From Planctomycetota bacterium (GTDB taxonomy: Bacteria > Planctomycetota > UBA1135 > GCA-002686595): a stretch of 50,517 nucleotides of DNA. Under the pieces are notes generated by a model that ran no database searches, was not told where the DNA came from, and worked only from the letters and a program-made list of their open reading frames with translations. Where the stretch lies: positions 1 through 50,517 of the forward strand of contig JAQWJQ010000131.1 of NCBI GenBank assembly GCA_029248265.1, in the 5' to 3' direction. A program made the translations under genes and the position numbers. Each line of letters begins with the position of its first letter. The first letter of the stretch is position 1. This document shows positions 1 to 50,517 of the stretch, piece after piece.

Positions 1-460
1 CGAGGGTGGCCACAATGGCCGCCTCCAGTTCGGGAGACGGTCTCCAGTCCTCGTCGACGCGCGGGTAGAGGACCTGTCCACCCTCGGCGAACTCCTCCTG
101 GAGGAGCGACATCCTCTGGACGAGGCGGAACCCCTCCTCGAAAGACACGCTCCCCGCGAGGCACAGCGCGATGTACCAACCCAGTGAGTTCCCCCCCACT
201 GCGACGACCTCGTGCTCCTGGCTGGCGGCCGTGGCGTCGATCATGGCCTTGACCAGGATCAGCGGCGACACGTGCGCGGGTCGAAGGTGCCGAGCGGGCT
301 CGAAGCGCTCCGCTCCATCGAGGGACAGGAGGGGCTCCAGCCCAAGGTCTCCTCGACACTGCTCCGCGATCCGTACGAACTCGTGGTCCGGATCCAGGGA
401 TCCGAGGGAGGCCTCCGTGTACGACCCGCGCCCGGGGCAGAGGATGACAGCGCGGCTCAC
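1..460 (-). CDS. ACP S-acyltransferase-like protein (FabD/AT fold), 3' end beyond window
   Basis: The 153 visible N-terminal residues look like the malonyl-CoA:ACP transacylase fold. There is an early glycine-rich loop C-P-G-R-G-S-Y (residues 8-14) and a nucleophile elbow G-G-N-S-L-G-W at 89-95, with Ser92 as predicted nucleophile; the usual form is G-H-S-L-G. The GTG start at 460 overlaps the stop of the upstream E1 fusion gene by 4 bases (GTGA), so the two are almost certainly co-translated. An acyltransferase coupled to a 2-oxoacid dehydrogenase suggests use of an acyl-CoA product in fatty-acid or polyketide-like synthesis, but that is inference. The catalytic His and the C-terminal half lie off the left edge, so substrate class cannot be judged. 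Confidence 0.75.
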   Translation of the reverse strand, partial: MSRAVILCPGRGSYTEASLGSLDPDHEFVRIAEQCRGDLGLEPLLSLDGAERFEPARHLRPAHVSPLILVKAMIDATAASQEHEVVAVGGNSLGWYIALCLAGSVSFEEGFRLVQRMSLLQEEFAEGGQVLYPRVDEDWRPSPELEAAIVATL

Positions 461-2697
461 GACACCACCTCCTTCGCGCCCGTGATGATGTCATCCTCGG
501 ACAAGAGGACGAGGTCCGCAGCGGGGCCGAGGGGGATGTAAGTGTCCGCGCTGCGAACGGTGCGCATCCGGCCGACGTAGCCGCGCTCGACGAGGCCGCT
601 GATGACCGAATCGGCGATACCAGCACCGGTCGCCCGACACTCGTCGGCCACCAACACGGCGCCGCATTCCTCGGCGTGGGTCAGGATCTCATCCATCGGC
701 AAGGGGTTGAGCCAACGCACATCCATGATCCTCGCCTTGATGCCCTGGGCCTCGAGCTGGCGCGCCGCTCGCAGCGCCAGCCTGAAGCCGTTGGCGTACG
801 TCACGATGAGCACGTCTCCGTTCTGCGGGTGAGCGATTCCAACATCACCGGGGAGCAAGGCCGAGTCAGGAGACCCGTCCGGTACCGGGTAGTCGCTCAG
901 CCACAAGCCGTCACCTTCCTCGTAGAGGTCCCGCATGTGGTAGAGCGCGATGGGCTCGAGGAAGACGACGACCCGGCCGGACTCCTGCGCCATGGCGAGC
1001 GACCCTCGCAGCATCCGCGCGGCGTCGGCCCCGTTGGACGGGCAGGCGATGGTGAGCCCAGGGATCTCTCGCAGGGCGCCGATGGAGTTGTCGTTGTGGA
1101 AGTGCCCGCCGAAGCCGCGCTGATAGGCCAGCCCAGCGATTCGGACGACCATCGGGTTCGCGAACTGCTTGTCGCTGAAGAACTGCAGGGAGCACGCCTC
1201 CCCGCGGATCTGATCGATGGCGTTGTGCAGATAGGCGAGGTAGGGGATCTCAGGCACGGGGAGCAGCCCCACCAACGACGCGCCCTGGGCGACCCCGAGG
1301 ATCGTCGTCTCATCAAGGAGCGTATCGAAGCAGCGCGACCGGCCGAATTGCGCCTGGAGGTTCTGGGTGATGCCGTACACCCCGCCCTTTCGACCGACGT
1401 CCTCGCCGAAGCAAATCATCCCCTGACGCCGGATCATCTCATCGTGCAGGGCATCGTTGATTCGAGCCCCAAGGGTCCGTCGGGTCGGGGCCTTCGCCTT
1501 CTCTGGGAGCCTCGCTCCGAAGATCGCGGCGCGCTCCTCCTCTGGGATCGCTGCGGTGGCCGCCTCCCTCCAGAGCACGGGGTCCTCGGGCGCGAGGGGC
1601 TCGACGACCTCGGCGGCGCTGGTGAGTCGGGGACGCTGGCGCGCCTCTTCTGAGCCGGCGCTGACGCGGGCTCGCGTCGTCCGAACAATCTCGCGCAGCT
1701 GCTCAGGGGTCGCCGCGCCGCACTCCACCAACCGACGGGCGTTGGTGAGCACAGGGTCACGGGCCTCGGCCTCCTCGATCTCGGCCTGTGACATGTAGGC
1801 GGACTGGACGTCGCTCCCCGCGTGGCCCCAGAGGCGGTGGCAGCGCAGGCGCAGGAACGTCGGCTGCCGGGTGGTTCGACAGGTCTGAATGGCCAGCGAG
1901 ACGGTGTCCCACATTTCCTCCAGCTCGCCCGACGCCTCGAAGTAGCGGAGGTGCTCCAGCCTCGAGAAGAAGTCTCGGATCCAACGGCGGGGCGTCTCGA
2001 CGCTGATTCCGCGCTGGTTGTCCTCGCAAACGAAGAGGACCGGAGTGGGGTTCATCCGCCGCCAGGCGTAGCGCGCAGAGTTGATGCCCGACAGCGCGGT
2101 GGCGTGGTTCACGCTCGCGTCGCCAAAGGTGCAACAGGTGATCGCGTCCTCGGGGAGCCCCGTCTCGATGCCGAGCTTGGCGGCGCGCCGGAGCGAGTAG
2201 GCCGCGCCCACTGCCTTCGGGATGTGGCTCGCGATCGTGCTCGTTTGGGGCGGGACCCAGGTCTCCTTCGAGCCCCATACCTTGTGCCGGCCCGATGACA
2301 CGGGGTCGTCCTTGGCGGCGCAGAAGCTGAGCAGGGTGTCGAAGAGCGGGGTGCCGTCGTCGACCTGCCGAAGACGCGAGGCCATGAAGGCGCCGGAGCG
2401 GTAGTGGAGGAACGTCGGATCGCTCGTGCGCAGCTGGGCGCCGACGATGGCGTTCTGTTCGTGCCCGGCGCTGCTGATGGTGTAGAAGCCCTCCCCATCA
2501 CGCTTGAGCTCGCGGGCCGCGACGTCGAGGCAACGGGAGAGGACCTGATCCTCCCAGAGCTGGACCGCGACGCGCGCGGTGAGCGTCGTCCCGACCCGGA
2601 GGGGTTCGTTCGGGTCGAGTCGCCTCGGGGCAGCCTCTGCAGATTCCAGGAAGGCGTCTAGATTCGCCTCCACCACTGCGACGCGGTTGGTGCTCAT
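457..2697 (-). CDS. Fused 2-oxoacid dehydrogenase E1 alpha-beta subunit (thiamine diphosphate dependent)
   Basis: This 746-residue protein joins both halves of a heterotetrameric E1. Residues about 40-330 are the alpha half, with the ThDP/Mg motif G-D-A-S-x-N at 192-197 and Asn227 further on. Residues about 400-740 are the beta half, with F-G-E-D-V-G-R-K-G-G-V-Y and the Q-I-R-G-E-A segment of transketolase-like pyrimidine domains, then a transketolase C-terminal domain. Family members decarboxylate pyruvate or branched-chain 2-oxoacids and pass the acyl group to lipoyl-E2. I cannot name the substrate; the overall look is nearer the branched-chain/acetoin type than homodimeric AceE. No E2 or E3 gene is in the window. 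A purine-rich ribosome site (AGGAG) precedes the ATG, and the acyltransferase gene follows with a 4-base overlap. Confidence 0.88.
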   Translation of the reverse strand: MSTNRVAVVEANLDAFLESAEAAPRRLDPNEPLRVGTTLTARVAVQLWEDQVLSRCLDVAARELKRDGEGFYTISSAGHEQNAIVGAQLRTSDPTFLHYRSGAFMASRLRQVDDGTPLFDTLLSFCAAKDDPVSSGRHKVWGSKETWVPPQTSTIASHIPKAVGAAYSLRRAAKLGIETGLPEDAITCCTFGDASVNHATALSGINSARYAWRRMNPTPVLFVCEDNQRGISVETPRRWIRDFFSRLEHLRYFEASGELEEMWDTVSLAIQTCRTTRQPTFLRLRCHRLWGHAGSDVQSAYMSQAEIEEAEARDPVLTNARRLVECGAATPEQLREIVRTTRARVSAGSEEARQRPRLTSAAEVVEPLAPEDPVLWREAATAAIPEEERAAIFGARLPEKAKAPTRRTLGARINDALHDEMIRRQGMICFGEDVGRKGGVYGITQNLQAQFGRSRCFDTLLDETTILGVAQGASLVGLLPVPEIPYLAYLHNAIDQIRGEACSLQFFSDKQFANPMVVRIAGLAYQRGFGGHFHNDNSIGALREIPGLTIACPSNGADAARMLRGSLAMAQESGRVVVFLEPIALYHMRDLYEEGDGLWLSDYPVPDGSPDSALLPGDVGIAHPQNGDVLIVTYANGFRLALRAARQLEAQGIKARIMDVRWLNPLPMDEILTHAEECGAVLVADECRATGAGIADSVISGLVERGYVGRMRTVRSADTYIPLGPAADLVLLSEDDIITGAKEVVS

Positions 2698-2737
2698 TGA
2701 AGCTTCTCCTGCGGCCTGGGACGAACCATGGGGCCGG

Positions 2738-2743
2738 AGCGTA
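2738..2743 (-). promoter_or_regulatory. Candidate -10 element for the E1 fusion gene
   Basis: TACGCT on the minus strand lies 40 bases before the ATG at 2697 and fits the TANNNT pattern seen ahead of many genes here. The leader would be about 33 bases and carries a Shine-Dalgarno-like AGGAG. No convincing -35 is visible. Confidence 0.35.
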
Positions 2744-2818
2744 GCGATGCAAAGAGGTCAGCGGGGGAGTCAGAGGCGAGAGCCTTGACCCGTCGCGCAT
2801 CGATGCAGCGGGGCTTGG

Positions 2819-2935
2819 TCAGCCGGACGAGCAGGTCCCGCGCCGCGGGCACCGCTTGCACATCTTGCGCAGGGGCTTGTCGCAGCACTTCTTCTTCAGC
2901 GCGCCCTTCGGGCCACTCTTCTTCTTCTTTCCCAC
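2819..2935 (-). CDS. 38-residue lysine- and cysteine-rich small protein
   Basis: A short minus-strand reading frame with a GTG start at 2935 and TGA at 2819-2821 encodes a very basic peptide: a tetralysine near the N-terminus, a second lysine cluster, then C-C-x7-C-x2-C (Cys17, Cys18, Cys26, Cys29) followed by C-P-R-R and a final Cys35. Upstream in this frame there is no other start codon before a TAG stop, so the GTG is the only candidate start. The Lys-run plus CC and C-K-R-C-P arrangement resembles a family of tiny bacterial Lys/Cys-rich proteins that I have seen in planctomycete and other genomes, of unknown role. The paired cysteines could bind zinc and the lysines could bind nucleic acid. 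Longer frames over the same bases on both strands look like shadows. Confidence 0.55.
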   Translation of the reverse strand: MGKKKKSGPKGALKKKCCDKPLRKMCKRCPRRGTCSSG

Positions 2936-3084
2936 CGGATCGTGCCGCCCATGGGTCCGCGGCCTGCGTCGTGGTACGCAGGGCGGCGCGGAGCGGGCGC
3001 CTCGCCGGGAACCCTACGCGATTGAGACTCGTTCTCAGGGCATGGGCCGCCATTTTCTCGACTGAAAGGCCGCCAGGGGCCCCG

Positions 3085-3597
3085 CTACCACTCGCCAGCG
3101 TAGACGGCGGTGAAGCCCGGCGCGTCACGTTGGGAGAGGTCGAAGCTCCGTCGGGCGATCATCTTGGTCATGATCGCGTCGTAGCTCGCCCAGGAGACCA
3201 GCAGGTCGCCGGCGCGGACCGGCCCGAGCTTGGGCTCCTCGTGGGTGGCGGTCCAGTTGGCGGCACCGAGGCCCTTGAGCCACTGGACGCTCTTCAGGCG
3301 CTCTCGCTGGAACTTCTCCGCCTCACGGTCGAGCTTGCGCTCGTTGTAATTGAGCTCGTCGATCCCGTCATCGGCCTCCACCCGCGGCCAGGGCTTCTCC
3401 GGGTCACGCAGGGTCAGCTCGAGGCGCGGGCGGAAGTCGAGGACTTCTCGGTCGCACAGGTTGCCCACGATTTCGAGCACCGACATACCGCCCTCAGCGG
3501 GGCGCCAGCGCGCCTGGTCGGAGGGAAGACTCTGAACGAGTTGTCGTAGCTGGTAGGCAAATGCCTCCAGACGGCCGATGAGAAGGTCGGGATTCAT
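3085..3597 (-). CDS. DinB-fold protein lacking the usual metal ligands
   Basis: The 170-residue product has the length and helix pattern of the DinB/YfiT four-helix bundle: an N-terminal helix around L-I-G-R-L-E-A-F, a proline-containing turn with W-R-P-A-E-G-G-M-S-V-L-E-I-V, and a late helix before the end. In most members three histidines (one after the second helix, two in the last helix) bind a metal. Here the corresponding places read G-N-L-C-D-R-E and S-W-A-S-Y-D-A-I-M, with no histidines, so the protein is probably not a metal-dependent transferase. The ATG at 3597 was chosen over an ATG 23 codons upstream because the extra N-terminal stretch is not family-like. Function unknown; damage-response links are only by family name. 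Confidence 0.7.
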   Translation of the reverse strand: MNPDLLIGRLEAFAYQLRQLVQSLPSDQARWRPAEGGMSVLEIVGNLCDREVLDFRPRLELTLRDPEKPWPRVEADDGIDELNYNERKLDREAEKFQRERLKSVQWLKGLGAANWTATHEEPKLGPVRAGDLLVSWASYDAIMTKMIARRSFDLSQRDAPGFTAVYAGEW

Positions 3598-3712
3598 GTG
3601 ATTGGGGGGCCGATGCAGGTCTTGGAGGGGGTATCGCACCCAACTCGTGAGGCGTCGGATCTTCAAGGATCCTGCCAGTCCACGGGGCCGCCAATGCGCC
3701 CTGCTAGGCCAC

Positions 3713-3718
3713 TACAAT
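3713..3718 (+). promoter_or_regulatory. Candidate -10 element for the coiled-coil protein at 3755
   Basis: TACAAT is close to the sigma-70 consensus TATAAT and stands out in this GC-rich sequence. It would give a leader of about 30 bases before the ATG at 3755. No clear -35 was found. Confidence 0.4.
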
Positions 3719-3754
3719 CCCCTTCGGTCATCTTCCGCTCGCCCCGCACCCCAA

Positions 3755-4507
3755 ATGCTCCGCAACCTCGTACTCGGCTCCTTCGCCCTTCTCGCAGCCT
3801 TCTGGAGCTACGTCTTCTACGACAGTTCGACCGAGGCGAACCGGGCCCTGCGGGTTCGCGACGACCAGATCGCCCAACTCGAGATGGACAACGGGCAGAA
3901 GGCCGGACGTATTGACGCGCTCGATTTGCAGGTGCAGTCCCTCGAGGCCAAGGTCTCCCAGCTCGAGCTCGCCCGACAGCTGCTCCAGCTGGATCACCGA
4001 ATCGCCCGCATCGAGGTGCTCCGCCAGGGGCCTGGCAAGGGCGGCTCAGGCGAGGTGCAAACCGAGGTCCTCTTCACCGAGCTCGACCCCGAGGGCGAGC
4101 CGATCGGGCCCGGCAAGGAGATCACGCTTCCTGGGACGAGGATCTACGTGGAGGGCATCGTCGTGAAGTTCGGCGACTCCTATGTGGAGCAAGGGGACCC
4201 CCTCCGAGGAACGTCCATCTGCCTCCTCCAGCGCATGTTCTCCGAGGAGCTCGCTCCTGAGGAGGGCGTCGCCCTGGACTCGATCAACCAGCACCCCCTC
4301 CCCTTCACCGGTGACGACCTGCCAGACCCTCTCTACAGAGACCTCTTCGAGCGCGTCTGGCACTACGCCAACGACCCGGACGCGGCCGAGCGGATCGGCG
4401 TGAGGGCGATCCAGGCGGAAGCACCCTCGGTGGAGGCGCGTGCAGGGCAGACGTATCGACTCGAGCTACGCCAATCCGGAGGCATCACCCTCCAAGCCGA
4501 GCGGTAG
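3755..4507 (+). CDS. Membrane-anchored coiled-coil protein of unknown function
   Basis: The 250-residue product begins with one hydrophobic segment (about residues 3-21), which looks like an uncleaved signal anchor. A heptad-rich stretch at about 30-95 (I-A-Q-L-E, L-Q-V-Q-S-L-E-A-K-V-S-Q-L-E) predicts a coiled coil. The C-terminal two thirds form a compact domain with the segments T-E-V-L-F-T-E-L-D-P-E-G and L-P-G-T-R-I-Y-V-E, then V-W-H-Y-A-N-D-P near 210. Topology predicts the main domain outside the cytoplasm. I do not recognise the family. The ATG at 3755 was chosen because it places the hydrophobic anchor at the N-terminus; upstream codons in frame look non-coding. It is transcribed alone, with a 370-base gap before the next gene, which is convergent. 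Confidence 0.72.
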   Translation: MLRNLVLGSFALLAAFWSYVFYDSSTEANRALRVRDDQIAQLEMDNGQKAGRIDALDLQVQSLEAKVSQLELARQLLQLDHRIARIEVLRQGPGKGGSGEVQTEVLFTELDPEGEPIGPGKEITLPGTRIYVEGIVVKFGDSYVEQGDPLRGTSICLLQRMFSEELAPEEGVALDSINQHPLPFTGDDLPDPLYRDLFERVWHYANDPDAAERIGVRAIQAEAPSVEARAGQTYRLELRQSGGITLQAER

Positions 4508-4641
4508 GGGTACACCCGTGAACCCGGAGGATCACGCGGCTCCGCGAGCGCGACAATCCGTCGCACTCACCCACTTCATCGCGCTGACTCGACGGTGTAC
4601 GCGAGGCACCGAGCCGGTGCGGCGGGATCCTCGGAACAGAA

Positions 4642-4673
4642 GAGGCGCCAGGCCTCTACAGAGGTCCGGCGCC
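4642..4673. terminator. Long imperfect hairpin, possible terminator
   Basis: Two 15-base arms (4642-4656 and 4659-4673) pair with one A-C mismatch and one G-T wobble around a two-base loop. No strong T-run follows on either strand, so it may be a weak terminator for the plus-strand gene ending at 4507, an RNA stabiliser, or a DNA cruciform. Confidence 0.4.
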
Positions 4674-4825
4674 TAGGTCCCTTCCCGGGGACATGCTTGG
4701 TGCGTGCGACTGTGATCCCGAAGGATGACGGGCGCTGCGCCCCAGGCAGTTTCTATCACTCCTGTGCAAGGTATTTCGGCCACCACGGCCGGCCGGATGC
4801 AGGATCACGCGAGTCGACCAAAAAA

Positions 4826-4857
4826 AATGACCGGCGGTCTGAAGACCGCCGGTCATT
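4826..4857 (-). terminator. Rho-independent terminator of the fasciclin gene
   Basis: A perfect 14-base-pair stem (4826-4839 with 4844-4857, loop 4840-4843) is followed on the minus strand by a run of T residues. It begins about 20 bases after the fasciclin stop codon. This is the only textbook intrinsic terminator found in the window. Confidence 0.9.
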
Positions 4858-4877
4858 GGCTCGCAAAGGTCCGAGGC

Positions 4878-5828
4878 TCAGGGGAGGAGCACAGTGTCGA
4901 TCACGTGGATGACGCCGTTGGAGGCCTCGATGTCCGTGGCAACAATGTTGGCGTTGCCGACCTTGGCGCCGTCCTTGTTGATCGCGATCGCCAGCTCCGT
5001 GCCGCCGATGGTCGGCGCCTTGTCAAGCTTGGCCGCCTGGTCGGCGTAGACGCTCCCAGACACGATGTGATGCTTCAGGATGGCCGCGAGGCGGCCCTTG
5101 TTCTCGGGCTTAAGCAGCGTGGCGACGGTGCCTTCGGGCAGCTTGGCGAAGGCCTCATCCGTCGGTGCGAAGACCGTGAAGGGGCCACCCTTGGTGAGCG
5201 CATCCACGAGTCCAGCGGCCTTGGCGGCGGCGAGGAGCGTCCCGAAGGAGCCGGCCCCGCTGGCAACCTCGGCGAGGTTCTTCGACTGCGGGAGCATGAC
5301 GGTGTCGATCACGTGGATCACGCCGTTCGAGCACACGATGTCCGCTGTCACGACGGTCGCTCCGTCAATCGTCACGGTGCCTTCAACGATCGCGATGTCC
5401 AGGCGCTGCCCGTTCAGGGTGGTGGCCGTGGTGAGCTTGTTCTTGACGATCTGCTTGGAGCGGACGTCCCCGCCGACCACGTGGTACGTCAGGATTCCGG
5501 TCAGCGCGTCGCGGTTCTTCTCCTCGAGAAGTGACTCCACAGTGCCCTTCGGCAGCTTGGCGAAGGCCGCATCCGTCGGCGCAAAGACCGTGAACGGCCC
5601 CTCGCCCTGGAGCGCTCCGATGAGCTCGGCGCTCTTGAGGGCCGCGGCCAGCGTCTTGAAGCTCCCGGCCTTGACTGCCGTGGTGACAATGTCGTCGACG
5701 GCGTTGGCCGCGAGCGCGGCGCGCGGGGTCGAGCTGCAGGTCTGCGAGCAGGGGGCGTCGTCAGAACCAGTGGAGGCGAAGCTGGCGGCCGCGAGGGCGA
5801 AGCCGGTGAGGGCGAAGGTGAGTTTCAT
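4878..5828 (-). CDS. Secreted protein with two fasciclin (FAS1) domains
   Basis: The 316-residue product starts with a Sec signal peptide (charged start, hydrophobic stretch to about residue 20). Two FAS1 domains of about 130 residues follow. Both carry the signature F-T-V-F-A-P-T-D-x-A-F-A-K-L-P and end with [10 protein letters not shown]-x-L-P, the conserved H2 motif region. Bacterial FAS1 proteins act in adhesion or extracellular binding. The two copies are clearly alike, pointing to an internal duplication; FAS1 copies are commonly found in tandem. The gene stands alone, is divergent from the DUF6807 gene at 5982, and has a strong intrinsic terminator, which suggests good expression. Cysteines near residues 27 and 31 precede the first domain. 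No anchor is visible, so release or binding to the surface is possible. Confidence 0.93.
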
Positions 5829-5981
5829 GGCTTGTTCTTTAAGGCCTTGAGGAGGCCAGGCTTGGAGGCAAGATCAACGGACCGTCGGTCGGCCCGTATG
5901 GAGATCGAGTCGGGGGCATGGCGAGCGCCATCGCCGAGATTCCCGTCGACGCACAAGGTTTCGGGAGACAAACGGGCTCAG

Positions 5982-7007
5982 ATGCAGAGACAAGACGGCT
6001 TCACCAAACTCACACAACGAGCCAACGCGGCCAGGCTGCGACATCTTGGCCTGGCGCTGACGCTCGCGCTCGCCAGCGCCTGTCAGACCGCGGCGACGGG
6101 GCCGCCTCCTCGGGTCCTCTCTGCAAAGAGTCACCCCGAGGCTGTCACGATCTACGCCGGTCCGGATCTGTTCGCCGAGCTCCGGCTAGGGTTCGGGGAA
6201 CGCATGACGGTCAGCAGGCTACGCGCCTCGAACGGCGTCGACGTGCTGCGCGGGTTCCCCATGGAACCGCGCATCGGTGAGTCCGTCGACCATCCCGAGC
6301 AGACCGGGATCTGGGCAGCTCATGGAGGAATGAACGGAGACGACCTCTGGTACGGCACCGGCGGGGGTGTCGCGGACGAGCACACGCTCAGGATCGACAG
6401 CGACTCCGTCGCGACGCTGATCACCCAGGTCGAGTGGTCCAACGCCGCCGGGCATCGAATCTGCGAGGAGCAACGACGCGTCCGCTTCGAGATCTCTGAT
6501 GACCTGCACCTCGTGGACTTTGACCTGGCGCTCACGGCGTCCGCCGACGGGTTGGTGCTCGAGGACGTGAAGGAGGGCTTCTTCGCAGCCCGCCTCGCCG
6601 ACGACCTGCGATCCTCCGCGGGGGCTGAGACCTTTGGATCCACTGGCGCCAAGGGTGCCAGCCTCTGGGGCGAGCGCGCGAGATGGATCGCCTCCGCCAG
6701 CCCCACAGCGGGAGGCCGCGCGGCGACGGTCTGCATCTTCGAGGACCCGAGGAACCCTGGGCACCCCTCACGCTGGCAGGTCCGGCCCTACGGGCTCGTG
6801 GCAGCCAACCCCTTCGCAACCGGAGCCTTCACCGAGGACCCCCGAGACGACCAGCCCGCGATCATTGACAGCTACGGGAGCCTGCGCCTGCGTTACCGCG
6901 TCGTCATCGCGCCGCGAGTCCTGTCCTTCACAGAGGTGGACGCGCTCTGGGCGAGATTCGCCCAAACCGAACCATCCGGAGCCGCGCTCCCTAGTCACCG
7001 TCCGTGA
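5982..7007 (+). CDS. DUF6807 (PmoA-like) family lipoprotein
   Basis: The 341-residue product has an N-terminal hydrophobic stretch ending A-S-A-C (Cys34), a likely lipoprotein signal. The body shows the family hallmark D-H-P-E-Q-T-G-I-W-A-A-H-G-G-M-N-G (usual form D-H-P-H-H-x-G-x-x-x-x-H-G), then long beta-rich segments. This family was once labelled methane oxygenase PmoA, but it is unrelated to methane monooxygenase and is common in planctomycetes and Bacteroidetes near sugar-degrading enzymes; its true activity is unclear. The ATG at 5982 was chosen because it sits directly before the signal sequence. The last 17 bases overlap the end of the convergent BNR gene. Confidence 0.8.
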   Translation: MQRQDGFTKLTQRANAARLRHLGLALTLALASACQTAATGPPPRVLSAKSHPEAVTIYAGPDLFAELRLGFGERMTVSRLRASNGVDVLRGFPMEPRIGESVDHPEQTGIWAAHGGMNGDDLWYGTGGGVADEHTLRIDSDSVATLITQVEWSNAAGHRICEEQRRVRFEISDDLHLVDFDLALTASADGLVLEDVKEGFFAARLADDLRSSAGAETFGSTGAKGASLWGERARWIASASPTAGGRAATVCIFEDPRNPGHPSRWQVRPYGLVAANPFATGAFTEDPRDDQPAIIDSYGSLRLRYRVVIAPRVLSFTEVDALWARFAQTEPSGAALPSHRP

Positions 7008-7956
7008 TAGCCCGCGCGCTCTCAGCCTCGACCTCGGCGGACGAGGCTCCACTCAGCAGCGGATCCCGCCGGACTCGGAAGCTCCGCGCGTCACCGACGG
7101 GGTTGTACGCGGGCTCCTCTCCCGCGACGACACGGACCATCCGGGCGGAGTAGGTCCCCTCTGGAGCTCGCCCTCGCCGCTTCGCCACCTCACGGTCCAT
7201 GGCTCCGTCCCAGGTCAGCCCGTGCATCCCCGCGCCTTCCGGCACGTCGAGGCGGGCCACGACCTCTTCGTCCGGACCGAGGATCTCGACCGCCAAGGGC
7301 TGATCGCCAGCCCGCCGGTGCACCCAGAGCCCGAGGACGCGATCCTCGTTCTGGCCGCGCCACGTGCCGTCACCGCCACCGTAGCCCCCCACCGCTGAGC
7401 GGCGCGCCCAACGCGTCAGATCTCCCACGGGGAACAGGTGCTCGGCCGCCCCGAGCGCCTCAGGAGAGAGGCCGCGGATGGCGTCCACCTCAAGCGCCCA
7501 GAACCCGCGCCCGTGAGTCGCCGCCACGAGCACCCCGTCGCGGTCGTGGAGCGCGAGGTCATGCACGGGGACCCGGGGAAGAGCGCCTCGCAGCGCCACC
7601 CAATGGGCGCCTCGGTCGCAACTCACCGCCGCCCCGAACTCGGTCCCGGCGAAGAGCACGTCAGGATGCGCCGGGTCTTCGATCACATCGTTGACTGGCC
7701 CAGACGGCTCGAGCCCCGTCGTGATGAGGCGCCAACTCTTGCCGCTGCCCAGGTCGTCCGTCGCATACACCAGCGGCCGGAAGTCGTCCTCGCGGTAGCC
7801 CGTGAAGCTGGCGTACGCCCGCCCGGAATCGTGGGCTGAGAGCGTCACCCTGCTGACCCACCAGTTGGCCGGGAGGCCCGGAAACTGCCCGGTCAGGTTC
7901 GTCCAACCGTAGCCGCCATCGGTCGACATCTGGACGAGGCCGTCATCCGTCCCCAC
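6991..7956 (-). CDS. C-terminal fragment of frameshifted BNR-propeller protein
   Basis: This frame continues the protein encoded at 7893-10004 after a one-base shift near 8020-8023. Reading back from 7956, the frame stays open and in-family to the C-run (product segment N-V-P-H-C-T-I-T-T-I-S-E-S), so the listed start is only the first internal start codon. It holds the last propeller blades with D-D-G-L-V-Q-M-S-T-D-G-G and A-V-S-C-D-R-G-A-H-W, both typical Asp-box repeats, and a C-terminal beta domain containing P-L-A-V-E-I-L-G-P-D-E-E, like the Por-type or FlgD-like tails of these secreted proteins. Together the two pieces would make about 1,004 residues, the normal size for this planctomycete-type family. 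Its end overlaps the DUF6807 gene by 17 bases. Confidence 0.8.
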   Translation of the reverse strand: MGTDDGLVQMSTDGGYGWTNLTGQFPGLPANWWVSRVTLSAHDSGRAYASFTGYREDDFRPLVYATDDLGSGKSWRLITTGLEPSGPVNDVIEDPAHPDVLFAGTEFGAAVSCDRGAHWVALRGALPRVPVHDLALHDRDGVLVAATHGRGFWALEVDAIRGLSPEALGAAEHLFPVGDLTRWARRSAVGGYGGGDGTWRGQNEDRVLGLWVHRRAGDQPLAVEILGPDEEVVARLDVPEGAGMHGLTWDGAMDREVAKRRGRAPEGTYSARMVRVVAGEEPAYNPVGDARSFRVRRDPLLSGASSAEVEAESARAITDGD

Positions 7957-10004
7957 CAGCAGGAGGCCGGGGTCCCGCGGGGACTCCGAGATCGTGGTGA
8001 TCGTGCAGTGGGGTACGTTCCCCGCGATCTTTCCGCGTCGCTCGTCGTGAGGTCCGGGCTGTGGACCGGCCAGGAGTCACCACGATCGAATGACTTGAAG
8101 ACCCGGTTTCCGCAGAAGTAGATGATCTCAGGGTTGTGAGACGAGATCAGGATCGGCGAGTTCCAGTTGAAGCGCAGCGAAGACTCCTCCGCTCCTTCGG
8201 GCTTGCTCGGCCGAATGCCGACCGAGGTCCCAGTGGCCATGTTGCGGCGGTAGATCGCGCCGAACTGCGACTCGCCGTACACCGTGTTCGGATCCCGCGG
8301 GTCGATCTGCGCGTAGAAGCCGTCTCCACCCCCGACGTACTTCCACTCCGTCGGGTGAATCCCCTGGGGGTCTCGCGAGGTGCTCGGCCCGCCCCAGGTC
8401 CCGTTGTCCTGCGTTCCCCCGTACACACGGAACGGCTCCGACATGTCGAGACCGACCGCATAGAACTGGGAGATCGGGAGGTTGTTGATGTGCTGCCAGC
8501 TGTCGCCTCCGTCGTAGGAGACGTGCAGCCCGCCATCGTTCCCGAGCCAGACCTTCTGGGAGTCCGCAGGGTCCACGAGAACGGCGTGATGATCCACGTG
8601 CACCGAGCCCGCGACCCGGCTCCAGGAGACGCCGCCGTCCTCCGTGCGGTAGAGCGGGACGCTGCACATGAAGGCCCGCTGGTCGTCCGCCGGATCAAAG
8701 CGGATCTGGCCGTAGTAGTAAGCCGGGCTCCCACCGGCCGGCTTCTCGTTCACCTTCGTCCATGTGGCGCCTCGATCCGAGGACCGGTAGACCTCGCCGC
8801 CGACCTCCCGCTCGCGGGGCTCCTGCTCGAACACAAGGAGCCCGCCCAGGGTCGTGGTCACCGTCGCGGACTCCCCGCGGCGCTCGTACACGACGTCCAC
8901 AGGCTCGCTGGCCGCCTCGCCCTCTCCCTCTAGCGAGGCCATTACCTTGAGCCACTGGAAGGCGGAGTCAATCACGCGGTCGCCGACGCGCTTGATGACA
9001 TCACCACGACGAAGCCCCGCCTCACGGGCGCCGCCACGGCGCTCAAGGTCCGTCACGACGAGCCCGCCGTCCTTCCACTCCGCCTCCAGCGCGGGGCGCG
9101 GCTCGCGCTCCACAGCCTCCACGTTCTGGTTCGCGACGGTGGCGATCACCTCTCCGCTCCCGCCGCCGAAGACGTCGAGGCCGATCCGCCCGATGTCTCC
9201 CGCAGGGAGCCCACCCTCACAGCGCTCGAAGGTCTCGCCGCGGTCTTCGGAGCGCCAGATCCCTGACCCTGGGCCGTTGCCGTCAAAGTCCCACGCCCGA
9301 CGACGTCGCTCGTAGCTGGCTGCGTAGACGTACCGCGGGTCAGCCGGGTCGATCACCACATCCACCACGCCCACGTCCGGGTTCACCTGGATCACCCGCG
9401 TCCAGGTCGCGCCCCCGTCTGTGGTGCGATAGAGCCCCCGCGACTCGTTCGGGGTGTACAGGTGCCCAAGCGCCGCCACGAGCACGTGGTTCGAGTCCTC
9501 GGGGTCGATCGCGATCCGCCCGATGTGGTGCGAGTCCACGAGGCCGAGGTGTGCCCAGCTCGCGCCGCCGTCCGTCGACTTGTACACACCGTCCCCCCAG
9601 TACGAACTGCGCTGGTTGTTTGCCTCGCCTGTGCCCAGCCAGATGACCTCTGGGTTGGAGGGGTCCACAGCAACGTCCCCGATGGAGAGCGTCCCTTCTC
9701 GTTCGAAGAGACAGCGCCAGCTGGTGCCGTGATTCTCAGTGACCCAGAGCCCCCCCGACGCGCTCGCGACCCAGAGCGAACGCGGCCGATCCGGGTGCAG
9801 GGCCAGGTCGACGATCCTCCCGCCGAAGCCCGTCGGGCCCAGGGGGCGCCACTCGAAGTCCTCCAGGAGCGCCGCCGTGAGCGCGGCTGTCGGGGCCTCC
9901 TCGGCGGTCGCTTCCGGTTCCTGCGCCAGGGCAGCCGGTAGGCCTGCCAGAGCAGTGAAGAGGAGGAGCGGCGCTCGGAGACGAAACGGGGAGGGAGTGG
10001 TCAT
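7893..10004 (-). CDS. N-terminal part of secreted WD40/YVTN/BNR-like propeller protein with embedded PDZ domain (frameshifted)
   Basis: A Sec signal peptide ends near A-L-A-Q (about residue 28). Repeated Asp-box or BNR units follow (S-T-D-G-G-A-S-W, T-T-D-G-G-A-T-W, S-E-D-R-G-E-T-F, S-S-D-R-G-A-T-W, S-Y-D-G-G-D-S-W), the pattern of sortilin-like beta propellers. At about residues 310-390 a PDZ-like domain is inserted (G-L-V-V-T-D-L-E-R-R-G-G-A-R-E-A-G-L then G-D-V-I-K-R-V-G-D-R-V-I). After about residue 661 the frame turns into Arg/Ser-rich nonsense and ends at 7893, while the true continuation lies in the adjacent frame. Loss of one G from a run of five in the coding strand would explain the break. 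It may be a real mutation or a sequencing error. Family members are exported, with no proven catalytic role. Confidence 0.85.
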   Translation of the reverse strand: MTTPSPFRLRAPLLLFTALAGLPAALAQEPEATAEEAPTAALTAALLEDFEWRPLGPTGFGGRIVDLALHPDRPRSLWVASASGGLWVTENHGTSWRCLFEREGTLSIGDVAVDPSNPEVIWLGTGEANNQRSSYWGDGVYKSTDGGASWAHLGLVDSHHIGRIAIDPEDSNHVLVAALGHLYTPNESRGLYRTTDGGATWTRVIQVNPDVGVVDVVIDPADPRYVYAASYERRRRAWDFDGNGPGSGIWRSEDRGETFERCEGGLPAGDIGRIGLDVFGGGSGEVIATVANQNVEAVEREPRPALEAEWKDGGLVVTDLERRGGAREAGLRRGDVIKRVGDRVIDSAFQWLKVMASLEGEGEAASEPVDVVYERRGESATVTTTLGGLLVFEQEPREREVGGEVYRSSDRGATWTKVNEKPAGGSPAYYYGQIRFDPADDQRAFMCSVPLYRTEDGGVSWSRVAGSVHVDHHAVLVDPADSQKVWLGNDGGLHVSYDGGDSWQHINNLPISQFYAVGLDMSEPFRVYGGTQDNGTWGGPSTSRDPQGIHPTEWKYVGGGDGFYAQIDPRDPNTVYGESQFGAIYRRNMATGTSVGIRPSKPEGAEESSLRFNWNSPILISSHNPEIIYFCGNRVFKSFDRGDSWPVHSPDLTTSDAERSRGTYPTARSPRSRSPRGTPASCWWGRMTASSRCRPMAATVGRT

Positions 10005-10305
10005 AGGCGCGGCCTTGGGGGGAGAGGCGGCTCCGAAGGGATCCAGGGTGGGGCTGCCTGGGGGGGGGCGCGAGCAGCAGCAAGCGCCTGCGGCGCCTGA
10101 ACTTCGAGTCTAGGGCGCTGACGCAAACCCGGCGGCCTCGGCTGTAAGGCATTCGTGCGCTGTGACTTGTCCCGAGCCTGAGGAGGCTCACATCGCGTCG
10201 CGCCCGCCCCGTATCGTCCAGAGCGCGAGGCAACGGAGGCGACGCGTGGCGCGGCCTTGCGAACTGGAGCGCAGGGAGCGCCCGGCCGCTTCCTACACTC
10301 AGGCC
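10005..10305. other. Intergenic region between divergent genes
   Basis: About 300 bases separate the divergent BNR and symporter genes. I see a run of nine G at 10060-10068, a possible minus-strand -10 (TAGACT, 10107-10112) and the plus-strand -10 at 10294-10299, but no gene. Confidence 0.4.
10294..10299 (+). promoter_or_regulatory. -10 element of a probable leaderless transcript (symporter operon)
   Basis: TACACT ends exactly 6 bases before the ATG at 10306, so transcription should start at or next to the start codon. No Shine-Dalgarno sequence fits in the space. Confidence 0.6.
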
Positions 10306-10623
10306 ATGAGCCAACACCCCACGGAAGAGGAGCGCGACCGGGCGGCGTGCTCGCGGCACTGGCAGCGGAGCCTGCGGCTGATCGCCGTCCTCCTCTCCAT
10401 CTGGTTCGCGGCGTCCTTCGGCTGCGGCATCCTGCTTCGCGACACGCTCGACCAGTTCATGCTCCCCGGGACCGGCTTCCCCCTCGGGTTCTGGTTCGCC
10501 CAACAGGGAGCCATCGTGATCTTCGTCGGGCTGATCGGAGCGTACGTGCTGCTGGCCTCGCGCATCGACGCCGAGCTGGACGCGGAGCGAGAGGCCATCC
10601 ACGGCGAGGGGGGCTCCCGATGA
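10306..10623 (+). CDS. Sodium:solute symporter small subunit (DUF4212)
   Basis: The 105-residue product has two membrane segments (about residues 22-45 and 58-83) and a charged C-terminus. Size, topology and the segment L-P-G-T-G-F-P-L-G-F-W-F-A-Q-Q-G match the DUF4212 small subunit that pairs with the VC_2705-type sodium:solute symporter large subunit. The stop codon overlaps the start of that large subunit by 4 bases (ATGA), so the two are co-translated and work as one complex in the inner membrane. Related pairs carry acetate or other small carboxylates, but substrate is not shown by the sequence. The start was chosen because the -10 TACACT lies 6 bases upstream. Confidence 0.9.
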   Translation: MSQHPTEEERDRAACSRHWQRSLRLIAVLLSIWFAASFGCGILLRDTLDQFMLPGTGFPLGFWFAQQGAIVIFVGLIGAYVLLASRIDAELDAEREAIHGEGGSR

Positions 10624-12446
10624 CCGTTCAAACCTGGACCTACCTCCTGGTCGGCGTCAGCTTCGCGCTCTACATCTTCATCGCCCTGCGCTCCCGCGCG
10701 GGGTCCACGAACGAGTTCTACGTGGCGGGCGGCGGCGTGCCCCCCCTCGCCAACGGCATGGCGACCGCGGCGGATTGGATGTCGGCGGCGTCCTTCCTGT
10801 CCATGGCCGGGATCATCTCGTTCACCGGGTACGACGGCTCCGTCTACCTCCTGGGTTGGACCGGCGGCTACGTCCTGCTCGCGCTCCTGCTCGCGCCGTA
10901 CCTCCGGCGCTTCGGTAAGTTCACGGTCCCCGACTTCATCGGGGACCGCTACTACAGCCGCACAGCTCGCCTCGTGGCCGTGATCGCCGCGCTGTTTGTC
11001 TCCTTCACCTACGTCGCCGGCCAGATGCGCGGCGTGGGCGTGGTCTTCTCCCGCTTCCTCGAGGTGCCCGTGAACACGGGCGTCGTGATCGGGATGGCCA
11101 TCGTCTTCTTCTACGCCGTGCTCGGCGGGATGAAGGGGATCACCTACACCCAGGTGGCCCAGTACTGCGTGCTCATCACCGCCTTCCTGGTCCCGGCGAT
11201 CTTCCTGTCGATCGTGAGCACTGGGAACGTGATCCCACAGCTGGGCTTCGGCGGCGAGGCCGTCGGCGCGGGCACCTCGCTCCTCGCCAAGCTCGACGGG
11301 CTCCACGCGGAGCTGGGCTTCGACGCCTACACCAGCGGGAGCAAGTCCACCCTGGACGTGTTCTGCATCACGATGGCCCTGATGGTCGGCACCGCCGGTC
11401 TCCCCCATGTGATCGTCCGCTTCTACACGGTGCCCCGGGTGCGCGACGCCCGCGTCTCGGCCTTCTGGGCCCTGCTCTTCATCGCGATTCTCTACACCGC
11501 GGCCCCTGCGGTCGCCGCCTTCTCCCGCACCAACCTGATCGAGTCCGTGGAGGGCGCCCCTTACCGCGCGGGCACGGCCGAGGGAGGAAAGGCCCCGCTG
11601 CCCGACTGGTTCAAGAACTGGGAGGACACCGACCTGATCGCCTGGGTCGACAAGAACGCCGATGGCCGCGTGCAGTACCGGCCTGGCGCCGCCTTCGAGG
11701 CCCTGCCCGGCCAGGCGAAGGTGATGCCCGTCTTCTCCGCGGGTCCCGGCGACCCCCTCGGGCGCGGCGAGCACGGGGAGCGCCTGCTCCAGAACCAGCC
11801 GACGGCCAACGCGAACGAGCTCTACGTCGACCGGGACATCATGGTCCTCGCGGCCCCGGAGATCGCGGCGCTGCCCAACTGGGTGATCGCGCTCGTCGCG
11901 GCCGGCGGCCTCGCCGCCGCCCTCTCCACCGCTGCGGGGCTGCTGCTCGTGGTTTCCTCCGCCGTGAGCCACGACCTCCTCAAGCGCGGCTTCGCGCCGA
12001 ACCTTTCGGAGCGTGGCGAGCTGATCGCCGCCCGCAGCGCGGCAGCTGTGGCGGTCGTCGTCGCCGGCATCCTGGGCATCCACCCCCCCGGCTTCGTGGC
12101 CCAGGTGGTGGCCTTCGCCTTCGGGCTCGCGGCCTCCTCGTTCTTCCCTGCGATTGTGCTCGGGATCTTCTGGAAGCGGACCAACCGAGCGGGGGCCGTG
12201 CTGGGGATGATCGCCGGGCTGGGTTTCACGATTTCCTACATCGTGTACTTCAAGTTCCTGGGCGGCACCCCCGATCAGCTGTGGTTCGGCATCTCGCCGG
12301 AGGGCATCGGCGCCCTCGGAGTGCTGGTCAACACCCTCGTCACCGTCGGCGTCACCCTCGTCACCCCCGCACCGCCGGCGGAGGTGACCGAGTTGGTGGA
12401 GTCCATCAGGGCTCCGCGCCGCGGCTCGGGGATCCACCCCTCCTGA
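10620..12446 (+). CDS. Sodium:solute symporter large subunit, VC_2705 subfamily (ActP-like)
   Basis: The 608-residue product is an SSS-family transporter with about 13 membrane helices. It carries F-Y-V-A-G-G-G near the start, W-M-S-A-A-S-F-L-S in the first core helices, and L-G-G-M-K-G-I-T-Y-T-Q-V-A-Q in helix 5, all typical of the ActP branch. Between the helices near residues 300 and 435 there is a loop of about 120 residues with D-K-N-A-D-G-R-V-Q-Y, an EF-hand-like calcium loop also seen in this subfamily. The partner small subunit is encoded immediately upstream with a 4-base overlap. The likely job is sodium-driven uptake of a short carboxylate; substrate is unproven. Confidence 0.92.
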   Translation: MTVQTWTYLLVGVSFALYIFIALRSRAGSTNEFYVAGGGVPPLANGMATAADWMSAASFLSMAGIISFTGYDGSVYLLGWTGGYVLLALLLAPYLRRFGKFTVPDFIGDRYYSRTARLVAVIAALFVSFTYVAGQMRGVGVVFSRFLEVPVNTGVVIGMAIVFFYAVLGGMKGITYTQVAQYCVLITAFLVPAIFLSIVSTGNVIPQLGFGGEAVGAGTSLLAKLDGLHAELGFDAYTSGSKSTLDVFCITMALMVGTAGLPHVIVRFYTVPRVRDARVSAFWALLFIAILYTAAPAVAAFSRTNLIESVEGAPYRAGTAEGGKAPLPDWFKNWEDTDLIAWVDKNADGRVQYRPGAAFEALPGQAKVMPVFSAGPGDPLGRGEHGERLLQNQPTANANELYVDRDIMVLAAPEIAALPNWVIALVAAGGLAAALSTAAGLLLVVSSAVSHDLLKRGFAPNLSERGELIAARSAAAVAVVVAGILGIHPPGFVAQVVAFAFGLAASSFFPAIVLGIFWKRTNRAGAVLGMIAGLGFTISYIVYFKFLGGTPDQLWFGISPEGIGALGVLVNTLVTVGVTLVTPAPPAEVTELVESIRAPRRGSGIHPS

Positions 12447-12499
12447 GGCGCCGTCGGAGACCCAGCCTTCATAGTCCGCCCGGTCGCGGGAGGGGGCGC

Positions 12500-12505
12500 T
12501 AACCT
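12500..12505 (+). promoter_or_regulatory. Candidate -10 element for tamB-tamA
   Basis: TAACCT lies 26 bases before the ATG at 12532, giving a leader of about 20 bases. It matches the TANNNT pattern common in this window. No -35 was recognised. Confidence 0.35.
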
Positions 12506-12531
12506 GTGCCACGAGCGCACGCGCGCTGGTG

Positions 12532-15500
12532 ATGGCGGTGGAGACAGCGGAGGAACTGAAGGAGGCGGCCCCCCGAGGCCGCGCGCGCCAGCGGACGGCG
12601 CTTCGTTTCCTGTGGCGGTGGCTCCGACGGGGGTTCTTGGTCCTGCTCCTGCTCGCAGGCGCTGCGGTCGCGCTCTATCTCACCCGCGAACGGACGCTCC
12701 ATCCCCTCCTCGTTCGGGTCGTCCCCGACCTCACCAGGGCCTTCACCCCCTTCGAGGTCTCGGTAGAGGCGATCGAGGGCGACTGGGCGACGGAGCTCCG
12801 CCTGACCGGGCTCACCCTCCGCCCCCTGGAGGCCGACGGTCCGCTCCGGCTTGCTCAGGTCGACGCCCTGAGCGCCAGGGGTGACCTCCTGCGGGCCGCG
12901 CGCACCGCGGACGTCCGAGCGCTGGAGATGGTGACCGTCTCCGCTCCGGACCTGGAGCTGGACACCTCGGGACCAGAGGGTCCGGAGGACGACCCCGCAG
13001 CCAGCCCCCTGCCGGACCTCCCCCCCTTCTCACTCTCCGAGGGGACGGTCCGGTGGATCACAGCGACGGACGTCATCCAGGTGACCGGCCTCTCGGTTCG
13101 AGGCCCTGGTGCGTCCGGCCCCCTCGAGGTCGGCGGCCGCGCCACCGCCAACGCCTGGGCCGCCGCGCTCGAGGCCCGCGTGGAGCTAGACGCGGACTCG
13201 CTGAGCTTTGAAGGCGACCTGGTCGAGGGGCTGGTCCAGGACCTCACGCTCTCCGCCGAGGGCCTCGCGGGCGAGCTGCGAGGCGGCGTGCTCTCACTCA
13301 ACGGAGGAGAGGTCCGGGTGGGTGCCAACCGAATCGGTGTCGAGTCCCTCAGGCTGGACCTCGAGGACCCAGCGGGTCCGACGGTAGGCGGCCTCATCCG
13401 CCTGGACGTCCCGCGGCTCGACGAGCTGGAGGCCACCCTCCGCGCCTTCAACGGCGCGCCCCTCGACGGGCCTGACGTCCCCGCTCCGTCCTTCTTCGGC
13501 GCCGTCCGCGGGACCGCCGCCCTCAGCCCCGCGCCTGGTCAGGTCGCTACAGGCGCGCTCGAGCTCGAAGGAGATGACATCGTCCTGGGCGGACTGCGGC
13601 TCGGCGCCGTGGAGACCGAACTGATCGCCAGCGACGCGCTCCTCCAGGTCATCCGCCTGAGCGCCAGCGATCCCGGCCGCGTCTCCATCGAGGGGCAGGG
13701 GAACTACGACCTCACGACAGGGACCCTCGAGGAGGTGATCCTCTCCGTGGGTATGGACGATCCCGAGATCTTCCTCCCGGAGGTCGACTTCCTCGGACAA
13801 CTCGAGGCTGATCTCCGCCTCTCGGGTCCGCCCTCCGCTCCGGTTGGCGCCGTCCGAGCGAGCGCGGAACGGCTCATGATCGATGGGGAGCCCATCGGCT
13901 CCCTCGAGGTGGAGGGAGCCTTCTCTGGCGGGCGCCTCGACATCACCCGGCTCAACGCCACGACCGAGCATGGGGAGGTCGTGGCGGGCGGCACGGTCCA
14001 GCTGCCCCTCGGCGACGAGGCGCTCGCCGTCGAGGTCCGGACGCTCTCGGTGACCCGCGGGGCGGCCCACATGGACCTGGTTGCCCCGGCCTCGGTCCGG
14101 TTCGAGGGAGAGGGCATCCAGGTACAAGACGTGCGCATGGAGGGCCCTGTGGGAGCGCTCACCCTCTGGTTCGAGACCGGCGGGCCCGCGGGGCTCCGGG
14201 TCGGCGCGGCTGCGAGAGCCTTCCAGGTGGACGCGGCGCTGGAGGGCGTGATCCAGGGGGCGGGCCGCGTCGGCCTCCTCGACGGAGAGGTCCTCTTCCA
14301 ACGCTCTCCCCTCAGGGCAGAGGTGGACGCCACGCTGAGCGGCGCCCGCATCGCGGGCGTCAACGAGCCCGTTGCTGCGCGCGTGGATGTGACCTGGGAG
14401 GACGGCCAGCTCAGGCTCCAAGAGGTGACGGCCGACCTGCCCCACATCTCGCTCGACGTGCGCGGCGAGGCCCCCATGGACCTCAGCAAGAGCCCCCTCG
14501 GGCCCGGACCGGTCCGCCTCAAGGCCCAGCTTCGGGTGGATGGCGACGCGATCCGCGGGGAGCTCCTGGGTGCAGCGATCCCTGCAGACCTGGCCATGAC
14601 CGCACGTCGGATCTCAGGCGCCGTCTCCCTCGACGTCGACCTGGGAGGCTCCTGGCGGGCCCTCACCGGCGCGGGGTCCGCTCGCCTCCTTGACCTCAGC
14701 TACCTCGACCCGGAGGGCCTGCCCTTGCCCGGCCTGGAGGATCCAGTCTCGGGCGAGATCGACGTGACCATTGATGACGGTGTCACCCTCCGGCCGACCG
14801 CCCTCGCCCTCGGTGACCTTGGCGTCGCGGACGGGCGCCTGCGGGTGGAGCGCCCCCTCGACGTGATCAGCCTCCTCGAGGATCCCAGCTCCTGGCTGGA
14901 CGCGCCCATCAAGGCGGACGGGACGTTCACCTGCGAGGAGCTTTCCTGGGTCTCGACCCTGTCGCAGGAGATCCGTGAGGCCGCCGGGACGCTGACCTTT
15001 GCCGGGAGGGCGCGGGGGCCGCTCCGCGCTCCGACCCTCGACGGTCGGCTGACCTTGAACGGCGGCGTGCTGCGGCTCCGCGATGTCCCCACCATCGAGA
15101 ACGCGGAGGTTTCCCTCGCGGCGACCCCCGCGCGCATCGTGATCGAACAGGCCTCCTTCGAGGTCGGCGCGGCCCCTGTGACGGTGAGTGGGTCCCTGGA
15201 CCTCACGACGCCCGAGCCGACCCTCGACCTCGACCTCGACGGCACGGAGGTGCTGCTCCACCGCTCGGCGGACGCCGTGGTCCGCTCCAACCTCGACCTC
15301 AACCTCAGCGGGACGCCGAACGCGCTCTCGCTCTCCGGCAGCCTGGCGCTCATCGGGGGGCGGCTCCGCTCCCCCGTGGAGTTCCAGAACATCCTCGCCA
15401 GCGGCGGCAGCCGGACACCTGAGGCCGTGCGGCGCGGCCTCGGCCTCCCGGCGTTTGGACCGGAGTCCCTGAAGCTGGACGTCCAGGTCACCACCGCTGA

Positions 15501-16143
15501 CCCGATGGAGATCCAGGGGCGCCTCACCCGTGGGCAGGTGCGCGCGGACCTCACCCTGACGGGCGACGCCTCCAACCCGATCCCCTCCGGTCGCCTCTTC
15601 GTGGATCCACTGGAGGTCGCGCTCCCCGCTGGCACCCTACGCTTCCCCACGGGGCTCATCCTCTTCGATCCATCGAACCCCGATGTCCCCCAGCTCGAGC
15701 TGATCGGCACCACGCGCCTCGCCGGCTACGACGTGACCGTCGAGATCTCCGGGGAGTACGACCAGGCCGTCGTCGACTTCAGCTCTTACCCCCCCCTCGT
15801 ACCCGACGACCTCGTGATGCTCGTGCTCTCCGGGAGGCCGCCGGGCACCGCTCGGGGCGCGCGGGCCGCCGGGCAAACCGTGGCCCTCTACGTGGCGCGG
15901 GATCTCGTCCAGGGCTGGTTCGATTCCGGCGGCTTCGATGACGACGACAAGGAGTCCTTCATCGACCGCCTTGAGGTCGTGTCCGGACGCGATGTCTCCC
16001 GCGCGGGCGTCCTCACGGTTCAGGCCACCTATCGCCTACGAGAGGGGCTCGCCCGGGACCGAGACGCCGTCTACCTCGTCATGGAGCGCGACTCGTTCGA
16101 GGACTACAACGTCGGCCTCCGCCTGGTCCTGAGGCTCAAGTAG
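12532..16143 (+). CDS. tamB: TamB-like translocation and assembly module protein
   Basis: The 1,203-residue product has one N-terminal anchor (about residues 27-46) after an Arg-rich cytoplasmic start, then about 1,000 residues of repetitive beta structure, as in AsmA/TamB bridges that span the periplasm. The C-terminal DUF490 region shows the usual G-Y-D-V-T-V-E-I-S-G near 1065 and the Y-P-P-L-V-P-D-D-L-V-M-L-V-L-S-G segment. In Proteobacteria TamB works with the outer-membrane protein TamA in inserting outer-membrane proteins, and related proteins move phospholipids. A TamA/BamA-type gene begins 4 bases downstream, which supports the call. ATG 12532 was chosen over an adjoining GTG. Symbol given by family and context. 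Confidence 0.87.
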   Translation: MAVETAEELKEAAPRGRARQRTALRFLWRWLRRGFLVLLLLAGAAVALYLTRERTLHPLLVRVVPDLTRAFTPFEVSVEAIEGDWATELRLTGLTLRPLEADGPLRLAQVDALSARGDLLRAARTADVRALEMVTVSAPDLELDTSGPEGPEDDPAASPLPDLPPFSLSEGTVRWITATDVIQVTGLSVRGPGASGPLEVGGRATANAWAAALEARVELDADSLSFEGDLVEGLVQDLTLSAEGLAGELRGGVLSLNGGEVRVGANRIGVESLRLDLEDPAGPTVGGLIRLDVPRLDELEATLRAFNGAPLDGPDVPAPSFFGAVRGTAALSPAPGQVATGALELEGDDIVLGGLRLGAVETELIASDALLQVIRLSASDPGRVSIEGQGNYDLTTGTLEEVILSVGMDDPEIFLPEVDFLGQLEADLRLSGPPSAPVGAVRASAERLMIDGEPIGSLEVEGAFSGGRLDITRLNATTEHGEVVAGGTVQLPLGDEALAVEVRTLSVTRGAAHMDLVAPASVRFEGEGIQVQDVRMEGPVGALTLWFETGGPAGLRVGAAARAFQVDAALEGVIQGAGRVGLLDGEVLFQRSPLRAEVDATLSGARIAGVNEPVAARVDVTWEDGQLRLQEVTADLPHISLDVRGEAPMDLSKSPLGPGPVRLKAQLRVDGDAIRGELLGAAIPADLAMTARRISGAVSLDVDLGGSWRALTGAGSARLLDLSYLDPEGLPLPGLEDPVSGEIDVTIDDGVTLRPTALALGDLGVADGRLRVERPLDVISLLEDPSSWLDAPIKADGTFTCEELSWVSTLSQEIREAAGTLTFAGRARGPLRAPTLDGRLTLNGGVLRLRDVPTIENAEVSLAATPARIVIEQASFEVGAAPVTVSGSLDLTTPEPTLDLDLDGTEVLLHRSADAVVRSNLDLNLSGTPNALSLSGSLALIGGRLRSPVEFQNILASGGSRTPEAVRRGLGLPAFGPESLKLDVQVTTADPMEIQGRLTRGQVRADLTLTGDASNPIPSGRLFVDPLEVALPAGTLRFPTGLILFDPSNPDVPQLELIGTTRLAGYDVTVEISGEYDQAVVDFSSYPPLVPDDLVMLVLSGRPPGTARGARAAGQTVALYVARDLVQGWFDSGGFDDDDKESFIDRLEVVSGRDVSRAGVLTVQATYRLREGLARDRDAVYLVMERDSFEDYNVGLRLVLRLK

Positions 16144-16147
16144 CGCC

Positions 16148-18244
16148 GTGCCGACCTCCCTCCATCAACTCCTGCGCGGTGCCCGGGCGTCCCTGGCCGC
16201 CTTGCTGACCGTACTCTCGGCGGCGGCCAGCGGATCAGCGACGCTCGCGGCGGCACCGGCGTCCTGGCACGCGAGCAGCGACGTCTCCATCGAGGGCGCT
16301 CCGTCCGGCCTCCTGGATGACCTCGAGGCCGCCGCCGCCCCATACGTGAAGCGCTTCAACACCGCCAATCGAGCGGTGTACCTCTATGACGCGGCCTACG
16401 AGCTTGAACTCCTGCTCCGCGAGCGCGGCTTCGCCGTTGCGGAGGTCTCGTACGCCGTGGAGGGAGACACCGCGCGGCTGCAGGTCCACGCCGGCCCGCG
16501 CTCCACGCTGGGGCCTGTGGCGGTCACGGTGGATCCAGGCTGCTCGCTGACGGAAGAGCAGCTCGCCAGGTATGTCAGCGGCCCGCGTACCGGCATGCTC
16601 GGCCGCGGCGAGGTGCTGTACGTCCAGCGCCGTGTGGAGGGCAGCCCTCGGCGGGTCGTGATGGACCTGGTGGCCCTCGGCCACCTCGAGGCCACGGCAA
16701 GCGTCGATGACCCAGGCCCGACGCCCGCCGGCGGCGAGGTCCGCGTCAGGCTGATGGTCAACGCCGGGCCGCGCTACCGCCTGAAGCCGGTGGAGATCAT
16801 CGGGGAGGAGGGCCTCGACCTCGAGGTCCAGTTCGCCATCCGGGAGGCGCAGATCGACATCACGCCGACGTCTCCCGACCAGGACCTGCCCTATGAGCCG
16901 AGGATCCCCGGGCGCGTGCGGAGCACGGTCCTCGACGCGCTCGCGAGCCACGGCTACCTCGACGCCGACGTGCGGGTCGAGGAGGACGTCGACCGGGAGT
17001 CCCACCTCGTCCAGATGGACATCCATGTGGAGCCAGGACCCCAGGTCACCATCAGCGAGGTGCGCTTCGAGAGCTCGGGTCGAACCAAGGAGCGCTTCCT
17101 GAAGTCCCGCCTGCAGCTGGCGGCCGGGGACGAGTTCAGCACACGTGAGGTCCGCGCCAGCGTGCGCGCCCTCTACCGCACCGGGCTCTTCTCCGAGGTG
17201 CGCTCCCGCGTCGAGGGCGAGGGGGAGCAGCGCGTGCTCGTGGTCGAGCTGGAGGAGCAAGAGTCCCGGGAGGTCTACTTCGAACCGGGCTTCGGGAGCT
17301 ATGAGTTGTTCCGCGGGACGGTCGGCGCACGGGACCGCAACCTGTTCCGATCGGGCATCGATGGATCCGCGGAGGTCATGGTCGCCGTACGCGCCGTGCG
17401 TACCAGCCTCCGGCTCTCGGACCCCTGGTTCTTGAATGAGCAGCTCATCGGCGATGTCCAGGTCGACTTCGAGCGCCGGGAGGAGCCGTCCTTTCTCCGT
17501 GAGAACCGCGGCGCTGGCGCGTTCCTCACCAAGGAGTGGAGCGGCGTCATGGCCACGACCCTCGGCTACCACTTCGGTCGCTCTCAGGCCAAGGACGTCC
17601 AGGTCGTTGACGACGACGTCGAAGACGCCCAGTCCATCGTGAACATCGCAGGCATCATTCTCTCCCAGCGATATGACGACCGTGACGCCCTCTTCGCCCC
17701 CACGAGAGGAGGGTTCGCGAACGCCTCGGTGGAGCTGGCCGCCGAGGGCCTGGGGTCCGAGCTGGAGTTCATCCGCGGGAAGCTCTCTAGCTCGTGGTTC
17801 CGCCGACTGACGCCCCAGACCGTCCTGGGCCTCAACCTGCGGGCTGGGCTCATCGCTCCCGCCTACGACGAAGAGTCCATCCCGATCCAGGAGCGCTTCT
17901 TCGCCGGCGGCGGGAACTCTGTGCGCTCCTTCAAGGAGAGCGAGTTGGGACCAAAGGACGTGAACGGGGAGCCCCTCGGGGGAGAGGTCTTCTCCACCGC
18001 GAGCGCCGAGCTGCGCTACGAGCTCATGGGTGCCCTCCAGACCGCAGCCTTCGTGGACGCAGGCTTCGTGGAGCGCGAGGCCTCTGACATCTTCGACGTG
18101 GACAATGTCCGCCTGGGTGTCGGCGTGGGGCTCCGTTACCTCCTCCCGATCGGCCCCCTGCGCCTCGACGGCGCCGTGAACCCCGATCCCAGGCAGGGTG
18201 AGGACGACTGGGTGATCCACTTCAGCATCGGCATGCCCTTCTGA
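16148..18244 (+). CDS. tamA: TamA/BamA-type outer-membrane assembly protein (Omp85)
   Basis: The 698-residue product has a signal peptide (to about residue 36), several POTRA-like repeats (for example S-E-V-R-F-E-S-S-G-R-T-K-E-R-F-L-K-S-R near 300) and a C-terminal Omp85 barrel ending in F-S-I-G-M-P-F with a terminal Phe. The L6 loop motif, usually V-R-G-F/Y, reads N-S-V-R-S-F, a mild departure. The gene starts with GTG 4 bases after tamB and so forms an operon with it. The likely role is insertion or translocation of proteins at the outer membrane together with the TamB bridge. No other bamA-like gene is in the window, so a BamA role cannot be fully excluded, but the pairing favours TamA. 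Confidence 0.87.
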   Translation: MPTSLHQLLRGARASLAALLTVLSAAASGSATLAAAPASWHASSDVSIEGAPSGLLDDLEAAAAPYVKRFNTANRAVYLYDAAYELELLLRERGFAVAEVSYAVEGDTARLQVHAGPRSTLGPVAVTVDPGCSLTEEQLARYVSGPRTGMLGRGEVLYVQRRVEGSPRRVVMDLVALGHLEATASVDDPGPTPAGGEVRVRLMVNAGPRYRLKPVEIIGEEGLDLEVQFAIREAQIDITPTSPDQDLPYEPRIPGRVRSTVLDALASHGYLDADVRVEEDVDRESHLVQMDIHVEPGPQVTISEVRFESSGRTKERFLKSRLQLAAGDEFSTREVRASVRALYRTGLFSEVRSRVEGEGEQRVLVVELEEQESREVYFEPGFGSYELFRGTVGARDRNLFRSGIDGSAEVMVAVRAVRTSLRLSDPWFLNEQLIGDVQVDFERREEPSFLRENRGAGAFLTKEWSGVMATTLGYHFGRSQAKDVQVVDDDVEDAQSIVNIAGIILSQRYDDRDALFAPTRGGFANASVELAAEGLGSELEFIRGKLSSSWFRRLTPQTVLGLNLRAGLIAPAYDEESIPIQERFFAGGGNSVRSFKESELGPKDVNGEPLGGEVFSTASAELRYELMGALQTAAFVDAGFVEREASDIFDVDNVRLGVGVGLRYLLPIGPLRLDGAVNPDPRQGEDDWVIHFSIGMPF

Positions 18245-18246
18245 TT

Positions 18247-18264
18247 CGGCGGCCGACGCCGCCG
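18247..18264 (+). terminator. GC hairpin just after tamA
   Basis: A perfect 7-base-pair stem (18247-18253 with 18258-18264) starts 3 bases after the tamA stop. There is no T-run, so it may mark a weak terminator or RNA 3' end before the dctQ promoter. Confidence 0.35.
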
Positions 18265-18305
18265 CTGAGCGAGGAGGTCCCTTGGGGTCCGGGCCGCGCC
18301 GGGCG

Positions 18306-18311
18306 TACCCT
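18306..18311 (+). promoter_or_regulatory. -10 element of a probable leaderless transcript (dctQM)
   Basis: TACCCT ends 7 bases before the GTG start at 18319. A possible -35, TTGGGG at 18282-18287, sits 18 bases upstream of it. There is no room for a ribosome-binding site. Confidence 0.6.
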
Positions 18312-18318
18312 CTCCAGC

Positions 18319-18834
18319 GTGAAGCTCATCGACGGAATTGACCGTATCAACACCCTGGTCGGCCGGGCGGCAGCCTGGGCGGTGCTGCTCATGGCTCTGA
18401 TCGGCGCGGGCAACGCCATCGCGAGCTACCTGGAGCCCCTCGCGGGCAGGCGCCTCGCCTCCGTGGCCCTGGATGAGCTGCAGTGGTACCTCTTCAGCGT
18501 CCTCTTCCTGCTCGCTGCCCCGTGGGCCCTCCGAGAGAACGCCCACGTCCGCGTCGACGTGATGTACGGGCGCCTCAGCCTGCGCGGGAAGGCCTGGACT
18601 GACGCGCTCGGTGGCGCGCTGCTGCTGCTCCCGTTCTGTGCCTACGCGGTGGTCGTGAGCTACCCGGCTGCAGCCGAGTCCCTACGGATCCGTGAGATCT
18701 CGCCCGACCCAGGCGGTCTCCCCCGCTGGCCGATCAAGGCCGTCCTGCCCCTCGCCTTCACGCTCCTGGCGCTCCAGGGCCTCGCCAACACCCTGCGCGC
18801 CGCGGGCGAGCTCCGTCGCGGAGGGGCCTCGTGA
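18319..18834 (+). CDS. dctQ: TRAP transporter small permease subunit (DctQ)
   Basis: The 171-residue product has four membrane segments and the typical DctQ features: an N-terminal helix containing N-A-I-A-S-Y-L-E-P, then E-L-Q-W-Y-L-F-S-V-L-F-L-L-A and N-A-H-V-R-V-D-V in the middle loop. The last helices carry P-D-P-G-G-L-P-R-W-P-I-K. In TRAP importers this subunit pairs with the large permease DctM; both lie in the inner membrane and use a sodium gradient and a periplasmic binding protein. Its stop overlaps the dctM start by 4 bases (GTGA). The GTG start is supported by the -10 element 7 bases upstream. The matching binding protein is probably the one at 24911-26035. Confidence 0.92.
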   Translation: MKLIDGIDRINTLVGRAAAWAVLLMALIGAGNAIASYLEPLAGRRLASVALDELQWYLFSVLFLLAAPWALRENAHVRVDVMYGRLSLRGKAWTDALGGALLLLPFCAYAVVVSYPAAAESLRIREISPDPGGLPRWPIKAVLPLAFTLLALQGLANTLRAAGELRRGGAS

Positions 18835-20156
18835 ACGACTGGCTCGGCCCCCTCATGTTCGGCGTCGTGATGACGCTGATCTTCCTCGGGTTCCCGGTGG
18901 CCTTCACCCTGGGAGGAGCCGCGTTGATCTTCGGTGCGGTCGGGGTCTCCCTCGGCTACTTCGACTGGGTCTACCTGAGCAACTTCCCCGAGCGCGTCTT
19001 CGGGATCATGGAGAACCAGGTGCTGCTGGCGGTCCCGTTCTTCGTGCTCATGGGAACGATCCTCCAACGCTCTCAGCTCGCCGAGGACCTGCTGCACTCC
19101 ATCGGCATGCTCTTCGGCGCGCGGCGCGGCGGCCTCGCCCTCGCCGTGGTCTTCGTCGGCGCCCTGCTCGCCGCCGCCACCGGGGTGGTCGGAGCGTCCG
19201 TGGTCGCGATGGGGATGATCTCGCTCCCCGTGATGCTCCGCTACGGTTACAGCCGCGAGCTGGCCACGGGGACCATCTGCGCCGCGGGGACGCTTGGGCA
19301 GCTGATCCCGCCGAGCATCGTCCTGATCGTGCTCGGAGATCAGCTCGAGGTCAGCGCCGGGAAGCTCTTCCGCGGCGCCTTCGTGCCGGGGCTCATGCTC
19401 GCCACGTTCTATGCCATCTACGTGGCGCTGGTCGCCTGGCGGCACCCGGGACGCGCGCCAGCCCTGCCGCCCGAGGAGCGGAACGTGTCGGGAGCCGGGC
19501 TGTTGCTGCTCGTGCTGAAGGTGCTGATCCCGCCCCTCGCGCTGATCTTGATCGTCCTGGGGAGCATCTTCCTCGGCGTCGCCACCCCCACCAAGGCCGG
19601 CGCGCTCGGCGCCCTCGGCGCCCTCATGCTCGCGGTGCTCCGCCGCCGCATCTCGTTCGCAAAGCTCCGGGAGAGCGTGGAGGAGACGGCCAAGCTCACC
19701 ACCATGGTGATCTTCCTCCTGATCGGTTCGACCGCGTTCACCTTGGTCTTCCGCGGGGTCTACGGCGACGTCTGGATTGAGGACATGCTGACCGGGCTCC
19801 CCGGCGGAAAGATCGGGCTCCTGGTCGTGGCGAACCTCGTCATCTTCGGGCTCGGGTTCTTCATCGACTTCTTCGAGATCGCCTTCATCGTCTTGCCCCT
19901 CATCGTCCCCGCAGCGGCCAGCCTGGGGATCGAAGGCGATGCCATGATCTGGTTCGGCGTGATGATCGCGATGAACCTGCAGACGTCCTTCCTGACACCC
20001 CCCTTCGGCTTCGCGCTCTTCTATCTGCGCGGCGTCGCGCCGCCGGAGGTGCGGACCGGGGACATCTACCGCGGCGTCCTCCCCTTCATCGGGATTCAGG
20101 CCGTGGGGCTGCTGCTGGTCATCATCTTCCCGGAACTGGTCACCTCCCTGATCTGA
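18831..20156 (+). CDS. dctM: TRAP transporter large permease subunit (DctM)
   Basis: The 441-residue product is a DctM-type permease with about 12 membrane helices. Conserved segments include F-L-G-F-P-V-A-F-T-L-G, P-F-F-V-L-M-G near residue 67, T-G-V-V-G-A-S-V-V-A-M-G-M-I-S-L-P, G-T-L-G-Q-L-I-P-P-S-I in the middle, and L-T-P-P-F-G-F-A-L-F-Y at the end. It carries the substrate across the inner membrane, driven by sodium. The GTG start overlaps dctQ by 4 bases. The second half has V-A-T-P-T-K-A-G, also conserved. Sequence style agrees with the mannitol/chloroaromatic/2-oxoacid branch, as does the binding protein nearby. Confidence 0.94.
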   Translation: MNDWLGPLMFGVVMTLIFLGFPVAFTLGGAALIFGAVGVSLGYFDWVYLSNFPERVFGIMENQVLLAVPFFVLMGTILQRSQLAEDLLHSIGMLFGARRGGLALAVVFVGALLAAATGVVGASVVAMGMISLPVMLRYGYSRELATGTICAAGTLGQLIPPSIVLIVLGDQLEVSAGKLFRGAFVPGLMLATFYAIYVALVAWRHPGRAPALPPEERNVSGAGLLLLVLKVLIPPLALILIVLGSIFLGVATPTKAGALGALGALMLAVLRRRISFAKLRESVEETAKLTTMVIFLLIGSTAFTLVFRGVYGDVWIEDMLTGLPGGKIGLLVVANLVIFGLGFFIDFFEIAFIVLPLIVPAAASLGIEGDAMIWFGVMIAMNLQTSFLTPPFGFALFYLRGVAPPEVRTGDIYRGVLPFIGIQAVGLLLVIIFPELVTSLI

Positions 20157-20164
20157 TCCGCGTC

Positions 20165-20214
20165 AAGGGCGCGCATGCAGCCCCAAGATCCTGTCAGATC
20201 TGGTGGGCGCCCTT
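20165..20214. terminator. Two-stem structured element between dctM and the S9 peptidase
   Basis: An outer perfect 8-base-pair stem (20165-20172 with 20207-20214) encloses an inner 5-base-pair stem (20186-20190 with 20197-20201). It starts 8 bases after the dctM stop. It may end the TRAP transcript, but lacks a T-run; a regulatory RNA fold is also possible. Confidence 0.35.
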
Positions 20215-20219
20215 AGCAT
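20214..20219 (+). promoter_or_regulatory. Candidate -10 element for the S9 peptidase gene
   Basis: TAGCAT lies 45 bases before the ATG at 20265. It follows the TANNNT pattern but has no visible -35. Confidence 0.25.
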
Positions 20220-20264
20220 CGGGGGGCCGCGAAGCCGAGCGTCCCGCTCGGAGCGGCTTCCCCC

Positions 20265-22814
20265 ATGATGCACCTCCTCGCCCTCTGCTGCTCCGTCCAG
20301 CTCTCCGCCCTCGCCTCCCCCGCCGCGGGCGCCCCCTTCCAGGCCTCTGAGGACCCCAAGGAGGAGGAGGTCAAGTTCGACCTCGAGACGATCTTTGATG
20401 AGGACGGCCTCTTTGGCCCCTCCGCTAGCTCCCCTGAGTTCTCGGCCAGCGGGCGCTACGCGGCCTACCTCTATCGTCCCTACGACGAACGGCGGCACGG
20501 CAGCGACCTCTGGCTCGTCGAGCTCGAGACAGGAGATGCCCGGCGCCTGACCTCGGTCTCGGTCATGGCCCCCTTCCAGGCCAGCGCCCTGAAGGTCGGC
20601 GAGGATCGCCTCGAGCGCGCGCAGAAGGCGGAGGCAAGCTCCGGTGAGGAGACAGAAGACGATGCGGATGCCGGCGACGCCGAAGAGCGAGGCGGAGCCG
20701 ACGAGGACGGCGAGGGCAGCGGGAGCTGGGCCGAGCTCCAGGACCTCACCCGGAAGGGTGGAGGCGAGGGGGACGGCGACGAGGACGAGCGGTCCGACGA
20801 GGACCTCCGGCTGATGGACGTCGTGGGCGACGGCGACGCCGACGAGAAGAAGGCCCCGCGCTACCGCGGGATCTCCTCCTTCACCTGGGCCCCCGAGGCG
20901 GACGAGCTCCTCATGAGCTCGGGCGGCGACCTCTACCGCTGGGTCATCGGCGAGGAGCGGCCGGTGCGCCTGACCAAGACCCGCCAATCCGAGCGATCGG
21001 CTCAGTACCTGCCGGACGGCGACGGCTACACCGCGCTCCTCGGGGACGCGCTGGTCCGGGTCCGCTTCGGGGACCACTTCGTGGACCAGTTGGACCCCCA
21101 GCTCCCGGACGGGATGACCATGCGGGAGTACAAGATCAGCCCCGACGGCGAACGGGTGGCCTTCGTGGCCTCGAACGGCTCGCGGGGCCGAGACGGAGGA
21201 CGCACGGTGGATATCGCCACCTACAACGATCGCTTCATGAAGATCCGCACCGTTCCCCGGACGGTCTCGGATGACCCCATTGGCAAGCGGACCACTGCAG
21301 TGTTCCTGCACGAACTACCGGCACCCGACCGTGAAGATGGCGTGCTGGTCAAGGTGTACGAACGCCAGACCTCCGGCCCCCGAGACGTCCTGCGCGTGCC
21401 CGACTGGGCGCCGGACTCCAGCCGCGCGGTCTTCGCCGCGTTCGACCAGGCCACCGAGGAGGTGCACGTGCTCGAGGCCCTCGCCGAGGCCCCCGCAGGC
21501 GACGCCGAAGCGGAGGAGGAAGAGGCAGCGGACGCACCTGAGGAGAGCCGACCCGCGCGGGTGATTCAGCGCTTCCTCCACACGGGCGGCCCCAACACGC
21601 CGCGCATGATCGAGCCCCGCTACCTGGCGGACAGCCGACGGGTCATGCTCATCACCGAGCAGACGGGCTTCCGGCACCTGCACGTGCTCGACCCCGTCTA
21701 CGAGACCCTCGAGCCGGTGACGCGGGGCCGCTTTGAGGTCTACCCTCTCGGCGCTCCAGAGGACCGTTCCTGCGCGTGGGTCGCCGCGACCTGCGAGGAC
21801 TCGGCCTGCCAGGACATCTATCGGGTGGACCTCGACACGGCCGAGATGACGCGCCTCACCGGGCGCCGGGGCCAATACACCGGCGCGGCCGTGAGCCATG
21901 ACGGTCAGCACGTCCTCGCCAGCTTCTCAGCCTTCGGCTCCCCGCGCGAGCTCGTCCACGTCGACGTGGCCGCCGCTGAGGAGCGTGCGCTCACTGATTC
22001 GCACCCCGCCGCGACCCGAGAGCTCACGGCCATCGCGCCCCAGTTCTTCGAGTTCGAGAACCGGCACGGCCAGGGCATCCGCGGCCTCATGTTCGAGCCC
22101 GAGCGGGAGCCCGAAGAGAAGCGCCCGTTGCTCATCTATGTGTACGGCGGTCCCCTGGGGACCAGGAAGCAGGTCACCGAGGGCAACTTCGGCTCCGACG
22201 GGTACTTCTTCGCCAGGTACATGGCGCAGGAGCACGGCTGGGTCACCTGCACCATCGACCCGCGCGGCATGTCGGGGTACGGCGCGCTCTTCGAGAAGGC
22301 CAACTTCGAGCGCGTGGGCGTGCCGCAGGTCGAGGACTTGACCGACGGCGTGCGCTTCCTCATCGAGGAGCACGGCGTCGACGCGGACCGCGTGGCGATC
22401 CACGGCTGGAGCTTCGGTGGCTTCCAGACGCAGATGTGCCTCTACACCGAGCCGGAGGTCTTCCGCTGCGGCATCGCAGGCGCCGGCCCCACCGAGTGGG
22501 AGAATTACAACTCCTGGTACTCGACAGGCACCATCGGCAGCAGCCGAGAGGGGAAGACGGACCTCAAGAAGTTCTCCCTGCTCCCCCTGGCCAAGAACCT
22601 GAAGAGCAAGCTCCTCCTCGTCCACGGCATGGAGGACTCCAACGTCCTCTACCAGGACACGGTGCGGGTGTACGCTGAGCTCCTCGAGGCCGGCAAAGAG
22701 ACCCTCGTGGAGCTCTTCGTGGACCCCAGTGGAGGCCACGGGCTGGGCGGACACGTCAAGCGCCTCGCCCGCTTCCGCAAGTACGAGGAGTTCCTGCTCC
22801 GCGCCAACCAGTGA
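20265..22814 (+). CDS. Secreted S9 family prolyl-oligopeptidase-like serine peptidase
   Basis: The 849-residue product has a signal peptide (about residues 1-25), an N-terminal beta-propeller, and a C-terminal alpha/beta-hydrolase domain. The predicted triad is Ser716 in G-W-S-F-G-G, Asp791 in H-G-M-E-D-S-N-V, and His825 in G-G-H-G-L-G-G. The segment Y-V-Y-G-G-P near 628 forms the oxyanion hole region. Dipeptidyl-peptidase IV and acylaminoacyl peptidases have this layout, and the protein probably cleaves short peptides in the periplasm. Two strongly acidic insertions break the propeller (residues about 120-195 and 410-430), low-complexity Asp/Glu/Gly stretches not usual for the family. The next gene starts 23 bases downstream and may be co-transcribed. 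Confidence 0.92.
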   Translation: MMHLLALCCSVQLSALASPAAGAPFQASEDPKEEEVKFDLETIFDEDGLFGPSASSPEFSASGRYAAYLYRPYDERRHGSDLWLVELETGDARRLTSVSVMAPFQASALKVGEDRLERAQKAEASSGEETEDDADAGDAEERGGADEDGEGSGSWAELQDLTRKGGGEGDGDEDERSDEDLRLMDVVGDGDADEKKAPRYRGISSFTWAPEADELLMSSGGDLYRWVIGEERPVRLTKTRQSERSAQYLPDGDGYTALLGDALVRVRFGDHFVDQLDPQLPDGMTMREYKISPDGERVAFVASNGSRGRDGGRTVDIATYNDRFMKIRTVPRTVSDDPIGKRTTAVFLHELPAPDREDGVLVKVYERQTSGPRDVLRVPDWAPDSSRAVFAAFDQATEEVHVLEALAEAPAGDAEAEEEEAADAPEESRPARVIQRFLHTGGPNTPRMIEPRYLADSRRVMLITEQTGFRHLHVLDPVYETLEPVTRGRFEVYPLGAPEDRSCAWVAATCEDSACQDIYRVDLDTAEMTRLTGRRGQYTGAAVSHDGQHVLASFSAFGSPRELVHVDVAAAEERALTDSHPAATRELTAIAPQFFEFENRHGQGIRGLMFEPEREPEEKRPLLIYVYGGPLGTRKQVTEGNFGSDGYFFARYMAQEHGWVTCTIDPRGMSGYGALFEKANFERVGVPQVEDLTDGVRFLIEEHGVDADRVAIHGWSFGGFQTQMCLYTEPEVFRCGIAGAGPTEWENYNSWYSTGTIGSSREGKTDLKKFSLLPLAKNLKSKLLLVHGMEDSNVLYQDTVRVYAELLEAGKETLVELFVDPSGGHGLGGHVKRLARFRKYEEFLLRANQ

Positions 22815-22837
22815 CCTCGCCCCACCCTCCCTTGATC

Positions 22838-23998
22838 ATGAAGCTCCAGCTCTTCACCGCAGCCACCCTCGCCCTCTGCTCCACGGCCGCCGCCCAGGCG
22901 GACCTCATCCAATGGGGCCCCGTACAGGACGTGATGGCGGCGAGCGAGGTGAGCACCAACGGCACGCTCGTCACCGCCAAGAACTGCTGGGCACAGACCT
23001 TCGCAGCACCCACGGTCAACGGCGTCCCCTTCTCCGCCTACGCGCCTCCGGGCTGGAGCAACGGCGGTTGGGTGCTCACTGTCGACTCCACCACATCGGA
23101 CGCGGAGTACGACGCCCTGCTCGACTCTGCGAGGGTCACGAGCGGCGGGAGCGCCGGGAACCCGACCGGCTTCGGCGCGATCAACCTCGACTCCCTCGGG
23201 ACGCTCGCGATCGGAAGCACCTACGAGGTCCAGGTCTGGTTCTGCGACCAGCGCGCAGGGACGAGCACCAACGTCCTGAATGACAGGGTCATGACCATGA
23301 GCTCCGCCCTCGGCGCGGTCCTCACCACCGGGGGCCTCGCGACCAACCTCAGCGCGGTGACCCAGGGGGCACCCTCCGGACCGCTGGACGCCGATCCGAA
23401 CAACCAGTCCGGCGCCACGGACTCCGTCCTCGGCTCCTACTGCATCGGCACGTTCACGCGGACGAGCAACGACCCGCTCTGGCTCCTGGTCGAGGGCTCG
23501 CACCCGCTCTCCACTAACGTGCTGCGGCCACACCTGAACGCCTTCCAGCTCCGCGACATCACGGGCTCGAGCCTCGGGACGAACTTCTGTGCCGCCAACG
23601 CCAACTCCACGGGCACAGCGGCCGTGATGGGCGCCTCCGGGAGCGCCGTCGCCGCCTCCAACGACCTGACGCTCGAGGCCACCGAGCTCCCGCCCAACTC
23701 CTTCTGCTTCTTCCTGACCAGCCTGTCTCAGGGCTTCGTTCAGAACCCTGGCGGGAGCCAAGGCAACCTGTGCCTCGGTGGTGCCATCGGCCGTTTTGTG
23801 GGCCCTGGCCAGATCGTCAACTCCGGCGCCACGGGCGTCGCCACCCTCGCCATTGACCTGACCCTACATCCCACGCCCACCGGCCCCGTCGCTATCGCTG
23901 CTGGTGAGACCTGGAGCTTTACGACCTGGTTCCGCGACAGCTCCGGTGGCGCTCCAACCTCCAACTTCTCGGACGGACTGGAGGTCCAGTTCAACTAA
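22838..23998 (+). CDS. Secreted protein with planctomycete-type C-terminal beta domain
   Basis: The 386-residue product begins with a Sec signal peptide ending near A-A-A-Q-A. The N-terminal domain (about 20-245) contains W-G-P-V-Q-D-V-M-A-A-S-E-V and, later, V-W-F-C-D-Q-R-A-G and L-W-L-L-V-E-G-S-H-P; I read it as a carbohydrate-binding-like or jelly-roll domain, but it is not one I can name. The C-terminal part (about 250-386) has N-S-T-G-T-A-A-V-M-G-A-S-G-S, then P-G-G-S-Q-G-N-L-C-L-G-G, I-G-R-F-V, P-T-P-T-G-P-V-A-I and W-F-R-D-S. I have met this domain many times in secreted proteins of high-GC planctomycetes, where it ends many unrelated proteins; a sorting or surface role is a guess. The ATG at 22838 directly precedes the signal peptide. 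Confidence 0.75.
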   Translation: MKLQLFTAATLALCSTAAAQADLIQWGPVQDVMAASEVSTNGTLVTAKNCWAQTFAAPTVNGVPFSAYAPPGWSNGGWVLTVDSTTSDAEYDALLDSARVTSGGSAGNPTGFGAINLDSLGTLAIGSTYEVQVWFCDQRAGTSTNVLNDRVMTMSSALGAVLTTGGLATNLSAVTQGAPSGPLDADPNNQSGATDSVLGSYCIGTFTRTSNDPLWLLVEGSHPLSTNVLRPHLNAFQLRDITGSSLGTNFCAANANSTGTAAVMGASGSAVAASNDLTLEATELPPNSFCFFLTSLSQGFVQNPGGSQGNLCLGGAIGRFVGPGQIVNSGATGVATLAIDLTLHPTPTGPVAIAAGETWSFTTWFRDSSGGAPTSNFSDGLEVQFN

Positions 23999-24004
23999 CG
24001 GTCC

Positions 24005-24061
24005 GCGTCGGCGCATGACCGCGCCGCAACTCAGTCCTTGCGTCGGCGCATGACCGCGCCG
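24005..24061. repeat. 22-base direct repeat at the 3' end of the EEP-family gene
   Basis: Two identical 22-base copies lie at 24005-24026 and 24040-24061. One lies inside the end of the coding region of the gene at 24031-24909, the other after its stop codon, in the space before the convergent gene. Each copy contains a small inverted repeat (GGCGC/GCGCC around GGTCAT on the minus strand), so this looks like a local duplication of the gene's tail that also forms a hairpin. Confidence 0.75.
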
Positions 24062-24909
24062 ACGAAACGATGATCACTGGGGAAGCGGCCCTCGGCTTCG
24101 GTCCAGTCGATCCAGGCCTCAACCGTCTCGAGGCGGTCATCCACCAAGACGTGATCGATCTTCGCCCCCCCCCGGCCCCCACGGAACCCGTGCCCGGTGC
24201 CAACGGGTAACTCGTCTGGGTTGGCGTCCCTGAACGTGTCCCGGAACCCGGCCTCGGCGAGGGCCTTGAGCGGTGCGCTCTGCTCCCCCGCGTTGAAGTC
24301 ACCGAGCACCACCGTCGGCAGCTCGCCGCGGCCGGCTGCGAAGCGCCCGATGAGACGCGCGCTCTCCAGGCGAGCCTGCTGGCCGATGTGATCGAAGTGT
24401 GCGTTGATGACGCGGACCACCCGGCCGCCGTCCTCGCGGTCCGAGAGCTCCGCCCAGGTCGCGATGCGAGTCAAGGCGGCGTCCCAGCCGACGGCGCCGA
24501 GCTCGTCCTTCGGGGCCAGCCTGAAGGTCCCCGCAGCCCGAACGGTGAAGCGGCGCCCGTCCACCAGCAGCGCCGTCCACTCGCCCCGATCTCCCCCATC
24601 GCGGCCCTCGCCAATCACGACGTGGTGCGGGAAGCGGGCGCGCACCTCCTCCACCTGGAAGCGGAGCGCCTCCTGTAGCCCCAGGACGTCCGGTCGGGCG
24701 CCCTCGAGGACACCCAGCGCCAGCTCCCTCCGGAGCGGCCAGGCGTGGACTCCGTCCCTGGCGGTGCCGTAACGGACGTTGGCCGTCACCGCTCGGATCC
24801 CGGGTGCCTGCGGCTCCGGATCTTGCGCCGCCGCGAAGGAGGGCAGCAAGCACGCCAGCGCCAGGAGGGCGACACCGCAGAGCCAGGAGGTGCGTTGAAT
24901 CGAGGTCAT
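24031..24909 (-). CDS. Exported endonuclease/exonuclease/phosphatase family protein
   Basis: The 292-residue product starts with a signal peptide (hydrophobic residues 9-26, then A-A-A-Q). The EEP fold follows with its catalytic landmarks: A-N-V-R-Y-G near 45, L-Q-E-A-L-R with the metal-binding Glu, I-N-A-H-F-D-H, G-D-F-N-A-G, and the C-terminal S-D-H-R-F. Members cleave phosphodiesters of nucleic acids, sphingolipids or inositol phosphates. An exported copy of this size could take phosphate or nucleotides from outside. The start was chosen because it gives a clean signal peptide and lies one base after the dctP-like stop, pointing to co-transcription. Substrate unknown. Confidence 0.86.
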   Translation of the reverse strand: MTSIQRTSWLCGVALLALACLLPSFAAAQDPEPQAPGIRAVTANVRYGTARDGVHAWPLRRELALGVLEGARPDVLGLQEALRFQVEEVRARFPHHVVIGEGRDGGDRGEWTALLVDGRRFTVRAAGTFRLAPKDELGAVGWDAALTRIATWAELSDREDGGRVVRVINAHFDHIGQQARLESARLIGRFAAGRGELPTVVLGDFNAGEQSAPLKALAEAGFRDTFRDANPDELPVGTGHGFRGGRGGAKIDHVLVDDRLETVEAWIDWTEAEGRFPSDHRFVGAVMRRRKD

Positions 24910-24910
24910 G

Positions 24911-26035
24911 TCAGCGGCCCGGGAAGGCAAAGTTGGCGTAGGCGAGCTCGGCCGAACCGAACCACCCGAAGCTCTCATCCCGGAACTTGCGCCAGTGGCT
25001 CAGGAGCTTGCCGTAGGCCGCGTCCCCCGCTGCAGCGTCGGAGAGCAGCTGCTCCGACGCGTCGCGCGCTGCCGTCATGATCGACTCCGCAAAGGGCCGG
25101 ATCGTGATGTCTCTCGCCTTGAGCTCCGCGAGCGCCCCGGGGTTCCGGGCGTCGTAACGGGTCTGCATGGTGCGCGCGGCCTCCTTGGAGGCCGCGCCGA
25201 GCACCGCTCGGTAGGACTCCGGCAACCCCTCCCATTGGTCCTTGTTCACGTAGAACGACAGGTGAGGGCCAGGCTCCCACCAGCCAGGGAAGTAGTAGTT
25301 CTTCGCGACCTCATAGAAGCCGAGCTTCTGGTCGTCGTAAGGGCCGACCCACTCCGTGGCGTCGATGGCGCCCCGCTCGAGCGCCTGGTAGATCTCCCCG
25401 CCAGGCAGGCTCTTCACCGAGACGCCGAGCTCCGCCATGACCTTCCCGCCGAGCCCAGGGATGCGCATCTTGAGGCCCTGGAGGTCCTGGACCGAGCGGA
25501 CCTCCTTGCGGAACCACCCCCCCATCTGCGTCCCCGTGTTGCCGCCAGCGAGGGCGATACAGTTGAAGTCCGCGAGCACCTCCCCGATCAATTCCGCGCC
25601 CCCGGCCTCGTCGAGCCAGGCCGACTGCTGCCGTGCGTTCAGGCCGAACGGGACACAGGTCTCAAAGGCCAGCATCGGCGCCTTTCCGATGTAGTAGTAG
25701 CCCGCGGTCTGCCCCATGTGGACCGAGCCCTTCTGGACCGCGTCGAGGACCTCAAGCCCAGGCACGATCTCACCCGCCTGGTACGGACGGATCCGAAAGC
25801 GCCCGTCGGTCATCGCGGCCACCTGGTCACAGAAGACCTCAGCCGAGCCAAACATCGCGTCGAGCGTGCTGGGGAAGCTCGACTGCATGCGCCACTGGAT
25901 GCGCTTGCCGCCGGTGTGAACCGCGGGCCCCCCCTGCCCGCCACCGCACGACGCGAACGCGGCGCCCGCCGCCGCGCCTCCGATCAGGTCCCGGCGCCGC
26001 AGCCCGGGGGCGCGGTCGTTGTTGCTTGAGGTCAT
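24911..26035 (-). CDS. dctP: TRAP transporter substrate-binding protein (DctP family, TakP-like)
   Basis: The 374-residue product has a Tat-type lipoprotein start, R-R-R-D-L-I-G-G then A-S-C with Cys30, so it is probably exported folded and lipid-anchored. The body fits the DctP family of TRAP binding proteins, with Q-A-G-E-I-V-P-G-L, R-I-P-G-L-G-G-K-V, L-P-G-G-E-I-Y-Q-A-L-E-R-G-A-I-D-A and E-W-V-G-P-Y-D-D. The last part with P-G-W-W-E-P-G is typical of the TakP/mannitol-chloroaromatic branch, which often binds 2-oxo acids with a cation. It is the best partner for DctQM at 18319-20156, although it lies 4.8 kb away on the other strand. The ATG at 26035 is supported by a TATGCT element 6 bases upstream. 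Start further upstream is unlikely. Confidence 0.9.
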   Translation of the reverse strand: MTSSNNDRAPGLRRRDLIGGAAAGAAFASCGGGQGGPAVHTGGKRIQWRMQSSFPSTLDAMFGSAEVFCDQVAAMTDGRFRIRPYQAGEIVPGLEVLDAVQKGSVHMGQTAGYYYIGKAPMLAFETCVPFGLNARQQSAWLDEAGGAELIGEVLADFNCIALAGGNTGTQMGGWFRKEVRSVQDLQGLKMRIPGLGGKVMAELGVSVKSLPGGEIYQALERGAIDATEWVGPYDDQKLGFYEVAKNYYFPGWWEPGPHLSFYVNKDQWEGLPESYRAVLGAASKEAARTMQTRYDARNPGALAELKARDITIRPFAESIMTAARDASEQLLSDAAAGDAAYGKLLSHWRKFRDESFGWFGSAELAYANFAFPGR

Positions 26036-26041
26036 GGGCAG

Positions 26042-26047
26042 AGCATA
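26042..26047 (-). promoter_or_regulatory. -10 element of a probable leaderless transcript (dctP-EEP)
   Basis: TATGCT on the minus strand ends 6 bases before the ATG at 26035. No ribosome-binding site can fit between them. Confidence 0.6.
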
Positions 26048-26131
26048 CGCGAGCAGCGTCAGCCTGCCCCCGCTTGCGCCCACGCGGTCGAGCGGGAGAG
26101 CCGGGGTGCCCTTCAGCCCCCCGCTCCCTGT

Positions 26132-27775
26132 TCACTCCACCGTCATGATGAAGCGCTCGGAACGGGCCACCCCGCCGGGCGCTGCACCATCGCGGACCCA
26201 CCACTGCCCCTCGAGCCTCAGCCCGAGGAGGGCGGGGGTCGTGGTCAGCGGGAAGTTCCATGTGGCGTAGCCCTCGCCCGGGCCCACACCATCGAGGACG
26301 ACCGGCCCGCCCGGCAGCGGCAGCGTGCGAATCCCCTGCGCGGCGGGGAACCCGCCGAGGTCCAGGACCTTGAGGCGCATGGCGCCAAAGGCGCCGCCGA
26401 GGCCGCCGGAGACACCGACCCGGAAGCTCGTCGACCCGAGGAAGGGCGCGGGCGTGAGGATCAGCTGCGGGGCATAGCCGCCGCTCCCGACCACAGCGCC
26501 CAGGCCCGTGGGCTCGGGGTTCGGGACCACACGCTCGATGCGCAGGGTCGGCCGGTCAAACGGGTAGGCCTCCGCCTCGACGCGGGGGTCGGTGAGGGCG
26601 TGCAGGAACTCGGTGATGTCATCCACATCCCCGGGGGGGATGATCAGCCCATTCAACACGGGGTCGAGGTTGTCAAAGCCCCCTCCGACGCCGGTCCCGT
26701 AGATCGCGACGGTGTCGCGGAGGTCCTGCATCTGGGGCGCACCGTTGTGGAACCAGTGCTTGCGCAGCGCCACGTTCCTCAAGGAGGGCGTCTTGAACTT
26801 CCCCTCATCCCAGGCGTAGCCAGTCACGGCGGCGCGGCCGATGTCCTCCGACGAAGGACGCAACGCAAGCGCGTGGTAATTGCCCGTGGAGAACAGCGGC
26901 GGCGTGTGGCAGACCGCGCAGGCCGCGGTGGTCTCGAAGGCCGCCATCCCGCGCTGCTGCTGAGCGGAGAGCGCCCCGGGGATGCCGCGCTGGAAGTCAT
27001 CCCAGGGCGTCTCGTTCGCGACGAGGGTGCGCTGATACGTGGCCAGGGCGAAGGCGATCCGGACCGGCGTGATGTCGGTCGTCCCGAAGGCCTGCCTGAA
27101 CAGGTCCGGATAGGTGGGATAGACCTGCAGAGCCGCCAGGACGTCCGGGGGCAGGTTGGTCGCGAGGGCGAGCGGGCGCGCGCCGCCGATCCGGAGGGAG
27201 AGGTCGGCAAAGCCCCGCGCCGGCTCCGCCATCTCCACATCCGAGAGCAGCGGCCCCAGCGACTGCGACTCGAGCGCCCCGCCCGAGGCGACGGCCGTCG
27301 CGCCGCTGACCGGGTCGGTGAACTTGCTCGTCGCACGACCGTCCCAGAAGAGGTCCTGGAAGTAGCCCGCCGTGATGGGACTCGGCGCGTAGCGCCCGGT
27401 CACCTGGGGCTCGAGCCCGAAGAGGGTCGAGGGCGCAAAGTGACCGAAGCCGTCCGTGTTCACGACTCCGGGAGACCCGAAGCCGTCATCAGCCGTCCCG
27501 AAGACCCCGTCCGGACCCGGGAAGCGCGTGCTGGGGCCCGCGCGCAGCTCAGCGCCACCGACCGACGGGATGTGGCAGGTGCCGCACGCCATGGAGCCAT
27601 CGCTCGAGAGCTGCTCGTCCCAGAAGAGGACCTTGCCGAGAATGGCCTTCTCCGCCGTCACCGGATTCTCCGGCGGCGCCGGAGGGGCGGTCAAGTACCC
27701 CTGCGCGGTGACGACACCGCTCAGCGCGGCGCCCAGCAGGATCGACAACAGAGGGGTCTTGGCAGGTCGACTCAT
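26132..27775 (-). CDS. Di-haem cytochrome c peroxidase/MauG family protein with C-terminal extension
   Basis: The 547-residue product has a signal peptide ending near V-T-A-Q (residue 25). Two haem c sites are seen: C-G-T-C-H at 64-68 and C-A-V-C-H at 286-290. Other family marks are L-F-W-D-E-Q-L-S-S-D-G, D-L-F-W-D-G-R-A and F-K-T-P-S-L-R-N-V. The di-haem part ends at about residue 400, and roughly 145 residues of extra beta domain follow with segments such as P-N-P-E-P-T-G-L-G and L-P-G-G-P-V-V-L-D-G. This tail is not part of the classic peroxidase and may be an extracellular attachment domain. The enzyme probably works in the periplasm, reducing peroxide or oxidising a substrate. The ATG is supported by a -10 element 6 bases upstream. 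Confidence 0.9.
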   Translation of the reverse strand: MSRPAKTPLLSILLGAALSGVVTAQGYLTAPPAPPENPVTAEKAILGKVLFWDEQLSSDGSMACGTCHIPSVGGAELRAGPSTRFPGPDGVFGTADDGFGSPGVVNTDGFGHFAPSTLFGLEPQVTGRYAPSPITAGYFQDLFWDGRATSKFTDPVSGATAVASGGALESQSLGPLLSDVEMAEPARGFADLSLRIGGARPLALATNLPPDVLAALQVYPTYPDLFRQAFGTTDITPVRIAFALATYQRTLVANETPWDDFQRGIPGALSAQQQRGMAAFETTAACAVCHTPPLFSTGNYHALALRPSSEDIGRAAVTGYAWDEGKFKTPSLRNVALRKHWFHNGAPQMQDLRDTVAIYGTGVGGGFDNLDPVLNGLIIPPGDVDDITEFLHALTDPRVEAEAYPFDRPTLRIERVVPNPEPTGLGAVVGSGGYAPQLILTPAPFLGSTSFRVGVSGGLGGAFGAMRLKVLDLGGFPAAQGIRTLPLPGGPVVLDGVGPGEGYATWNFPLTTTPALLGLRLEGQWWVRDGAAPGGVARSERFIMTVE

Positions 27776-27781
27776 GACTTA

Positions 27782-27787
27782 ATGCTA
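27782..27787 (-). promoter_or_regulatory. -10 element of a probable leaderless transcript (di-haem peroxidase)
   Basis: TAGCAT on the minus strand ends 6 bases before the ATG at 27775. Confidence 0.6.
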
Positions 27788-27963
27788 CCCGCGTTCATGC
27801 AGAGGAGGCGTCCGGGTGACTTCCAGAGGGTCGCCCGCGCGCCACGGTTCCCAGAGAATGCGAGTTGCTCTCAATCAGGCCTTGGCGCGCGTAAGACTCA
27901 ACATCAGCACCACCCCGCGACCAATGGGCCTGGAGACCTGTTGAGACCCATCTGAGCCGCGAC

Positions 27964-29019
27964 CTAGTCCGCCGAGGACCCCTCAGCAGGCAGGCTGAGC
28001 TGGCCTCCCCCGCCTTGAGAGAATTTGAGAGACGGCCGCTCAATGAGGGCGTAGCTCACGGCCCCGAGGAGCAGGGAGAGCGCCACGCCGGAGAGACCGA
28101 CCCACTTCCCTCCCTCGCCGAGGGGCGACGCCTCTGCGAGGGCGAGGGCCACCGCATGGTAGAGGTACACGCTGTAGCTGATCCGCCCGACGAGGGTCAG
28201 TGGGCGCCACGAGAGGACGCGACGCAGCAGCGCCCCACCGGGGACAAGGCACGCCGCCACGACGAGGGACCAGAGGGTCGCGTGCTCCAGGAACCACAGG
28301 TGGAAGCGGCGGTGCGGCACCGGCTCTCCAAGAACTGCGGACGTCACGCTCGGCGTGAGCAGCAGGATCCCTGCCGCGGCGCCCCACCCGCTCCAGGCCA
28401 GCACCCGACCCCCTGCCCCACCAAGTGACGCCAGGCGCGGCGCGAGGACGGCGAGCAGCGAACCGGCCAGGAAGACCGGCATGAAGGGGAGGACGTTGGG
28501 CGTGAAGTCAGGCGCGCGGGCGGGGTAGTCGGGAGGGAAGGCCCAGGAGAGGGCGGCGATGCAGGCGACGAGCGCGGCGGTCCTCGCCGCGACACCTGGG
28601 AGGGTCGACAGCACGAGCCCGAGTGCGGGCAGGGTGAGATAAAAGAGCAGCTCCACGGGGACGGTCCAGAAGTGTGCCTCTCCCCGACTCAACGAGAGGT
28701 GGCGGAGCCCGACCTCCGGCGAGAACTCGCCCAGCCCGACGTACAGCCCGAGGCACACGGCGTAGGCCGGCAGGACCCGCATGAAGCGCCGGACCGCGAA
28801 GCGCCTCCACCCCACCGGCTCCCCCGCGTCGAGCCTCCCGAGGACCTGGGAGGTCAGGAGGAAGCTTGAGAGGACGAAGAAGAGGAAGACACCCGCCCGC
28901 CCGATGCCTGCGGCGTCCAGGCCCGGCAAGGCGTCACGCCCGCCGTTGCTCGCGTGGGACAGCAGCACCATCAGCACCGCGACGCCGCGGAGTCCATCGA
29001 GCGGTTCGGAGCGCTTCAC
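27964..29019 (-). CDS. Acyltransferase 3 family integral membrane protein
   Basis: The 351-residue product starts S-E-P-L-D-G-L-R-G-V-A-V-L after the GTG-Lys-Arg, which is the classic N-terminus of the acyltransferase-3 family. About ten membrane helices follow, with R-R-F-M-R-V-L-P-A-Y in the first third, S-R-G-E-A-H-F-W-T-V-P-V-E-L and, near the end, V-G-R-I-S-Y-S-V-Y-L-Y-H. The catalytic His, which in this family lies in helix 1 just after the R-G motif, is present as L-S-H near residue 22. These enzymes acetylate or acylate sugars of lipopolysaccharide, exopolysaccharide or nodulation factors, using an acyl donor at the cytoplasmic side. The GTG at 29019 was chosen because of the -10 7 bases upstream; longer upstream frames look non-coding. 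It is divergent from glnS. Confidence 0.88.
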   Translation of the reverse strand: MKRSEPLDGLRGVAVLMVLLSHASNGGRDALPGLDAAGIGRAGVFLFFVLSSFLLTSQVLGRLDAGEPVGWRRFAVRRFMRVLPAYAVCLGLYVGLGEFSPEVGLRHLSLSRGEAHFWTVPVELLFYLTLPALGLVLSTLPGVAARTAALVACIAALSWAFPPDYPARAPDFTPNVLPFMPVFLAGSLLAVLAPRLASLGGAGGRVLAWSGWGAAAGILLLTPSVTSAVLGEPVPHRRFHLWFLEHATLWSLVVAACLVPGGALLRRVLSWRPLTLVGRISYSVYLYHAVALALAEASPLGEGGKWVGLSGVALSLLLGAVSYALIERPSLKFSQGGGGQLSLPAEGSSAD

Positions 29020-29026
29020 GGGGGTC

Positions 29027-29032
29027 AGGGTA
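29027..29032 (-). promoter_or_regulatory. -10 element of a probable leaderless transcript (acyltransferase)
   Basis: TACCCT on the minus strand ends 7 bases before the GTG at 29019. It lies within 30 bases of the divergent glnS promoter. Confidence 0.6.
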
Positions 29033-29052
29033 CGCAGGAGCCTGCGCCTACG

Positions 29053-29058
29053 TACACT
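29053..29058 (+). promoter_or_regulatory. Candidate -10 element of glnS
   Basis: TACACT lies 29 bases before the ATG at 29088, giving a leader of about 22 bases without a clear Shine-Dalgarno sequence. Confidence 0.4.
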
Positions 29059-29087
29059 CCTCGGCTCCAGAGCGCTCCAAGACCACC

Positions 29088-30791
29088 ATGGCCACCCCCA
29101 ATCAAGACGCCCCTGAGGGCACCGACGCCGCTGACCACCGGAACTTCGTCGAGCTGGAGGTCGAGAAGGACATCGAGTCCGGCCGCTTCGGCGGGCGGGT
29201 GTTGACCCGCTTCCCACCGGAGCCGAACGGGTACCTGCACATCGGTCACGCGAAGGCGATCAGCACCGGCTTCGGCATCGCGGCCCGCTACGGAGGTCAG
29301 ACCAACCTCCGCTTCGACGACACGAACCCCGCGAAGGAGGACCAGGAGTTCGTGGACGCGATCCGCGAGGACGTGCGCTGGCTCGGATATGAGTGGGGCG
29401 GCGGAGAGTACTTCGCCTCAGACTACTTCGAGCAGCTCTTTGGCTTCGCCGAGCAGCTGATCCAGAAGGGCCTCGCCTATGTCTGTGACCTCAGCGCCGA
29501 GCAGACACGCGAGTACCGCGGGACCGCCACAGAGCCCGGTAAGGACAGCCCGACCCGCGGCCGCTCAGCGGAGGAGAACCTCGACCTCTTCCGCCGCATG
29601 CGCGCCGGCGACTTCGAAGACGGCGCGCACACCTTGCGCGCCAAGATCGACATGGCGTCCCCGAACTTCAACATGCGGGACCCCGTGCTCTACCGCATCG
29701 CCCGGGCGCACCACCACCGCACCGGAGACGCCTGGTGCATCTACCCGATGTACGACTTCGCCCACGGGCAGTCGGACGCCATCGAGGGCATCACCCACTC
29801 GCTCTGCAGCCTCGAGTTCGAGAACCACCGGCCCCTGTACGAGTGGTTCCTCGAGCACATCGACGGGATCTCCAGGCCACGTCAGATCGAGTTCGCGCGC
29901 CTGAACCCCACCTTCACCATCACCTCGAAGCGCAAGCTCCAGGTCCTCGTGGAGGGCGGGCATGTGAGCGGCTGGGACGACCCGCGCATGCCCACCATCC
30001 GCGGCCTGCGCCGGCGCGGCTACACCCCCACGGCGATCCGCAACTTCTGCGAGGGCGTCGGGGTCACCAAGTTCAACGCGAACCACGACCTGCACCTCCT
30101 CGAGAACGCCCTGCGCGAGGACCTCAATGAACACGCGCTGCGACGCATGGCGGTGCTGCGCCCGATCAAGGTCGTGATCACGAACCTCGGGGAAGACGAG
30201 GCCGTGGAGTGCGCCGCTGTGGACAACCCCCAGGTCCAAGACAGCTCCACCCGCCCCGTGTTTCTGACGCGCGAGATCTGGATCGATCAGGACGACTTCC
30301 GGGAGGAGGCGCCGAAGAAGTTCTTCCGGCTCCGCCCTGAGGGCCAGGTCCGCCTGCGCTTCGGCTACGTGATTCGCTGCGACGAGGTCATCAAGGACGC
30401 CGCCGGCGAGATCGCCGAGCTGCGCTGCACCTACGACCCGCGCACCGGCGGCGGCGTCACCCCCGAGGGCGAGAAGAAGGTCAAGGGCGTGATCCACTGG
30501 GTCAGCGCTCGGGACGCCGTGGACGCCCGCGTCCACCTCTACGACCACCTGTTCCAGGCGCCCCGCCCCGGGACGGACGGCCGCACCCTGGAGGAGGACC
30601 TCAACCCCAACTCCCTCGAGACCATCGCGCACGCCAAGCTCGAGCCGGCTCTCGGGGCCTCACGAGCGGGTGAGCGCTTCCAGTTCGAGCGCCTCGGGTA
30701 CTTCATCCGTACCGAAGGGGACGGAGTCGAGTTCAACCGCGCTGTGACGCTCCGAGACAGCTGGTCGAAGATCGAGAAGAAGGGCGGCTGA
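29088..30791 (+). CDS. glnS: Glutaminyl-tRNA synthetase
   Basis: The 567-residue product has the class I synthetase signature P-N-G-Y-L-H-I-G-H (HIGH at 51-54) and the second signature T-S-K-R-K-L (279-284), which stands in for the KMSKS loop. The neighbours R-F-D-D-T-N-P and W-D-D-P-R-M-P-T-I-R-G-L-R-R-R-G separate it from GluRS and are typical of GlnRS. After about residue 345 the anticodon-binding beta-barrels follow with V-K-G-V-I-H-W-V-S-A. The enzyme charges tRNA(Gln) directly, so this organism has at least one direct route. ATG 29088 was chosen as the first Met of the family-like region. It is divergent from the acyltransferase-3 gene. Confidence 0.96.
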   Translation: MATPNQDAPEGTDAADHRNFVELEVEKDIESGRFGGRVLTRFPPEPNGYLHIGHAKAISTGFGIAARYGGQTNLRFDDTNPAKEDQEFVDAIREDVRWLGYEWGGGEYFASDYFEQLFGFAEQLIQKGLAYVCDLSAEQTREYRGTATEPGKDSPTRGRSAEENLDLFRRMRAGDFEDGAHTLRAKIDMASPNFNMRDPVLYRIARAHHHRTGDAWCIYPMYDFAHGQSDAIEGITHSLCSLEFENHRPLYEWFLEHIDGISRPRQIEFARLNPTFTITSKRKLQVLVEGGHVSGWDDPRMPTIRGLRRRGYTPTAIRNFCEGVGVTKFNANHDLHLLENALREDLNEHALRRMAVLRPIKVVITNLGEDEAVECAAVDNPQVQDSSTRPVFLTREIWIDQDDFREEAPKKFFRLRPEGQVRLRFGYVIRCDEVIKDAAGEIAELRCTYDPRTGGGVTPEGEKKVKGVIHWVSARDAVDARVHLYDHLFQAPRPGTDGRTLEEDLNPNSLETIAHAKLEPALGASRAGERFQFERLGYFIRTEGDGVEFNRAVTLRDSWSKIEKKGG

Positions 30792-30828
30792 CCGACGACG
30801 AAGCCGAGAACCAGGGGGCTCGGGGGAC

Positions 30829-30834
30829 TACAGT
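30829..30834 (+). promoter_or_regulatory. -10 element of a probable leaderless transcript (YtkA-like operon)
   Basis: TACAGT ends 6 bases before the ATG at 30841. It starts 38 bases after the glnS stop codon, which suggests that this operon has its own promoter. Confidence 0.55.
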
Positions 30835-30840
30835 GTTCCC

Positions 30841-31365
30841 ATGGGCACCTGGCGCCACACGATCCTCCCGGCCTCTCTCCTCCCCGTGCTCCTCCTCGGC
30901 TGCACGGGGGGAGAGGTCTCGCCTGAAGAGCCGAAAGTCACGGCGAGCGAGCCGGCCCTGCCCGACCGGTACACGCTGGAGGTCCCGGCGCCCCGCGAAC
31001 TCCGCACCCGTGACGGCCTGCTCGTCGTCGCCTGGGCTCCTGTCGGGGGTGCGATTCCGGTGAACGAGCACTTCGAGGTCGACGTCACGGTGCGACGCAC
31101 CGGCGCCAACCCCGCCGCTGATCCGGCGGCGGGTTCACCGGGTGACCTGCCAGGCCCGCCGCTCGAAGACGCCCTCGTCTCCATGACCTGTTACATGCCC
31201 GCCCACGGGCACGGCATGCTGCGTGAACCGAGGACCGAACACCTCGGCGGCGGCGCGTATCGGGTGCGCGGCCTCCTGCTCCACATGGGCGGCGAGTGGT
31301 CCATCTCCATCACCGCGACCATCGACGGCCTCGCCTCGACCGCGGACGACTCGATCACGCTTTGA
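30841..31365 (+). CDS. YtkA-like domain lipoprotein
   Basis: The 174-residue product starts with a lipoprotein signal peptide, L-L-L-G-C (Cys21). The C-terminal half is a YtkA/FixH-like immunoglobulin-type domain with A-L-V-S-M-T-C-Y-M-P-A-H-G-H-G-M and, at the end, H-M-G-G-E-W-S-I-S-I. The M-P-A-H-G-H-G-M block at 119-126, with Met and His side chains, is the conserved feature and looks suited to bind copper. The gene starts the three-gene unit with the di-haem peroxidase (14 bases downstream) and the PepSY protein. Proteins of this type are often found near cytochrome and copper genes. Its exact role is unknown. Confidence 0.8.
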   Translation: MGTWRHTILPASLLPVLLLGCTGGEVSPEEPKVTASEPALPDRYTLEVPAPRELRTRDGLLVVAWAPVGGAIPVNEHFEVDVTVRRTGANPAADPAAGSPGDLPGPPLEDALVSMTCYMPAHGHGMLREPRTEHLGGGAYRVRGLLLHMGGEWSISITATIDGLASTADDSITL

Positions 31366-31379
31366 GGAAGGAAGCCTCC

Positions 31380-32789
31380 ATGACCCGCGCCCGACCTGCG
31401 GCGCTCGCCCTGGGCTCCCTCTGGGCCTTCCTGGCGTGCGGTGGGGAGCCGGGAGCGGTTGCGCCCGCCTCCTCAGGGGCCGGTCCGGCCTACGAGGTGC
31501 CCATCAGCGCGGCCGCTGCCCAGGCCGCCCTGCGCATGTCCCCGGTCCCGCCCACACCGGTGGACCCGACCAACCGGGTGGACTCGGATCCGCGGGCGGC
31601 GGCGCTTGGCCGCGCGCTCTTCCACTCCACCTCCCTCTCCAAGGACGGCGACGTCTCCTGCGCGACCTGCCATGTCCCCGAGGGGTCCTTCGTGGACGGG
31701 CGGCGCCTCGCGCTGGGCGTCCTCCCCCTGGAGCGACACACCATGTCCCTGTGGAACGTCGCGCACCAGCGCTGGTTCTTCTGGGACGGCCGGGCCGACA
31801 GCCTCTGGTCCCTCTCCCTGGTGCCCATCGAGGACCCCCTCGAGCACGCCTTCACCCGGGCCGGCGTCGCCCACGCAATCCACGGAGACGCGGCGCTCCG
31901 CCGCGGATACGAGCGCCTCTTCGGCGCCCTCCCTCCCCTCGAGGATGGCGCCCGCTTCCCGGCCGCCGCGCGCCCGGTTCCAGCCAACGACCGCGCCCAT
32001 CAGCTCGCGGACGAGCACGCCCGTGCAAGTAGGCAGGGCGCGGAGCACCACACCCACCTGTTCGGGAGCGGCTTCCGCCACCCCCACCAGCGCGCCTGGG
32101 ACGCGATGTCCACGGCAGACCAGGACGCCGTGACTGGCATCTTCGTCAATGTCGGGAAGGCGCTCGCCGCCTTCCAGCGCCAGATCGAGTCCAGAGACGC
32201 GCCCTTCGACGCGTTCGTGGAGGGCCTGCGCGAGGAGGACTCGGCCAAGGTCGCCCAGCTGTCCCCCGCCGCCGCCCGCGGCCTCGAGCTCTTCGTGGGC
32301 GAGGCCCGCTGCATCTCCTGTCACGGAGGTCCGCTCTTCACGGACCTGGAATTCCATGACACGGGCGTCCCGGAGGTCCAGGGGGCACCCCTGGAGGATC
32401 CCGGCCGCTCCCGAGGGCTCGAGACCCTGCGGGCTTCGGAGTTCGGCGTGCGCTCCCGGTGGTCCGACGACCCGGAGGGGGCCGCCGGCGTGAAGGTGGA
32501 CTTCCTGCCAGCCGCCGGGCATGGCCACGGTCCGGGGGAGTTCAAGACCCCCTCCCTGCGCGGCGTGGCCACCACCGCCCCCTACATGCACAACGGCGCC
32601 TTCAAGACCCTCGAGGAGGTCGTGGAGTTCTACGTCAGCCGAAGGGGAGCGCGCACGACCGGCACCACCGAGAAGATCCTCGTCCCGCTGGACCTTGATG
32701 AGGGAGACCAGGCGGACCTCGTCGCCTTCCTCCACTCCCTCACCGGCCCCCCCCCTGACCTCGCGCGCCTCGCCGCTCCGGACCGATGA
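31380..32789 (+). CDS. Di-haem cytochrome c peroxidase/MauG/MbnH-like lipoprotein with His-rich insertion
   Basis: The 469-residue product has a lipoprotein signal (F-L-A-C, Cys20) and two haem c motifs, C-A-T-C-H at 94-98 and C-I-S-C-H at 311-315. Other family marks are F-F-W-D-G-R-A-D and F-K-T-P-S-L-R-G-V. Between residues 204 and 237 there is a stretch with seven histidines (207, 213, 223, 224, 226, 234, 236), placed just before the helix that leads to A-W-D-A-M; as far as I recall close relatives have only a short linker there. It might bind a metal. The gene lies between a YtkA-like lipoprotein and a PepSY membrane protein and overlaps the latter by 4 bases. The start follows a G/A-rich ribosome site (GAGGAAGGA). 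Likely location: periplasm, membrane-anchored. Confidence 0.88.
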   Translation: MTRARPAALALGSLWAFLACGGEPGAVAPASSGAGPAYEVPISAAAAQAALRMSPVPPTPVDPTNRVDSDPRAAALGRALFHSTSLSKDGDVSCATCHVPEGSFVDGRRLALGVLPLERHTMSLWNVAHQRWFFWDGRADSLWSLSLVPIEDPLEHAFTRAGVAHAIHGDAALRRGYERLFGALPPLEDGARFPAAARPVPANDRAHQLADEHARASRQGAEHHTHLFGSGFRHPHQRAWDAMSTADQDAVTGIFVNVGKALAAFQRQIESRDAPFDAFVEGLREEDSAKVAQLSPAAARGLELFVGEARCISCHGGPLFTDLEFHDTGVPEVQGAPLEDPGRSRGLETLRASEFGVRSRWSDDPEGAAGVKVDFLPAAGHGHGPGEFKTPSLRGVATTAPYMHNGAFKTLEEVVEFYVSRRGARTTGTTEKILVPLDLDEGDQADLVAFLHSLTGPPPDLARLAAPDR

Positions 32790-33361
32790 TCGACTCCGAG
32801 GACCGAGCTGCGGCCGCGTCTCCCCGGGACGTCGCCGAGTCCAGCCCGCGCAAGAGCCAGGCCCCAAAGCTGAACCGCCGCCTCCACCGGGTCGGCGCGC
32901 TCATCTCCGCCCTGCCCGTACTGGTGGTGGTGGTCAGCGGACTGTTCCTCCAGCTCAAGAAGGAGTGGGCCTTCGTCCAGCCCCCCACCGTGCCCGGCTC
33001 GACCGTTGGAGTGCAGGTGGACTGGGACACCATCCTGGCGAGCGCCGCGAGCGTCGAGCAGGCAGAGATCGTCACCTGGGACGACGTGGACCGGCTCGAC
33101 GTGCGCCCGGGAAAGGGCATGCTCAAGGTCCGGGCCAAGAACCGCTGGGAGGTCCAGATCGACGCCTCGACGGGCGAGGTCCTCCAGGCAGGCTTCCGGC
33201 GCTCGGACCTGATCGAGTCCATTCACGACGGCTCGTTCTTCGCCGAGGGCGCGAAGCTGTGGGTCTTCCTCCCCGCCGCCGTGATCCTGCTGGGGCTCTG
33301 GATCTCGGGCGTCTACCTGTGGCTGCTACCGCACCTCGTCAGGCGCCGACGCCGAGCTTGA
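32786..33361 (+). CDS. PepSY-domain inner-membrane protein
   Basis: The 191-residue product has two membrane segments (about 37-57 and 157-181) with a PepSY-type domain of about 90 residues between them, probably periplasmic. The first segment is preceded by L-N-R-R-L-H-R-V-G, the typical start of PepSY-associated membrane proteins. The domain contains V-Q-I-D-A-S-T-G-E-V-L-Q, the usual PepSY end. Such proteins are often found with iron or copper uptake and reductases. The ATG overlaps the di-haem peroxidase stop by 4 bases (ATGA), so they are translationally coupled. Its last 23 bases overlap the end of the convergent sulfotransferase gene. Confidence 0.82.
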   Translation: MIDSEDRAAAASPRDVAESSPRKSQAPKLNRRLHRVGALISALPVLVVVVSGLFLQLKKEWAFVQPPTVPGSTVGVQVDWDTILASAASVEQAEIVTWDDVDRLDVRPGKGMLKVRAKNRWEVQIDASTGEVLQAGFRRSDLIESIHDGSFFAEGAKLWVFLPAAVILLGLWISGVYLWLLPHLVRRRRRA

Positions 33362-34010
33362 CGGACTCGTCGTAGCCGTACCGGCTGGCGACCGCCATCA
33401 TCTCATCCCGGAGGTTACCCGCGGGCAGACGGTCCCAATCCGCAGCGCTCTCGGGCCGCGAGCGGGCCTTGCCGGGGGTCGACGAGAGGACGCGCTGGAC
33501 CGTCGAGCGGTCCCGGACCAAGCCCAGGAGCGCGACCATCTCGCTCACGCGGTCCCCCTCGAACTCCTCGGCGAGGAATCGGTGGTAGGTCATGTCGTCG
33601 TAGTCGGCGGCGCCCTCGGTCATACGGTTCCACTCGAGCCAGAAGCGCATGCACTTGACCAGCGGGCCGCCGAGCTTGGTCTCAGGCAGGAAGTCCTGCA
33701 CGAACGAGCGGCGGGCCGAGGGCTTCTGGAAGAAGCCGGAGTTGTAGAGCCCCTGGACCGTCGACAGCGGGTGGCGCACCTGGTGGAAGATGACCGAACG
33801 CTCGGGGAGCTTGCCCAGCACGGGCGCGGCCAGCCAGGACGCGTCGCCGGCCAGTCGAGAGGGCCAGAAGAGGGTCCCGCTGCGCTCGAAGCTCTCGAGG
33901 CTCAGCACATCCTCGTGGCCACAGGGTGCCCCAAGAGCGTTCAGGGACTGCGAGGTGAAACGCAATCCGGAGCGGGCGCAACCGGTGAGGACGAAGAGGC
34001 GGGAAGGCAT
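33339..34010 (-). CDS. Sulfotransferase-family protein
   Basis: The 223-residue product begins with V-L-T-G-C-A-R-S-G-L-R, which matches the 5'-phosphosulfate-binding loop of PAPS-dependent sulfotransferases. The second signature is H-Q-V-R-H-P-L-S at about 76-83, which fits the 3'-phosphate-binding region. The protein is short against typical members (250-300), but begins and ends in a family-like way. It could transfer sulfate to a sugar or lipid; substrate is unknown. The ATG at 34010 was chosen because the signature begins only 7 residues later; longer frames run into the divergent LOG gene. The gene's tail overlaps the PepSY gene by 23 bases. A tandem repeat lies in the upstream region. 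Confidence 0.78.
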   Translation of the reverse strand: MPSRLFVLTGCARSGLRFTSQSLNALGAPCGHEDVLSLESFERSGTLFWPSRLAGDASWLAAPVLGKLPERSVIFHQVRHPLSTVQGLYNSGFFQKPSARRSFVQDFLPETKLGGPLVKCMRFWLEWNRMTEGAADYDDMTYHRFLAEEFEGDRVSEMVALLGLVRDRSTVQRVLSSTPGKARSRPESAADWDRLPAGNLRDEMMAVASRYGYDESVKLGVGA

Positions 34011-34042
34011 GTCACTGGAGACATCGACCTCGAGCGCTCCCA

Positions 34043-34078
34043 ATCTGGAATCGAACCCGGATCTGGAATCGGAGCCGG
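34043..34078. repeat. Tandem 18-base repeat in a divergent promoter region
   Basis: Two adjacent 18-base units (34043-34060 and 34061-34078) match at 16 of 18 positions. They lie between the sulfotransferase start (34010) and the LOG-gene -10 (34106), roughly 40-75 bases before the predicted LOG transcription start. An 11-base core, ATCTGGAATCG, is identical in both. Positions fit an operator bound by a repressor or activator, but a chance duplication is possible. Confidence 0.55.
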
Positions 34079-34105
34079 GAGACTGGGCGCTGGGCAGCCG
34101 GCGGC

Positions 34106-34111
34106 TAGATT
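34106..34111 (+). promoter_or_regulatory. -10 element of a probable leaderless transcript (LOG gene)
   Basis: TAGATT ends 7 bases before the ATG at 34119, leaving no room for a ribosome-binding site. Confidence 0.6.
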
Positions 34112-34118
34112 GGCGCCC

Positions 34119-34733
34119 ATGAGCACCCGCCCCTCCGACGGTCAGCCCGCCCCCCGCCGCATCTGCGTCTTCTGCGCCTCCTCCACGGGGTCCAGCCCCG
34201 AGTACGGCGAGCTCGCCACGCAGGTGGGGCGCACCCTCGCTGAGCGGGGCTATGGCGTCGTCTACGGCGGGGCGAATCGGGGCCTCATGGGCAAGGTCGC
34301 CGATGCCGCCCTCGAGGCTGGCGGCGAGGTCCTCGGGGTGCTCCCCTATGGTCTCCAGGCCATGGAGGTGGCCCATGAGAACCTCACGAGCCTCGAGATC
34401 GTGGACACCCTTCACGAGCGTAAGGCCCGCATGATGGAGCTCTCGAGCGGCTTCCTCGTCCTCCCCGGAGGCCACGGCACCCTGGAGGAGTTCTTCGAGG
34501 TCCTGACCTGGCTTCAGCTCGCGATCCACGACCACCCCGTCGGGGTCCTCAACCACGCGGGGTTCTACGACCACATCTTCGCCCACCTGGACCATGTGGT
34601 CGCTGAAGGGCTCCTGCGCCCGGAGCACCGCGCCCTGCTCCTGGACGATCCCTCCCTCGACGGGATCCTCGACGCCATGGAGGCCTACCAGTCTCCGCCA
34701 CGTCCCGAGTGGGCGACGCGCCCGCAGCCTTGA
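34119..34733 (+). CDS. LOG-family nucleotide 5'-monophosphate phosphoribohydrolase
   Basis: The 204-residue product matches the LOG/TIGR00730 family. It has I-C-V-F-C-A-S-S near the start, Y-G-G-A-N-R-G-L-M-G at 49-58, and the catalytic P-G-G-H-G-T-L-E-E at 116-124 after E-R-K-A-R-M. In this family the enzymes split the N-glycosidic bond of nucleoside 5'-monophosphates such as cytokinin ribotides or AMP-like nucleotides. Many bacterial members were once labelled lysine decarboxylase, wrongly. In a planctomycete a nucleotide salvage or clean-up role is more likely than hormone making. The ATG is fixed by the -10 element 7 bases upstream; the gene ends 40 bases from the convergent hydrolase gene. 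Confidence 0.92.
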   Translation: MSTRPSDGQPAPRRICVFCASSTGSSPEYGELATQVGRTLAERGYGVVYGGANRGLMGKVADAALEAGGEVLGVLPYGLQAMEVAHENLTSLEIVDTLHERKARMMELSSGFLVLPGGHGTLEEFFEVLTWLQLAIHDHPVGVLNHAGFYDHIFAHLDHVVAEGLLRPEHRALLLDDPSLDGILDAMEAYQSPPRPEWATRPQP

Positions 34734-34773
34734 GCCGGACCCGCGCGCTCCGCGCCGTCCAGGAGTGATCCGT

Positions 34774-35652
34774 TCAGTCTGCGCTGGGTCGGATCCGAGA
34801 GACCATCACCTGAGTGCGCGCGGCGAGCTCGGCGGGCAGGCGTTCGGCCACCAAACGGCGAGCCTCTGAGGGACCATGCCGCGCGGAGACGTGGTTGATC
34901 AGGAGGTGACGGCACGTGAGCTGATCAGCGAGCGCGGCGAGCTCATCGAGGTGGATGTGGCCAAAGCGAGCCGCGCTCTCGGCGGTCACCCGGCTGTCCA
35001 GGAAGGTCGCCTCCACGATGAGCCGCGGCGCAGCCATCACCTCCGGGTGGTTTCGGAGGCCGTCGATCGACGTGTCACCTGTGATCGCGAGGAGCGGCTC
35101 GTGCACGACCTGGTGAACGGTCTCGCCCGCCTCACGCAGGGCGCGGATCTCCTCTCGGCTCGCGTCTGTCAGCGAGTCTGCGAGGCGCTTGCCGACACGC
35201 TCGAAGAAGTAGCCCTGGGAGGGGACGCGATGGGCGGTCGCGAAGGGCCTCACCTGCAGGTCCGGGCGGAGCCTGAGCGCCTCACCAGGCGGCAGCGGGT
35301 GGATCTTCGCGGCGAGCTCACCGCCGTCGAGCCTGCGCCACACGTGGAGCAGCGCCTCCACATCCTCTTCGATACCCGGCGGGACCACGTACGTCGCGGC
35401 GGGCAGGCCGCGCAGGCCGCGCTGGGCGACATGCTGGACCAACGAGCCGAGGTGATCGGCGTGGGCGTGCGTGATCAGGACCACGTCTCGCGCGACGGTG
35501 CGGTCAAGGATGACCCCGAGGTCGACACAGACCTTCAGCCCGGGGAGATCCACACAGGACGCCACACCTCCCACGGAAACGCCGCTCACCTCCAGTCCGT
35601 CGAGTTCAAACACCAGCGCTCCTCCGGGTCGCGGCTCGCGACCTTGGGCCAT
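34774..35652 (-). CDS. Metallo-beta-lactamase-fold hydrolase (ribonuclease Z-like)
   Basis: The 292-residue product has the metal-binding motif T-H-A-H-A-D-H at 61-67 and later histidines, including H-R-V-P-S-Q-G-Y and L-L-I-N-H-V-S-A-R-H, plus I-T-G-D-T-S for the bridging Asp. Spacing and the H-R-V-x-S segment resemble RNase Z and arylsulfatase-like members of the MBL superfamily. A phosphodiesterase role is likely, but tRNA 3' processing cannot be proven: the exosite arm of RNase Z is not clear. The start is 6 bases after the PilZ gene's stop, so they form an operon. This pairing with a c-di-GMP-binding protein is only a context hint. Confidence 0.85.
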   Translation of the reverse strand: MAQGREPRPGGALVFELDGLEVSGVSVGGVASCVDLPGLKVCVDLGVILDRTVARDVVLITHAHADHLGSLVQHVAQRGLRGLPAATYVVPPGIEEDVEALLHVWRRLDGGELAAKIHPLPPGEALRLRPDLQVRPFATAHRVPSQGYFFERVGKRLADSLTDASREEIRALREAGETVHQVVHEPLLAITGDTSIDGLRNHPEVMAAPRLIVEATFLDSRVTAESAARFGHIHLDELAALADQLTCRHLLINHVSARHGPSEARRLVAERLPAELAARTQVMVSRIRPSAD

Positions 35653-35658
35653 TGAAAC

Positions 35659-36411
35659 CTATTCGAAGGCGTGGTTGTAGCGGTCCATATCACTCAGTCG
35701 GCGCGCGATGTAGTCGGCCAGGGCCCCCCTCGCGCGCCCCAGGCTGCGCCTCGTCCCGGACTCGGTGACCACCGTGGTGGCGACCCCGACCCGCACCCCG
35801 AGCGAGTCCACGGTGAGGTTCTTGACCACCGCGAGGCAAGACAGGGTGTGGTTGCTCTCGGGCACGCTGAAGCGGAGTTCGAACTCACTCCCGAGGGTCA
35901 GCCCAGCCCCAGGCGACACACGAAGGCTCGCGCCGCCGAGGGAGAGGTCACGGAGCAAGACCTCATGCGTGACTCCCTTGGTGGTGATCGTGCCGCTGAG
36001 CCGCTCCCCCAGTCGAGGGCGAGCCCGACGATCTCGACGCCGGTTGAACAGGCGCACGAAGGCCGCGTGGTCGTCCTCGCTCAGGCGGACGTTCTCTGTG
36101 AACTTGAACCCGTAGCGACTCGGTTCCTCTGGCGACGGCAAGGACCGCACCACGGCGGCGAGGCGCAGCGGGCGAGAGCTCAAGCAGGTGAACGTCAGCG
36201 TCCACTCAGCACCGAGCACAAGGTCCGGCTCCTCCTCGCCGTCCAGTTCGATCGCAGCCCCGCCGACGGACATGTCGACGAGGCGGCCGGAGATCGGCAA
36301 GGCGCCGCCAGAGGCCACCTGCACCCCGAGACCACCTGCCCTGGGTGGGGCCACTCGATAGTGCGCCCGGTCCGGGATGGACGTTGCCTTGCTGAAGAGT
36401 CGCCAGAGCAT
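35659..36411 (-). CDS. Protein with two PilZ domains
   Basis: The 250-residue product carries two PilZ-like domains in tandem. The first has R-A-H-Y-R-V near residue 15, followed by R-L-V-D-M-S-V-G-G-A-A-I-E-L. The second has R-R-A-R-P-R-L near 125, followed by L-L-R-D-L-S-L-G-G-A-S-L-R-V. The R-x3-R and D/N-x-S-x2-G pairs are the cyclic di-GMP contact motifs; in both domains the second motif is good, and the first is close (R-x3-R in one copy, R-x-R-x-R in the other). It probably senses cyclic di-GMP in the cytoplasm. No effector domain is seen, so it may act by binding a partner. The MBL-fold gene follows 6 bases later. Confidence 0.85.
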   Translation of the reverse strand: MLWRLFSKATSIPDRAHYRVAPPRAGGLGVQVASGGALPISGRLVDMSVGGAAIELDGEEEPDLVLGAEWTLTFTCLSSRPLRLAAVVRSLPSPEEPSRYGFKFTENVRLSEDDHAAFVRLFNRRRDRRARPRLGERLSGTITTKGVTHEVLLRDLSLGGASLRVSPGAGLTLGSEFELRFSVPESNHTLSCLAVVKNLTVDSLGVRVGVATTVVTESGTRRSLGRARGALADYIARRLSDMDRYNHAFE

Positions 36412-36715
36412 GGTTGAGGTGGTTCAGATAGCGCGCCGTCTCACGCACGGTCCCTGCAACGGGTGGGTTCTCCCCCCCCGCCGCTCGATGGTCCCACGGT
36501 CAGGAGGCCCCGGGCGGTCCTGGTCGCTTCCCTCGGCGGCGAAGGGCGCGCCTCGGGGCCGGCGGAGCGGCTCGCGGGTGGGAGTCCTGAACCGGCGCCC
36601 GTCGCGAAGGTCGTCTCCGTGCCGAGCGGGCGAGTCGCTCCCGTGGGAGGCACGGACGCCCTGACACGCTCCACGCGCCCCCACTCCTCCGGCCAGGTCG
36701 GTGGTCACCTCGGCC
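36412..36715. other. Non-coding stretch between minus-strand genes
   Basis: These 304 bases have frames open by high GC content only, with no family-like product. There are several small GC-rich inverted repeats, but no tRNA, RNase P, tmRNA or SRP pattern that I could fit. Confidence 0.35.
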
Positions 36716-37282
36716 CTAGAAGGAGGCATGGAACCCAACTGCGACCCAGGAGGGGCTGCCACGACCAAGACTCTCGAAGAGCGGGTCCTCCTGCACGCGG
36801 GTGACGGCGGCGGTCCCGTGGAGCCCCACCGCGCCCCGCAGCGGCTCTCGCCAGGTGAACCGAACCACGCTGCTGGAGAATCCGCCGCGGCCCACATGGG
36901 TCCCCTCGAGCGGGTGCATTTCGTCGTCGTGGGGAAACTCACCGGCGCCGAGGTCCACCTCCAGGGGCCACCCGAGATCGATCGCGCGCCCGAACACGGC
37001 GACAGGTCGAGCTTCGACCTCGATGGAGGGGGGCAAGGCCAGGCGCTTGAGGGGGGCCAATCGAGGCACCAAGGCTGACGAAGGGGCCCGAAAGGAGCCA
37101 TCGGTGGCGCCATTGAATTCCGCGGTCGAGAAGGCCTTGGCCTCGAGGTGAGCCGTGAGCTGATCGCCGTGGTCAGGCGCTCTCAGGCCGATGACCGCGC
37201 GGACCTCCGGCCCCCTGCAGCCCGCGAGCAGCAAGAGCCCCGCGACGAGCGCGGCGAGCGACTGATGACTTGAGATCCCCAT
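36716..37282 (-). CDS. Lipoprotein of unknown function
   Basis: The 188-residue product has a lipoprotein signal L-L-L-A-G-C with Cys22. The mature part is beta-rich: alternating hydrophobic residues such as L-T-A-H-L-E-A-K-A-F and V-V-R-F-T-W-R-E-P, and it ends V-A-V-G-F-H-A-S-F with a terminal Phe like that of outer-membrane barrel strands. It is too short for a usual barrel of more than eight strands. I do not recognise the family. The ATG at 37282 was chosen to place the signal peptide at the N-terminus. It lies upstream of the PilZ gene with a 304-base gap, so co-transcription is doubtful. Confidence 0.62.
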   Translation of the reverse strand: MGISSHQSLAALVAGLLLLAGCRGPEVRAVIGLRAPDHGDQLTAHLEAKAFSTAEFNGATDGSFRAPSSALVPRLAPLKRLALPPSIEVEARPVAVFGRAIDLGWPLEVDLGAGEFPHDDEMHPLEGTHVGRGGFSSSVVRFTWREPLRGAVGLHGTAAVTRVQEDPLFESLGRGSPSWVAVGFHASF

Positions 37283-37561
37283 GGTCCGCCGAGACCGCCA
37301 AGGGCGGCGCCGACGTGTGGTGATCGACCAGATGGCAACGGAGCCTTTGGCGTGTTGCACAGAGGACCCGAGCGTCTCATTTCGGCCCCCCAAAGACGGG
37401 ATCGGGCGCCCTCTCTCCCCCAATTCGAGTCACCGCGCCGCCCGCCGAGGCCGCGCCGAGAGGAGCCCACCGGCGAACACGGCGGACCACTGGCCGCCTG
37501 GCCCCACTGACCCCACTGACCCTCCAGGAGGGCGCGAGAGCGAGCCCGAGCGTCGCGGCCC

Positions 37562-39076
37562 TCAGGTCGCGGCTTCGCCGAGCTGAGCGCGCAGCCGCCA
37601 GCCCACCTGGCGCATCACCTGGTGGGCGATGGCCAACGCGGTCAATTGCCCCGGGAGGCGAACGAACGCGACCTTCTGCTCGAGGCAGGCTTCCTTGAAC
37701 GCGTTGTACTCCTCCGGCGCGAGGCGAACCCCGAGGAGGAAGAGCGCCGCGTCCCTGGCGGAGAGGACGCCCTCGAGCGCGGCGGCTCGCGCCTCCTTCG
37801 GCCCGTCCACATCCACGGTCAGGACCTCCAGGTCCGCCGCGCCGAGGTCCGACGTCAGCGCCTTCGCATCCAGCTGCGCGGAGGGGGGCGCGAGCAAGAC
37901 GACCCTGAGCCCCCCGATCAGTTGCCGGGTCTCTTCCAGTGACTGACCCTGGCGTTCCTCTTGGAGCTTCTCGTCCGCCGGTCTCGGCGGTGACGTGCGG
38001 TTGGACCCAAGGAGGCTTGCGAGCAGCTCACCGGCCTCCCCCTCGGCGCCCCCGGCCCTCGCCCTGAGCTCGCTGAGGGCCTCGGCGAGCCCCCGGTCCC
38101 CGCGGTCCAGCCCCGCCTCGGACCAGCGCTTCAGCGCGACCCCGAGAGAGGCCACTTCCGAGCACGTCGTGCCCCCCTCCTCGAGGAGCTTGCCCACGTG
38201 ATATCGAATCTTGCTCAGCAGCTGGCCTCGCTGCCGGCGGCCCTTCCGCTCACACGTGAGCTCGGTATAGAGCTTCTCTACTCGCTGCCGAATGTCCGCG
38301 GACTGCGCGCAGTCCGCGAGATCATCCAGCCGCATGTGGCGATCGACGTAGATCCGGAACCGAGTCGTCTGCTCCTTGAGCCAGAGAAAGACATCCCGCT
38401 GGTCGCTGTCACTGCGGACCGGCGCATCCGCGATCGACGCCAGGAGCGCCGACTGTGCCTCCGCCATGAGGTAGAGGAACGCACGCGGGGGTCCATCCTC
38501 AAAGACCCCCGCCTCCTCCAGCTCACGGGCCTTTTCGACGGTCATCGAGAGGGCCTCGTAGCAGTCAGCGACGGTCACGAGCTTGGCGGCGATGGCGTCC
38601 GGCACATCGAACGCGCCCTCCTGATTCGCGCGGACCCCGAAGGGTTGGTCCAGCATCCAGGGGATCGTGTCGCGGAGCTGCGTCAGCGATTCACGGAGCG
38701 TTCGCTCTTGCTGTGAGAGCTGCGCCTCCGCCGCGCTACGCTCCCCACCAGTGAGGTGGCGAAGAGCTTGCCGGCCCGCCGAGACCCGACACGCTGCGGC
38801 CTTCCAGCGCGTCCTCTTGAGCACGACGTTGAGGGCGTCCGTGAGCGGCCCCTCGCTCCCGATCGTCGGCTCGGACGCCCGCCCTCTCGCGGCAGGGGTC
38901 AACACCCCGTGAGACGCCGCCTTCGAGCCCTCGAGGGCCTCGAGCTCTTCTGTCAGCCAAGAGGTCAGCGCCCGCAAGGAATCACGGGTCTTGTGACTCT
39001 TCGCGGCATCCTCGAGGCACACCTTGAGGAGGTGACTCAGGGCCTTGGTGAGGTCTTCTGACGGTTGACTGGGCAA
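37562..39076 (-). CDS. Coiled-coil protein of unknown function with C-terminal Rossmann-like domain
   Basis: The frame encodes about 504 residues from a TTG at 39076; the start is uncertain. Upstream codons to 39214 stay open, but from about 39077 to 39170 the third-position GC drops, which suggests non-coding sequence. Residues about 5-420 are mainly helical with charged heptads (for example L-S-Q-Q-E-R-T-L-R-E-S-L). The last 110 residues read like a small alpha/beta domain: L-R-V-V-L-L-A-P-P, then D-L-E-V-L-T-V-D-V-D, D-A-A-L-F-L-L-G-V and F-K-E-A-C-L-E-Q-K-V-A-F-V-R-L-P. This resembles DUF2325-type domains, though too weakly to name. No signal peptide, so cytoplasmic. Its role is unknown. 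Confidence 0.65.
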   Translation of the reverse strand: MPSQPSEDLTKALSHLLKVCLEDAAKSHKTRDSLRALTSWLTEELEALEGSKAASHGVLTPAARGRASEPTIGSEGPLTDALNVVLKRTRWKAAACRVSAGRQALRHLTGGERSAAEAQLSQQERTLRESLTQLRDTIPWMLDQPFGVRANQEGAFDVPDAIAAKLVTVADCYEALSMTVEKARELEEAGVFEDGPPRAFLYLMAEAQSALLASIADAPVRSDSDQRDVFLWLKEQTTRFRIYVDRHMRLDDLADCAQSADIRQRVEKLYTELTCERKGRRQRGQLLSKIRYHVGKLLEEGGTTCSEVASLGVALKRWSEAGLDRGDRGLAEALSELRARAGGAEGEAGELLASLLGSNRTSPPRPADEKLQEERQGQSLEETRQLIGGLRVVLLAPPSAQLDAKALTSDLGAADLEVLTVDVDGPKEARAAALEGVLSARDAALFLLGVRLAPEEYNAFKEACLEQKVAFVRLPGQLTALAIAHQVMRQVGWRLRAQLGEAAT

Positions 39077-39299
39077 GACGGTTACGTGCGGTTGCGCCGC
39101 CTGAGTATGAAGATCGGGAGAACCGAATTGAAGCGGCTCATGGCGGAACCCACCGGCGATCCCAACGCCCGACCAGCGGGCTCGGCCGGGCGCCTTCGAG
39201 GCGAGGGGAACCATGGCAGCGCCGCGGGTCCATCCGGACCCTGGACCCTCAGCCCGGGGCCTCTCCATCCCCCCTCGCCGCCTGGTCCCCCCTCGCCCT

Positions 39300-42149
39300 C
39301 TAGTCCCCTGCCCCCTGGCCGAGCACCACAGCGTTCCCGAGGAGCCGCCCTGTGGAGCGCCAAGAGCCCCGATAGACGGGAGAAACGGCAAATGCGACGA
39401 CCTTGCCTTCACCGAGCGCCTCGGCCGTCAGCCACGCGCTATCTGCGATGCGGCCCCTGGCCTCGGGCCAGAGCAGCCCACCGAGCCGCAATCGATCCTC
39501 GGCCGCCAGCCGGATCGCGGGGCGCACCGAGCTCATCAGGACGCTGGAGCCTGAGAAGAGCACGGCCATCTCCTCCTGCCGCACGCCGACCGTGAGCCAT
39601 GAGTCCGGGTTGACCTCCGCCCGGAGGATCACCCCGGCGGGAGAGAAGCGCCGGCGCCAACGGTCTTGCTCCTCGGCGTCCGCAACCTCTTCCTCTTCAT
39701 CAGCTTCCGTCGAGTCCTCCTCTGCGACGACACGAACCTCCGGCTGTCCTTCGGTCGTTTCCGCCGGCGAGCCATAGAGGTCCTCGACATCCACCTCGAC
39801 GCGCATCGAGCCTCGCTCTCGCTCCGTGCGCCACGCGTACTCTTCCAGGTCCTCGAGGACGTCACGGCGGAGCCGGTTCGCGGACAGCCCGAGCTCCGGG
39901 TCCGCCAGCGCCAGGCTCGAGCTCCCGATGGTGATCAAGCAGCCCCCGGCACGCGTCCATCGGGCGAGCTCCTCCGCCTGTTCGCGGGCGAAGTCGCCAG
40001 CTCCCGGCGGCAGGATGAAGACGTTGTACTCGTCGAAGTCCACGCTCCCGGGCCGCTGTGCGTCCACCAGGGTGACGGGCATTCCCAGGTCCTCGTCCAG
40101 GTAGCGCCAGACGTGCCCGAAGTCCGTGGTCGAGACCGGCGAGTTCGACAGCAACGCCACGCGCGGCTGCTCGAGCAGCGAGAAGTGACCACCGCCAAGG
40201 TCCGGACCGTCCTCGACGGCCCTGCCGCTGACCACGGCGTAGACCACTGCCGACGACTCGAGCGCCGCCTGACGGACGAGCCCGTCGACGCCTTCGGGGT
40301 TCTCATGTCGCCGGAGCAGGAGTGATCCGCGGGGCATGGGGCGCCGCTCCGGTGCCCCCTTCGCTCCGCGCACCCGCGCCTCGAACTCGCGGTCCGAGAC
40401 GTGCACCTGGAGGCCGAGCTCCATGGCCCGGGCGGCGAAGCGCAACGAACGCCGGTCGTCACCATTCACGACCCACGCGTAGGCCCCGGCCAGGTCCCCG
40501 GCGGGTCCGGCGAGGGCCCGGACAGGGCCAGCCAGAGCGCTCTCCACGGCCGGCATTGAGGCCCAGTACCCCTCGACCCCCAGCTGGCGCCCGAGGCACC
40601 AAGCGGTGACGTCGTAGACCTTGGACCCCTTGCCTCGCTCGATGGACTCGCGCTCCTTCTGGAGGAAGTCTGCGTCGAGCCGAGGGTCAAACTCGAGGTA
40701 GGCCCGCATCATCGCGCCCTGCGGCTGCGCGGCCGGCACGATCCAGGTTCCCGCGGGGAACGAACGGCGGGGCTCGGGGTCACCGAGCGGCCCGGTGACC
40801 TCGGTCGCCTCGAAGGCCTCGGACGCAGCGAAGACCTCGATGCCCTGGGAGACCAGGGCTCGCATCAGCCTCGCGTCCACCTCCACATCTGCCGAGGGGA
40901 CCACGAGATACGCGCCCTTCCCTGGCTCGGCGACCGGCTCGCAGGCGGCCTCACGATGCGCCAGATAGTCGCGCAGGATCTCCTCACGGTTCGCCGCGAA
41001 GGTCTTGAGGTTTGCCAGGCTCGCCGCGACCTGGCCGTGAACGGTCTCGCGGTAGGAGACGATCTCCCCGGACTCGCGCCGCAGGGGCGCGCCAATGGTG
41101 CGCCCCTGCTCGTAGAGCATCCCGATCGCGCCGGTCAGGCTCCCCCAGGCGTCCGAGTAGCCAGGGTAGAGGGCGTCAGCCCACTCGCGCGTGTAGTACC
41201 CCCAGCCATAGCGATCGAAGACGCGCGCGGCGTCGTCCGCGAGGACTCCCTGCCAGTGGAGGAGGCGCTCAGGGAGGTGCGCGTTGCGAGGGGCGCTCTG
41301 CGGATAGAAGAGGAACGTGTCGAGCCCGCTCATCTCGTGGGCGTCCACGAAGAGCTGCGGCGGCAGATCGAGCAGGCGAGCCCAGCGCCCCCTCGTCTCC
41401 GGCGCCTCACCCGCCATCCAGTCCCGGTTCATGTCAAACAGGTAGTGGTTACCCCGCCCGTTCGGCCAGCGCCCACGCTGCATCGCGCCGCCGTCCAGGT
41501 TGGCCCGATAGCCCGCGCTCTGGAGCACCATGGAGCGGATGCGCTCACGACCGTCCGGGTTCAGGCACGGGTCCAGGACGACGACGGTCTCCTCGAGCAT
41601 CGAGGTGACCTCCTCGTCCGTGCACGCCGCGAGGTGGTAAGCCACCGGCAGCGCCGCCTCGGAGGCGGACGTCTCATCCCCGTGGATCCCGTAGCCCATC
41701 CAGGCGACCGCCGGCTGACCCTTGATCGCCGACGCGAGCGTGGGACCTGCCCCCCGCGGGTCCCAGAGGCGGCGCGCCGTCGCCCGGATCTCGTCCATGC
41801 GGCCCTGATTCCTCGGAGAGGTGATCACGAGGGTGACCAGCGGGCGGCCCTCGTAGGTCTGGCCGTATCGCTCCATGCTCACCCGGTCACTGGACGCCGC
41901 GATGGCCCGCAGGATGCGCAACATCTCGTCGTGACTCGCGAGGCGGCTCCCGACCGGCTGACCGAGGAAGTCCTCGGGCCTCGCGACCGACGAGTCGTAG
42001 CTGGCGCCAGGGAAGAAGGGCTCCGTCCACTGGTTGGCGGCGTCGTCACCGAGCCGGATCGGGGCGTGGCCCTTCAGGACCACGCCCTCCGGAGTCGTGC
42101 TCTGGGCGACCGTGAGCGCTGAGAGGAGGGCGATGGAGGCGACAAGCAT
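39300..42149 (-). CDS. Secreted M14 family zinc carboxypeptidase-like protein
   Basis: The 949-residue product has a signal peptide (M-L-V-A-S-I-A-L-L-S-A-L, cut near A-Q-S). The M14 domain follows at about 60-400: H156 and E159 in G-I-H-G-D-E, and H271 in V-D-A-H-E-M, are the predicted zinc ligands. N-P-D-G-R-E-R and F-D-M-N-R-D-W agree with the large-type M14 proteins of planctomycetes and Bacteroidetes. The remaining 500 residues are a beta-rich part with a glutamine amidotransferase-like fold (F-I-L-P-P-G-A-G-D-F). Near residue 820 there is an acidic low-complexity linker. ATG 42149 is favoured because a TACACT lies 39 bases upstream, and it starts a clean signal peptide; a GTG at 42206 lies upstream of this promoter. 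Confidence 0.9.
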   Translation of the reverse strand: MLVASIALLSALTVAQSTTPEGVVLKGHAPIRLGDDAANQWTEPFFPGASYDSSVARPEDFLGQPVGSRLASHDEMLRILRAIAASSDRVSMERYGQTYEGRPLVTLVITSPRNQGRMDEIRATARRLWDPRGAGPTLASAIKGQPAVAWMGYGIHGDETSASEAALPVAYHLAACTDEEVTSMLEETVVVLDPCLNPDGRERIRSMVLQSAGYRANLDGGAMQRGRWPNGRGNHYLFDMNRDWMAGEAPETRGRWARLLDLPPQLFVDAHEMSGLDTFLFYPQSAPRNAHLPERLLHWQGVLADDAARVFDRYGWGYYTREWADALYPGYSDAWGSLTGAIGMLYEQGRTIGAPLRRESGEIVSYRETVHGQVAASLANLKTFAANREEILRDYLAHREAACEPVAEPGKGAYLVVPSADVEVDARLMRALVSQGIEVFAASEAFEATEVTGPLGDPEPRRSFPAGTWIVPAAQPQGAMMRAYLEFDPRLDADFLQKERESIERGKGSKVYDVTAWCLGRQLGVEGYWASMPAVESALAGPVRALAGPAGDLAGAYAWVVNGDDRRSLRFAARAMELGLQVHVSDREFEARVRGAKGAPERRPMPRGSLLLRRHENPEGVDGLVRQAALESSAVVYAVVSGRAVEDGPDLGGGHFSLLEQPRVALLSNSPVSTTDFGHVWRYLDEDLGMPVTLVDAQRPGSVDFDEYNVFILPPGAGDFAREQAEELARWTRAGGCLITIGSSSLALADPELGLSANRLRRDVLEDLEEYAWRTERERGSMRVEVDVEDLYGSPAETTEGQPEVRVVAEEDSTEADEEEEVADAEEQDRWRRRFSPAGVILRAEVNPDSWLTVGVRQEEMAVLFSGSSVLMSSVRPAIRLAAEDRLRLGGLLWPEARGRIADSAWLTAEALGEGKVVAFAVSPVYRGSWRSTGRLLGNAVVLGQGAGD

Positions 42150-42188
42150 GGCTCGGAGGGCGGAGGACCTGAGGAAGAGAACGCAGCG

Positions 42189-42194
42189 AGTGTA
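42189..42194 (-). promoter_or_regulatory. Candidate -10 element for the M14 peptidase gene
   Basis: TACACT on the minus strand gives a leader of about 32 bases to the ATG at 42149. It would exclude the longer start at 42206. Confidence 0.4.
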
Positions 42195-42233
42195 TCGCGC
42201 CCGCACGGCGGACTCGGCAAGCTCTGGAAGCCG

Positions 42234-43913
42234 ATGAAGGACCCCTTTGCACCCGCTGGCGCCCTACGCCTCAAGCCCGTGGATGTGGTCGGCTACCCCG
42301 CCCCCCTGGACCTCCGAAAGGGGCCTGGTGAGGGCGAAGGCGCCTTCCTGACCGTCGGACGGGCAGAGGACAACGACCTCGCGCTGGTGGACGGTCGCTA
42401 CCCGTCCGTGTCGAGCCACCACTGTCGGTTCGAGCGTCAGGGTGAGCAGCTATCGGTCACCGACCTCGGCTCCAGCAACGGCACGCTCGTGAACGGGGAG
42501 CCCATCGAGGGCCCCGCGGTCCTCGCCATAGGGGACGTCGTGCGGCTCGGGAGCGTGGGACCGAAGCTCCTCGTGGTAGGTGCCCAAGACCTCAACGACA
42601 CGGTCTTCGTCCACCGAGAACAGCTGCGCCCCGACGCAGACGCGGTCGAGGAGATCGTCGAGCGCAGCAAGCGCGGCAGCCGCCGACGCCTCCTCCTCTT
42701 TGTGACGCTGCTCGTGTGCGCGGCAGGCTGGTTCACGTGGGAGTCGCGGCGCAGCGCGAGCCACATGAAGAGCGACCTCGACGCCCGCTCGCTCGCCTAC
42801 GAACAGCGCCTGACCGACGCCTACGCCCAGATCTCGGCGCTGGACCAGCGAGAGCGGAGGCGCGCGCGTGAGGAGCTCGACCGCTCCGAGGCGCGGCTCG
42901 CCACGCTCCGCTCGCTCGAGGGCGAGCTGGTGCGAAGCGCGCAGACCTTGGAGGCCTCGGTCAAGCTCCGCGCCGCCGAAGAGGCTCGGCTGCGGGCCCG
43001 CGTCCTGGAGCTTGAACGCACAGGGGGAGAGACGGGGCTGCTGGAGCGGGTCGCGCGCGACCTCGAGACCGCGCGCGTAGACCTCGATGCCACGCGCAGG
43101 GAGCTGCGAGAGGCTCGCCAGAAAGTCGACCTCCTCGACCCGGTCAACCTCGCGCAAGCCCGCGTGAGCGGCGTCGCCGACGTCCGCCGGTCCGTGGTGC
43201 TGATCGAGAACAAGACCCGCATTCGGAACGTGGAGAGCGGCCAGTTGCTGTTCCTCGACGGGAAGGGGCCGGCAGCAGAGCCGAACTTTGACGGGCGAGG
43301 CAGCGAGTTCGTGCTCGAGTCCACCGGGTCTGGCTTCTGCGTGGACGACGGGGGGTGGATCTTGACCAACGCCCACGTGGTCAGCCCGCCCGAGAACGAG
43401 CTCCTGCGGGCCATCCGCGGCACGCCCTTGCTCGAGCAGGTCGTGGAGTTGACGGTCGTGTTCTCGGACGAGTCCGCCCAGCACGCGGCCCGAGTCCACT
43501 CCACCAGCGACAGAGGCGTCGACCTCGCCCTGCTGAAGATCGCCCCCTTCGCAGGGATGCCTGCGCTCGAGGAGTTCGCGACCGACGTCGCCTTGCCGCC
43601 GCCCGGCAGCGACATCTTCCTCCTCGGCTTCCCCCTGGGCTTCCTGGCCGTACAGGACGGCGAGACCGTCATCTCGTCGGTCTTCCGCGGCATCCTCTCC
43701 CGCAAGGTCGGGGACCAGATCCAGGTGGACGCTGGGGTGCACCCGGGGAACAGCGGCGGACCGATCACGGACTCCACTGGGCAGGTGGTCGGCATCGTCG
43801 TCAGCGTCCAGGCGCTGCCGGACCAGACGGCGGTCTACACCATCGGCTACGGGATCCCCATCGCCCTCGCCGGTGAACTCTGGCCCCCCCTCCTCCCCGG
43901 CGAGTCCGACTGA
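42234..43913 (+). CDS. FHA domain, transmembrane, coiled-coil and trypsin-like protease fusion
   Basis: The 559-residue product has four parts. An FHA domain at about 37-105 shows V-G-R-A-E-D-N-D, S-S-H-H-C-R-F, and D-L-G-S-S-N-G-T. A single membrane helix spans about 152-168 after an Arg-rich stretch. A long coiled coil follows (about 175-300). The C-terminal part (about 355-555) is a trypsin/HtrA-like protease with His381 in T-N-A-H-V-V, Asp430 in V-D-L-A-L-L-K and Ser507 in G-N-S-G-G-P. By topology the FHA domain is in the cytoplasm and the protease outside. FHA binds phosphothreonine, so a kinase signal may be linked to periplasmic proteolysis. No PDZ domain is present. It is followed by birA after 10 bases. 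Confidence 0.9.
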   Translation: MKDPFAPAGALRLKPVDVVGYPAPLDLRKGPGEGEGAFLTVGRAEDNDLALVDGRYPSVSSHHCRFERQGEQLSVTDLGSSNGTLVNGEPIEGPAVLAIGDVVRLGSVGPKLLVVGAQDLNDTVFVHREQLRPDADAVEEIVERSKRGSRRRLLLFVTLLVCAAGWFTWESRRSASHMKSDLDARSLAYEQRLTDAYAQISALDQRERRRAREELDRSEARLATLRSLEGELVRSAQTLEASVKLRAAEEARLRARVLELERTGGETGLLERVARDLETARVDLDATRRELREARQKVDLLDPVNLAQARVSGVADVRRSVVLIENKTRIRNVESGQLLFLDGKGPAAEPNFDGRGSEFVLESTGSGFCVDDGGWILTNAHVVSPPENELLRAIRGTPLLEQVVELTVVFSDESAQHAARVHSTSDRGVDLALLKIAPFAGMPALEEFATDVALPPPGSDIFLLGFPLGFLAVQDGETVISSVFRGILSRKVGDQIQVDAGVHPGNSGGPITDSTGQVVGIVVSVQALPDQTAVYTIGYGIPIALAGELWPPLLPGESD

Positions 43914-43923
43914 TCGTCGCCCC

Positions 43924-44682
43924 ATGGCTGCTCTTCCCTGGAGGCGCTTCCGCCACGAGGTGGTCTCCTCCACCAACGACCTCGCCTTCGCGGCCATCGA
44001 AGCTGGCTCGGCCCGCCACGGCGACACCTTCGTCGCGGGCACCCAGACCGCCGGCCGTGGGACCCGTGGCCGCACCTGGGAGAGCGCGCCGGGCGGCCTC
44101 TACCTCAGCGTGGTGCTCCGCTCGACCTCGATGCCGCCCCCGGGCGCCTGGACCTGCGCCGGGGCGCTCGCGGTGCACGACGTGGCGCGCTCGGTGGGCG
44201 CTCCGGCCGTGATCAAGTGGCCCAATGACGTCACCACCCCAGGCGGCGCCAAGATCGCCGGGGTCCTGGCGGAGTCCCGTGGCCTCCGCGCCAACGCCCC
44301 GACGGCCTTCGTGCTCGGGGTCGGGCTCAATGTCACGGGCGCTGGCCCGTCCGGAGCCCTGCGCGCCGAGCGCGCGGTCGCCTCCCTCGACGAGCTCAGC
44401 CCCGCCCCCGCCCCTCTCGACCTCGCCTCCGTGGAGGAGGCCCTGGTCGAGACCCTGGAACGACGGACCCGCGAGGTCATCGAGGACGCGAGCCTGCTCT
44501 TCTCTGAGTTCTTCGAGCGCTGCGCCCTGGCGCACGCCCGGGTGACCGTCGAGGGCGCGGAGCAGGAGGTGACTGGCTCATGGACGGGGCTCGACCCGTT
44601 CCTCGGCCTCCGGATCGACGCGGCTGGCCGCGCCCGACACCTGCCTGTCGCCCACGTCCGAAGCGTCCTGCCCGCCGACTGA
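43924..44682 (+). CDS. birA: Biotin--[acetyl-CoA carboxylase] ligase (without DNA-binding domain)
   Basis: The 252-residue product carries the biotin protein ligase motifs: S-S-T-N-D-L-A near residue 15, [12 protein letters not shown] at about 41-52 and K-W-P-N-D-V near 100, plus A-G-V-L-A-E-S and V-L-G-V-G-L-N-V. It lacks the helix-turn-helix of E. coli BirA, so it is a class I, ligase-only enzyme. It makes biotinyl-AMP and attaches biotin to a lysine of a carboxyl carrier protein in the cytoplasm. It lies 10 bases after the FHA-protease gene. ATG 43924 was chosen because family N-termini start there. Confidence 0.93.
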
Positions 44683-44825
44683 CACCGGCCCCTCACCGCG
44701 GCGGACCGCAGCCTTCCGCGGCACCTCCCTCCCGTGGCGCCACGCTGGGGCCCCTCCGATGTCTCTGGCAGCGACCGAGGCCGGGTTGGTTGGCCTTCAA
44801 GCGCCCGCCTTGGGGTGCGCTCCCC

Positions 44826-44831
44826 TACACT
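44826..44831 (+). promoter_or_regulatory. Candidate -10 element for rph-rdgB-lepA
   Basis: TACACT lies 47 bases before the rph ATG at 44879, in a 196-base gap after birA. The leader would be about 40 bases. No -35 was found. Confidence 0.35.
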
Positions 44832-44878
44832 CCTCGCCCTCAATTCGAGGCCCACCCCCCCTCCGACAATCGACTCCC

Positions 44879-45595
44879 ATGCAGCGCAGCGACGGCCGCA
44901 CCCCTGACCAGCTCCGCCCGATCACCTTCGAGCGAGGATTCACGAACCACGCTCAGGGCTCCGTCCTCACCTGCTTCGGCGAGACACGCGTGCTCTGCAC
45001 CGCCTTCGTCCAGGAGAGCGTGCCGCACTTCCTGAAGGGCAAGGGCGGCGGCTGGGTGACCGCGGAGTATTCGATGCTCCCCAGTTCGACCCACGACCGC
45101 AAGTCGCGGGACAAGGGCGCCCGCGTGGACGGACGCTCCGTGGAGATCCAGCGACTGATCGGCCGCGCCCTGCGCGCCGTGGTCGACCTCAAGGCGCTGA
45201 CCGAGCGCACGATCTGGGTGGACTGCGATGTCTTGCAGGCCGACGGGGGGACCCGCACCGCAGCGATCAGCGGCGCCTATGTGGCCCTCCATGACGCCCT
45301 GACCCGCCTCGATGAGCAGCGTAAGCTGCGCAGCTGGCCCCTCACGACGCAGCTCGGCGCCGTTTCCGTCGGCGTGGTCAACGGGACGCCCATGGCCGAC
45401 CTCTGCTACAAGGAGGACAGCAAGGCCGAGAGCGACATGAACCTCGTCATGACCGGCGACGGGAAGTTCGTCGAGGTCCAGGGAGCCGCCGAGGGGGCAC
45501 CCTTTGACCGCGCCGAGCTCAACCAGCTGCTCGACCTCGGCGAGTCTGGGATTCGGAGCATCTTCGACCTCCAGAACGAGGCGCTGAAGGGCTGA
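44879..45595 (+). CDS. rph: Ribonuclease PH
   Basis: The 238-residue product has the full RNase PH fold: R-S-D-G-R at the start, [14 protein letters not shown] at 51-64, R-x-V-D-G-R-S near 82-87, G-G-T-R at 123-126 for phosphate binding, and D-L-C-Y-K-E-D-S with S-D-M-N near 180-188 for metal binding. It trims the 3' ends of tRNA precursors using phosphate. Length is normal. One base separates its stop from rdgB, a gene order (rph-rdgB) found in many bacteria. Confidence 0.97.
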
Positions 45596-45596
45596 G

Positions 45597-46217
45597 ATGA
45601 GGCTCCTGCTCGCGTCCGGAAACCGCAAGAAGCTCGAGGAGCTCAGGCGGATCACCGCGCCCCTCGGGGTCGAGGTCGTCCAACCCGCTGACATTGGGGG
45701 CCTGCCCGAGTGCGTCGAGGATGGCGAGACCTTCGCCGCCAACGCCGCGAAGAAGGCTCGTGAGGGCGCCCAGCACTCGGGGCTCTGGACGCTCGCTGAC
45801 GACTCCGGGCTCGAGGTGGACGCCCTGGGCGGCGCGCCTGGCGTCTATTCAGCCCGCTACGCCGGAACCCACGGAGACGACGAGGCCAACAACGCCAAGC
45901 TCCTGCGAGCGCTGGCGGAGGTCCCGGACGGGGACCGCGGCGCCGCCTTCGTGTGCGCGCTGGCGCTGGCCCACCCCCAAACGGGCGAGATCGCGCACGA
46001 GACCATCGGTCGCACGCACGGGAGGATCCTGCGCGAGCCGCAGGGAGAGGGCGGATTCGGATACGATCCGCTCTTCGAGTTCTCCGAGGAAGGGTTCCCG
46101 GTCACAGGGCTGGTGTTCGCGACCCTCTCGGGCGATGAGAAGGCCTCGGTGAGTCACCGTGGCCGGGCACTCAAGGAGCTCGAACCCGCGCTCTCCCGAC
46201 TCCTCAAGGACAGCTGA
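45597..46217 (+). CDS. rdgB: Non-canonical purine NTP pyrophosphatase (RdgB/HAM1 family)
   Basis: The 206-residue product has S-G-N-R-K-K-L-E-E near residue 7, A-D-D-S-G-L-E-V-D-A-L at 67-77, G-V-Y-S-A-R-Y-A-G, G-F-G-Y-D-P-L-F near 150 and S-H-R-G near 180, the complete ITPase/HAM1 signature set. It breaks down ITP, dITP and XTP to the monophosphates, keeping them out of nucleic acids. It starts one base after rph and ends 25 bases before lepA, so all three are likely co-transcribed. Confidence 0.97.
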   Translation: MRLLLASGNRKKLEELRRITAPLGVEVVQPADIGGLPECVEDGETFAANAAKKAREGAQHSGLWTLADDSGLEVDALGGAPGVYSARYAGTHGDDEANNAKLLRALAEVPDGDRGAAFVCALALAHPQTGEIAHETIGRTHGRILREPQGEGGFGYDPLFEFSEEGFPVTGLVFATLSGDEKASVSHRGRALKELEPALSRLLKDS

Positions 46218-46242
46218 CCCAGGCGCGCCGCGCCTAAGACGA

Positions 46243-48036
<1,794 letters not shown>

Positions 48037-48055
48037 CCCCGGAGTGACTCCGGGG
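48037..48055 (+). terminator. GC hairpin directly after lepA
   Basis: A perfect 8-base-pair stem (48037-48044 with 48048-48055) with a three-base loop starts at the base after the lepA stop. It lacks a T-run, so it may be a weak terminator or a 3'-end stabiliser. Confidence 0.45.
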
Positions 48056-48125
48056 CGGCCCGCGGGTCGCTCGGCCCGGGGTGTCCCGCACCAGCACCAG
48101 GCTCAGGGACCGACCCGACGGGACC

Positions 48126-49535
48126 TCACTCCTCCTCGACGCGGACCCACCAGCCGACCTCGCTCTGGAGGAGGCCGCGGTCGTCCTTGAGCACCCAGGG
48201 GTGCCGGCTCCCGCGCAGCTGGACGGGGTCCGTCACCCTGCAGATAACCCGATAGCGGCCAGGCTCGACCGAGCTCCGCTTCAGCTTGAACTCGTGTTCG
48301 CCGTCTCGCTTGCCCTTGCTCTTCTGAGCCGGCTTGGCATCGATGGGCATGAGTCGGCCTGGCTCGCGCTTGGCCTTCTGGCGGCGCTTGTCGTACGGCC
48401 CGTACCCCTTGGACCCGATCTTCGGCTTGGGCGCGTCGGCCTCGGGGAACACCCACCACTGCGCCGAGAGCATGTGGTTCGCGGGCTGCATCGCCGTCAC
48501 CTCGAAGACCAACTCCTTGCCCTCGAGGACGACCTCCTCGGTCGTGCGCCCACCGTGTGGCGGAGGGCTGGCGCGGTCGATGGGGTCCACCACCGAGTAA
48601 ATCAGCTTGATGAACTGCTCTCGGCAGACCGGGCAGTAGAACTCGCCCGCGCCCATGATGCAGCCGTTCGCGGTCGGTCGCCACGCGCCACGGGCGCGCC
48701 CGTCCGCGCCCTGGTACATGTCCACCCCGGGCACCTTGGCGTCGATGAAGTGCTTCCAAGGAGCCCTCTCGGGGTCGGGGTCGTTGGTGACGTTGACGTT
48801 GGCCTTGGTCGGACCCCGCTTGTGCGTCTCGCTCGAGTACTCGTCGGAGAGGCGCCCGAACGAGTGACCGAACTCGTGGAGCGTCGTCTTCATGTTGCGG
48901 CCCCCGATGGTCGCGATCCCGCCCCCACCGGACCCAAGGACGCCGAGCTTGGCGAACACGATCGCCTGCCCGTCATGGTCCGGCAGCTCATCAAGCATCT
49001 GGCGGACCTCGCCCCCGTTGACCCCCACGTGCCCCGCGTAGGTCCCGAGGATGTGGCCGCCGAGGGCGGTGTCGTACTCCCGGCCGAAGCCGTCCACACC
49101 GTTGTCCGCGCTCACGAGGTCTGCGCGGATGAAGTTGAAGTAGCTGAAGTACTCGCCGAGGGTCCGATTCCGCCGGAAGTAATCGGGCAGGTCGTCCGCC
49201 AGCTTGGCGAAGGCCTTCATCTCCTTGAGCTGATACCCCTCGCCCATGAGCACCACGTCGACCCGGTTCTCGGAGTCCCCGTGCCGAACAATGTCCGCGG
49301 CCCCGAGGAACGCGCTCGGGCGGCCACGCCGCTCACCGACACGGCCCTCTGGGGCGTCCGGGAACTCCTTGGCGAGCTTCCTGTAGAGGCGCTGCGCCTC
49401 CCGATACTTCCCGGCCGCGGCCCGCCCCTCCGCCTTCTCGAGGAGCGCGGTCGCCTCTCCGTCCGGAGGAGGCCCTGCGTCCGAGGAGAGGTGCGGGACA
49501 GTGAGCAGTAGCGGCAGCGCGAGCAGGGCTTTCAT
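48126..49535 (-). CDS. Secreted M64 family metallopeptidase
   Basis: The 469-residue product has a signal peptide (about residues 1-17). The catalytic zinc motif is H-E-F-G-H at 220-224 followed by S-F-G-R-L-S-D-E-Y, which is the M64 (IgA peptidase) pattern. V-D-V-V-L-M-G-E-G-Y near 92-101 is another M64 hallmark. The part from about 340 on is a beta-rich domain with a Lys-rich loop (K-R-R-Q-K-A-K-R). It is probably a periplasmic or extracellular peptidase; cleavage of IgA is known only for a clostridial relative. The ATG at 49535 is fixed by a -10 element 6 bases upstream. It breaks the classic lepA-lepB order seen in other bacteria. Confidence 0.92.
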   Translation of the reverse strand: MKALLALPLLLTVPHLSSDAGPPPDGEATALLEKAEGRAAAGKYREAQRLYRKLAKEFPDAPEGRVGERRGRPSAFLGAADIVRHGDSENRVDVVLMGEGYQLKEMKAFAKLADDLPDYFRRNRTLGEYFSYFNFIRADLVSADNGVDGFGREYDTALGGHILGTYAGHVGVNGGEVRQMLDELPDHDGQAIVFAKLGVLGSGGGGIATIGGRNMKTTLHEFGHSFGRLSDEYSSETHKRGPTKANVNVTNDPDPERAPWKHFIDAKVPGVDMYQGADGRARGAWRPTANGCIMGAGEFYCPVCREQFIKLIYSVVDPIDRASPPPHGGRTTEEVVLEGKELVFEVTAMQPANHMLSAQWWVFPEADAPKPKIGSKGYGPYDKRRQKAKREPGRLMPIDAKPAQKSKGKRDGEHEFKLKRSSVEPGRYRVICRVTDPVQLRGSRHPWVLKDDRGLLQSEVGWWVRVEEE

Positions 49536-49541
49536 GCCCCC

Positions 49542-49547
49542 AGACTA
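49542..49547 (-). promoter_or_regulatory. -10 element of a probable leaderless transcript (M64 peptidase)
   Basis: TAGTCT on the minus strand ends 6 bases before the ATG at 49535. Confidence 0.6.
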
Positions 49548-49642
49548 AGGGCTGGCCAGCTCCCGCGCTTTCTCGCCCGCGGTCCCACGAGGCGCCTCGA
49601 CGCGGGGCTGAGACCGACAGGCCCCCGCCCTGGCCGAGAGCG

Positions 49643-49963
49643 TCAGTCCACGACGTACGCGGCGGCCACCTCTCGATCGACCGCTTCGAGCAACGCCGCG
49701 GTCTGGGTCGCGAGGGGCTGCGCGGGGTCGAAGGGCCGGTCCACGCTCCAGGGCGTGACCCCATACCCGTCCCCCCGGACGCGGACAATCAGCCCGACCT
49801 CGTCTCCGTAGACGTCGACCGGGAATCCGCGCTCGAAGCGCTCCCGGAGGCGCCGCTTGATCTCGGTGGCCACGAGGTCACACGCGTCATACCAGCTGGT
49901 CGACCCGGCCCGCGGGGGAGTCGCTGTCCGCAGCAGCGCCTCTGCTTCATGGAATTCGAACAT
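49643..49963 (-). CDS. Small hypothetical protein
   Basis: The 106-residue product has no signal peptide or membrane segment. It contains W-Y-D-A-C-D-L-V-A-T-E-I-K-R-R-L near residue 25, then D-E-V-G-L-I-V-R-V-R and P-F-D-P-A-Q-P-L-A-T-Q-T. Codon use fits its neighbours, with high third-position GC, and the frame is free of stops, so it is probably real. I do not recognise it. It starts 146 bases from the divergent signal peptidase gene, and no good -10 element was found at the ATG. Confidence 0.62.
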   Translation of the reverse strand: MFEFHEAEALLRTATPPRAGSTSWYDACDLVATEIKRRLRERFERGFPVDVYGDEVGLIVRVRGDGYGVTPWSVDRPFDPAQPLATQTAALLEAVDREVAAAYVVD

Positions 49964-50096
49964 GGCCCCATCGTGCCGAAGCCAGCGGGCCCGAATCCAG
50001 CCAGGCGACCCAAACGGTCGTGATGCCCCCCCGCGACCGGCCCCCTGGGGTCACCGGGATCCACCCGCTTGCCGGGCATCGCGGCTGCTCCTCCGC

Positions 50097-50102
50097 TATT
50101 CT
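50097..50102 (+). promoter_or_regulatory. -10 element of a probable leaderless transcript (signal peptidase)
   Basis: TATTCT ends 7 bases before the GTG at 50110, with no room for a ribosome-binding site. It supports this GTG over internal starts. Confidence 0.6.
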
Positions 50103-50109
50103 CTCCGGC

Positions 50110-50517
50110 GTGCCTGATCCCGAGTCCACCCAAGATAAGCCGTTCGTCTCCTCCGCGCCTGCGACCGGAGCGATGGCGGACGTCGCCCCGAAGGAGCGCG
50201 AGAGCTCTGAGAAGAGCCACCCGTGGCGAGATAACATCGAGGCGGTGGCCGTCGCGATCGCCACGATCGTCCTGTTCAAGTACTTCGTGGTAGAGGCCTA
50301 CAAGATCCCGACGGGGTCCATGCAGCCGACCCTCATGGGGAACGCGGAGACCGGGATCTTCGACCGCGTCATCGTCGACAAGTTCTCCTATCACTTCCGG
50401 GACCCCGAGCGGTTCGAGATCGCGGTCTTCAACTACCCGCTGGATAGCTCGAAGAACTTCATCAAGCGCATCATCGGGATGCCGGGCGAGGAGCTGACGC
50501 TCCGCGGCGGCGACCCC
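50110..50517 (+). CDS. lepB: Signal peptidase I, N-terminal part (cut by window edge)
   Basis: The 136 visible residues carry an N-terminal polar stretch of about 40 residues, a membrane segment (about 43-61), and the catalytic motifs of type I signal peptidases: I-P-T-G-S-M-Q-P-T with the nucleophile Ser70, and F-I-K-R-I-I-G-M-P-G with the general base Lys119. R-x-I-V-D-K-F-S-Y also fits. It would cut signal peptides from exported proteins, of which this window encodes many. The GTG at 50110 is supported by the -10 element 7 bases upstream. The frame runs off the right edge without a stop. Confidence 0.93.
   Translation, partial: MPDPESTQDKPFVSSAPATGAMADVAPKERESSEKSHPWRDNIEAVAVAIATIVLFKYFVVEAYKIPTGSMQPTLMGNAETGIFDRVIVDKFSYHFRDPERFEIAVFNYPLDSSKNFIKRIIGMPGEELTLRGGDP

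Follow-up and report, generated by a model that had tools for sequence, protein, structure and literature searches.

A four-cysteine micro-protein of Planctomycetota with probable induction by iron starvation

The locus

The micro-protein gene is a short reading frame on the minus strand of the window (the whole stretch of 50,517 nucleotides that was analysed), where it lies between the genes of a DinB_2 protein and a fused dehydrogenase E1. The features of the locus are as follows.

457–2697, minus strand: downstream neighbour, a fused dehydrogenase E1 (E1_dh + Transket_pyr + Transketolase_C), 121 nt past the micro-protein stop and outside the module beyond the genus
2819–2935, minus strand: micro-protein gene, 38 codons plus TGA with GTG start, based on the reading frame, its homologues and the alignment of its start with the ATG of other members
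2846–2896, minus strand: conserved core KKKCCDKPLRKMCKRCP, residues 14–30, 17 codons, based on the residues invariant in 19 members and on pN/pS
2936–3021, minus strand: stretch of 86 nt from box to start, comprising core promoter and 5′ leader, whose folding does not go beyond its composition (z −1.0)
3011–3016, minus strand: candidate −10 hexamer TAGGGT, a weak 3/6 match 16 nt past the −35-like hexamer; TATCAT (5/6) stands there in copy L008
3022–3038, no strand assigned: Fur-box-like inverted repeat TTGAGACTCGTTCTCAG, whose first minus-strand hexamer, CTGAGA, could double as a −35 element
3085–3666, minus strand: upstream neighbour, a DinB_2 protein outside the module

Translation of 2935–2819 from the GTG gives V(M)GKKKKSGPKGALKKKCCDKPLRKMCKRCPRRGTCSSG*, a peptide of 38 aa with 11 lysines, 4 arginines and 5 cysteines, a calculated pI of 10.4 and a charge of about +13. 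The original prediction had proposed a minus-strand frame of 38 residues from GTG 2935 to TGA 2819 with a CC-x7-C-x2-C pattern and a CKRCP core, bounded upstream by an in-frame stop and possessing a single start. The frame and both motifs are present in the translation, and the stop lies 26 codons 5′ with no intervening ATG, GTG or TTG. A single-sequence AlphaFold model of the micro-protein (pLDDT 62.8, pTM 0.23) was uninformative and was set aside.

Within the genus of the window, g1, the order DinB, box, micro-protein and E1 is kept, and in L008 another small gene is called downstream of the micro-protein. Beyond g1 the neighbours are different, often with a convergent gene downstream, so that the micro-protein unit stands alone. 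In two genomes of the same genus (G005 and G006) DinB directly adjoins E1, and box and peptide are both missing; this joint gain or loss of box and gene is good evidence that they form one functional unit. The E1 gene, on the same strand as the micro-protein, encodes a 746-aa fusion of the E1 alpha and E1 beta parts of a 2-oxo acid dehydrogenase. Read-through from the micro-protein gene could place the fused E1 under the iron control discussed below.

A family of short basic proteins with an invariant four-cysteine core

Homologues were sought in widening sets of genomes. Among 61 genomes of relatives, 19 matched at E ≤ 0.1, and inspection of the matches showed the core in 13, counting that of the window; a profile search of the 81 genomes of the family matched 19 and found the core in 18, G083 being the one without. 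A search of 154 genomes of the class returned the same 18 together with three weak core-less matches, and a draw of 392 genomes across the phylum gave 16 matches, namely 12 of the short form with core, two of a longer form and two without core. Weak matches in G019, G020, G021, G027, G049, G056, G083, G052, G477, G219 and G425 were dropped, as were the second, weaker matches of G000, G002, G007, G008 and G009; the core was absent wherever these were read. The short members number 23 in total and come from 15 genera in three families (f1 with 18 genomes, f35 with two and f63 with three).

The members are 25–39 aa long, with calculated charges of about +10 to +13, and share the core pattern K-x2-CC-x-KP-x4-C-x2-CP. 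The shortest have 25 aa, for example MAKKKRKKNCCDKPPKKRCKRCPLG (L047). Across all 19 aligned members M1, K14, C17, C18, K20, P21, C26, C29 and P30 are invariant, M1 having been entered by hand for GTG and CTG codons. The predicted cysteine pattern therefore holds for its four core residues, which are invariant in the family, but the last cysteine of the window copy, C35, varies. At the start position the 22 aligned copies have ATG in 14 cases, GTG in five (the window, L005, L043, L048 and L052) and CTG in three (L004, L006 and L007). The GTG proposed as start is thus found in the window and in L005, but not in the other three of the five closest copies, which have CTG; given the GTG of the window and the CTG of its three sisters, translation there may be weak.

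The expectation of a larger family was well founded, and no existing annotation covers it: none of the 19 members has a Pfam family at E ≤ 1, and their sole NCBIfam match, at E 0.81, was taken as chance and is not an Fbp. No relative was found among PDB sequences at E ≤ 10, tblastn of the micro-protein against plasmids gave no match, and the core pattern had no exact match in viral contigs. The small-protein catalogues GMSC and sORFdb could hold family sequences unannotated. The family points to a small effector without a profile in the annotation libraries searched.

The occurrence of the family is patchy, with the gene in 18 of the 81 family genomes and missing from two of nine genomes of the same genus, and therefore the micro-protein is not indispensable under iron starvation. 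The PLA46 probe is planctomycete-specific, and all four 16S genes examined carry its target without mismatch, with one mismatch to EUB338 and three to PLA886. The host genomes are accordingly taken to be Planctomycetota and, judging from the latter mismatches, would be a deep or unusual lineage.

The longer form is encoded by L049 (G349) and L051 (G372) of family f17, which are basic proteins ending in a CC-x-KP-x4-CK-x-CP module. Like the micro-protein they have the cysteine module C-terminal to a basic region, but they possess about 50 additional N-terminal residues, and no box of the TTGAGA type was found upstream. L051 continues in frame into a cupin-like region. Only two of 23 f17 genomes carry this form and both are rated 6–7% contaminated, so the true host of L049 and L051 is doubtful.

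Selection acts on the reading frame

Codon-level constraint was measured over the 17 codons of the core in 16 representative copies of 22 (L004–L007, L045 and L052 being left out). The mean pS is 0.398 and the mean pN 0.140, a ratio of 0.35, whereas the same DNA gives ratios of 0.88–2.08 in the five other frames. Variable core sites fall on codon positions 1, 2 and 3 in 8, 7 and 14 cases, and the window and L008 differ over the core by four synonymous and no nonsynonymous changes. The five closest copies are 100% identical over 2842–2871, against 78–95% in the adjoining coding DNA; this is conservation without synonymous change, and so it is the wider set that supplies the frame-specific signal.

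The two outcomes that would have told against the original prediction, a lack of homologues in related genomes and a core free of protein-level constraint, were thus not encountered. That the frame is a chance one, conserved through something else at the locus, is hardly credible: the non-ATG starts of the five closest copies would suit it, and it is contradicted by homologues in different neighbourhoods, by the frame-specific selection and by the aligned ATG starts. The earlier argument that the frame exceeds chance is strengthened by homologues in other genomes that are alike in length, core and start position. By these sequence criteria the ORF is almost certainly a true gene, and it is strongly supported as translated, selected and equipped with its own promoter region.

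An inverted repeat upstream of the gene

A good match to TTGAGAATNATTCTCAA, an inverted repeat of the form TTGAGA-N5-TCTCAA, precedes 22 of the 23 copies at 18–86 nt from the start, the distance in the window being 86 nt; the exception, L011, lacks a clear start as well as the box. The original prediction made no mention of this repeat, which offers the best pointer to the function of the peptide. On a scale with a maximum of 16, 20 of the 22 upstream regions score at least 12 and the other two score 11. Of 1168 control windows of 160 nt taken elsewhere in these loci, none scores at least 12 and 11 score 11; the consensus had first been spotted on members of the set that was later scored, and the controls were then run. 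TGAGA-N5-TCTCA occurs in the 50.5-kb window once, at 3023–3037 in front of the micro-protein gene, against 0.01 expected.

Seven whole genomes scanned at up to one mismatch hold 2–9 repeat sites each, one of which precedes the micro-protein gene in five of the seven. The genome of the window, G000, has eight sites and none for the reversed control, which is empty in four of the seven genomes; in G024, G092 and G131 the reversed control gave 2, 6 and 2 matches against 2, 9 and 5 real sites.

A −10-like hexamer matching at no fewer than four of six positions lies 15–19 nt after the first hexamer of the repeat in only six of 22 copies, among them L008, and therefore the overlap of the repeat with a promoter −35 element is a suggestion only. 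Many copies, that of the window included, match a −10 element poorly, and a strict sigma-70 promoter scan of 2650–3120 found none.

Structure in the leader RNA was considered and rejected. The closest copies allow hairpins to be drawn. Relative to mononucleotide shuffles most z-scores fall between −2 and +1, with lower values in L008 (−3.5), L013 (−2.8) and L014 (−2.4). These data bear on the idea that the transcript is mainly a Fur-regulated small RNA to which the peptide is secondary. Fur-controlled small RNAs are the classic agents of iron sparing, and a foldable leader and the lack of synonymous core change in the five closest copies would be in keeping with such a role. Family-wide, however, the leader varies in sequence and in length (18–86 nt) while the peptide is kept, the low pN/pS is restricted to the gene frame and folding stays within composition in most copies, all of which makes a primary RNA function improbable.

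A candidate Fur regulon

Repeat sites other than those of the micro-protein were followed up in 18 regions, where genes were called by a simple codon score and selected products scanned with Pfam. In G102 the repeat precedes feoA-feoB (L083; FeoA at E 5e-18, FeoB_N at E 6e-51), with the box at the edge of feoA, and in G200 it lies about 340 nt from a ferritin-like gene (L085). ZnuA-type substrate-binding proteins with ABC genes follow it in G000 and G200 (L077 and L087); the substrate of such transporters could be Mn, Fe or Zn. Further sites in G000 lie before a flavodoxin/FAD/NAD reductase and before a gene pair encoding an exported protein of no assigned family and an FMN_bind protein, and in G102 before an FMN_bind gene and an ApbE gene. 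A named gene for uptake or storage of iron or another metal occurs in only four of the 18 regions and flavin redox genes occur in four (L075, L078, L082 and L092, the last assigned by its likeness to L078); the products of the remaining ten, part of them Pfam-scanned, include no named iron or flavin gene.

The repeat is read as a Fur box because its copies precede feoAB, ferritin and ZnuA-type metal transporters, FeoAB and ferritin pointing to iron and iron to Fur; it also resembles the Fur boxes of other bacteria. The genome of the window has a single FUR-family gene (PF01475, E 7.7e-31), which from its sequence could also be of another FUR-family type. Control of the micro-protein by Fur appears very likely on this basis, and repression by Fur in the presence of iron only slightly less so. 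To judge from the sequences, then, the micro-protein is probably produced under iron shortage. Only a few phyla have well-mapped Fur regulons, and a literature search found no paper on a planctomycete Fur regulon; the box-linked family predicts one that would comprise feoAB, ferritin, a metal ABC transporter and FMN/flavin redox genes.

Three further observations concern the repeat sites themselves. The gene cluster behind the box in L078, L082 and L092 (G000, G102 and G003) encodes an FMN_bind protein and an exported protein of no assigned family that may belong to the outer membrane; in G102 a pyridine-nucleotide oxidoreductase and ApbE lie close by. The cluster has the appearance of a system for flavin electron transfer or ferric reduction under iron regulation. 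In L081 (G000:C239) a multihaem cytochrome c7/c3-like gene follows the site near 2199 at a distance of about 290 nt. L090 and L089 (G092) have paired boxes 24–39 nt apart, at 4008/4032 and 4083/4122, in front of or close to exported proteins of no assigned family.

Proposed function

The favoured reading, held at a little under even confidence, is of a Fur-repressed iron-starvation micro-protein that acts in the manner of FbpA, FbpB and FbpC and whose four-cysteine core probably binds a metal. In this scheme Fe(II)-Fur on the 17-bp repeat, perhaps over the −35 element, would stop transcription and loss of iron would relieve it, a step that the sequence supports. The CC and CxxC pairs would then hold one metal ion (Zn, or Fe or Fe-S), folding the peptide and leaving a strongly positive surface. 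This surface may bind RNA and aid the shut-down of non-essential functions that use iron, as proposed for FbpA/B/C. Owing to the charge of about +10 to +13 RNA is a likely partner, and action at the RNA level is put forward tentatively, with slightly less assurance than the reading as a whole.

The zinc or nucleic-acid binding that had been thought plausible fits the sequences, since the four invariant cysteines and the Lys/Arg charge would suit either. The invariance of the four cysteines in 19 of 19 aligned members suggests that the metal site weighs more than a plain RNA-binding tail would require. This favours the main rival to the Fbp-like reading, direct handling of iron or zinc, whereby the protein would be a Fur-controlled carrier of iron (or Fe-S, or zinc) or a ferritin-releasing factor, akin to Bfd or a mini-chaperone, its charge docking an acidic partner. 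The proline after the last core cysteine, the KP after the CC pair, the iron type of the promoter box and, in one genome, a ferritin-like gene behind the same box are consistent with it. On the other side there is no match to Fer2_BFD or any other Pfam family, CC-x7-C-x2-C is unlike the CxC...CxxC of Bfd, and 25 residues are very short for a cluster protein, so that such a role seems possible and on the whole unlikely.

Two other roles were considered. A ribosome- or nucleoid-associated zinc-knuckle peptide could tune translation or DNA compaction under iron starvation, and Lys/Arg-rich tails, the calculated charge of +10 to +13 and a possible zinc knuckle are in keeping with it, such tails with a knuckle being found in small ribosomal proteins. 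This is a decidedly less probable role, as models of ribosomal proteins gave no match, presence is patchy and the regulon is of the iron type (FeoAB, ferritin), not the zinc type. The precursor of a secreted peptide with a metal-binding or antimicrobial function would likewise be cationic and cysteine-bearing, with an iron-type promoter box and an accessory distribution; the peptide, however, has no signal-like hydrophobic stretch, beyond the genus there is no conserved neighbour for modification or export, and the core is very invariant, which renders this highly improbable.

If the Fbp-like reading is extended, the family could be a new class of iron-starvation effectors from 25 residues upwards, in which the four-cysteine site senses the iron or zinc state and the cationic tail acts on RNA. 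Gained and lost whole as a unit of box and gene, it would be a planctomycete counterpart of the sparing by RyhB or by FsrA and the Fbp proteins. This extension is speculative and considered rather doubtful.

Comparison with known systems

A Fur-controlled small basic protein is of a kind already known; the present family, with its four-cysteine core and members down to 25 residues, turned up in neither the profile libraries nor the literature searched, and a literature search for the peptide strings and for Fur-regulated small proteins gave nothing relevant. Metallothioneins and small zinc-ribbon proteins are also short and contain cysteine pairs, but the micro-protein has only four conserved cysteines, many Lys and Arg residues and no profile match. 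The bacterioferritin-associated ferredoxin (Bfd), whose cysteines are spaced CxC...CxxC, is likewise small and cysteine-rich, whereas the micro-protein has 25–39 aa, another cysteine spacing and no Fer2_BFD match. PA4570 of Pseudomonas, an iron-linked small protein, was considered as an analogue and dropped, as it has 74 aa with 10 basic residues (PMC4950607). In Caulobacter, a table of one report lists Bfd as induced by iron limitation, and its authors speculated likewise on Fur-repressed small proteins acting with sRNAs (PMC3751524).

The nearest working analogue is FbpA/B/C, and by sequence the micro-protein does not belong to the Fbp family. Pfam holds FbpA and FbpB models, and none of the 19 micro-protein members has a Pfam match, so that no sequence homology is seen. 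In two sources FbpA, FbpB and FbpC of Bacillus subtilis are described as small, basic, Fur-regulated proteins of 54, 48 and 29 aa that are postulated RNA chaperones for the sRNA FsrA (PMC8464778; PMC12871923), their RNA binding being given in the former as still unconfirmed (PMC8464778). Like them the micro-protein is shorter than about 60 aa, basic and located behind a Fur-type box, but it comes from a different phylum and has an invariant four-cysteine core. Should the micro-protein act on RNA, it would point to an origin of small basic iron-sparing proteins separate from that in Bacillus.

Follow-up and report, generated by a model that had tools for sequence, protein, structure and literature searches.

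In the present study we describe a planctomycete gene whose product, hereafter the FHA-protease, joins in one chain an FHA domain, a single membrane helix, a long helical stalk and an HtrA-type protease, and whose linker beside the FHA domain carries a threonine, Thr123, that is invariant among its relatives. The gene lies in a window (the whole stretch of DNA that was analysed) of 50,517 nucleotides. Our preferred reading, held with a little less than even confidence, is that the protein forms a stalked HtrA trimer, with its assembly set inside the cell by FHA-phosphothreonine binding, probably to phosphorylated Thr123 (pThr123) of neighbouring chains. The fuller picture of an inside-to-outside switch, in which a kinase-phosphorylated juxtamembrane threonine would let FHA domains cross-link trimeric stalked proteases and turn envelope proteolysis on or off, by a logic like the phospho-polymerisation of TIFA, seems to us possible though rather unlikely.

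The order FHA domain, one membrane helix, stalk and protease, first given in a preliminary description of this DNA, emerged alike from the open reading frame, the Pfam matches, hydropathy and an AlphaFold2 model built on 16 sequences (Table 1). The FHA match reached 66.4 bits against a Pfam cut-off of 20.7, Trypsin_2 was matched at residues 365-521 (E 3e-24, well over its cut-off), and the N-terminus MKDPFAP is conserved in the alignment. In the model, a helix at 135-263 and a second at 267-299, separated by a break at about 264-266, precede the HtrA-like protease. The intact triad H381/D430/S507 is exactly as had been claimed, its invariance being judged on a 16-row alignment.

Table 1. Coordinates of the FHA-protease gene and its parts in the window
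Feature	Position	Strand	Description and evidence
FHA-protease ORF	42234..43913	+	559 aa; FHA, membrane helix, helical stalk, HtrA-type protease; Pfam
FHA domain, residues 40-106	42351..42551	+	Pfam E 3e-18; genome search E 5.8e-19
FHA-to-membrane linker, residues 117-136, low-confidence	42582..42641	+	pLDDT <50 at 118-136
Thr123, candidate phosphosite and FHA self-ligand	42600..42602	+	32/32 Thr; motif L-x-(D/E)-T-(V/M/L)-F-V
One membrane helix, a signal anchor, residues ~153-169	42690..42740	+	Hydropathy, positive-inside bias
Helical stalk, residues 172-299, ~128 residues	42747..43130	+	AlphaFold2 helices; heptad-spaced conserved hydrophobic columns
RhxxhE trimerisation motif RVLELE, residues 256-261	42999..43016	+	Strict-motif count vs shuffling
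Junction DPVNLxQARxxxVxxVRRxVV, residues 302-320, HtrA-like fold start	43137..43193	+	Alignment; Do-family NCBIfam profile
HtrA/Deg-type protease domain, no PDZ	43326..43892	+	Pfam Trypsin_2; Foldseek best match DegS 4rqz
Catalytic His381	43374..43376	+	Invariant in alignment
Catalytic Asp430	43521..43523	+	Invariant in alignment
Catalytic Ser507	43752..43754	+	Invariant in alignment

Sequence search recovered 28 family loci from named genomes, mostly Planctomycetota MAGs, after which the E values drop sharply from 2e-58 to 3e-16, the lower matches being HtrA-type loci without an FHA match; the fusion is thus not a product of chance. A family member also occurs in Planctomycetes bacterium Poly30 (Saltatorellus ferox; CP036434.1), a cultured relative whose genome is closed and which is placed in the window's genus. 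Since about 18 of 392 planctomycete genomes, drawn evenly from the phylum, had a strong match (below 1e-60), and these fell in scattered families, the gene is widespread but patchy. It is single-copy in the window's genome, and no relatives were found in viral contigs. The domain order recurs across the phylum, and 32 planctomycete proteins were aligned for the analyses of FHA contacts, Thr123, charge bias and distal stalk. In a maximum-likelihood tree, the 15 rows that share the gene order of the window form a clade (support 100/99) set against the rest.

Hydropathy revealed one hydrophobic segment in the window protein (residues 153-171) and no second one. Over the 32 proteins, the 15 residues that precede the helix hold on average 4.2 Lys and Arg and the 15 that follow it 2.5, with net charges of +2.2 and -0.75, respectively, and the bias was reversed in none. 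By the positive-inside rule, this K/R bias places the FHA domain in the cytoplasm and the protease outside, so that the end domains, as proposed, lie on opposite sides of the membrane; a same-side arrangement was looked for and not seen. As judged from sequence, this is a single-pass protein with its N-terminus in and its C-terminus out, and the "periplasmic" location of the protease is to be read as a topology bias.

The suggestion that the FHA domain binds phosphothreonine also withstood inspection of its contacts, none of which is lost: the phosphothreonine-contact residues R43, S60 and N82, together with G42, H63 and S80, are invariant in all 32 aligned proteins. Thr123 lies eight residues past the last FHA strand, within a stretch of pLDDT <50 in the AlphaFold2 model. 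Threonine occupies this position in every aligned protein and serine in none; the adjacent positions vary. In 30/32 proteins a hydrophobic residue fills +3 (T-V-F-V in the window), and 21/32 have Asp or Glu at -1. Among about 27 other FHA domains from the same and related genomes, no threonine fixed at this position was found, which sets Thr123 outside the general FHA fold; several of them have threonine motifs close by or further along. From this pattern we infer that Thr123 is a candidate phosphosite read by the FHA domain; it could also have a structural role that the 16-sequence model missed. Separately, FHA-GAF type proteins encoded in the same genomes (L152, L158, L159 and L164) have a conserved threonine after the FHA domain (ATMTGE, SETLTG), and juxta-FHA threonine motifs may be common in genomes that carry an FHA-protease.

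The FHA domain of DgcB has the phosphorylated tail of the same protein as its ligand, with the +3 residue V17 crucial for recognition, and the tails of GarA and OdhI are cited as parallels (PMC6733907). The FHA-protease resembles these proteins in its intact FHA domain, conserved nearby threonine, low-confidence segment and hydrophobic +3 residue; however, their threonine tail is N-terminal and their output a cyclase or a metabolic enzyme, whereas here the candidate self-ligand is C-terminal to the FHA domain and is followed by a membrane helix and a protease. Dimers of the animal FHA adaptor TIFA oligomerise when a phosphothreonine on one is bound by an FHA domain of the next (PMC7083832). 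The logic proposed here is similar, in that a phosphothreonine beside the FHA domain would bind other chains, but TIFA is an adaptor, an intrinsic dimer instead of a trimer, and has no enzyme, and we claim homology for the FHA domain only. The termini and the ligand loops of FHA domains lie at opposite ends of the domain, which makes binding of pThr123 between chains likelier than within one chain.

The coiled coil of about 125 residues put forward earlier survives as a long helical stalk, with the break near 264-266 and with weak periodicity, since the Fourier analysis of hydrophobicity gave weak or no signal for individual stalks; the coiled-coil call therefore rests on the helix model and on conserved hydrophobic columns at 239/253/260 and 284/291/298, in exact heptad spacing. 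Stalk conservation peaks at the invariant L253 and the R256-V-L-E-L-E261 that follows, where R256, L260 and E261 are among the best-conserved stalk positions (R256 is substituted in 9/32 proteins). The strict RhxxhE motif was present in 17 of 28 proteins vs 2.8 expected from shuffling, and in each of the 17 a copy lies 30-46 residues ahead of the DPV anchor; the 11 proteins in which it is absent belong mostly to the second clade. RhxxhE is a hallmark of parallel trimeric coiled coils (PMC5940361), and HtrA cores form trimers (PMC4481513). The motif in the stalk is suggestive of a trimeric core, and the FHA-protease is likely a trimer, although the weak periodicity of individual stalks and the lack of the strict motif in most second-clade proteins speak against this.

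The distance from E261 to D302, spanning the distal stalk, was 41, 34/35 or 28 residues in 30/32 proteins. Because lengths there mostly change by whole heptads, the distal stalk looks register-dependent; the length of the membrane-proximal stalk varies freely. A phase-locked stalk was consequently rejected for the membrane-proximal part, which lacks heptad steps, and kept for the distal part. The earlier alternative between a signal rod and a spacer is thus divided along the stalk, with free length next to the membrane and apparent dependence on register next to the protease.

As for the protease, described beforehand as trypsin-like, the triad and the Trypsin_2 match uphold the fold class, but the domain is HtrA/Deg-like and not a digestive trypsin, and it comes without PDZ. 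Its best PDB matches in sequence and fold were DegS, DegP, HtrA1 and plant Deg proteases. With members of the HtrA/Deg group (S1C), and with DegS above all, a membrane-anchored stress sensor, it shares an H-D-S trypsin-like core outside the membrane behind one N-terminal membrane helix; in contrast, an FHA domain replaces the short cytoplasmic tail, a stalk of ~128 residues is present, and no PDZ was found by Pfam scan, the chain ending just past the protease. The Do-family profile TIGR02037 scored 74.9 bits against a cut-off of 416, and the cut-offs of all NCBIfam HtrA profiles exceed the scores of the FHA-protease. Given the absent PDZ, the FHA-protease is not a canonical HtrA, and canonical DegS membership was rejected on this absence and on the NCBIfam scores under cut-off. 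MarP was likewise rejected, as there is one hydrophobic segment instead of several and the NCBIfam MarP score is 47.9 bits vs 250. Nevertheless, the HtrA N-terminal helix seems to be kept, as the Do-family profile aligns from residue 314, and the protease should work like an HtrA core. HtrA3 stays active when its PDZ is missing (PMC4481513).

Under the preferred reading, three chains would probably associate through the HtrA protease core and the RhxxhE motif of the stalk, which would leave three cytoplasmic FHA domains hanging beneath one trimeric protease outside. A Ser/Thr kinase would phosphorylate Thr123 beside the FHA domain, and the FHA domain of, most likely, a neighbouring chain or trimer would bind pThr123, as in TIFA or DgcB. 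This binding would cross-link or cluster trimers, or release them if it is inhibitory, and the change in assembly, passing through the distal stalk, would alter where or how strongly envelope proteins are cut; control of proteolysis might thus run in either direction.

The expectation that planctomycetes are rich in Ser/Thr kinases is borne out by the window's genome, with 16 such kinases over cut-off and 4 FHA domains. Of the 16 loci that lie outside the window's clade, four (L051, L061, L052 and L053) have a Ser/Thr kinase as the adjacent gene, that of L053 bearing a dCache sensor domain. No adjacent kinase gene was found in the 15 window-clade loci, and in the window the FHA-protease is flanked by housekeeping genes and an M14 peptidase gene. 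Adjacent kinases were also absent from four further loci outside this clade, L140-L142 and L145, of which L140 and L141 are truncated by the ends of their contigs and L145 has a kinase ~3 kb upstream. The four kinase-adjacent genomes, of 4-9 Mb, hold 30-119 kinase matches each, and with kinases estimated at roughly 1-2% of genes, less than one kinase neighbour would be expected among 16 loci. The adjacency, which was spotted after the fact and in which two of the four loci are related, is no more than suggestive.

This adjacency also fits a protein in which the FHA domain only positions a constitutively active protease. The domain would dock on phosphothreonines carried by a partner, for instance a membrane Ser/Thr kinase or the substrates of that kinase, and control would be by place instead of activity. 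The lack of PDZ or any other regulatory domain behind the protease, the activity of PDZ-less HtrA3 and the free, spacer-like length of the membrane-proximal stalk agree with such a tether, yet it leaves unexplained both why a threonine in the protein's own linker should be invariant and why the distal stalk should change mostly by heptad steps, and we regard it as unlikely, if still a serious candidate. It is decidedly improbable that the FHA domain reads the phosphothreonine of another protein, changing protease assembly, while Thr123 has a structural or other role: the intact FHA contacts and the many kinases, hence many potential ligands, would suit this explanation, but a threonine that none of the 32 diverged proteins replaces by Ser or Val, and that has a hydrophobic +3 in 30 of them, exceeds the usual structural need, and FHA proteins elsewhere in these and related genomes do without a threonine fixed there. 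A signal from outside to inside, with the protease, or the stalk after self-cleavage, sensing envelope stress and the FHA domain relaying it inward in the manner of DegS, is very improbable, since, for all that DegS is the nearest solved fold, the PDZ peptide sensor is absent, no anti-sigma or sigma gene was recognised among the neighbours examined, and an FHA domain is a reader, not a writer.

HtrA proteases are usually regarded as controlled from the side of the membrane on which they cleave, through PDZ ligands, temperature or assembly, and the kinase sets of planctomycetes are large and mostly unexplained. If the preferred reading is true, cytoplasmic threonine phosphorylation that steers a protease would link these kinase sets to a concrete envelope output. 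An FHA-trypsin fusion as such is not new, because a 2008 survey lists one FHA-FHA-trypsin protein, NP_811686.1 of Bacteroides thetaiotaomicron, which likewise has FHA N-terminal to trypsin in one chain, but with two FHA domains and, in the survey's description, through which alone the two are compared, no mention of a membrane helix or stalk (PMC2605481). Our literature search found no publication on a planctomycete FHA-protease, nor, as far as it shows, has earlier work described the stalked form that spans the membrane, the fact that planctomycetes conserve it, the invariance of Thr123 or the trimer motif.

In the window's clade, the gene order 37562 gene (-), M14 peptidase (-), FHA-protease (+), birA, rph, rdgB and lepA is widely kept. 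As birA starts 10 bases past the stop codon of the FHA-protease, co-transcription with housekeeping genes is likely, and this linkage says little about the function of the FHA-protease. The divergent neighbour (39300-42206, -) encodes an M14 carboxypeptidase-like protein of 968 aa, and since the start codons lie ~27 bases apart, both genes probably share a promoter region. The conserved gene from 37562 to about 39100 (-), two genes off, stays where the M14 peptidase is missing (L045-L047); its product has a helical body and an alpha/beta C-terminal part in a folded model. Pfam and NCBIfam gave no match over cut-off for it, and a fold search gave none at E 0.001.

Among the loci outside this clade, L051:7989-11229 holds a tandem FHA-protease pair, flanked upstream by a divergent gene for a TPR-bearing Ser/Thr kinase and downstream by one for an M56 (BlaR1-like) peptidase, and L053:2779-8430 holds an FHA-protease, the convergent dCache-Ser/Thr kinase and then an FHA-EAL protein, a compact cluster that brings together a kinase, FHA readers and, possibly, turnover of cyclic-di-GMP. 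A conserved gene of ~465 aa, with no Pfam or NCBIfam match in the copies searched, lies directly downstream of the FHA-protease in L140:4616-6007 (-), L141:about 4790-6060 (-) and L145:7679-9109 (+); only these three loci share a downstream gene, and the idea of a partner kept there throughout the second clade was rejected. Elsewhere in the window, the ORF at 457-2697 (-), of 746 aa, looks from its translation like a single-chain fusion of the E1 alpha and beta subunits of a 2-oxoacid dehydrogenase.
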